NCBI RefSeq assembly: GCF_000236865.1
Contig: NZ_HE611016.1
Location: forward strand, 388,585-421,550
DNA length: 32,966 nt
Reading direction: 5' to 3'
Source: Senegalimassilia anaerobia JC110
GTDB taxonomy: Bacteria; Actinomycetota; Coriobacteriia; Coriobacteriales; Eggerthellaceae
In this document: one piece after another, positions 1 through 32,966 of the stretch
How the letters are laid out: each line of letters begins with the position of its first letter
Position numbering within the stretch: position 1 is the stretch's first letter
The notes under the pieces: generated by a model
Told to the model about the DNA's origin: nothing
Seen by the model: the letters and a program-made list of their open reading frames with translations, nothing else
The model's database searches: none
Program-made: the position numbers and the translations under genes

Positions 1-347
1 TTCACTCTACTAAACAGGGGGGGGCGGTGTCAACCCTTCCCCCACTGAAATTTTGTGTGAACTTAGCAATTCGATGAGTAAATTGCTGTTAGATGCGGTT
101 TACCAGGCGTTTACTACATATTTTGCTTCGTTTGGCTTATTTATAATTGCGCGTCGGGCGCCCCTCACTGTTGGCGCGATTTCTAGGGTTCTTCCCTGTT
201 TGCTTCATGTGAGAGATTTGCGGTTGTGTGATTGTATCGCAAATAGCGAGACCCCCCGTTTCCGCAGTTCAATCGCTGCTGTAATGATGGGGGTCCTTCA
301 TGTTCGAATGAGTATTCGATGTCGAGGGTTTCTTCGCTATTTAGGGC
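1..347. other. AT-richer stretch without a recognisable gene
   Basis: I see no convincing gene here. The one plus-strand reading frame (53-424) has no family resemblance, an odd composition and no ribosome-binding site. The base composition is clearly more AT-rich than the metabolic genes later in the window, in keeping with the degraded accessory region to the right. It may be the upstream region of a gene lying left of the window. Confidence 0.4.
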
Positions 348-473
348 TTATTCCAGCCCTTCGCCACTGTACCTACCAGTTGCCTCGTCGTATCGCAACA
401 CGAGGACACGGCCGTTTTCCATGACATTGCCGTCGATATAGTAGTGCGAGGCGCCGTCGTGCCAGATTCCGCG
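348..473 (-). pseudogene. Possible C-terminal remnant of an unknown protein
   Basis: A short minus-strand frame ending at TAA (348-350) reads like the end of a real protein: it contains GIWHDGASHYYIDGNVMEN, then GRVLVLRYDEATGRY and SGEGLE. GC-ending codons dominate, unlike the flanking DNA. Upstream of about position 473 the frame turns into arginine-rich nonsense, so only some 40 residues survive. I do not recognise the family. It abuts the LysE remnant, which suggests that both were left by the same decay. It could also be a chance frame. Confidence 0.3.
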
Positions 474-501
474 GTGTCGGGAATTTCGCCGCCTCTTTCG
501 C

Positions 502-726
502 TTATAGCTGCACCAAGGTGCTGAGCAATTTTAGGCCGTAGAGAGTGATCACGATACCGCAGATGCGGTTCACTCAGGTGAGGGCGCGTGCGTTGATTTT
601 GCCGCCCAGGCGGTTCGATATGGGGGCCAGGGCGCTGTTGATGACAAACAGGCTCTGCATCCCGATGGGCGCCAGATACGCCAGGCCCAGCGTCAGGCCC
701 TGGATGAACACGGATAGCAAGTCCAC
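502..726 (-). pseudogene. LysE/ArgO-family amino-acid exporter, internally deleted remnant
   Basis: The minus frame starting at GTG (724-726) gives VDLLSVFIQGLTLGLAYLA then PIGMQSLFVINSALA, the typical first membrane helix of LysE/ArgO exporters. It then jumps directly to a piece resembling the last helix, VNRICGIVITLYGLKLL, ending at TAA (502-504). About 75 codons remain, against roughly 200 in the family, so the centre is deleted. There is also an in-frame TGA at 574-576 just before the last helix. The product would be non-functional. Family recognition rests on the N-terminal motif; the C-terminal match is weaker but lies in the same frame. Confidence 0.6.
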
Positions 727-851
727 CGATATCCCTTACCGCCCGAGCAAGGCCTCGGGCATCGCGAGGTGCACGACGCTGCTGATGATAGCGCATGGGG
801 ATGCATGCGGGGGCGGGGGCGGCGGAGGCGAGCCCCACCGCCACGCGGGCG

Positions 852-869
852 CACCTCCGTCCCCTGTTC
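852..869. repeat. Short interspersed repeat, copy 1 (partial)
   Basis: CACCTCCGTCCCCTGTTC occurs here and, with its complete flanks, at 2868-2892 and 5116-5142. This copy has lost the left ATGAACA arm that makes the third copy palindromic. It lies next to a G-rich run also found near the second copy. Confidence 0.5.
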
Positions 870-960
870 ACGAAACGGAGCAAGCAAGGAACGCGAGCAG
901 GCGGGGTGGCGGGAGCAAGGGCGAGCGGGAACGCTGCTTCGTCATCGATTCCGAGCGCCG

Positions 961-1028
961 CTAATCTTCAATGTTTCGGTGTAATGTTCAATGTTTTCTG
1001 AAGATTAGCTATACTAATTGAAGATTAG
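961..1028 (+). promoter_or_regulatory. Promoter with three-box operator for the winged-helix/nucleotidyltransferase pair
   Basis: CTAATCTTCAAT (961-972) and its exact reverse complement ATTGAAGATTAG (1017-1028) frame the promoter, and a third box TGAAGATTAG sits between them (999-1008). A TATACT -10 element (1010-1015) lies between the second and third boxes, with a weak TTCAAT -35 about 17 bp upstream. The third box runs straight into the ribosome-binding site AGGAGG (1027-1032). A protein bound to these boxes would block both RNA polymerase and translation start. That is expected for autoregulation by the winged-helix protein encoded immediately downstream, but binding is inferred. Confidence 0.65.
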
Positions 1029-1037
1029 GAGGTGCTG

Positions 1038-2003
1038 ATGAGCGAGACGATAAAAGCGATCGAGCAGACGTTGTGCTCGAACGTCGATGAAAACGCTTCC
1101 GTGCAGCGTATGAGCGTAAAGCTCAGCGCGTATCTCTCGAGCACATATGACCTTTTCAAAGCCAAGGTTCTGGATAGCAACCTTGTGCTTGCCATGCCCA
1201 CCGACGCAAAGGCCGACCCCGTGAAAAGCATCCAGGGCATGGCGATGCTGGGCAAATCGCTCAACATGCACGCAATGGCATGCTTCCCCTCGCTTTCGCG
1301 CCCGCAACGACGCGAGTTGATCAAGCTGGGTCAGCCCTTCATGACAATTGAGGGCGACTTCTACCTTCCGCAGCTTTCTATTTCGCTAACCAAGAAGAGC
1401 GCCGCTCCGCTTGAGGTAAAGCGATCGTTCAACCCTACGCAGCAGCTTGTGTTCCTCTGCTGCCTTTACTCGGACATGACGCCTATCTCGCAAGCCGACG
1501 TTCAGCGTAAGACGGGGCTCTCTTCGGGAAGCGTCTCGTCGGCGCTGTCCATGTTTGTGGAGCTTGGGCTGCTCGAATGCTCCGTAGGAGGCAAGACCGG
1601 CCGCCGGAAAAGCTACCTGGTCAGCGATGTGGCGCAGTTTTACCGCGGCGGCATCGCGGCCTTCGGAAGCCCTGTGAGGGAGACCGTGATCGCCCCAGCT
1701 TCCGTCGTACGAAACGATTGGCCAGTATCTGGGCTTTCCGCGCTTGCCGAGCTAAGCGACCTGCTTCCCCCCGCCGAGCCTTCCTACGCCATATCGCCGG
1801 CTCAAGCCAGGCTTCTCCCCACGGTTCAAGACGATTCGCTTGAGCGCTGCACGCTGCACGTGCTCAGGTTCGACCCATCCGTTTTCGCGAAGGACGGGCG
1901 CGTCGACCCGCTTACAATGCTGCTTACCATTGACGAGGAGGACGAGCGCATATCCATCGCGCTCCGGCAGGCTTTAGGAGGCTACGCATGGTATCAGGGA
2001 TAG
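1038..2003 (+). CDS. Winged-helix DNA-binding protein, probable antitoxin/regulator of the nucleotidyltransferase
   Basis: The protein has 321 residues. The ATG at 1038 is chosen because it lies 5 nt after a perfect AGGAGG; an in-frame GTG at 1032 overlaps that site. The middle third (roughly residues 130-200) looks like a MarR-type winged helix: SDMTPISQADVQRKTGLSS leads into a recognition helix, followed by LGLLECSVGGKTGRRKSYLV, a typical wing. The C-terminal third is unassigned. Its stop overlaps the next gene by 16 nt, so the two are translationally coupled. With a nucleotidyltransferase partner this resembles AbiE-type toxin-antitoxin pairs, where the winged-helix member represses the operon and neutralises the toxin. 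The exact family is unknown to me and the antitoxin role is inferred from context. Confidence 0.7.
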   Translation: MSETIKAIEQTLCSNVDENASVQRMSVKLSAYLSSTYDLFKAKVLDSNLVLAMPTDAKADPVKSIQGMAMLGKSLNMHAMACFPSLSRPQRRELIKLGQPFMTIEGDFYLPQLSISLTKKSAAPLEVKRSFNPTQQLVFLCCLYSDMTPISQADVQRKTGLSSGSVSSALSMFVELGLLECSVGGKTGRRKSYLVSDVAQFYRGGIAAFGSPVRETVIAPASVVRNDWPVSGLSALAELSDLLPPAEPSYAISPAQARLLPTVQDDSLERCTLHVLRFDPSVFAKDGRVDPLTMLLTIDEEDERISIALRQALGGYAWYQG

Positions 2004-2731
2004 AGACTTTCAAGAACTGGTTTCAGGACTATCCGACCCGCTACGTGATCATAGGCGGCACGGCATGCAACCTGATCTTCGCCGAATACGGAGCACCAGA
2101 GCGAGCGACTCATGACATCGACATGGTAATCGTTGCCGAAGCATTCGACCGCGAGTTCTACAGCAGGTTCGTCGAATTCGTCAAAGCCGGCGGTTACCAG
2201 CACAAGAACAAAGCCGAGAAATACGAGCTTTATCGCTTCGAGAAGCCCCTGGATGCCGCATTCCCACCGAAGATCGAGCTTTTGAGCCGTCGTCCCGAAT
2301 GCCTTGAGGGCATCGAGACGGAGCTGGGGCGATTCCAAACCATTGACGCCAGCAACAGCCTTTCGGCAATTCTTCTCGATGACGAGTATTACAACCTCAT
2401 CGAGGGCGGTATCACCGAGATTAGCGGCCTCCCCGTATTGTCTTTGCACTACCTGCCCGTCTTCAAAATCCACGCCTGGGCGAACTTGTCGAATGACAAG
2501 GCCGCAGGCAAAAGGGTCTCAAGCGACGAGATAGGAAAGCACCGCCGGGATGTTCTGCGGCTCTGCGCCTTATTCGAGCCCGATACGCATATCGATCTTG
2601 CCGACTCCATCAAAGCCGAGATCAAGCGTTTTGTTTCTGAGAAACCGTGGGATGAGAACATGATGAGGAACCTGAAGCTGAAGATCTCAGCCGACGACAT
2701 GGTTGACATCATCAGGTCTGCTTATCTTTAG
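1988..2731 (+). CDS. AbiEii-like/DUF6036-type nucleotidyltransferase, probable toxin
   Basis: The protein has 247 residues. The start ATG lies inside the end of the preceding gene and has its own strong site (TTAGGAGG). It carries the minimal nucleotidyltransferase signature, YVIIGGTACNL followed about 20 residues later by THDIDMVI. These are the GG(T/S) motif and the D-x-D metal ligands of the polymerase-beta-like fold shared with AbiEii/AbiGii toxins and MNT proteins. A later acidic strand (PPKIELLS) may supply the third carboxylate. The region after residue 150 (LPVFKIHAWANL, then KHRRDVLRLCALF) matches the helical tail usual in this family. Toxicity by transfer of nucleotides to RNA is known for relatives and is only inferred here. 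Confidence 0.75.
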   Translation: MVSGIETFKNWFQDYPTRYVIIGGTACNLIFAEYGAPERATHDIDMVIVAEAFDREFYSRFVEFVKAGGYQHKNKAEKYELYRFEKPLDAAFPPKIELLSRRPECLEGIETELGRFQTIDASNSLSAILLDDEYYNLIEGGITEISGLPVLSLHYLPVFKIHAWANLSNDKAAGKRVSSDEIGKHRRDVLRLCALFEPDTHIDLADSIKAEIKRFVSEKPWDENMMRNLKLKISADDMVDIIRSAYL

Positions 2732-3025
2732 AGAACGGGACTTGAAAAGCGAAGTCGGCAAGGGATGCACCGTCCCTTGGCGGCTTTTTGGTAATCCCTC
2801 TTGTGGCGCATGGTCCTTTTGGGTTGTTCGCTGATGTGACCGAGGATAAACTGCACCGCGTGCTCGCATGAACACACCTCCATCCCCTGTTCGTGGCTCA
2901 AAGTAGGCACAGGATGCGGGGGCGGCGGGGCGAGCAAGACGCGGCAGCGGCGAGGCAAGCCCCACCATCCTATTCGTCCGAGCGCTATCAGGAACGCTGC
3001 TTTGCCCGTTGATTCTGGTCGGAGG
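2732..3025. other. Intergenic region with repeat-derived sequence
   Basis: There is no gene. From about 2868 the sequence parallels 840-961 upstream of the first operator, with the same palindrome core, G-rich run, GCAAGCCCCACC-like segment and GGAACGCTGCTT segment. It leads into a second copy of the operator. The nucleotidyltransferase gene has no obvious terminator hairpin. Confidence 0.5.
2868..2892. repeat. Short interspersed palindromic repeat, copy 2
   Basis: ATGAACACACCTCCATCCCC then TGTTC matches the third copy at 5116-5142, with one or two changes in the core and right arm. The ends ATGAACA and TGTTC are the arms of a near-palindrome. The unit resembles REP-type intergenic repeats. 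Confidence 0.5.
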
Positions 3026-3092
3026 TAATCTTCAGTGTTTTGGTGTAATGTTCAATGTTCTTTGAAGATTAGCTATGCAGATTGAAGATTAG
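3026..3092 (+). repeat. Orphan second copy of the toxin-antitoxin operator/promoter
   Basis: This 67-bp block aligns without gaps to 962-1028, with about 60 identical positions by eye. All three AATCTTCA/TGAAGATT boxes are kept at the same spacing. The -10 element has decayed (TATGCA in place of TATACT), and no winged-helix gene follows. It still looks able to bind the regulator. Confidence 0.6.
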
Positions 3093-3106
3093 GGGGTTTC
3101 AGGAAG

Positions 3107-3296
3107 TTTCTGCCAAAAATTTCGCGAGTGCGTGTAAGCGACAGGGCGCTGTTGGGCATCCTAGGCGGAATCTGCGTCCGGGGCGCTGAAATGCCTGATT
3201 GATTGCCTTGATATCAGGATATGTTCGCAATATAAAGCTTCCCTAAACGCCCAACCAGAGCCCCCGAACACACACTCGCGCGTTTTTTGGCAGCAA
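3107..3296. repeat. Possible small element bounded by imperfect inverted repeats
   Basis: The left end 3107-3135 contains CTGCCAAAAA then TTTCGCGAGTG. The right end 3268-3296, read on the other strand, gives TTGCTGCCAAAAAACGCGCG then AGTGTGT. The arms agree over most of 27-29 positions. The 190-bp interior carries no gene. This looks like a small non-autonomous element or dispersed repeat; target-site duplications are not obvious. Confidence 0.4.
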
Positions 3297-3446
3297 ATGG
3301 GACCCACCGCCAGAAAGCAATGATCACCTCGCGCCGTATTTGCGCTACCGATTCGATTCGCGTCTATGCAATTGCTTCTTCTGTCATTAGGGAGTAACAT
3401 ATACGATTCAATAAATGCGGTATTTCGAGTTTGAAAGGAGCCGAAG

Positions 3447-3914
3447 ATGAGGGACATCATTGACGTTGCAGCGTATATTCTTGAAAAAGTTGGCGATGTT
3501 TCGACCATGAAGCTCCAGAAGCTCGCTTATTACAGCCAGGCCTACTGCCTCGTCGATAAACATGAGGCTTTGTTTAGCAACCGCATCGAGGCTTGGGCGA
3601 ATGGCCCAGTAATCCCCGATCTTTTTAAGGCGCATAGGAGAAAGTACGTCGTCAATATCGAGTCCATGGATTTCCGCAGGAAGCCTTGCGATTTGGACCC
3701 AAACGAAAAGGCCGTTATCGACCATGTCGTCAGTGCGATCGGCGCCCTGTCTGGTTCAGAACTCAGCCAATTGAGCCATTCGGAGAAGCCATGGCTTGAC
3801 GCAAGGAAAGATTTAAATCCTGGTGAACGCTCAAATCGTCAGATCACCGATGAGGCAATGCAATCGTATTATTCTTCAATCGATTGCCGCAACAAGGTGT
3901 TTCGGGCAGCCTAG
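3447..3914 (+). CDS. Panacea-domain (SocA-like, DUF4065) antitoxin
   Basis: The protein has 155 residues. It begins MRDIIDVAAYILEKVGDVS, followed by the family hallmark TMKLQKLAYYSQAYCL (residues about 20-35) and AWANGPVIPDLFKAHR, all diagnostic of the Panacea/GepA/SocA domain. An AAAGGAG site precedes the ATG. Panacea proteins are versatile antitoxins that neutralise many different toxins, including small alarmone synthetases. The stop codon is immediately followed by the ATG of a RelA/SpoT-domain gene, the arrangement known for PanA-toxSAS pairs. The role as antitoxin to that neighbour is strongly suggested by family and order. Confidence 0.88.
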   Translation: MRDIIDVAAYILEKVGDVSTMKLQKLAYYSQAYCLVDKHEALFSNRIEAWANGPVIPDLFKAHRRKYVVNIESMDFRRKPCDLDPNEKAVIDHVVSAIGALSGSELSQLSHSEKPWLDARKDLNPGERSNRQITDEAMQSYYSSIDCRNKVFRAA

Positions 3915-4919
3915 ATGATTTCAAAGAGAGAGATTGCACGCTGCGGAGAGCTTCTAGCAAAGGGAGAATGCTCAGAGAATGAGCAACTGAATGCTATTGA
4001 GGCTCTCGAGCTTTGGCGCGGTGCCCATCAATACCCAATGGAGCAGATCGAATCCGAGGTTCGGTCTGCTTCTAGCGATTTGGGCGGCAGTCTGTGTGCA
4101 AGCAGGTTAAAACGACGTGAGACTATTCTGGGCAAGCTGCGTCGACCCAATACCCATTACTCCTTGAGAAACCTTGATGATATTGCAGGGTGCCGATGCA
4201 TCGTGCCCTCGATGGACGATGTCGAAACTGTTGTCGAGCGACTGAGGCTCAAGGACGGCTTTGAGAAGATTAAGGATTATATCGACTCTCCAAAGAAAAC
4301 CGGGTATCGCAGCGTTCATCTATTCCACAAGTGCGACTCTCCCAATTACGGTTATACCAGCCTAAGAGTCGAAGTGCAGGTGAGAACCCAGTGTCAGCAT
4401 GCTTGGGCGACTGCGGTCGAAACATACGATACGTTAAGCGGAACTGGGTTAAAATTCGGCTCAGGCGACGAAGACCCGGCTAAGGCCTTCGCATTACTTT
4501 CCAACATGATAGCGATTCAAGAGGGGTGCCCTCGCGTTCCGAATGTGCCAGCATCCCTCGCAGAGACAAAAGCAGAGTTCCTTAAACTTGAGAAGAAGCT
4601 GCGAATCATTCCAACGTTACGAGGCTTTTGCAAATGCGTCGATGCAGTTGAGGACAAGGCTCTCACGTATAACGCGGGCTATTATCTGCTCGAGTTTGAT
4701 TACGTAGAGCAATTTGTTCATGTGACGCTATACCCCGTAGGAAATGGCGAAATCGCGCAAGAAGAGTATTCGCGAAAAGAGCGCGCAAAATCACCAGAGA
4801 CCGATGTCCTCCTCGTCAAAGCTGACTCGATTGAATCACTGAAGGCGGCATATCCGAATTACTTTTCCGATATAACGTTGTTCTTGGATTTGACCGATCG
4901 GCTCTTGGGATCATCTTAG
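3915..4919 (+). CDS. RelA/SpoT-domain nucleotide pyrophosphokinase, probable toxSAS toxin
   Basis: The protein has 334 residues and starts directly after the stop of the Panacea gene. The synthetase core lies at about residues 45-180: SRLKRRETILGKL (residues 63-75), RNLDDIAGCRCIVP (85-98), the GYRSVHL loop (130-136), and EVQVRTQCQHAWA (153-165) with the conserved Glu, Arg and His. There is no HD hydrolase domain, so it can only synthesise or transfer pyrophosphate. ToxSAS enzymes paired with Panacea make toxic (p)ppApp or pyrophosphorylate tRNA CCA ends; which applies here cannot be told. The C-terminal 130 residues, ending in LKAAYPNYFSDITLFL, recur in longer members of the family. Codon use is more AT-rich than in the metabolic genes, consistent with acquisition. 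Confidence 0.85.
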   Translation: MISKREIARCGELLAKGECSENEQLNAIEALELWRGAHQYPMEQIESEVRSASSDLGGSLCASRLKRRETILGKLRRPNTHYSLRNLDDIAGCRCIVPSMDDVETVVERLRLKDGFEKIKDYIDSPKKTGYRSVHLFHKCDSPNYGYTSLRVEVQVRTQCQHAWATAVETYDTLSGTGLKFGSGDEDPAKAFALLSNMIAIQEGCPRVPNVPASLAETKAEFLKLEKKLRIIPTLRGFCKCVDAVEDKALTYNAGYYLLEFDYVEQFVHVTLYPVGNGEIAQEEYSRKERAKSPETDVLLVKADSIESLKAAYPNYFSDITLFLDLTDRLLGSS

Positions 4920-4944
4920 GAGCAAACGGGACCAACCCCACCGG

Positions 4945-4986
4945 AACGCAGATGCGCCCGCGGAATGCCGCGGGCGCATCTGCGTT
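4945..4986 (+). terminator. Strong hairpin terminator, 19-bp perfect stem
   Basis: A 19-bp perfect GC-rich stem (4945-4963 with 4968-4986) with an AATG loop is followed by TTCG. It closes the Panacea-toxSAS operon. The same stem occurs at 10094-10135 with only the loop changed. Confidence 0.8.
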
Positions 4987-5115
4987 TTCGTTAGGTTGTT
5001 TGCAGATCGACGGACCCGTCACCCCTCGCGGCGGCCCCGCCAGCTCTTATTCGCTCGAAGCTGCTGATGGCAGCGAGCGAGATTGAAGTTGAGGTGAGGG
5101 TGTGGCGATGGCAGG

Positions 5116-5142
5116 ATGAACACACCTCCGTCCCCTGTTCAT
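5116..5142. repeat. Short interspersed palindromic repeat, copy 3 (complete)
   Basis: ATGAACA (5116-5122) and TGTTCAT (5136-5142) form perfect arms around a conserved CACCTCCGTCCCC core. The repeat begins exactly where the abiEii frame is cut off, so it marks or caused that truncation. Confidence 0.55.
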
Positions 5143-5180
5143 TTAGCCATCTCAAGGGATGCGGGCGTCTTGTACGTCAT
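5139..5180 (-). pseudogene. Start of an abiEii toxin gene, truncated after 13 codons
   Basis: The ATG at 5180 overlaps the abiEi stop codon as ATGA, the normal coupling of abiE operons. The reading MTYKTPASLEMAK matches the usual start of AbiEii nucleotidyltransferases (M-x-x-K-T-P-x-S-L-E-M). A stop then follows inside the palindromic repeat at 5116-5142. The rest of the toxin gene is missing. A parallel start (MAHKTPA) is left at the second scar near 7984. Confidence 0.6.
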
Positions 5181-5824
5181 CGTATTGCTCCTTCCGGGAT
5201 TCCTGAATTTGCAAGGAGAGCTTCGAGAAGGGCCGCTCCCTTGACCTTGCCGAATTTGCCGACAAGCATTTCTTCCAGTTTTGCGAAGTTGAAGCCGCCG
5301 CTTGAGGATGCGACATCGCGCAGCGCATCGGCAACGAGCGACGGGTCCTCGCGGTCGAGCATCAGGTCGAACACCGTGCGCTCGGGCCTGGTGATAGGGA
5401 TGCCCCGCTCGAACGAGACGTCCCTTCGGCTCACGTGGCGAACGCTGAACCTGGCGAAAGGACTCCGAGAGTTGATGCGTTTTCCCGAGTAGATTCGGTA
5501 TGGCGAAAGATGCAGGTCGCCCATGCCGTTGAGGTAGGCAGCGCTCGAACCGCCGATACAGACGCCGTCCCATTTAGCCAGCCGCTCGTGCGCGAACAGC
5601 TTCGGGCTAGTGAGCTTCCAGAGGGCGACAAGCTCATCGGCCTCGGTCGATCCCGAGCCCATGAGGCGGTACGCCCCGTGAGCGACACGTTCAAGCAGCC
5701 CAGACGCGCAGGCGTCATGCAGGGCATCGCGGGGGATTCCGAGCCTGCCCGCTTGAGCGGTGGTGAATACGCCCTCGGATTCCGCGAGCTCAAGAATTGC
5801 TGATATGTGATTCCTTTTTACCAT
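5177..5824 (-). CDS. AbiEi-family antitoxin, intact but without its toxin
   Basis: The protein has 215 residues. The N-terminal winged helix (residues about 1-60) contains ILELAESEGVFTTAQAGRLG then IPRDALHDACASGLLERVAHG. The C-terminal part (THDIDM-free, with RPERTVFDLM and GGFNFAKLEEMLVG) is the AbiEi C domain. AbiEi proteins repress their own promoter and neutralise AbiEii in type IV toxin-antitoxin systems. The ATG at 5824 sits at the edge of a 16-bp inverted repeat and about 7 nt after a good -10 element, so the mRNA is probably leaderless. No ribosome-binding site is visible. The downstream toxin survives only as 13 codons. The gene faces away from the abiEii remnant at 6139, which belongs to a different subfamily. 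Confidence 0.85.
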   Translation of the reverse strand: MVKRNHISAILELAESEGVFTTAQAGRLGIPRDALHDACASGLLERVAHGAYRLMGSGSTEADELVALWKLTSPKLFAHERLAKWDGVCIGGSSAAYLNGMGDLHLSPYRIYSGKRINSRSPFARFSVRHVSRRDVSFERGIPITRPERTVFDLMLDREDPSLVADALRDVASSSGGFNFAKLEEMLVGKFGKVKGAALLEALLANSGIPEGAIR

Positions 5825-5861
5825 GTTGCAATTGTAGGTTATTTCCCTACAATTGCAACAT
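5822..5861 (-). promoter_or_regulatory. abiEi promoter covered by a 16-bp inverted-repeat operator
   Basis: On the minus strand, TTGCAA (5858-5853), a 16-bp spacer and TACAAT (5836-5831) form a promoter whose expected start point coincides with the ATG at 5824-5822. A perfect 16-bp inverted repeat (5823-5838 with 5846-5861, 7-bp spacer) covers the -35, the -10 and the first base of the start codon. AbiEi relatives bind inverted repeats in their own promoter, so autorepression is expected; occupancy here is inferred. Confidence 0.65.
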
Positions 5862-5872
5862 TTTTCGTCATC

Positions 5873-5917
5873 CCGCTTGCGTCGCCCGAAGCGTGTTCGG
5901 TCACCGCGCCGGCACCG
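5873..5917. repeat. 45-bp repeat shared with 8102-8146
   Basis: The 45-bp block beginning CCGCTTGCGTCGC and ending GCCGGCACCG occurs here and at 8102-8146 with two differences. In both places it borders abiEi-derived sequence on its left. Its origin is unclear; it may be a piece of the ancestral sulP upstream region. Confidence 0.6.
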
Positions 5918-5929
5918 ACATCCCCTGTG

Positions 5930-6132
5930 GCGGGCTTCCTGATCGCGTTCTTGGGCGGCAGCCGCGCGCAAATCTCCGGACCCACGGCCGCCTTCGCCAC
6001 CATCGTGGCGGGCATCGTGGCCACCGACGGCATGGAAGGCCTGGTTGCGGCCACCATCATCGCCGGCGTGATGCTCGTGCTTATGGGCTTGCTGAAGCTG
6101 GGCACGCTCATCCGTTTTGTGCCCTATACCAT
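5930..6132 (+). pseudogene. 203-bp internal fragment of a SulP permease gene
   Basis: This segment aligns without gaps to 8556-8758 inside the complete sulP-type gene, with about 7 differences by eye. Nearly all are silent; the only clear amino-acid changes are Val to Ala after GGSR and the junction residue at the end. It encodes AGFLIAFLGGSR, QISGPTAAFATIV and onwards to LIRFVPYT. It has neither start nor end of its own and stops 6 bp before the abiEii remnant. The silent differences indicate either a duplication with time to drift or a piece of a related genome's permease. Confidence 0.85.
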
Positions 6133-6138
6133 GACTAA

Positions 6139-6579
6139 ATGTATTTGCATGAAAACGCGGATGACTTCAGGGAGCTCGTGGCGGCAACGTCTGAGCACTT
6201 CGGGCGCGCCGTCTCCTTCATCCTGAAGGACTACTTCGCGGTAGCCATGCTCAAAGAGCTCACTTCAGCCGACCCCGACCTTGTCTTCAAGGGCGGAACC
6301 TGTCTTCCGAAATGCTATGGCATCATCGAGCGCTTCTCGGAAGACGTGGACCTCGGCATCGAGGAGGCGCACGCCACGGAAGGGATGCGCAAGCGGATCA
6401 AGGCTGCCGTCGTCGCCTCGGCAGGTAAACTCGGCTTGGAAATCCCGAACATCGGCAGCACCAGGAGCAGGCGCGAGTACAACCGCTACGAGTTGCCGCT
6501 GCCATCCATCATGCAGTCAGATGAACCAGACATGCTCATCATCGAGACTGCGGTGATGACGCCGGCGTCGCCTGCATAA
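6139..6579 (+). pseudogene. AbiEii/AbiGii nucleotidyltransferase toxin, C-terminally truncated
   Basis: The reading begins MYLHENADDFRELVAATSEH, a typical AbiEii start. It continues with FILKDYFAVAMLKEL and the catalytic signature DLVFKGGTCLPKCYGI then RFSEDVDLGI (residues about 47-75). This is the GG(T/S)-x-x-K and SEDxD core of the nucleotidyltransferase fold. The frame ends after 146 residues, about half the family length, with an unrelated PASPA tail, so the C-terminal half is lost. It is of a different subfamily from the MTYKTPA-type toxin left beside abiEi. The upstream region has been replaced by the sulP fragment. Residual expression and activity are unlikely. Confidence 0.8.
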
Positions 6580-6605
6580 GAAGGACCCGACGCATCGGGC
6601 CCTTC
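6580..6605. terminator. Bidirectional hairpin between abiEii remnant and Abi_2 gene
   Basis: An 11-bp stem with one mismatch (6580-6590 with 6595-6605) and CGCA loop lies between two converging reading frames. The T-runs are short, so it is a modest terminator in either direction. Confidence 0.5.
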
Positions 6606-6676
6606 CAGGTGGGGGCCGAAACCTTCCACCGCTATTGGCTGTATTCTACCACGCCTGTCAAGCTTCTAGACCCTGA

Positions 6677-7675
6677 TTAGCCATTGCTCACAAACTGTCG
6701 GAGAGCGGTCAACTTGCCCCTCGTGCTCGTCTCGATGAGCTTGGAATAGATATTGATGGGCAGCTCGCTTCGATACCTTTCGAGGATTGCCTCGTATCCC
6801 GCTACGAGCTGCTTGCACTCCGTCTTCGTGAATCCCATGCGGCGCATGAGGTAGACAAGCAGGATAACGTAATCGGTGATGTCTGTGAAGTCGATCTTGC
6901 CGACGCAGGTCTCCTGCTTGAGGAGCTGAGCGACACCGGTGTTGATGGAGCCCGACTGGAATCGCACGTCGAGGACGACTCCGTTGTGAGCGATGGCGTT
7001 GCGAAAGTCCTTGAGCGTGAAGATCATGTCCTTGAGGCGCTGCTCCGAGTCCAGGTTGAAGGGCATGCCGATGTCGCGGACGATGGCGGTTTTCACGCGC
7101 CTGTCGAGGCACTCGTAGAACGAGCCGAAGTTACCCAGTGTCATGACCTCGAAGATGGCCCATATGGGAATGTCCTTGTCGGCATCGCGGAAGTGCCCGA
7201 TGACGTCCCTGCTCTTGTGGTTGTAAAAGATGATGCTATCGATTTCGCCGCGCAGGCGCTGGCGCTTCTCCCACGCCTTGCGATAGGTGCCTCCGGTGCA
7301 GCTGCGGTAGTCGGTGAGGCTCTTGCGCCATATATCCTCGAAAGCCTCCGACTTGGCATCGCGAAGGACCGCCTCGAGGGTGTAGTTCTTAAGGGCGGTT
7401 TCGATTGCCATTACCCGCGAGTAGAACAGTGCCTTGAGCTGGGTGTCGAGGTCGTAGAGAGCAGCCACCTGGGAGAAGTCGGTCAAGGGCAGCCTGTTAG
7501 CAGCCTTTCCGGCAAATCGGTAGCCCTTGTACCCGTGGTAATAGCCGATGTTCTTTAGCCGGCGCTTCTGGCCCGAGCCGTTGATGTCAATGCCGCTGTC
7601 GCGGAGGTGCTTCATGAGAGAGTTGAGTGTCTTAGGCAATGGTGCTCCTGGAGGACGTTTTTGTAGCCACTGCAT
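6677..7675 (-). CDS. Abi_2 (AbiD/AbiF-like) abortive-infection HEPN protein
   Basis: From the ATG at 7675 the protein has 332 residues. It has the Abi_2 layout: KTLNSLMKHLRDSGIDI near the start, IGYYHGYKGYRF (residues about 43-54), LYDLDTQLKALF, then IPIWAIFEVMTLGNFGSFY (169-187) and DFRNAIAHN (223-231). The last is the HEPN R-x4-H ribonuclease motif (Arg225, His230). Proteins of this family abort phage infection, most likely by cleaving RNA. An upstream in-frame ATG at 7741 would add 22 unconserved residues through three small hairpins; neither start has a clear Shine-Dalgarno site, so the start is uncertain. It lies among broken toxin-antitoxin genes but is itself intact. Confidence 0.82.
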   Translation of the reverse strand: MQWLQKRPPGAPLPKTLNSLMKHLRDSGIDINGSGQKRRLKNIGYYHGYKGYRFAGKAANRLPLTDFSQVAALYDLDTQLKALFYSRVMAIETALKNYTLEAVLRDAKSEAFEDIWRKSLTDYRSCTGGTYRKAWEKRQRLRGEIDSIIFYNHKSRDVIGHFRDADKDIPIWAIFEVMTLGNFGSFYECLDRRVKTAIVRDIGMPFNLDSEQRLKDMIFTLKDFRNAIAHNGVVLDVRFQSGSINTGVAQLLKQETCVGKIDFTDITDYVILLVYLMRRMGFTKTECKQLVAGYEAILERYRSELPINIYSKLIETSTRGKLTALRQFVSNG

Positions 7676-7735
7676 TTTACCGCAGAAATGCGGCGTATGG
7701 ATGACGCCTGGGTCTTCACTCACAAGAGTGATGCT
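7676..7735 (-). other. Hairpin-rich leader of the Abi_2 gene
   Basis: Directly before the ATG are three small inverted repeats: TCACTC/GAGTGA (7716-7731), GGCGT/ACGCC (7692-7708) and CCGCA/TGCGG (7680-7693), the last two overlapping and thus mutually exclusive. This could be a structured leader or part of a small RNA. No clear promoter or T-run is visible, so function is speculative. Confidence 0.3.
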
Positions 7736-7964
7736 GTGCATGCCCGGTGGCAGTTTGTGACCGACCTATAGCCTGTTCCCATGGTTAGGGCCGAACTTCC
7801 TTTGATCGGCCTACGATGATGAAAGACAGGCCGACATGGCGGGTGACGCACATGGGCCAAGCCCTGGCGCGCCTTAACGAGAAGCGCCAGCTTTTCGGCA
7901 ATCGCGCCCGTATGAGACGCAACGAACAAGCATGCTATCACCGTGCCGCACGTCAAGCCTATCA

Positions 7965-8108
7965 GCGGGCGTCTTGTGCGCCATCGTATCGCTCCTTCCG
8001 GGATTCCCGAATTTGCTAGCAGGGCCTTAAGGAGATGCTCTCCCTTGACCTTGCCGAATTTGCCGACAAGCATTTCTTCCAGTTTTGCGAAGTTGAAGCC
8101 GCCGCTTG
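7965..8108 (-). pseudogene. 3' fragment of a second abiEi gene with first codons of abiEii
   Basis: Read on the minus strand this gives GGFNFAKLEEMLVGKFGKVK, then the divergent LLKALLANSGIPEGAIR. It is colinear with 5161-5304, the end of the intact abiEi. The abiEi stop codon is lost (TGG replaces TGA), and the start of abiEii (MAHKTPA) is followed by unrelated sequence. The upstream edge joins the 45-bp repeat through a shared CCGCTTG. The copy is clearly diverged from the intact one, so it is an independent module that decayed, or an old duplicate. Confidence 0.8.
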
Positions 8109-8363
8109 CGTCGCTCGAAGCGCGTTCGGTCACCGCGCCGGCACCGGTGCCCCCTCTTGCTGGCGATTTTGTGTGGTCGGGCGGTAGGCCGCCGCGCCGC
8201 GTTACCATAAACACCCTCTTGCGGCTAGGCATGCCGTACAATCTGAAGACACATCACGCTCCATCCGGGGAAACGGCCCGGTTGGGGCTTTGTCGTCTCC
8301 GGTGCCCGGCGGGCCGCGTTGCAAGAGCTTTGAAACCGACCATTCCGACACGAAACGAAGGCC
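8109..8363. other. Rearranged sequence and sulP upstream region
   Basis: The first 38 bp belong to the 45-bp repeat also found at 5873-5917. The rest contains no gene. A TACAAT element near 8234 could be the -10 of the permease promoter, though no good -35 is seen. Confidence 0.35.
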
Positions 8364-10040
8364 ATGCAGCGAGACAAGATCAAGCCCATATTATTCAGCA
8401 TCATCAAGCACTCCAGCAAAGAGGAGCTGCGCCGCCAGATCCCGAAGGATATCGTCTCGGGCGTGGTGGTTGCCGTGGTGGCGCTGCCGCTTTCCATCGC
8501 ACTGGCCATCGCATCGGGTGTAGGCCCTGAGCAGGGCCTTTACACCGCCATTGTCGCGGGCTTCCTGATTGCGTTCTTAGGCGGCAGCCGCGTGCAGATC
8601 TCCGGCCCCACGGCCGCCTTCGCCACCATCGTGGCGGGCATCGTGGCCACCGACGGCATGGAAGGCCTGGTGGCTGCCACCATCATCGCCGGCGTGATGC
8701 TCGTGCTTATGGGCTTGCTGAAGCTGGGCACGCTCATCCGTTTTGTGCCCTATACCATCACCACCGGCTTTACCGCGGGTATCGCGGTGACCATCTTGGT
8801 CGGCCAAATCAAGGATTTGCTGGGGCTGACGTACCCCGCCGGCACCACCACCATCGACACCACCGACAAGCTGGGCGCTCTGGCGGCCAACATCTCCACG
8901 GTGAACTGGCAGGCCGTGCTGGTGGGCGTGGTGTGCCTTGCCATCTTGATGCTGTGGCCGAAGGTGTCCAAGCGCATCCCCGGTTCGCTGGTGGCCGTTA
9001 TCGTGGGCGCTGCCATGGTGCCCGCGTTCGGCCTGCAGGTCAACACCATCGGCGACCTGTACACCATCGAAGCGGGCCTGCCCACGCTGCAATTTTCCCA
9101 GCTCAGCCTGGACCTGTTCCGCGACGAGCTTGCCAACGGCATCACCATCGCCATCCTTGCGGCCATCGAGTCACTGCTGTCGTGCGTAGTCGCCGACTCC
9201 ATGATCTCGGGCCACCACCGCTGCAACATGGAGCTGGTGGCGCAGGGCGTGGGCAACATGGGATCGGTGCTGTTCGGCGGCATCCCCGCCACGGGCGCCA
9301 TCGCGCGTACCGCCGCCAACGTGAAAAGCGGCGGCCGCACGCCCATCGCCGGCATGGTGCACGCCGCGGTGCTTCTGTTGGTGCTGGTGTTCCTGATGCC
9401 CTACGCCGCGCTCATCCCCATGCCCACCATCGCCGCTATTCTGCTGCAGGTCGCCTACAACATGTCGGGCTGGCGCAATTTCGCCCACCTTTGCGCCACC
9501 GCATCGCGCGGCGCCGTGGCCACGCTGCTGCTGACGTTCACATTGACCATCGTGTTCGACCTGGTCACCGCCATCGCCGTGGGCATGCTCATCACCGTGG
9601 TGCTGTTCATGAAGATGGTCGCCGAGGAAACCGAGGTGAAGGGCTGGACGTACTTCTGCGACAAGGACTCCGAGGTCACGCACCTGCGTGAGCTGCCCAA
9701 GAGCGTGCGCGTGTACGAGATCAACGGCCCGATGTTCTTCGGCATGACCGACCGGATCTCCGACATCTCGGTGAAGGACTTCACGAAGTACCTGATCATC
9801 CGCATGCGCGGCGTGCCCTCGCTGGACGCCACGGGCATGAACGCGCTGGAGAACCTGTACGAGTATTGCGCGGAAAACGGCGTGCAGCTGATCTTCAGCC
9901 ACGCCAACGAGCAACCCATGAGGACCATGCGCCGCGCCGGCTTCGTCGACCTGGTGGGCGAGGACCGCTTCCGCCCGAACATCGACGACGCCATCGCCTA
10001 CGCCCGCACCCAGCTTGAGCAGGAGGAGAAGGCGGCGTAA
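8364..10040 (+). CDS. SulP-family (SLC26-type) anion permease with STAS domain
   Basis: The protein has 558 residues. The membrane part (about residues 25-420) has SulP hallmarks: DIVSGVVVAVVALPLSIALA, the GLYTAIVAGF and GGSRVQISGPTAAFATIV segments, and SGHHRCNMELVAQGVGNMGS with FGGIPATGAIARTAAN. The C-terminal STAS domain (about 430-550) contains RVYEINGPMFFGM and SLDATGMNAL, the site equivalent to the phosphorylated serine or threonine of anti-sigma antagonists. SulP proteins import sulfate or bicarbonate. The convergent carbonic anhydrase 100 bp away favours bicarbonate but does not prove it. A GAAGG site precedes the ATG. The gene is complete and defines the parent of the fragment at 5930-6132. 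Confidence 0.92.
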   Translation: MQRDKIKPILFSIIKHSSKEELRRQIPKDIVSGVVVAVVALPLSIALAIASGVGPEQGLYTAIVAGFLIAFLGGSRVQISGPTAAFATIVAGIVATDGMEGLVAATIIAGVMLVLMGLLKLGTLIRFVPYTITTGFTAGIAVTILVGQIKDLLGLTYPAGTTTIDTTDKLGALAANISTVNWQAVLVGVVCLAILMLWPKVSKRIPGSLVAVIVGAAMVPAFGLQVNTIGDLYTIEAGLPTLQFSQLSLDLFRDELANGITIAILAAIESLLSCVVADSMISGHHRCNMELVAQGVGNMGSVLFGGIPATGAIARTAANVKSGGRTPIAGMVHAAVLLLVLVFLMPYAALIPMPTIAAILLQVAYNMSGWRNFAHLCATASRGAVATLLLTFTLTIVFDLVTAIAVGMLITVVLFMKMVAEETEVKGWTYFCDKDSEVTHLRELPKSVRVYEINGPMFFGMTDRISDISVKDFTKYLIIRMRGVPSLDATGMNALENLYEYCAENGVQLIFSHANEQPMRTMRRAGFVDLVGEDRFRPNIDDAIAYARTQLEQEEKAA

Positions 10041-10093
10041 GGAAATCGTGAGCGACGGCCCATCGATCCGGTTACCCGTGGACAACCTATCGG

Positions 10094-10135
10094 AACGCAG
10101 ATGCGCCCGCGGGATTCCGCGGGCGCATCTGCGTT
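10094..10135. terminator. Bidirectional hairpin terminator, same stem as 4945-4986
   Basis: The 19-bp perfect stem (10094-10112 with 10117-10135) with GATT loop lies between the converging permease and carbonic anhydrase genes. It carries the same arms as the terminator at 4945, so the unit behaves like a dispersed repeat used as a terminator. Confidence 0.75.
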
Positions 10136-10141
10136 CGACTA

Positions 10142-10720
10142 TCACTCCAAAAACTGGACTTCGCCGGTATTGGTTCGGTAGAGGGCGCCTATTATCCGCA
10201 GGCCGTGTTCGGCTTCGTCGGTTCGGACTTTGCGGCTTTCCTCGATGCGGCGGACGCTGTGCGCCACGTTGACCAGGCAGGCCGCGGCTTCGTCGGTTTC
10301 GTTGCCGATGGCGTGGGCTATCTCGTCGGTGATGAACTTCACCGTTCCATAGGGCTTGTGGTGCATGGCCGCGTCGACGGCGCCGCAGCCCGTGTGGCCC
10401 AAAACCACCACCAGGTTGCAACCCAAGTGATCTTCGGCGTACTCGATGCTGCCGAGCTGGTGCTTGTCCACCACGTTGCCAGCCACGCGAATGACGAACA
10501 ACTCGCCGATGCCCGCCGAGAAGATGGCCTCGGGGATCACGCGCGAATCCGAGCACGCCAGTACGATGGCGTACGGGTGCTGGCCTTCGCGAAACGTCGA
10601 CTGGCGCAGCTCTGGCGACACGTCGCCCTGCGCATGGCTTGCGTTCAGATAGCGGGCATTTCCCTGGCGCAGGCGCTCGAGCGCCTCATCTGCCGTAAGG
10701 TTGCAAGATCCGTGATTCAT
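10142..10720 (-). CDS. Beta-class carbonic anhydrase
   Basis: The protein has 192 residues and interconverts CO2 and bicarbonate in the cytoplasm. Zinc ligands are visible: CSDSR (Cys56, with Asp58 and Arg60 as the catalytic dyad) and GHTGCGAV (His109, Cys112). The start at 10720 follows AAAGGGGAG; a longer frame from 10747 begins upstream of that site. It converges with the SulP permease, and some SulP proteins are fused to or paired with carbonic anhydrases. This suggests a bicarbonate supply module, useful for carboxylation reactions in an anaerobe. The functional pairing is inference; the enzyme family is clear. Confidence 0.93.
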   Translation of the reverse strand: MNHGSCNLTADEALERLRQGNARYLNASHAQGDVSPELRQSTFREGQHPYAIVLACSDSRVIPEAIFSAGIGELFVIRVAGNVVDKHQLGSIEYAEDHLGCNLVVVLGHTGCGAVDAAMHHKPYGTVKFITDEIAHAIGNETDEAAACLVNVAHSVRRIEESRKVRTDEAEHGLRIIGALYRTNTGEVQFLE

Positions 10721-10848
10721 GGCGGACTCCCCTTTCGTTATGTTCACGCTCAGCTTACCGCGGTGCGCAAACCTGAACGCATTTCTGCCGACAAGCTGCA
10801 GAACCTTAGCGGGTACAATAGAGCGAACCTAGGGGGAAAGGAACTGCC

Positions 10849-11304
10849 ATGTCGAAACAGGCGATTTTGGAACTTGACCACGATGCGTGCAAAACGCAGG
10901 CGATGGCGTATCTCGAGCAGGGCTTCAATTGCGCGCAGGCGGTCGCTTGCACGCTGACGCCGGCGATCGGGCTTGACGTTGACCAGACGTTTCGCCTGAT
11001 GGAGGGCTTCGGCGGCGGCATGGGCGGCTATACCGAGACCTGCGGCGCGGTGTCGGGCGCCGTCATGGCCACCGGATGGGTCAAAAGCGCCGGAAGCGAA
11101 ACCCCCATCAGCAAGATGGAAACGTACCAGCTGGCCGACCAGATGTGCGCGCGATTCAAGGCGCAAAACGGCACCACCATCTGCTCCGAGCTCAAGGGCA
11201 TCGGCAACCCTGCGGGGCCGCTTCGCTCCTGCCCCGGCTGCATCCAAGACGCCGTGGACATCGCCATCGATGTTCTTCGGGCGGATGCGCGCGCTGGCGC
11301 ATAG
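10849..11304 (+). CDS. C_GCAxxG_C_C family redox-type protein
   Basis: The protein has 151 residues. It has the family pattern: FNCAQAVACT (Cys28, Cys34), GFGGGMGGYTETCGAVSGAVM (Cys65-Gly-Ala-x-x-Gly), then Cys100, Cys112 and the closing SCPGC pair (Cys128, Cys131). The conserved cysteines suggest metal or redox chemistry, but no member has an established function that I can cite. A TACAAT element near 10814 and a strong AGGGGGAAAGG site precede the ATG. Such genes often sit beside transporters, as here beside a YeiH-type exporter 62 bp downstream, possibly in one transcript. Confidence 0.85.
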   Translation: MSKQAILELDHDACKTQAMAYLEQGFNCAQAVACTLTPAIGLDVDQTFRLMEGFGGGMGGYTETCGAVSGAVMATGWVKSAGSETPISKMETYQLADQMCARFKAQNGTTICSELKGIGNPAGPLRSCPGCIQDAVDIAIDVLRADARAGA

Positions 11305-11366
11305 CTCCACCGGGACGTTGCGCTATAGTTGACCGCGTCATACAACTTACGCGTAGAAAGCACCTC

Positions 11367-12413
11367 ATGTCCCGCATCAAAACCCTTGCGCCCGGCATTG
11401 CCGTAAGCGCCCTTATCGCCGTCGTTTGCTGGTTTCTCGGCCAAGCGGTGCCGCTGGTGGGCGGCGCCGTGTTCGCCATTTTGCTGGGCATGGTCATCGG
11501 CACGTTCTGGAAGAAGAAGGGCGCGGCAGGGCCGGGCATCAAGTTCGCGTCGAAGAAGATCCTGCAAACCGCCGTGGTGCTGCTGGGCTTCGGATTGCCG
11601 CTAACGCAGTTGGCCCAGGTGGGAGCCATGTCGCTGCCCGTCATCCTGTCCACCATCTCCGCGTCGCTGATCACCGCGGCGGTGCTGTGCCGCGTGATGC
11701 ACGTGCCCGGACGCACCGCCACGCTCATCGGCGTGGGGTCCTCGATCTGCGGCGGCTCGGCCATCGCGGCCACCGCGCCGGTCATCAAGGCCGACGACCA
11801 GGAAGTGGCGCACGCCATATCGGTGGTGTTCCTGTTCAACGTGCTGGCGGCGCTCATCTTCCCCACCCTGGGCGACGTTATAGGTTTGAGCAATAACGGC
11901 TTCGGGCTTTTCGCGGGCACCGCGGTCAACGACACGTCGTCGGTGACCGCCGCCGCTGCCGTATGGGACGGCATGCACCCCGGCGCGAACGCGCTCGATT
12001 ATGCCACCATCGTCAAGCTCACGCGCACGCTGGCCATCATCCCCATCACGTTCGCGCTGGCGCTGTGGGTTTCCGCGCGCGAACGCAAGCAGGCAGCGCA
12101 AAACGGCGCGGATACGGCTTCTACCAGCGGTTTTAGCCTGAAACGCGCGCTGCCCACGTTCATCGTGCTGTTCGTGTGCGCCTCCCTGGTGGCCACGGGC
12201 GCCAGCGCCGCGGGCGTCGATCCGGCCGTTTTCGCGCCGCTCAAAACGCTCAGCAAGTTCTTCATCGTGGTGGCCATGGCCGCCATCGGCCTGAACACCG
12301 ACGTGGTGGGCCTGGTGAAGTCGGGCGCAAAACCCATCGTGCTGGGCGCAGCGTGCTGGGTTGCCATCGCATGCACGAGCCTGGCGGCGCAACACATGCT
12401 GGGGCTTTGGTAG
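11367..12413 (+). CDS. YeiH/UPF0324-family putative sulfate/anion exporter
   Basis: The protein has 348 residues with about ten hydrophobic helices. Typical family segments are visible: FAILLGMVIGTFW, LLGFGLPLTQLAQVG, LIGVGSSICGGSAIAATAPV (the most conserved part), VVFLFNVLAALIFPTLG, and AGTAVNDTSSVTAAAAVW. The family is annotated as putative sulfate exporters, with little direct biochemistry. A short linker of charged residues (ARERKQAAQNGADTASTSG) separates the two halves, followed by four more helices. The ATG at 11367 is preceded only by a weak GAAAG, which may mean translation is coupled or poor. Confidence 0.85.
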   Translation: MSRIKTLAPGIAVSALIAVVCWFLGQAVPLVGGAVFAILLGMVIGTFWKKKGAAGPGIKFASKKILQTAVVLLGFGLPLTQLAQVGAMSLPVILSTISASLITAAVLCRVMHVPGRTATLIGVGSSICGGSAIAATAPVIKADDQEVAHAISVVFLFNVLAALIFPTLGDVIGLSNNGFGLFAGTAVNDTSSVTAAAAVWDGMHPGANALDYATIVKLTRTLAIIPITFALALWVSARERKQAAQNGADTASTSGFSLKRALPTFIVLFVCASLVATGASAAGVDPAVFAPLKTLSKFFIVVAMAAIGLNTDVVGLVKSGAKPIVLGAACWVAIACTSLAAQHMLGLW

Positions 12414-12449
12414 CGGAATAGCAAGTTTTATAGCGAAGAAAGGGTCGAT

Positions 12450-13286
12450 ATGCTGACCATCGGATGCCATCTGTCAACGTCGAAGGGCTTTCTGGCCATG
12501 GGAGAAACCGCGCTTTCTATCGGCGCGAACACGTTCGCATTCTTCACGCGAAACCCGCGCGGGGGCAAGGCGAAGGCCATCGACCCCGCCGACGCGGCGG
12601 CGCTGCGCGCGCTGATGGCCGAGCACAACTTCGGCCCTCTGGTGGCGCACGCACCCTACACGCTCAACCCCTGCTCGGACAAGCCGCACGCCCGCGAGTT
12701 CGCGCTCGAATGCATGGCAGACGACCTGGTGCGCATGGAATCCGTGCCCGGCAACTATTACAACTTCCATCCGGGAAGCCACGTGAAGCAAGGCGCGGAA
12801 GCGGGCATCGAGCTGATATCGGGCCTGCTCAACCAGGTGCTGCGCCCCGAGCAGACCACCACGGTGCTGCTGGAGGCCATGGCCGGTAAGGGCACCGAGG
12901 TAGGCCGCACGTTCGAGGAGCTGGCCGCCATCATTGACCGCGTGGAGCTTTCCGACCACATGGGCGTGTGCCTGGACACGTGTCACATCCACGATGGCGG
13001 CTACGACATCGTGAACGACCTGGACGGCGTGCTCGACGAGTTCGACCGCGTGATCGGCCTTGACCGCCTGCGCGCCGTGCACATCAACGACTCGAAGAAC
13101 CCTTGCGGGGCGCACAAAGACCGCCACGAGTGCATCGGCCAGGGCTTCATCGGCGTCGACGCGTTCCAGCGTATCGTCACGCACCCGGCGCTTCGCGACC
13201 TGCCCTTCATCCTGGAAACCCCCAACGAACTGCCCGGCTACGCAGCCGAGATCAAGCTTTTGCGCGAGCTGGCGGAACGGGAGTAA
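12450..13286 (+). CDS. nfo: Endonuclease IV (deoxyribonuclease IV), AP-site DNA repair
   Basis: The protein has 278 residues, the usual length. It cleaves DNA 5' to abasic sites in base-excision repair. Visible metal-site motifs of the TIM-barrel family include [10 protein letters not shown], the VAHAPYTLN segment, [60 protein letters not shown] and PFILETPN. Together these carry the trinuclear zinc ligands (His, Glu, Asp). The ribosome-binding site AAAGG precedes the ATG. The gene starts 36 bp after the exporter and may be cotranscribed with it without functional connection. A strong hairpin follows at 13339. Confidence 0.95.
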
Positions 13287-13338
13287 ACGGCGAAAAGGCC
13301 GCTGGCAAAGGGCGCGTTGGTACCCGGACAGCACGCAA

Positions 13339-13375
13339 GGAGAATAGGGAAGGCGACACGCCTTCCCTATTCTCC
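13339..13375. terminator. Hairpin terminator after nfo
   Basis: A 17-bp perfect stem (13339-13355 with 13359-13375) with ACA loop follows nfo by about 50 bp. There is no U-tract, so termination could be by another route. Confidence 0.6.
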
Positions 13376-13673
13376 GCCCTCCACTCCCCTTCTTCCCATG
13401 CGGCAGCACACCCGACAACCGTTGAGCACGCAAACCGACAAATACCCGCAGCAAGCATCGCGATTCTTTTCGCCAGCTTCCCCTTCCCCGCCCCTTCCTT
13501 CGCCATATATTCCCAGGTCAGCTAGGTTATCGATTTGCCCGATAACAATCCATCGATAAATATCCTAGTAACCTGCGTTGAATACCGGCCAATTCGGTGT
13601 TTCAATACGAACAGCAAAACCACGGCAGGCAAGGCGCCCGCCGGCACTACGCGATAGCAAGGAGCACCGCATC
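13376..13673 (+). promoter_or_regulatory. Upstream region of the paaK-like gene with an inverted-repeat operator
   Basis: No gene is seen. At 13526-13546 GTTATCG-N7-CGATAAC is a perfect inverted repeat, and a third half-site ATCGATAA follows at about 13552-13559. This looks like a binding site for a dimeric regulator controlling the aryl-CoA ligase cluster. The only regulator-like gene nearby (15104) lacks a DNA-binding domain, so the true regulator must be elsewhere. Confidence 0.5.
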
Positions 13674-15017
13674 ATGGCAAAGAAGAACATCCCGTACGAC
13701 CAGAAGTACTACGATCCCGAGATCGAGTGCATGCCGCGCCCCGAGCTTGAGCAGCTGCAGCTCGAGCGCCTGCAGACCATGGTGCAGTACGCCTACGACA
13801 ACACCGTCTACTACAAGCGCAGCTTCGACGCCGCCGGCGTGAAGCCCTCCGACATCAAGACGCTTGACGACCTGGCGAAGTTCCCCTTCATCAACAAGCA
13901 GACCGAGCGCGAAACCCAGCACGTGGGCAGCTTCTTCGGCGAGCTGTGCAGCGTGCCCGAGGAGGACGTCGTGTTCATGGCCACCTCCTCCGGCTCCACC
14001 GGCGTGCCCACGGTCAGCCCCTTCACGCAGGAGGACTTCGACCTGTGGCAGGACACCGAGGCCCGTCTGTTCTGGCAGGCCGGCATGCGTCCCAACGACC
14101 GTTACGTCCACGGCCTGAACTTCGCCTTATACGTCGGCGGCCCCGACGTCATCGGCGCGCAGCGCCTGGGCGCGCTTGCCATCTGGGCCGGCGCCATCCC
14201 CTCCGACCGTCTGATTTTCGTGCTGAAGCAGTACCAGCCCACCATCATCTGGACCAGCCCCTCCTACGCCTGGACGCTGGGTCAGAAGATCAAGGAGAAG
14301 GGCCTCGACCCGCGCAACGACTTCAGCATCCGCACCATCATCGTCGCAGGTGAGCCGGGCGGGTCCATCGAATCCACGCGCGAGAGCATCGAGGAGCTGT
14401 GGGGCGCGAACGTGGTCGACTTCTTCGGCCTGTCCGACATCTACGGCGCCTGCGCGGCCATGTGCGAGGCGAAGGACGGCCTGCATATCGTGGAGGATCA
14501 GATCCTCGTTGAGACCGTCGACCCGGTCACCGGCGAGGTGCTCGAGCCCGGCAGCGTGGGCGAGCTGACCTACACCACGCTCATGAAGAAGGCCCGCCCG
14601 ATGATCCGCTTCCGCACCGGCGACATCGGCTACGTTTCCACCGAGAAGTGCAGCTGCGGCCGCACCCACGCCCGCATCCACGTGACCGGCCGCAAGGACG
14701 AGATGTTCATCGTGGGCGCCGTGAACGTGTTCCCCTCCGACGTGGAATACGTCGTGCGCAAGGAGCCGGGCCTGACCGGCGAGTACTCCATCCGCGTGTA
14801 CGACGAGAACTTCACCACCCGCTACGAGGTGTCCGTCGAGCGCGCCTTTGGCAGCGACGAGCCCTACGACCAGGTGTCCAAGCGCGTCGAGGCGGCGCTG
14901 AAGGCCCACACGGGCGTGCGTCCGGCCAAGGTCATCGTGTTCGACGCCGACAAGCTGGGCACCTCCAGCGAGCACAAGGCGAAGCGCTTCATCGACGAGC
15001 GCGACAGCGCGAAGTAA
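13674..15017 (+). CDS. paaK: Phenylacetate-CoA ligase family (PaaK-type) enzyme
   Basis: The protein has 447 residues. It is an ANL-superfamily AMP-forming ligase that activates phenylacetate or another aryl acid to its CoA thioester. Visible motifs are SSGSTGVPT (residues 105-113, the phosphate loop, with Val replacing the Lys usual at that place in PaaK), FFGLSDIYGACAAMCE, FRTGDIGY, and the C-terminal catalytic lysine region EHKAKRFIDE. A cysteine pair CSCG follows FRTGD as in many PaaK proteins. The ATG at 13674 follows AAGGAG; a longer frame reaches 13578 but lacks such a site. The cluster with a 2-oxoacid oxidoreductase suggests work in aryl-acid formation or use; acid specificity is unknown. 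Confidence 0.9.
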   Translation: MAKKNIPYDQKYYDPEIECMPRPELEQLQLERLQTMVQYAYDNTVYYKRSFDAAGVKPSDIKTLDDLAKFPFINKQTERETQHVGSFFGELCSVPEEDVVFMATSSGSTGVPTVSPFTQEDFDLWQDTEARLFWQAGMRPNDRYVHGLNFALYVGGPDVIGAQRLGALAIWAGAIPSDRLIFVLKQYQPTIIWTSPSYAWTLGQKIKEKGLDPRNDFSIRTIIVAGEPGGSIESTRESIEELWGANVVDFFGLSDIYGACAAMCEAKDGLHIVEDQILVETVDPVTGEVLEPGSVGELTYTTLMKKARPMIRFRTGDIGYVSTEKCSCGRTHARIHVTGRKDEMFIVGAVNVFPSDVEYVVRKEPGLTGEYSIRVYDENFTTRYEVSVERAFGSDEPYDQVSKRVEAALKAHTGVRPAKVIVFDADKLGTSSEHKAKRFIDERDSAK

Positions 15018-15047
15018 GCGACGGCGCAAAACACCTGGTTTACATCG

Positions 15048-15082
15048 GCCGCGCCCCGCAACAGGCTTTTGCGGGGCGCGGC
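15048..15082 (+). other. Intercistronic hairpin between paaK and the LysR-domain gene
   Basis: A 14-bp perfect GC-rich stem (15048-15061 with 15069-15082) with a 7-nt loop lies just before the ribosome-binding site of the next gene. It has no U-tract. It may protect the upstream mRNA, act as an RNA-processing site or attenuate transcription into the next gene. Confidence 0.5.
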
Positions 15083-15103
15083 ACCGAGCGAAAGGATCTT
15101 CCC

Positions 15104-15757
15104 ATGGCATACGATTTCTCCGTTTCCGGGCAGCATTACCTGTTCAATGTCCAGACGTTTGCGCACACGGTGCTGGCGCTGGGCGGCGACTCCTACAACT
15201 ATGCGTTCCGTGACCGCACCACACAGGGCGTCATCGACGACGTGGCATCGGGCGAAAGCGAGCTGGGCGTGGTGTTCGAGACCTCCGCGACCGCCGCGGA
15301 GCTTGACGCCGCCTTCGACGCCGCCGGCCTTGAGTTCGTGCAGCTGGTTGAATCGGCACCGCGCGTGGCGCTGCCGGCAAGCCACCCGCTGGTCAACGCG
15401 TCCAGCCTGACGCTCGAGCAGCTGGCCGATTACCCCTACATCTACTTCGACCAGGGCAAAGACGCTCCGGCCGCCTTCTTCGAGGAGGCGCTGGGCGACC
15501 AGCCGCGCGCCAAGTCCATCGCCACCACCGATCGCGCCAGCCTCTCCGAGCTGATCGTGGCGCTCAACGGCTACACGGTGACCTCCGGCATTTTGGTGGG
15601 CATCTCCGATGGCGCGCAGCTGCGCACGGTGGCGCTCGACGCGGACGTCACGCTGCGCCTGGGCTACCTGAAGAAGAAGGGCGTACAGCTCGACGGCACC
15701 GCGGCGCGTTTCGTGGCAACGCTCGAGAAGAACCTGGAGCGTTACGCCAAGTTCTAG
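15104..15757 (+). CDS. Free-standing LysR-type effector-binding domain protein
   Basis: The protein has 217 residues. The reading resembles the C-terminal effector-binding domain of LysR regulators or a type-2 periplasmic binding fold. It has GVIDDVASGESELGVVFE in the first lobe, VALPASHPLVNASSLTLEQL at the usual lobe boundary (compare the HPLA...L.L.DL pattern of LysR), ADYPYIYFDQG, and LIVALNGYTVTSGILVG. There is no helix-turn-helix and no signal peptide, so it cannot bind DNA by itself and is cytoplasmic. An AAAGGATC site precedes the ATG. Position between the CoA ligase and the oxidoreductase suggests that it binds a pathway intermediate, perhaps as a sensor subunit. That is inference. 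Confidence 0.65.
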   Translation: MAYDFSVSGQHYLFNVQTFAHTVLALGGDSYNYAFRDRTTQGVIDDVASGESELGVVFETSATAAELDAAFDAAGLEFVQLVESAPRVALPASHPLVNASSLTLEQLADYPYIYFDQGKDAPAAFFEEALGDQPRAKSIATTDRASLSELIVALNGYTVTSGILVGISDGAQLRTVALDADVTLRLGYLKKKGVQLDGTAARFVATLEKNLERYAKF

Positions 15758-15780
15758 GAAACGCGGTTTTTGCGACCTTG

Positions 15781-15806
15781 GAGGGGACGAGCACGCTCGT
15801 CCCCTC
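15781..15806 (+). terminator. Hairpin terminator after the LysR-domain gene
   Basis: An 11-bp stem (GAGGGGACGAG with CTCGTCCCCTC) with CACG loop is followed by TT. It separates the ligase/LysR-domain transcript from the oxidoreductase genes, or lets only part of transcription through. Confidence 0.65.
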
Positions 15807-15902
15807 TTCGGCGTTTTGCGGGTCGACGCCGGGCCCGCCGGGTGCCGGGCAAAAGCCTGGCGTATGATGGAACGGCGTATCCAAGACGGGAAAAGGTTTC
15901 AC

Positions 15903-16853
15903 ATGATAGAAGTGCTTTGGCATGGCCGCGGCGGACAGGGGGCCTTCACCGCCGCTCGGCTTCTGGGCGCGGCGGCGTCGCTTGACGACAAGCGATACGC
16001 GCTTGCGTTCCCCTCGTTCGGCCCCGAGCGACGTGGCGCGCCCATGCGCGCGTTCACCAAGATCGATACGGTGCAAATCGGTGACCGAAGCGCCGTTTCA
16101 AAGGCGGATTTCGTGATCTACCTGGACGGAACGCTGCTGGCGCCCGACTGGGAGCGCGAACTGAAGCCGGGCGGCATCTGCCTGGTGAACACCGCCGATG
16201 CTTCGGATGACCCGCGCTTGCTGGCCATCGATGCGGACGGCCTGGCCACCGAGCTTCTGGGCCGGCCCATTCCCAACACGGTGTTTCTGGGCGCGCTGGC
16301 ACAGCTTGCCGATTGCGTGGACCGCGAAAGCGTGGAGGAGGCCATCCGCCAGTACATGCCCGCGAAGCTGCACGAAGCCAACATCAAGGTGGTCGAGCGC
16401 GCCATCGCGCTGGTTCAGCAGGCCGAAGTTGTCGGGCATGAGGAAGCTGCCGCTGGCGAATCCGCAGGTCAGCCTGGGGCTGCAGCGGAGACGGTAACCG
16501 GTTTGCACCGGTCGGCGCATTCTTCGGGTGCGCATATGCCGCAGTTGTTCGCCACCGTTCCCGAGCCTTCCGCCTACGCCGACACCACCTGCTATGCCGC
16601 GGGGTACCTGACGCAGGTCAACGCGGGCTGGCGCAACGTGCGCCCGGTGCTCAACGCGGACGCGTGCACGGGCTGCCTGCAGTGCTACCTGTACTGCCCG
16701 GACGGCGCCATCTTCAAGGTTTCCGGGCAGAACAAGGCGGGTGTTTCGGTGGATATCGACCTTGATTTCTGCAAAGGCTGCGGGGTTTGCGCCGCCGCCT
16801 GCAAGTTCGACGCGCTTTCCATGGCGCCCGAAACGAACGCGAAGGAGGCGTGA
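15903..16853 (+). CDS. 2-oxoacid:ferredoxin oxidoreductase, gamma-delta fusion subunit
   Basis: The protein has 316 residues. The gamma domain (about 1-180) has the signature VLWHGRGGQGAFTAARLLG and FGPERRGAPMRAF. A low-complexity linker (about 183-225, Ala/Gly/Glu-rich) joins a ferredoxin-like delta domain with eight cysteines in two [4Fe-4S] motifs: CTGCLQCYLYCP (Cys255, 258, 261, 265) and CKGCGVCAAAC (Cys290, 293, 296, 300). In the four-subunit form these are separate chains, so fusion is notable though known. Electrons released by oxidative decarboxylation pass through this subunit to ferredoxin. An AAAAGG site precedes ATG 15903. Its TGA shares one base with the next ATG. Confidence 0.9.
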   Translation: MIEVLWHGRGGQGAFTAARLLGAAASLDDKRYALAFPSFGPERRGAPMRAFTKIDTVQIGDRSAVSKADFVIYLDGTLLAPDWERELKPGGICLVNTADASDDPRLLAIDADGLATELLGRPIPNTVFLGALAQLADCVDRESVEEAIRQYMPAKLHEANIKVVERAIALVQQAEVVGHEEAAAGESAGQPGAAAETVTGLHRSAHSSGAHMPQLFATVPEPSAYADTTCYAAGYLTQVNAGWRNVRPVLNADACTGCLQCYLYCPDGAIFKVSGQNKAGVSVDIDLDFCKGCGVCAAACKFDALSMAPETNAKEA

Positions 16854-18169
16854 TGCGCATGAAGCGTTTTCTATCCGGTGACGAGGCGTTCGCCGAGGGC
16901 GTGCGCCTGGCGCGGCCGCAGGTGATTTCGGCCTATCCCATCACGCCGCAGACCGTCGTGGTCGAGCGCCTTTCCGAAATGGTCGAGGAAGGCCAGCTGG
17001 CGGCCGAGTACGTGCACGTCGAAAGCGAGCATTCGGCCCTGTCGTGCGCCATCGGCGCGTCGGCCACGGGCGCGCGCACGTTCACGGCAACGTCGAGCCA
17101 GGGCCTGCTGTACATGGCCGAGTGCCTGACCTACGCCGCGGGCGGCCGCTTCCCCATCGTCATGATGAACGCGAACCGCGCAACCGCGCTGCCGTGGAAC
17201 ATCTACGGCGACCAGCGCGACAGCCTGGCGCTTTTGGACCACGGCTGGGTGCAGGCGTACGCGCAAGACAACCAGGAGGCGCTTGACCTGGCGCTTATGG
17301 CCTACGCGGTGGCCGAGGACCCCGAGGTTCGCACGCCGTTCATGGTGAACTTGGACGGTTTTGCGCTCACGCACACCTACGAGAGCGTGGACATCCCCGC
17401 TCAGGAGCAGGCCGATGCGTTCCTGCCACCCTACGACGGCGCGGGCAACCGATTCGACTTCGCAAACCCCGTCAACATCGGCTACTCGGCGGGCCCGGAG
17501 TTCAACCGCTACTTCAAGCACTCGGCTCACGAGGGCATGCTGGCCGCCGCCGGCGCCGTAGAGCGTGCGGAAGCGCGCTTCGCCGAAATGTTCGGCAGAA
17601 GCTACCCGGGGCTGATCGAGGCTGTGGACTGCGAAGATGCCGACATCGTGCTGGTCACGCTGGGCTCCATCGCCGGCCTGGCGCGCGAGCGCGCGGCGCA
17701 GCTGCGCGCACAAGGCGTGAAGGCGGGCCTGGTGCGCATCCGCTACATGCGCCCGTTCCCCGCGCGCCAGATCGTGGAGGCGCTGGCCGGCGCTGCCGCG
17801 GTGGGCGTGCTGGAGAAGGACGTCAGCTTCGGCGCGGAAGGCACAGTCATGACCAACGTGTGCTCCGCGCTGCAGCAGGCGGGCAATGCCGTGCCGGTGG
17901 TGAACTTCGTGGGCGGCCTGGGCGGCGACGACATCACGCAAGCCCAGATGAGAGGCATATTCGAGGTGCTGGAGCAGATCGCCGCGGGACGCATCGCCCC
18001 CGAGGATTGCCCACGCGTGGGCTTTTTGGGCGTCGACTCCGTGGCCGACGAGTTCGGCAACCCGTGCTGCGAAGGTTGCGGCGATGCCGGCTTCGTTGCC
18101 GTTGCCGGCGGCGAATCTGAAGGCGTGCGCGACGGCGCGTGCGCAACTGATGCGGAAGGAGGCCGATAG
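16853..18169 (+). CDS. 2-oxoacid:ferredoxin oxidoreductase, alpha subunit
   Basis: The protein has 438 residues. It carries the alpha-subunit motif AYPITPQTVVVERLSE near residue 30, then ESEHSALSCAIGASATGART, SSQGLLYMAECLTYAAGGRFP and NIYGDQRDSLALLDHGWVQ. The domain II part (LVTLGSIAGLARE, then VGVLEKDVSFGAEG) is also present. It forms the active site with the thiamine-diphosphate beta subunit. Translation is coupled: its ATG overlaps the preceding TGA, and GAAGGAGG precedes it. The C-terminal 50 residues are unusual, with NPCCEGCGDAG (Cys405, 406, 409) and another Cys430 in a Gly/Ala-rich tail. I do not know this extension in the family. The substrate cannot be read from sequence; the paaK neighbour suggests an aryl 2-oxoacid. 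Confidence 0.9.
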   Translation: MRMKRFLSGDEAFAEGVRLARPQVISAYPITPQTVVVERLSEMVEEGQLAAEYVHVESEHSALSCAIGASATGARTFTATSSQGLLYMAECLTYAAGGRFPIVMMNANRATALPWNIYGDQRDSLALLDHGWVQAYAQDNQEALDLALMAYAVAEDPEVRTPFMVNLDGFALTHTYESVDIPAQEQADAFLPPYDGAGNRFDFANPVNIGYSAGPEFNRYFKHSAHEGMLAAAGAVERAEARFAEMFGRSYPGLIEAVDCEDADIVLVTLGSIAGLARERAAQLRAQGVKAGLVRIRYMRPFPARQIVEALAGAAAVGVLEKDVSFGAEGTVMTNVCSALQQAGNAVPVVNFVGGLGGDDITQAQMRGIFEVLEQIAAGRIAPEDCPRVGFLGVDSVADEFGNPCCEGCGDAGFVAVAGGESEGVRDGACATDAEGGR

Positions 18170-18171
18170 CC

Positions 18172-19092
18172 ATGGCTTTGAACGCGAAGACCCTGCCCGA
18201 TGACGAGTTCTTCTTCGGGCACAAGGCCTGCGCCGGATGCGGCGGATCGCTTGCCGTTCGCGCGGCGCTCAAGGTGCTCGACCCGAACGCGGTGGCTGCG
18301 CTGCCGGCGGGCTGCATGAGCGCCGTGGGATTCAACTTCCCGCAGCTTTCGTTCGCCAACAACGCGATGATCACGCCTTTTGCGGCGACGGCAAGCGTGC
18401 TCACCGGCATCGAGGCAGGTTTGCGGGCGCAGGGCATCAAGCCCGACGACTGCACCGTGGTGGGTTTCGCCGGCGACGGCGGCACCGCCGACATCGGCCT
18501 GCAGGCGCTCTCGGGCGCCATCGACCGCAACGACGACGTGCTCTACATCTGCTACGACAACGAGGCGTACATGAACACGGGCATCCAGAAAAGCTCGCTG
18601 ACGCCCTTCGGCGCGAAGACCACCACCACGCCGGCCGGACGCAACGCGCACGGGTGCCTGACGCAGAAGAAGAACGTGTTCGAGATCGTGGCCGCGCACG
18701 GCATCCCCTATGCGGCCACGGCGAGCGTGGGGTATCTGCCCGACTTCCTGCGCAAGCTGGAACGAGCCCGCGACATCCGCGGCACGCGCTTCATCCACGT
18801 GATCGCGCCCTGCCCGACCGGCTGGGGCTGCCCCGAGGCCGATATGGTGGACGTGGCGCGCGACATCGTGGATTGCGGCCTGTGGTACCTGGCCGAGTAC
18901 GAAGGACCCCAGCTCAGCGGCGTGCCGGGCGGGCAGTTCAAGCTCAGCAGGAACCCGCGAGAGTTCGCCAGCGTTGAGGCATATCTGCGACGTCAAGGCA
19001 GATTCCGCGCGCTCACCAACGACGAGATTGCCCAGGTGGAAGCCGGCCGCGACGCAAAATGGGAGCAGATCCGCCGCGATTGGACGGCGTAA
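18172..19092 (+). CDS. 2-oxoacid:ferredoxin oxidoreductase, thiamine-diphosphate beta subunit
   Basis: The protein has 306 residues. ThDP and cluster-binding motifs are clear: KACAGCGGSLAVRAAL (Cys20, Cys23), VGFAGDGGTADIGLQALSGA (residue 98 on, the GDG motif), the metal-binding YDNEAYMNTGIQKSS segment (residue 128 on), TPFGAKTTTTPAG, and APCPTGWG. This pattern is that of the pyruvate/2-oxoisovalerate/phenylglyoxylate branch. The gene begins 2 nt after the alpha stop codon, so gamma-delta, alpha and beta form one operon. The product would convert a 2-oxoacid plus CoA and oxidised ferredoxin into acyl-CoA, CO2 and reduced ferredoxin, or run in reverse as a reductive carboxylase. Specificity is open. 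Confidence 0.92.
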   Translation: MALNAKTLPDDEFFFGHKACAGCGGSLAVRAALKVLDPNAVAALPAGCMSAVGFNFPQLSFANNAMITPFAATASVLTGIEAGLRAQGIKPDDCTVVGFAGDGGTADIGLQALSGAIDRNDDVLYICYDNEAYMNTGIQKSSLTPFGAKTTTTPAGRNAHGCLTQKKNVFEIVAAHGIPYAATASVGYLPDFLRKLERARDIRGTRFIHVIAPCPTGWGCPEADMVDVARDIVDCGLWYLAEYEGPQLSGVPGGQFKLSRNPREFASVEAYLRRQGRFRALTNDEIAQVEAGRDAKWEQIRRDWTA

Positions 19093-19250
19093 CGCGGAGA
19101 TGCGCGACGACGCGACGGCACGACACGACGGCTGAGATTCGCGAATGAATTACCGACATGGGGCCATCCTCCCGGCGGCATTTCTTTCGCCCGCAAAACC
19201 CGCCACGCCACCGCCCAGCGGGCGATTTGCTCGCTCGCAAAACCCAATAG

Positions 19251-19288
19251 AAACGGAAACCGGCGCTCGAGGGCGCCGGTTTCCGTTT
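19251..19288. terminator. Bidirectional hairpin terminator between oxidoreductase and stress-protein genes
   Basis: A 16-bp perfect stem (19251-19266 with 19273-19288), A-rich on the left and T-rich on the right, lies between converging genes. It is a good intrinsic terminator in both directions. The remaining intergenic DNA (19093-19339) holds nothing else I can identify. Confidence 0.8.
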
Positions 19289-19339
19289 GGAGGGGATGCC
19301 GCCATGCGGAGATGCGGCATCGGATATGTTGCGAAGCGC

Positions 19340-20197
19340 TTATGCCTGAGGGACGATGATGGTCGGCACCTTCAGGTTCAAAAGCACGCTATGCGTGACG
19401 CTGCCGAACAGCGTGCGACCCAGCGCATTGCGCGAGTTGGTGCCCATGACCAGCATGGACGCTTCCTTGCTGGCTTCGACAAGGGCACGGGAGGGCGAGG
19501 AATCCTCAACGGTACGGCCCGTTACCTGCAAAGCAGGGTGCTCGAAGGCAAGTCGGCCGAGCTGGCGGTCAAGCTCGATCTGACGCTGCTCGCCGACGGG
19601 AGCAAGGCCGCCGCCCATGGATTCCGCGGTGCGCTCAAGCCATGCGGGAACGCCCCAAACGCTGACCAGCTCAAGCGGCTGCTGGGTTGCCACGGCCGCG
19701 CGTGCGGCGAAGTCGATGGCGCAGACGCTGACCGCCTCGTCGGGGCCGACACCCACGACGATCCCGATGCCCTGCTGCTTCGCATCCCAGTCCGCGGGCA
19801 CCACAACGGTGGGGACGCTGGTGGAAACGGAAACGCGCAGGCCCTTCGCGCCGCTGATGGTTTCGCCGATGGTGTGGCCGTGGTGGCTGCCCAACACGAT
19901 CAAGTCGTGCATGGCCGCGGAATCGGCGAGCACGCCGACGATGTCGCCAACGGAGACGCTTGCCTGGATGCGCATGTCGGGATAGCTTTCCAGGGCTGCT
20001 TGGCGCTTCTTCTCGAGCGCGGCGGTCACGGTGTCGGTGATGGTTTCGACGCCTACTCCGGCTTTGTTGGCGATCGCTTCATCGATGACCGCCAGCATGT
20101 GGACGTCGTAACCGACCACGCGAGCGAATCGCACCGCCCAATCAAGGGCGCGACGCCCGCGATCGCTGCCGTCAATGCCTACCAAAATGCTTCCCAT
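19340..20197 (-). CDS. Tandem universal stress protein (UspA family)
   Basis: The protein has 285 residues with two Usp domains. Domain 1 (1-140) starts GSILVGIDGSDRGRRALDWA and ends LIVLGSHHGHTIGETISG then GLRVSVSTSVPTVVVP. Domain 2 (about 150-285) starts IGIVVGVGPDEAVSVCAIDFA and ends MLVMGTNSRNALGRTLFGSV then VPTIIVPQ. The G-x2-G-x9-G(S/T) nucleotide-binding motif is only approximate in both halves, so ATP binding is uncertain. Such cytoplasmic proteins are made under growth arrest or stress. The gene ends at a shared terminator, and a GGAGTTGCAATGG start region gives a reasonable ribosome-binding site. Confidence 0.9.
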   Translation of the reverse strand: MGSILVGIDGSDRGRRALDWAVRFARVVGYDVHMLAVIDEAIANKAGVGVETITDTVTAALEKKRQAALESYPDMRIQASVSVGDIVGVLADSAAMHDLIVLGSHHGHTIGETISGAKGLRVSVSTSVPTVVVPADWDAKQQGIGIVVGVGPDEAVSVCAIDFAARAAVATQQPLELVSVWGVPAWLERTAESMGGGLAPVGEQRQIELDRQLGRLAFEHPALQVTGRTVEDSSPSRALVEASKEASMLVMGTNSRNALGRTLFGSVTHSVLLNLKVPTIIVPQA

Positions 20198-20520
20198 TGC
20201 AACTCCTAACGAAGTGATCGCATTCGGATATCGGTCAGAAGATGATACCCGCCAAAAGCACCTATCCGCAATCGTTGATTAGTGGAACATGAGCGCTTTG
20301 CCCGACGAGCGTTTCGCAACCGCTCGCAAGCCTTCGGCAAGTCTCATTAAACATCAGCATCGCCCATTTGAGCAGTAAAAACCCTGTAAATCTGCCGCGA
20401 AGGGCGCATCAAGGAGCACCTATACCCTCGAACGTGCCTGAGCCACAACTAGCACTCCGATAAAGATTTTTTCGAAAGGAAAACTGCAATCGCCGATTTG
20501 ACCGCACGCAAAACGCACGC
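20198..20520. other. Intergenic region, no gene seen
   Basis: This region contains the promoter side of the stress-protein gene and AT-richer DNA before the small-RNA region. I find no reading frame, strong hairpin or known RNA in it. Confidence 0.4.
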
Positions 20521-20632
20521 TTGACCGAGAACGCTAAGGACGATAGAGTAACGCTACTGATACGGCCCCGTGGACTCTAAGTGAGGCGGGGACTAGAAGG
20601 GTCGCTAGCCTGCCGGGTTAGCGGCCCTTTGA
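20521..20632 (+). ncRNA. Candidate small RNA 1 upstream of the Abi_2 gene
   Basis: A near-consensus promoter, TTGACC (20521-20526), 17-bp spacer, TAGAGT (20544-20549), predicts transcription from about 20556. The RNA would fold as a 5-bp stem CCCCG/CGGGG (20566-20570 with 20587-20591) with a 16-nt loop. A short linker leads to a 14-bp stem with two wobble pairs (20597-20610 with 20616-20629) that ends in CCCTTTG, a weak terminator. The expected length is about 75 nt. The same layout and the same -10 sequence recur in candidate 2. No reading frame is present. A small structured RNA called the abiF motif is known beside abiF genes; whether this is a member I cannot check. Confidence 0.5.
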
Positions 20633-20763
20633 CATTAAGGGCGGCAAACAACAAGGGAGCTCAAGGCCGCAGACGAGTTTATGCTGCTGCCGAGAACCGA
20701 GTCAACACATTGCGCCTCGAAACGGAAAAGCAATTCGCCAACCGCAAGAAGCGCTATGGGATT

Positions 20764-20866
20764 TTGACATTCAGAATAAATGAGGGTAGAGTATTCGGCG
20801 TGATGAGGTTGCGAAACGGTACGTCCGCCGCAATCCAAGAAAACCGCCGAAAGGCGGTTTTCTTGT
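20764..20866 (+). ncRNA. Candidate small RNA 2 immediately upstream of the Abi_2 gene
   Basis: A consensus -35 TTGACA (20764-20769), 17-bp spacer and TAGAGT (20787-20792) predict a start near 20799. The RNA has a 7-bp stem GGTTGCG/CGCAATC (20807-20813 with 20829-20835) with a 15-nt loop. Directly stacked on it is a perfect 13-bp terminator stem (20836-20848 with 20853-20865, GAAA loop) whose right arm contains TTTTCTT. The product would be about 67 nt, ending 12 nt before the Abi_2 ATG. Read-through past the terminator would express the protein, so RNA and toxin levels may be linked. This resembles the published abiF RNA context; identity with that motif is inferred. Confidence 0.6.
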
Positions 20867-20877
20867 ATAGGGGGATT

Positions 20878-21795
20878 ATGGACAAACCGTTCAAAACCAT
20901 TGACGAGCAAATTGAGCTAATCGAATCGCGAGGGATGACAACGGACGAAAACACGCCCGGAATTCTATTGCGCGAGGGATACTACTCTGTTATCAACGGT
21001 TACAAAGCACCCTTCATCGACAGAACGGCAACCGCCACGGCAGGTGACGACAGATACTCACCAGGCTCGAAGTTTTCAGATATTTACAGCTTATTCAGGT
21101 TTGACCGAGCGTTAAGGCTTCTTCTGTTCGGGCGCTTTTCCATTGCTGAGGAAACGCTAAAAACCATCGCATCTCATTGTTTTTCTCAAGCCCACACGGG
21201 AGAACGCGAGCCTTACCTGGACCCCGCTAGCTACGATGCAGAAAAGCACCAGGTAACCAGGCTAATTTCTGATTTCGAAACTGCTCTTGGCAGAAACCCG
21301 CGAAGACAGCCAAAACACAAACTCTATCTGCAGCATTACGTATCGAATCATGACGAGGTACCAGTCTGGGTGATCATGAAGTACATGACATTAGGGCAAG
21401 CATTCAAGTTTTACTGCTTCCAGCCAGAATCCATTCGAAACGATGTAGCTAAGACCTTCTCAAGGCTATACGCTAGCTGCCATGCAAAGCCGATTCGCAT
21501 CAGCCAAAGAAAACTGCGCTTGGTATACGATCACATCAAAGACTTTCGCAACATATGCGCCCACGATGAAAGATTGTACTGCGCAAGGGTCGCGCCTTCT
21601 TCCGACACAGCAATCGGAGATGTGGTCAAAGAGCTGCAGCTGGTGTTGTCAAAGGAAGAGTATGTGAGCTTCTTGGCAGACTATCTAAAAATGATCCCGG
21701 AACTAGCAAGGGGCATCGATCCCAAAATCATGGCAAAGGTATTGAACGACATGAAAATGGGTCCGATTATGGAATCATTCGTAGTCAACGAGTGA
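20878..21795 (+). CDS. Abi_2 (AbiF-like) abortive-infection HEPN protein
   Basis: The protein has 305 residues. The ATG at 20878 follows TAGGGGG; a longer open frame from 20581 runs through the two predicted RNAs and is rejected. Family segments are KPFKTIDEQIELIESRGM (residues 3-20), LLREGYYSVINGYKAPF (30-46), LFRFDRALRLLLFGRFSIAE, VPVWVIMKYMTLGQAFKFY (161-179), and the HEPN catalytic motif DFRNICAHDERLY (222-234; Arg224 and His229 as R-x4-H). Proteins of this type stop phage growth, probably by RNA cleavage. It is the second Abi_2 protein in the window and only distantly like the first. The gene is more AT-rich than its neighbours, consistent with transfer into a metabolic region. Confidence 0.88.
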   Translation: MDKPFKTIDEQIELIESRGMTTDENTPGILLREGYYSVINGYKAPFIDRTATATAGDDRYSPGSKFSDIYSLFRFDRALRLLLFGRFSIAEETLKTIASHCFSQAHTGEREPYLDPASYDAEKHQVTRLISDFETALGRNPRRQPKHKLYLQHYVSNHDEVPVWVIMKYMTLGQAFKFYCFQPESIRNDVAKTFSRLYASCHAKPIRISQRKLRLVYDHIKDFRNICAHDERLYCARVAPSSDTAIGDVVKELQLVLSKEEYVSFLADYLKMIPELARGIDPKIMAKVLNDMKMGPIMESFVVNE

Positions 21796-21893
21796 CCCTG
21801 AGCGCTACCGGATGCCCAGGAGCACCCCACAAGCCGCGCAACATGAAGAACGAGAAGGCAGCGGAACCATCAAGTACCTCCCCCGAACAGCAC

Positions 21894-22124
21894 CTAATGG
21901 AACATCGGAATCATCAGCCAAAGGGCGAATAGGACGATCGAGACGCAAGCGGTGAAGCAGATGACCGAGATCACTCGGTGCATCAGATGAGCGTTGCCTT
22001 GAGCGTCCACCGAGCCATCTGCCCACATGCGCAATCCCCAGGCATACAGGATGCTGATAAGGCTTGCTACGCATACAGCGGTGAATAGAACGGTGGCGAA
22101 GCTAATGATTTCAGGCGTGATCAT
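21894..22124 (-). CDS. Small two-helix membrane protein next to the phosphate transporter
   Basis: The protein has 76 residues with two predicted membrane helices (about 7-27 and 49-72) joined by a short polar loop with MWADGSVDAQGNAHLMHR. I do not recognise a family. It begins 13 nt after the stop of the Pit gene and has AAGGAAGG before its ATG, so it is clearly translated from the same transcript. Pit genes usually sit beside a PhoU-like (DUF47) regulator; here this small protein takes that place. A role as an accessory or modulating subunit of the transporter is plausible but untested. Confidence 0.7.
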   Translation of the reverse strand: MITPEIISFATVLFTAVCVASLISILYAWGLRMWADGSVDAQGNAHLMHRVISVICFTACVSIVLFALWLMIPMFH

Positions 22125-22137
22125 GTTCTACCTTCCT

Positions 22138-23307
22138 TTAAGCAGCCTGAGCTTGGGGCTGGACCGCGCGAGTCTTCTCGGCGTTGATGTTCACCTTATG
22201 ACTATCGTTGACGTTGCCGCTGTTGACCGGATTGCGCTTGGAAAGGCGGAAGATGATCAGCGCGACGCACACGGCGATGGCAACCGTTGCCACGGTCCCC
22301 CAGACGCCGGTTTTCGCAAGTGCACAAGCAAGGGCGCCCACGATGCCCGCCGCGGGGAAGGTGACCAGCCAGGCGATTAACATACGGCCGGCAACGCCCC
22401 AGTTGACCGGATTGCCCTTCTTGCCAAGACCGGTGCCGATGATGGACCCGGAGCAAACCTGCGTAGTCGAAAGCGCGAAGCCGAGGTGAGAGGAAACCAG
22501 AATGGTGGTTGCGCTTGCAGCCTCGGCGGCAAAGCCCTGCGGGGTGCTGATCTCGGTCAGGCCCTTGCCCAGGGTGCGGATGACGCGCCAACCGCCCATG
22601 TACGTGCCGGCGGCGATAGCAAGGCCGCAGACGGCGACGACCCAAAGCTCAGGACCGGAGCCGGAAGGCTGCAGACCCACGGCGATGAGCGTCAGCGTGA
22701 TGATACCCATAGTTTTCTGGGCGTCATTAGTGCCATGCGAAAGAGCCACCAAGCAAGCGGTGACAGTCTGACCGTGACGGAAGCCGGACTCGACCTGCTT
22801 CTCGCTCATGTGCTTGACCACAGCGAAGATGAGCTTGACCGCGCAGAAGGCCGCCAAACCGGCAACAATAGGAGACACAAGGGCCGGGACAAGGATCTTG
22901 GTGATCACGGCAGCAAAGTTAACGCCCTCAACGCCCGCGCCGATGATGACAGCGCCGACCAGGCCGCCGAACAGCGCATGGCTGCTCGAGGAAGGAAGGC
23001 CCACCAGCCAGGTGAGCAGGTTCCAAATGATGGCGCCGATCAAGCCCGCCAAGATGAACTCAGGCGCGATGGTGACCACTTGCTCGTTGATCAAACCACC
23101 GGAGATGGTCTTTGCGACCTCTACGGACAGAAACGCGCCGACCAGGTTCAGCGTGCCCGCGGCGATAACAGCGGTTTTGGGCTTAAGCGCGCCCGTTGCG
23201 ATGGACGTGGCCATTGCATTGGCCGTATCGTGGAAACCGTTCGTGAAGTCAAACGTCAATGCGGTGACGATCACCAAGCCGACGATTACCAGCGTTGCCG
23301 GATCCAT
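22138..23307 (-). CDS. Pit-family inorganic phosphate transporter
   Basis: The protein has 389 residues with about ten membrane helices. The N-terminal repeat has TFDFTNGFHDTANAMATSIA, the signature of the PiT family, and GLPSSSSHALFGGLVGAVI. The second repeat shows LSHGTNDAQKTMGIITL and later GFALSTTQVCSGSIIGTGL, matching the inverted repeats of PiT carriers, which import metal-phosphate or phosphate with cations. GAAGGGAG precedes the ATG by about 10 nt. The C-terminal tail after residue 360 is short and charged. It forms an operon with the small membrane protein downstream. Confidence 0.92.
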   Translation of the reverse strand: MDPATLVIVGLVIVTALTFDFTNGFHDTANAMATSIATGALKPKTAVIAAGTLNLVGAFLSVEVAKTISGGLINEQVVTIAPEFILAGLIGAIIWNLLTWLVGLPSSSSHALFGGLVGAVIIGAGVEGVNFAAVITKILVPALVSPIVAGLAAFCAVKLIFAVVKHMSEKQVESGFRHGQTVTACLVALSHGTNDAQKTMGIITLTLIAVGLQPSGSGPELWVVAVCGLAIAAGTYMGGWRVIRTLGKGLTEISTPQGFAAEAASATTILVSSHLGFALSTTQVCSGSIIGTGLGKKGNPVNWGVAGRMLIAWLVTFPAAGIVGALACALAKTGVWGTVATVAIAVCVALIIFRLSKRNPVNSGNVNDSHKVNINAEKTRAVQPQAQAA

Positions 23308-23600
23308 TACTTTCGTTCTCCCTTCGAAAACTTCATTGCGTTGTTAAAACATCGAGCGTTCGAGAAGCTCTACCTTCTATGAGAGCTTGATTCTCCCGAA
23401 CGCGTTACTACGACGTTTCAAGGGCGCAGCACACCCTCGGCATGCAAAGAGCAAGTCTACGGATGATATGTAAAGCGACTGTAAGGCCGAATTCAGGTAC
23501 GGGTAATGCTTTTGAGGAATCGGAGAGGATTCGAAAGGGAGGATGCACGATGCCCCCTCCCGAAAAGAGAAGAGCGACCGAAACCGCCGTTGACCGGGGA
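23308..23600. other. Divergent intergenic region
   Basis: This holds the promoter side of the phosphate transporter on the minus strand. No gene is seen, and no GAAC box cluster appears here; those begin at 23601. Confidence 0.4.
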
Positions 23601-23826
23601 AGGTTCATTATGAACCTCGATTGCTTTATGAAATTGAACACACAGCTATACGAACGTGCTACACTGCAAGAAATTGAACCAATGAACTACGAACCGCAGA
23701 TGAGTTTTCACCTCAGTTCATAGTTCAATTTAATGGTTCATAAACCAGATTGTTCATACTATAGTTCAATTTATGGTTCAATTTTATATTGAACTGTGCC
23801 TTGAACCTATAGTTTGAACTTTGAAC
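23601..23826 (+). promoter_or_regulatory. Dense array of GAAC/GTTC boxes, probable autoregulatory operator
   Basis: Within 226 bp there are about 17 copies of a TTGAAC/TGAACC-type box in both orientations. They include a perfect palindrome AGGTTCA-TTA-TGAACCT (23601-23617), TTGAAC at 23634, 23674, 23789, 23801, 23814 and 23821, and GTTCAA or GGTTCA at 23723, 23735, 23764 and 23775. The last box touches the ribosome-binding site of the HTH-aminotransferase gene. Such an array predicts cooperative binding of the XRE-type domain encoded just downstream, or of another regulator. The AT-rich content also offers several possible -10 elements. Confidence 0.65.
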
Positions 23827-23838
23827 GAAAGGAACAGC

Positions 23839-25404
23839 ATGGATCAGAACGTGTTTGCCGAACAGCTGAAGATTGCCATGGATGCCGCCGGCATGAAGCA
23901 GGCAGATTTGATCCATGCAGCGCAAGAAGAAGGTCATAAACTCTGGAAAAGCCAGGTCAGCCAGTACGTTAGCGGCAAGACCATCCCCCGCCCCGATGTA
24001 ATGCAGCTGCTTGCTGAACTATTGAACGTCACTCCTGAGTGGCTGGGTGGCGAGGAGTCTGCACCTATGACTCCTTCCGAACATGAACCTTCTGCACCTG
24101 AACCACATGCTCATGAAGTTCAAAGCGATTTTGAACTTTCCAATACTAATGAACCTGCCGTGTCTGATGATCAAGGGAGCGTACCTATGCGTCAGTTCAA
24201 GAAATCCTCGAAGCTTGATAACGTTCTGTACGATGTTCGTGGTCCGGTTGTGGACGAAGCTGCACGCATGGAGTCCCAAGGCATGCGCATTTTGAAATTG
24301 AACATCGGCAACCCTGCCCCGTTCGGGTTCCGCACGCCCGACGAGGTTGTTCAGGACATGCGACATCAGCTTCCCGATTGCGAGGGTTACAGCGATTCGA
24401 AGGGCTTGTTCAGCGCACGCAAGGCCATCATGCAGTACTCTCAGATCAAGGGCCTTCCCAATGTTGATATGGACAGCATCTACACCGGCAACGGCGTGAG
24501 CGAGCTCATTAACCTGTGCATGCAGGCGCTGCTCGACACCGGCGACGAGATTCTTATCCCCAGCCCCGACTATCCGCTGTGGACGGCTTGCGCCACCCTT
24601 GCCGGCGGCACGCCCGTTCACTACATCTGCGACGAGCAGGCTGAGTGGTATCCCGATATCGACGATATCGAGCGCAAGATCACGCCGCGCACAAAGGCCA
24701 TCGTCATCATCAACCCCAACAACCCCACCGGCGCGCTGTATCCGCGCGAGGTGCTGCAGCAGATCGTAGATGTGGCTCGCAAGCACCAGCTAATGATCCT
24801 GTCCGATGAAATCTATGACCGCTTGGTCATGGACGACCTTGAGCACGTATCCATCGCAAGCCTTGCTCCCGATCTGTTCTGCATCACCTTCTCGGGTCTT
24901 TCGAAGTCGCACATGATTGCCGGCTATCGCATCGGTTGGATGGTGCTGTCCGGCGAGAAATACTGCGCGCAGGACTTCATCTTGGGCCTGAACATGTTGT
25001 CGAATATGCGCTTGTGCTCCAACGTGCCGGCGCAGTCCATCGTCCAGACCGCTCTGTGGGGCCATCAGAGCGTGCGCAATTACGTGGTACCCGGAGGCCG
25101 CGTATGCGAGCAGCGCGATTACGTATACAAGGCGCTCAACGACATCCCCGGCATCACCGCCGTCAAACCCCGTGCAGCCTTCTACATCTTCCCGAAGATC
25201 GATGTGAAGAAGTTCAACATCACCAACGACGAGCAGTTCGCACTCGACCTGCTGCACGAGAAGAAGATCCTGCTGGTTCCCGGCAAGGGCTTCAACTGGG
25301 GTTCGCCCGACCACTTCCGCGTGGTATACCTGCCGCGTATCGAAGTGCTCTCCGAAGCCATGGGTCAGCTCGGCGACTTCCTCTCGCACTACCGCCAAGC
25401 GTAG
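23839..25404 (+). CDS. Bifunctional XRE-type HTH / class I aminotransferase
   Basis: The protein has 521 residues. Residues 1-70 form an XRE-like HTH (FAEQLKIAMDAAGMKQADLI, then SQVSQYVSGKTIPRPDVMQL). A Pro/Glu/His/Ser-rich linker spans about 71-125. The rest is a class I PLP aminotransferase closest to alanine aminotransferases (AlaA type): NIGNPAPFGF, GYSDSKG, TGNGVSELI, INPNNPTGALY (Asn295), LSDEIYD, FSGLSKSHMIAGYRIGW (PLP lysine Lys356) and HFRVVYLP (Arg494, substrate carboxylate). The likely reaction is pyruvate plus glutamate to alanine plus 2-oxoglutarate. Start 23839 has AAAGGAA. This differs from MocR/GntR fusions, which use a winged helix. It may sense PLP or amino-acid state and repress itself through the upstream boxes. 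Confidence 0.9.
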   Translation: MDQNVFAEQLKIAMDAAGMKQADLIHAAQEEGHKLWKSQVSQYVSGKTIPRPDVMQLLAELLNVTPEWLGGEESAPMTPSEHEPSAPEPHAHEVQSDFELSNTNEPAVSDDQGSVPMRQFKKSSKLDNVLYDVRGPVVDEAARMESQGMRILKLNIGNPAPFGFRTPDEVVQDMRHQLPDCEGYSDSKGLFSARKAIMQYSQIKGLPNVDMDSIYTGNGVSELINLCMQALLDTGDEILIPSPDYPLWTACATLAGGTPVHYICDEQAEWYPDIDDIERKITPRTKAIVIINPNNPTGALYPREVLQQIVDVARKHQLMILSDEIYDRLVMDDLEHVSIASLAPDLFCITFSGLSKSHMIAGYRIGWMVLSGEKYCAQDFILGLNMLSNMRLCSNVPAQSIVQTALWGHQSVRNYVVPGGRVCEQRDYVYKALNDIPGITAVKPRAAFYIFPKIDVKKFNITNDEQFALDLLHEKKILLVPGKGFNWGSPDHFRVVYLPRIEVLSEAMGQLGDFLSHYRQA

Positions 25405-25440
25405 CAGGCTAAGAGGCACCTAGCGCTTTCAGGCTTCGCG

Positions 25441-25468
25441 GTGAGCAGGGGGTAGTCCCCCTGCTCAC
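25441..25468. terminator. Hairpin after the HTH-aminotransferase gene
   Basis: A 12-bp perfect stem (25441-25452 with 25457-25468) with TAGT loop follows the stop codon by 37 bp. There is no clear U-tract. Confidence 0.55.
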
Positions 25469-25482
25469 GTATCAGGGTCGTC

Positions 25483-25577
25483 CGACCGCTGCTGCGCGGT
25501 CGCCTACCGGCATGACAGGGACCTGTCCCGTCAAGCGCTTTTGAGGCGTTTAGAGATTTCAAACCATTACTCATCAG
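25483..25577. repeat. Further small inverted repeats in the intergenic region
   Basis: CGACCGC/GCGGTCG (25483-25502) and GACAGG/CCTGTC (25514-25527) follow each other closely, giving a run of hairpins with that at 25441. This has the look of a dispersed palindromic repeat cluster, not of a gene. Confidence 0.35.
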
Positions 25578-25613
25578 ATATGGGAAGAGGGGCGCAAGCC
25601 CCTCTTCCCATAT
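25578..25613. terminator. Bidirectional hairpin terminator before recQ
   Basis: A 16-bp perfect stem (25578-25593 with 25598-25613) with GCAA tetraloop lies between the converging aminotransferase and recQ genes. The remaining stretch to 25803 has no gene that I can support. Confidence 0.65.
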
Positions 25614-25803
25614 GGTGCCAAGCTATGCGTGGCTTTATTTCAGCTGATGCTGATGCGCGAAATGCACCTTGCTTCGATGCGGAGCCATTTCAAAGCAAGG
25701 CTGTTCTCGCGGCAACAAGACATCTAGCTCTTGTCCCTTGCATTAGGGAATCTCAATACGAACCCGCACCTTTCGCTCACATGCAGCCGAATCGCGCCGC
25801 CGC

Positions 25804-27693
25804 CTACTGCACTTCGGAACGATAGGCTGCGATCTCATCGAGGAAGGCTTTGCCGTACTTCTCGAGCTTCTTCATGCCTACGCCGCTAACGTCCATAAAC
25901 TCGTCTTCGGTTTCGGGCATGCGAGCGCACATATCGCGCAACGAGGCATCGCCGAAGACCATGTACGGAGCCAGTCCGCCTTCGACCGCCAGCTGCTTGC
26001 GCAACGCACGCAGCCTTTCGAACAGATCTTGGTCGTATGCTGCATCGGGACCGCTTGCCGTACCCGACCCACCGAATGAGTGACCGCCGGCAACGCCAGG
26101 CTTGCGCTGCGGTTGTCGCAGCACCTGCTTCATCTGCAATCGAAAATCAGGCGCTGCCGCTTCACGGAAGCGAGCCCCAAACCCCACTACGGGGAACTGG
26201 CCATCCGATATCTCCAAGTACTCGCCCGCCGCAAGCAGCTCGATGACCTCTTTCAGCTGCACTTGCGACATGCTGACGGAGTTGAGACACTTCGCCTGCG
26301 CAAGGCCGAACTGTTCAAGACGCTCCATGTTCGTGCCGCGCAGCACATCAACCACCACGCCTTTGCCGAACCTTCCGCGCAGCTCCTGCACGCAACGCAT
26401 GACGGCACGCGCTTCCGCGGTGACGTCCACCGCCCTGAACCCACCTTCGCAATTCGAGCAGTTGTTGCACGAGCCGTTGCCTTGCTGCGCTGCGGACTCA
26501 TCGCCGAAGTAACGCAACATGTAGCCGCGCAGGCATTCGCACGTCAGGCAATAGCCCTCCATGGCCGCCAGCATACGGCGCCTAGCCGCGCGGGCAACCT
26601 CAGCTTCCTCGGGACTCATGCTTTCGTTGCCGCTGTCCTGCTCAAGGAAGAACCTGCAAGTGGACAAATCGCCATCGCTCCAGCAGAGCATGCACTCGCT
26701 TGCAAGCCCGTCGCGTCCCGCGCGGCCCGCTTCCTGATAATAAGCCTCGATGCTTGACGGCATGTTGTAGTGGATGACGTAACGCACGTTCGATTTATCG
26801 ATGCCCATGCCGAAGGCGTTAGTTGCCACGATGACCGCAGCGTCGTCGTTAATCCATGCCTGCTGATTGGCGCTGCGCTCTTCTTTTCTCAATCCTGCGT
26901 GATAGCGCGTTGCCTTCACGCCGGACTGCACCAAGTGCTCGTGCACCTTCTCGACGTTCTTGCGCGTATTGCAATACACCACGCCTGAGTCCTCGGGATG
27001 CGCCTTCGCATACGTTGTGATGCGGTTCAGCTTTTTATTCGGCTCTAGGCGCTCAACGGAAAAGTGGAGGTTCGGCCGGTCGAAACCGGTGACCGCTTGG
27101 TAGGGATCTCGCAATCCTAACAGGCGCACGATGTCGGCACGAACGCGCTCCGTTGCCGTTGCAGTGAGTGCGGCAACAGTAGGACGCGCGGGAAGCTGCT
27201 CAATGAACGTACCGATGCGCAGATACGACGGGCGAAAATCCTGGCCCCATTGCGATACGCAATGCGCTTCGTCTACCGCGACCAGCGGGATGGGCGCCTG
27301 CGAGGCGAACTCCACAAAGAGCGGGTCCTCCAAGCGCTCAGGCGCAACGTAGAGCAGGTCGAACTCCCCCGCCAGAGCACGCGCCATGATCGAACCCTGC
27401 TGAGACGGGGTAAGCGTGGAGTTCAGATACGCCGCCTGAATGCCAGCATCCTGCAAGCTGCGCACCTGGTCGCCCATCAGCGACACCAACGGGCTTATGA
27501 CCAGCGCAAGGCCGCTCATGACAACGCCCGGTATCTGATAGCACACCGACTTGCCGGCGCCGGTAGGCATGACCGCAAGCGCATCGCGACCTGCAAGCAA
27601 AGCCTGCACCACGCCCTGCTGGCCCGGCCTGAAATCCTTGTAGCCGAAATGCATTTCCAGCGCCAAGCGCGCCTGCTCTATAGGTACCGACAC
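25804..27693 (-). CDS. recQ: RecQ-family ATP-dependent DNA helicase
   Basis: The protein has 629 residues from GTG 27693, chosen because GGGAAAGG lies about 6 nt upstream; an ATG at 27732 would add 13 residues. Helicase motifs are: [20 protein letters not shown] with TGAGKS (44-49), DEAH (141-144), [30 protein letters not shown] and [12 protein letters not shown]. Zinc-binding cysteines follow ([17 protein letters not shown], then CNNCSNC; Cys382, 385, 409, 412, 415), then a winged-helix domain and a C-terminal HRDC domain with [20 protein letters not shown]. It unwinds 3'-5' in recombination and fork repair. An extra segment (about 535-560) between RQC and HRDC is Gly/Ser-rich. Confidence 0.95.
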
Positions 27694-27732
27694 GGCAAAC
27701 CTTTCCCTAACAACAAGTTTCACAATGCGCAA

Positions 27733-27790
27733 AGTGCAAACGCAAATCTAAATGCAGATGCAATGCAAACGCAAATCCGCGATAATACGA
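27733..27790. repeat. Short direct repeats upstream of recQ
   Basis: GCAAACGCAAATC occurs twice about 28 bp apart (near 27738 and 27766), separated by GCAGATGCAATG-like sequence. It may be an operator for the recQ promoter or simple slippage-prone sequence. Confidence 0.35.
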
Positions 27791-27885
27791 TCGCCTTACC
27801 GCAATCCTGCAAGAGAATCGCGGCTCGCAACAGCTTTGAAGCCCATCCAGAAGTGTTTCATCTGGGAAAATGCCTCGGTAAACGC

Positions 27886-28296
27886 CTAGATAATGATCCC
27901 TTCACAGTGATCTATTTCGTGCTGGATAATCTGCGCAGTGAAGCCACTGAAGCTTTTCTGACAGGTTTTGAACGATTCATCCTGATATGACACGCGAATC
28001 TTGCGATACCGCCGACATGGCCGCTGCCCCACAAGCGACAGGCATCCCTCCTCGGTGGAATACTCGCTTGAGGCATGCACGATTTCAGGATTGAACATGA
28101 GCTTGGCCGTGCCGTTGTCATCGAATACGATGATACGCTTGCGCACGCCGATCATGTTCGCCGCCATTCCCACGCACTCATGAGCATGCGCTTCAAGCGT
28201 ATCAAGCAAGTCCTGCCCAACAGGCGCATCCTCGATGGTTGCGGCCTCCGATGGCATGGCCAAGAACAGCTGGTTTCGCATAATCGGTCTGATCAT
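27886..28296 (-). CDS. def: Short peptide deformylase
   Basis: The protein has 136 residues. It removes the formyl group from new proteins at the ribosome. The three family motifs are CVGMAANMIG (residues about 41-50, in place of GxGLAAxQ, with Met where the active-site Gln normally stands), EEGCLSL (metal-ligand Cys) and HEIDHCEG (HExxH). This short form with AANMIG is a recognised variant in anaerobic Firmicutes and Actinobacteria, as far as I recall. The start at 28296 follows AGGAGG by about 10 nt; a longer frame reaches 28365 but lacks such a site. Whether it is the sole deformylase of the cell cannot be told. Confidence 0.88.
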   Translation of the reverse strand: MIRPIMRNQLFLAMPSEAATIEDAPVGQDLLDTLEAHAHECVGMAANMIGVRKRIIVFDDNGTAKLMFNPEIVHASSEYSTEEGCLSLVGQRPCRRYRKIRVSYQDESFKTCQKSFSGFTAQIIQHEIDHCEGIII

Positions 28297-28346
28297 CGGG
28301 CTCGTGCCTCCTACATGAATATGGACAAGTGGGTTGCGAATATATG

Positions 28347-28387
28347 AAAAGGGGTTTCGCTGCACCTACTGTACCATGCGAAACCCC
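28347..28387 (-). terminator. Intrinsic terminator upstream of def
   Basis: On the minus strand GGGGTTTCGC pairs with GCGAAACCCC (28378-28387 with 28351-28360), followed by TTTTC. The 17-nt loop is long. It probably ends transcription from the amidohydrolase side, with def starting from its own promoter. The DNA between this and the amidohydrolase stop (28388-28574) has no gene. Confidence 0.55.
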
Positions 28388-28574
28388 TGCGTTCAAGAAA
28401 AATCGAACGTTTGTTTTATTGCATTTTCGCACCGTTTGACCTGCGGAAACAGCAGATTCTTTCGCAAAGGCCCGTCAAATTCGCGCATTATAAACAAGTT
28501 TGCCGCCCCGACGACAAGCAACCCGACCGAGAAGCGCATGCCATAACACGCGACACCGCCCCATCCCGAATGAG

Positions 28575-29879
28575 CTATCGCGGCAAGAACTTGTCCAACT
28601 CGCGATCGAGCTCGGGAAGGTGCTTCACGTGCAGGCCGTCGGCGAACTTGCCGCGGACCATGACGCGCCGCACGTTTCGCAGCGCTTCCAGATCATCAAG
28701 CGGGTTCGCATCCAGCACGATCATGTCAGCCGATTTCCCTACTTCGATCGAGCCCGTCTCGTCACCAAGCCCGATGATGCTCGCGTTGCCCAGCGTTGCC
28801 GCATGCAACGCAAGTTGGCGGCTTGCGCCCACGATGCGCTCGAAGTACACCAGCTCGCGCCACATATCGTATTGCGTGACGTACGGGCACGCCGAATCGG
28901 TACCCAGTCCAACGGGAATCCCCTGCTCCAAAGCCTGTTTTGCGGCGGACACGATACCGTCGAAGACGATGCGCCCGTTCACCACCTGGACCTCAGTGGA
29001 ATGGGTCATCTCGGGCGGCAACTTGATGAACGGCAGCGCCGGGGAGACGGTGCAGGTAAGCGAGCTTTTGCGGCCCACGCCGTTTTCACGGAACAGCGCC
29101 AGCAGCTCGTCGTCCAAAACGCCACCATGCTCGATGGTGTCCACGCCCGCTTCCAAACCAACGCGAACACCCTCCGTGCTCTCGATATGCGCCGCGGTAT
29201 GCATGCCAAGCTTGTGAGCCTCGTCCACTGCTGCCGCCGCGATCTCGGGCGACATACGCAGCACGCCCGGCTCGCCTTCCTTCTCGGCGTCGAACACGCC
29301 GCCGGTGATGAACAACTTCACCAAATCACACTTGTGCGCGAAGCAGTCACGCACGATCTCACGCGCTTGATCAGGCGTTTCGGCAATGTGCGCGAACAGC
29401 CCCGCACCGTGACCGCCCGGCACCGTCACGCCCACGCCCGAGGTGACCAAGCGCGGGCCCTGGTACTTGCCCGCGTTGATGGCGTCGCGCACCCACACGT
29501 CGGCGAATCCCGGATCGCCCACGCTGCGCACCGTGGTGACGCCGCTTGCTAGCTGCTGCTGGGCATGTTTGCGCAGCGTACGATGCAGATACCAACGCCA
29601 AACGGGGTTGGCAACAACCTTCTCGATAAGGTCGCCCGCCGCGCCGGCGCTGGTGGGCTTGCCGTTGCCGCACAGATGCACATGCAGGTTGACCAGGCCC
29701 GGCATCAAATACGCGCCCTTCAGGTCCACTTCCTGCGCGCCGGCAGGACCCACCGTGGAGGCAGCGGGCCCGACCGCGCTGATGCGGCCATTGTCGTCCA
29801 CAGCGACGGTCATATTCTCTTGCGGCTGCATATCGCGCGTGCCGTCGAGCAGCGTTGCGTGCGTGAATACGTAAGACAT
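28575..29879 (-). CDS. Amidohydrolase-superfamily protein (imidazolonepropionase/prolidase-like)
   Basis: The protein has 434 residues. It has the metal-dependent hydrolase layout: a small beta-domain (1-58), LMPGLVNLHVHLCG (His66, His68), the DLVKLFITGG strand with a probable carboxylated Lys188, HTAAHIES (His227/His231), TIEHGG (His251), and GLGTDSACP (Asp328). The C-terminal beta part has GSIEVGKSADMIVLDANPL. Members hydrolyse C-N bonds in dipeptides such as Xaa-Pro or Xaa-Arg, or ring amides; the substrate here cannot be predicted. AAAGGGGAA before the ATG at 29879 sets the start; the frame stays open upstream to 30356 but loses family likeness. No signal peptide, so cytoplasmic. Confidence 0.88.
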   Translation of the reverse strand: MSYVFTHATLLDGTRDMQPQENMTVAVDDNGRISAVGPAASTVGPAGAQEVDLKGAYLMPGLVNLHVHLCGNGKPTSAGAAGDLIEKVVANPVWRWYLHRTLRKHAQQQLASGVTTVRSVGDPGFADVWVRDAINAGKYQGPRLVTSGVGVTVPGGHGAGLFAHIAETPDQAREIVRDCFAHKCDLVKLFITGGVFDAEKEGEPGVLRMSPEIAAAAVDEAHKLGMHTAAHIESTEGVRVGLEAGVDTIEHGGVLDDELLALFRENGVGRKSSLTCTVSPALPFIKLPPEMTHSTEVQVVNGRIVFDGIVSAAKQALEQGIPVGLGTDSACPYVTQYDMWRELVYFERIVGASRQLALHAATLGNASIIGLGDETGSIEVGKSADMIVLDANPLDDLEALRNVRRVMVRGKFADGLHVKHLPELDRELDKFLPR

Positions 29880-30573
29880 GGCATTCCCCTTTACTTGCCT
29901 GCGCCGATGCGTGGGCATGGCGCGGAATCGATGATTCGAGCCTACCAAGAACTCGGCAAAGCGTCTAGGGAAAATGCCCACATGAGGAAAAGTTACCAGG
30001 GCAAGAAGGAGATGCGTCAGACGGCCCGGAACGCTAGCGCCCACGACACGAAAGCCCACTATAACCTGGGAAAACTCCCACCTTCGCAAGACAGAGGAGA
30101 CTGCAACCCGCCAACAGCGCAAGGTTTCTCGGTCGTTCCGGCGGCTTCCTAGCAGACGGATTCTTCCCAAACCTGCAAGGTTCAGCGGACAGTTTTCCGT
30201 GCAACGGACAAGGGTTCTGCAAGATGGCGGCATCATACTCGAACCAGGCGATGTGGCGGCTGGATTAAAGCGGGCCGTGTCATGGGAGACGCTCCTGACC
30301 TGCTGCTTCACTCCCCATCGCCTCTCCTCCCTTTGGAACGGGCGGGCTCCTCGCAAACTCAGGGCCTGCCCGCCACAAGCAAGCAGACCGCCGCAAAACG
30401 CAAGCGAGTCACGCTCCCGCGCATGCCGCTAGCCACAACACGCAAGCAGCCTTATGCTCCCGCGAACGTCCATACCCCCGATTCACACCACGCGACCGTC
30501 AAACCGTCCCGACAAGAACGCACCAGGAGACGCGAATGCGAACATCAAGCCGAAACGCTTCATCGCAGCAAAC
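29880..30573. other. Long intergenic region without a recognised gene
   Basis: About 690 bp lie between the EF-G paralogue and the amidohydrolase, both on the minus strand. I see open frames only by lack of stops in GC-rich DNA, with no ribosome-binding sites or family likeness. I see no tRNA or strong hairpin. The promoter of the amidohydrolase presumably lies near 29900-29960. Confidence 0.4.
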
Positions 30574-30601
30574 AGCGAGCCGCCCCGAAGGACGGCTCGC
30601 T
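30574..30601 (-). terminator. Hairpin terminator after the EF-G-like gene
   Basis: AGCGAGCCG and CGGCTCGCT (30574-30582 with 30593-30601) form a 9-bp stem, extended by two inner pairs around CGAA after one mismatch. On the minus strand it is followed by GTTTGC. It lies 21 bp after the stop codon of the gene. Confidence 0.6.
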
Positions 30602-30622
30602 GCAATCATCTTATGGGCCTGC

Positions 30623-32689
30623 TTATGCCTTCGATGCCTGGTAAGCCTCGACCAGCTTCTTCGTCACGTCGGCGGGCGCAGGGTCGTAGCCCTCCAGCTC
30701 GATGTAGTAGCTGCCAGAACCGCGCGTCATGGCGCGCAGGTCCTTGGTGTAGCTGATGACCTCGGCATATGGCACGCGCACCATGATGACCGTCTCACCC
30801 TCGTCGGTGGAGTCGGTGCCCACGATGCGTCCACGACGCGTGGCGATATCGCCCATAACGGTGCCGGCATACTCCTCGGTCACCACGATATCCATGGTTG
30901 CCATGGGCTCGAGCAGAATGGCACCAGCCTGCTCGCATGCCGCACGGAAGCCGATGCGCGCAGCGGTCTTGAACGCCATCTCGTTGGAGTCGACCGAATG
31001 GTACGAGCCATCGAACACAGCGCACTTGATGTCAACCATGGGATACCCCGCCAAGAAGCCCTCTGCCATGGCCTCCTGAACACCCTTGTCCACAGCGGGG
31101 ATCAAGCCGCCGGGGATGGCGCCGCCCTTGACCTCATCGGAGAACTCATAGCCCTCGCCGGGGTTGGGGCTGATGCGCAGCCAGCAGTCACCGAACTGGC
31201 CTGCGCCGCCGGTCTGCTTCTTATGACGCCCCTGCGCCTCAGCCGTCTTCGTGATGGTTTCGCGATACGGGATGCGCACGGGAACCAGGCGCGCCTCCAC
31301 CTTCGCCTGCTCCTTCATGCGCGCAAGCAGCGTTTCCACCTGAGCTTCGCCCATTGCCGTGACGATGGTCTGGTGCGTCTGCTCGTTACGCGCAACGCGC
31401 AGCGTGGGGTCGTTCTCAACCGCACGTGTAAGGAAGGTGCCGACCTTGTCCTCTTCCTTCTTATTAGCCGCCTCGATGGCGACGGGGTATTGCGGCACAG
31501 GCAGCGGCAGCGGATCGATGGACATCGTGCCCGATTGCGACAGCGTGTCGCCGGCACGCGTATCGGTGAGCTTGGGAACCACGATGATGTCGCCGGCCTT
31601 CGCCGACTTCACATCCGTGGCCTCCTTGCCCATCATCACATACAGATGGCCCAGGCGATCCTTTTTGCCCGTGCGCGCGTTGATCAGCTCCATACTGGGC
31701 GTGAGCACGCCGCTGATCAGCTTCAAGTAGCTCAAACGTCCCACGAACGGGTCGGCAACGGTCTTGAAGACGAACGCCGCCGGCTCGCCGTCCTCGTCCA
31801 CGAACGTCTCCTCGCCATTGGCAAGGCGGAACGCGCCGTGGTGGCGCGGGTGCGGGAAATAGGTGCAGATATCCTTCATCACGCAGCGGATGCCCTGCTC
31901 GATGATGGTGGAACCCACGTATACGGGGATGAACAGTTCCTGCGCGATGGCCTTGTCAAGCAGGCTTTCAAGCTCTTCCTGCGTGAGCTGCTCGGAGCCG
32001 TCCAGGTATTTCATCATCAGATCATCGTCGGCCTCTGCCACCAGGTCGCACAGGCGATCGCGCGCGATCTGCGCCGCCTCGGCGTATTCCGCCGGAATAT
32101 CCTCGATGCGGTCGTCGGTGGTGCCGTCCTGATCGAAGTAACGCGCCTTCATGCGCAGCACATCGATGACGCCCTTGAAGTCCTCGGCAACGCCGATGGG
32201 GATGGTGACCGGCCCCAAGCGGCTTCCGAAGCGCGCGTGCAGCTGCGCCATGATGGTATCGAAGTTCGCGTGCTCGCGATCGATGTGGTTGATGAACACG
32301 GCGCGCGACAGGCGCATGCCCTCGGCCTCGCGCCACAGCTTCGTGGTCATGACCTGGGGGCCTGCGACGGCGTCGACGACGAACAGCGCCATTTCGGCAG
32401 CCTGCATGGTGGCAAGCGTGTCGCCGATGAAGTCGGGATGGCCCGAGGTGTCGAGCAGGTTGATCTTGTAATCATGGTACGGAATGGGCGCGACGGAGGT
32501 ACCCAGAGTGAACTTGCGGCGAATCTCCTCCTGGTCGTAATCAAGGTAGGATTTGCCGTCGTGGGTGGTTCCCATGCGCGGCGTGCGGCCTGAAACGTGC
32601 AGCATAGCCTCGGCGAGCGAGGTTTTGCCGGCGCCGTCTTGGCCCACCAGCACGATGTTTCGGACATGTTCGGTAGCAGGAGCTGCCAT
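30623..32689 (-). CDS. EF-G-like GTPase (FusA2-type paralogue)
   Basis: The protein has 688 residues and all five EF-G domains. G1 is GQDGAGKTS (16-24), G3 is DTSGHPDF (80-87, with catalytic His84; usual DTPGHVDF), and G4 is NHID (134-137) where NKxD is standard. The switch I region lacks the RGITI motif of true EF-G. Domain IV begins near ARLVPVRIPYRETI and includes HKKQTGGAGQFGDC; domain V ends with YAEVISYTKDLRAMTRGSGSY. Such divergent paralogues do not replace EF-G in elongation and are linked to ribosome rescue, recycling or stress. The ATG at 32689 follows AAGGTG. A housekeeping fusA presumably lies elsewhere. Confidence 0.9.
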   Translation of the reverse strand: MAAPATEHVRNIVLVGQDGAGKTSLAEAMLHVSGRTPRMGTTHDGKSYLDYDQEEIRRKFTLGTSVAPIPYHDYKINLLDTSGHPDFIGDTLATMQAAEMALFVVDAVAGPQVMTTKLWREAEGMRLSRAVFINHIDREHANFDTIMAQLHARFGSRLGPVTIPIGVAEDFKGVIDVLRMKARYFDQDGTTDDRIEDIPAEYAEAAQIARDRLCDLVAEADDDLMMKYLDGSEQLTQEELESLLDKAIAQELFIPVYVGSTIIEQGIRCVMKDICTYFPHPRHHGAFRLANGEETFVDEDGEPAAFVFKTVADPFVGRLSYLKLISGVLTPSMELINARTGKKDRLGHLYVMMGKEATDVKSAKAGDIIVVPKLTDTRAGDTLSQSGTMSIDPLPLPVPQYPVAIEAANKKEEDKVGTFLTRAVENDPTLRVARNEQTHQTIVTAMGEAQVETLLARMKEQAKVEARLVPVRIPYRETITKTAEAQGRHKKQTGGAGQFGDCWLRISPNPGEGYEFSDEVKGGAIPGGLIPAVDKGVQEAMAEGFLAGYPMVDIKCAVFDGSYHSVDSNEMAFKTAARIGFRAACEQAGAILLEPMATMDIVVTEEYAGTVMGDIATRRGRIVGTDSTDEGETVIMVRVPYAEVISYTKDLRAMTRGSGSYYIELEGYDPAPADVTKKLVEAYQASKA

Positions 32690-32966
32690 ACGATCACCTT
32701 CCCCTTATAAAGGCGTCGCGCCCGATTCGCCAACTCGATTCAAGCGCGAAACGCAGTCGAACCAAACGGTCGGAACACTACCGATAGTGTAGCGCAAAAA
32801 CGCGCACGAACCGGCAAAACGCCTGATGATGGATACGCCCCGAGGCGTTGCAGGGAGGCATCCATCGAAGGGCAGAGGCGCCGCAAGGGAGATGATCCGG
32901 GAAGCTAAAAGACGAGCAGCAAGGATACCGAGCTTTGTGGGAAACCGGTCAGACAGCAAGCCGGGG
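32690..32966. other. Upstream region of the EF-G-like gene
   Basis: A 6-bp inverted repeat ACACTA-CCGA-TAGTGT (32775-32790) includes, on the minus strand, a TACACT -10-like element, so it may mark the promoter. A minus-strand frame of 84 codons (32705-32959) has no ribosome-binding site or family likeness and is not called. Confidence 0.4.

Follow-up and report, generated by a model that had tools for sequence, protein, structure and literature searches.

The window, by which we mean the whole 32,966-nt stretch of DNA that was analysed, contains a gene whose product is best read, by homology, as an AlaA-type glutamate-pyruvate transaminase carrying an HTH head of the phage TP901-1 CI type. 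Comparison with its orthologues indicates that this transaminase probably represses its own gene, and that the DNA encoding the linker between its two domains would carry auxiliary operators in some lineages together with an internal start for an isoform lacking the HTH. The conserved internal Shine-Dalgarno sequence and ATG at 24187 form a second message in the linker, one that was absent from an earlier note on this DNA, which had dealt with the boxes. The features are collected in Table 1.

Table 1. Features of the fusion locus (positions in the window)
Feature	Position	Strand	Basis
Upstream operator-like array, 15 TGAAC/GTTCA boxes	23601..23826	.	Box counts; family motif AAATTGAACTT
Putative extended -10 element TGCTACACT	23657..23665	+	Inferred; position matches conserved orthologue element
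Main-start Shine-Dalgarno (ATG 23839)	23828..23833	+	Sequence
XRE-HTH / class I aminotransferase (AlaA-like) fusion gene, 521 aa	23839..25404	+	Pfam HTH_3 and Aminotran_1_2; PDB 4cvq AlaA, E 2.6e-169
CI-type HTH domain, residues 1-71	23839..24051	+	Profile of 43 orthologous HTHs vs TP901-1 CI N-terminal domain; pLDDT 86-97
Low-complexity interdomain linker, residues 72-116, predicted disordered	24052..24186	+	pLDDT about 26-33
Linker array, 5 TGAAC/GTTCA boxes in coding sequence	24084..24154	.	Counts and recoding tests
Internal Shine-Dalgarno AAGGGAG, 7 nt before ATG 24187	24173..24179	+	Energy -8.6; 0/200 synonymous recodings equal; conserved in family
Predicted internal ORF, HTH-less aminotransferase, 405 aa, beginning MRQFKKSSKLDN	24187..25404	+	ATG conserved; same start in stand-alone relatives

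A CI-type HTH domain fused to an AlaA-like aminotransferase

The class I aminotransferase part of the fusion (residues 117-521) has E. coli glutamate-pyruvate aminotransferase AlaA (4cvq) as its best PDB match, and motifs of PLP enzymes such as SGLSK, with its lysine K356, are invariant in 31 orthologues. This homology and the PLP-site motifs place the domain with AlaA; the score against the NCBIfam alanine aminotransferase model PRK08363 is 368.5, below the cut-off of 534. E. coli AlaA is a close relative of the enzyme domain, but it lacks an HTH and a long linker, and no box array is known for it. In an AlphaFold prediction of the full fusion the HTH was well predicted, the linker had very low pLDDT (Table 1) and the enzyme part was poorly predicted from a shallow alignment. 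Apart from the internal start signal, the linker is not alignable among orthologues.

Pfam detected HTH_3 in the fusion and no match to GntR, the winged HTH of MocR-type regulators. MocR, GabR and PdxR, in which a GntR head is joined to an aminotransferase fold, resemble the fusion in having an N-terminal DNA-binding head, a linker and a fold-type-I PLP domain. Since its HTH is of the XRE/CI type and not of the GntR type, we do not class the fusion as a MocR protein; it differs further in its enzyme domain, which is closely related to AlaA and retains conserved catalytic residues, and in the internal start conserved in its family. The kinship of the head lies instead with phage TP901-1 CI. A profile of 43 HTH domains matched the N-terminal domain of this repressor with an E value of 4e-16 (5a7l, 3zhm, 6tri), as did a single HTH sequence at about 2e-4, and the aligned recognition helices are near-identical (SKSTLSQYV/WKSQVSQYV). 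Residues S37, S40, Q41, Y42, G45 and K46 (alignment numbering) of the HTH are invariant across the set, as is the core of the DNA box described below.

A dense box array at the promoter of the fusion gene

We counted boxes by their TGAAC core on either strand (TGAAC/GTTCA) and took as genomic background 400 kb of stretches sampled from the same 2.4-Mb genome. The 250 bp upstream of the gene hold 15 cores (23603-, 23611+, 23635+, 23675+, 23683+, 23716-, 23723-, 23736-, 23752-, 23764-, 23776-, 23790+, 23802+, 23815+ and 23822+), compared with 1.04 after dinucleotide shuffling of that stretch, and nine of the 15 have the full TTGAAC/GTTCAA. The palindrome AGGTTCATTATGAACCT at 23601-23617 is the first element of the array, and two further boxes (24015, 24023) lie at the 3' end of the HTH coding part. 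In the 400-kb sample, none of 32,940 windows of 240 bp contained 15 boxes (maximum 6) and no 555-bp window contained 22 (maximum 7). The crowding described in the earlier note is therefore borne out against both backgrounds; its figure of about 17 upstream boxes becomes 15 when counted by the TGAAC core. One box, AAATTGAACC (23671-23680), lies directly 3' of the putative -10 element, and the bulk of the array then falls within the leader.

Orthologues were taken from 80 loci on genome contigs and from further family members, with totals of HTH-bearing genes that vary slightly between analyses (86, 87 or 89). For the window, relative positions in the motif alignment, peptide and leader-fold analyses are shifted by 12 nt, since an in-frame GTG 12 nt downstream of ATG 23839 served as the start; the counts do not change materially. 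In 86 HTH-bearing orthologues from Coriobacteriia, Lachnospiraceae and Bifidobacterium, the upstream 250 bp hold a mean of 5.17 cores versus 0.62 expected, as against 0.8-0.9 (about 0.4 expected) in the HTH-less, free-standing alaA relatives, all of these being family-wide statistics that kinship among the sequences inflates. A free-standing gene nested among the HTH forms (L142) has two boxes and its sister (L145) eight. Because the HTH was gained or lost only twice on the tree, the co-occurrence of boxes and HTH across the family is supportive, short of a formal test.

The family motif AAATTGAACTT was derived from 447 aligned boxes, which are used in either orientation and with varying distances between them. 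In many Lachnospiraceae TTGAAC itself forms the -35 hexamer, 17 bp 5' of the -10 hexamer in TGNTATAAT, while in many Coriobacteriia GTTCAATTT lies within the spacer, 5' of elements resembling TGTGCTATACT; promoters of both groups have another box at the expected start site. With boxes on either side of a conserved -10, one at the -35 or in the spacer and the other where transcription is expected to start, the arrangement is that of an operator. At the level of sequence, then, an operator-like element is coupled to the HTH at the gene's own promoter. Two Blautia genes (L087 and L092) retain the HTH, but they have just two boxes upstream and lack the internal ATG, so that regulation may have degenerated or taken another form there.

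The half-site of TP901-1 CI is AGTTCAYR, and with phi13 CI a C-to-G change in each half-site led to loss of specific binding (PMC8516035); the OL operator of TP901-1 is AGTTCATGAAACGTGAACT (PMC4941734). The core AGTTCA/TGAACT is common to our array and the CI half-site, the family consensus differing outside it. As the box had been defined before the link to CI was found, this match is independent support for the HTH reading the box. The upstream array is very probably the operator of the fusion protein itself, given that boxes follow the HTH in 86 orthologues, that the array is absent from HTH-less relatives and that its core matches the TP901-1 CI half-site; the same three observations support the earlier proposal that the array belongs to the gene's own HTH.

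The resemblance to the CI repressor of the lactococcal phage TP901-1 (and to phi13 CI) thus covers a homologous HTH with a near-identical recognition helix, a shared half-site core, a flexible linker and one operator (OD) inside a coding gene. In contrast, Pfam places an aminotransferase in the fusion where CI has its C-terminal oligomerisation domain, TP901-1 has three operators of two half-sites each instead of a long array, and OD lies within mor, not cI.

Boxes in the linker coding sequence are recurrent but optional

The linker of the window has cores at 24084+, 24099+, 24118-, 24132+ and 24150+. The count of five in 72 bp is as the earlier note gave it, and it exceeds the 0.86 expected from synonymous recoding and the 0.97 from codon shuffling (0 of 500 runs each reached five); none of 33,220 windows of 72 bp in the 400-kb sample from the same genome held five boxes (maximum 4). 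Across 89 linkers we found 58 cores versus 12.5 by synonymous recoding. An unbiased scan of all 6-mers ranked GTTCAA/TTGAAC first (38 vs 4.8, z 16), followed mostly by words that overlap or flank the box (TGAACC, TGAACT, AAATTG) or belong to Shine-Dalgarno sequences (AAAGGA, AAGGAG). One word outside these classes, GTCTCA/TGAGAC, apparently reflects an RPETA-like peptide common to Olsenella and relatives. The aminotransferase coding part has no excess of boxes (250 vs 256 expected), and the HTH coding part has 27 versus 19 expected. The linker box is encoded through varied peptides (IEP, IEL, NEP, HEP, VQ, GS and SS), so that it is a DNA word that recurs, rather than one peptide.

Boxes are nevertheless present in only 27 of the 89 linkers. 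With 62 linkers empty, including that of the closest sister species (L008), and with the state 'three or more' changing at least six times on the tree, linker boxes are, as far as sequence comparison goes, recurrent but optional and no ancestral fixture. Their number is not correlated with that of the upstream boxes. The suggestion that the linker sequence is kept partly for DNA binding therefore holds in part: there are more boxes than the peptide needs, and some orthologues do encode the same box despite amino-acid change, but the boxes are not widely conserved across the family.

The chief explanation competing with a linker function is that upstream autoregulation is real and the linker boxes are passive, functionless copies of the array, gathered by an unconstrained linker through slippage, duplication or gene conversion. 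The boxes come and go, the state 'at least one' changing 20 times along the tree, they are missing from a sister species, and the linker of L150 resembles a 12-bp tandem duplication. However, in L150 the boxes are kept between spacers that differ, full AAATTGAACT words occur in independent lineages through different peptides, and the excess persists when the richest linkers are left out (TTGAAC 24 vs 3.7 without the genus of the window, L149 and L150). We consider passive spread unlikely. In the L150 linker (G081) five GGTTCA boxes lie exactly 12 bp apart, separated by differing spacers and followed by AAATTGAAC, this stretch being written as GSRTGSKQGSTAGSKNGSTEIEQ. In L123 the linker has AAATTGAACT twice, the second copy adjoining the internal Shine-Dalgarno sequence, and an Oscillospiraceae linker (L082) has three boxes.

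A conserved internal start signal for a predicted HTH-less enzyme

An ATG lies directly 5' of KSSKLDN in 82 of 87 HTH-bearing orthologues, at the position where free-standing AlaA proteins begin. The mean Shine-Dalgarno energy at this internal site is -7.8 kcal/mol, compared with -8.2 at the main starts, -2.3 at 1,082 further in-frame ATGs within these genes and -4.2 after synonymous recoding of the site. Most often, in 45 cases, the Shine-Dalgarno core lies 7 nt from the ATG (18 cases at 6 nt and 10 at 8 nt). By occurrence, energy and spacing, a Shine-Dalgarno sequence with an in-frame start codon is conserved here, and it recurs in Coriobacteriia, Bifidobacterium and Lachnospiraceae, where the peptides around it differ. 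From this conservation we infer that a 405-residue enzyme without the HTH would be made from the internal start. A consensus scan of the linker found no internal promoter. The ATG is missing from its usual place in five or six sequences (L071, L087, L092, L113, L149 and L150), and two of these, L149 and L150, are rich in linker boxes.

The internal sequence might instead be a signal for pausing or folding between the domains rather than a start site, as its location at a domain boundary would fit. This we regard as improbable, as the Shine-Dalgarno sequence is paired with an ATG at 6-8 nt in most orthologues, free-standing relatives begin at the same codon, and most lineages without the ATG also have no Shine-Dalgarno sequence at start spacing.

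Alternative explanations of the boxes

A separate trans-acting regulator could read the boxes, with the HTH of the fusion directed to something else, and in two genus relatives (G001 and G002) a TTGAACTAGTTCAATAGTTCAA cluster does precede another gene. Against this, the boxes track the presence of the HTH and TP901-1 CI, a relative of that HTH, recognises the same core; near-consensus boxes number 14 in the genome of the window versus 16 in a reversed control, which gives no sign of a large regulon. We judge a separate regulator very improbable, and the same count led us to reject a wide regulon for the fusion protein. Paired-box patterns in three genomes of the genus are in excess over controls, and those inspected individually are the array and two clusters in G001 and G002. 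The cluster, TTGAACTAGTTCAATAGTTCAAT, adjoins a -10-like TATAATA (L222:2370-2410 in G001 and L223:1700-1740 in G002) and is followed by a gene for a Tat-signal protein resembling molybdopterin oxidoreductase; it is possible that it is a second target of the HTH or the palindrome of another regulator.

Very improbable, too, is the alternative that the leader acts as RNA, with opposite-facing boxes forming hairpins that control transcription or translation instead of serving as DNA operators. It was rejected because the strong fold of 23672-23838 (-49.7 kcal/mol, z -6.9 vs shuffles) lacks conservation, z averaging -0.66 over 84 orthologues and being -0.65 in sister L008. The fold is largely due to the opposite-facing boxes, most of its energy returning when boxes are kept and spacers shuffled; in many orthologues the boxes all face one direction, and Rfam gave no match at the gathering score.

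A proposed model for autorepression and its tuning

Class I aminotransferases form dimers. A dimer of the fusion would thus present two HTHs on long linkers predicted to be disordered, an arrangement that would explain the free variation in spacing and orientation of the half-sites. In the autorepression that we favour, the HTHs would bind AAATTGAACTT half-sites around their own promoter and repress the gene. In some lineages, this one included, half-sites in the linker may strengthen repression from within the gene, through binding that is cooperative or looped, or by obstructing RNA polymerase; such a roadblock fits as well as the repression, cooperative or looped and spanning about 550 bp, that the earlier note put forward. 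In nearly all lineages the ribosome binding site and ATG in the linker would yield an enzyme with activity and without DNA binding. More speculatively, mixed dimers that combine a long with a short form could lower the number of two-headed repressors and so set the amount of active repressor, and substrate or the state of PLP could modulate DNA binding.

We tentatively extend this to a possible reading in which one low-complexity linker serves as peptide hinge, as operator array for its own head and as ribosome binding site and start codon of the head-less isoform, with mixed dimers tuning autorepression. On this view the linker would be a regulatory region that is translated, and it may once have been the spacer separating a CI-like repressor gene from alaA. 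Since no separate HTH gene was seen upstream of stand-alone alaA in L131-L142, the idea of a former spacer is without direct support.

Fusions of an HTH to an enzyme, operators within genes and internal starts all have precedents. The controller C.Kpn2I has an operator inside its own coding sequence and acts by an elongation roadblock (PMC6237814). Like the fusion it is an XRE-type regulator, a small one, with an operator in its own coding sequence; unlike the fusion it has a single site, no enzyme and no linker array, and for the fusion gene a roadblock is hypothetical. We found no description of this XRE-AlaA fusion family in open-access PMC papers, and the combination of operators and internal start in one linker appears to be new. 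If the model is true, a 'disordered linker' would be kept for its roles in DNA and mRNA rather than for its peptide, and one gene would provide a clean case of both a self-repressing enzyme and a plain enzyme. Operator and isoform are predicted here for an uncharacterised family of gut Coriobacteriia, Lachnospiraceae and bifidobacteria, and as the family is linked to a phage repressor with published operators and structures, each step is directly testable.

Neighbouring genes

Elsewhere in the window, an ORF of 354 aa at 19145-20209 (+) has no match in Pfam, NCBIfam or PADLOC. The product of the gene at 30623-32689 (-) resembles elongation factor G and belongs to the PRK12740 type, scoring above the PRK12740 cut-off and well below the cut-offs of tetracycline-protection models. 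Upstream of the fusion locus, 20581-21795 (+) is an Abi_2/AbiD-like abortive infection gene (Pfam E 2e-35; PADLOC AbiD E 4e-39).
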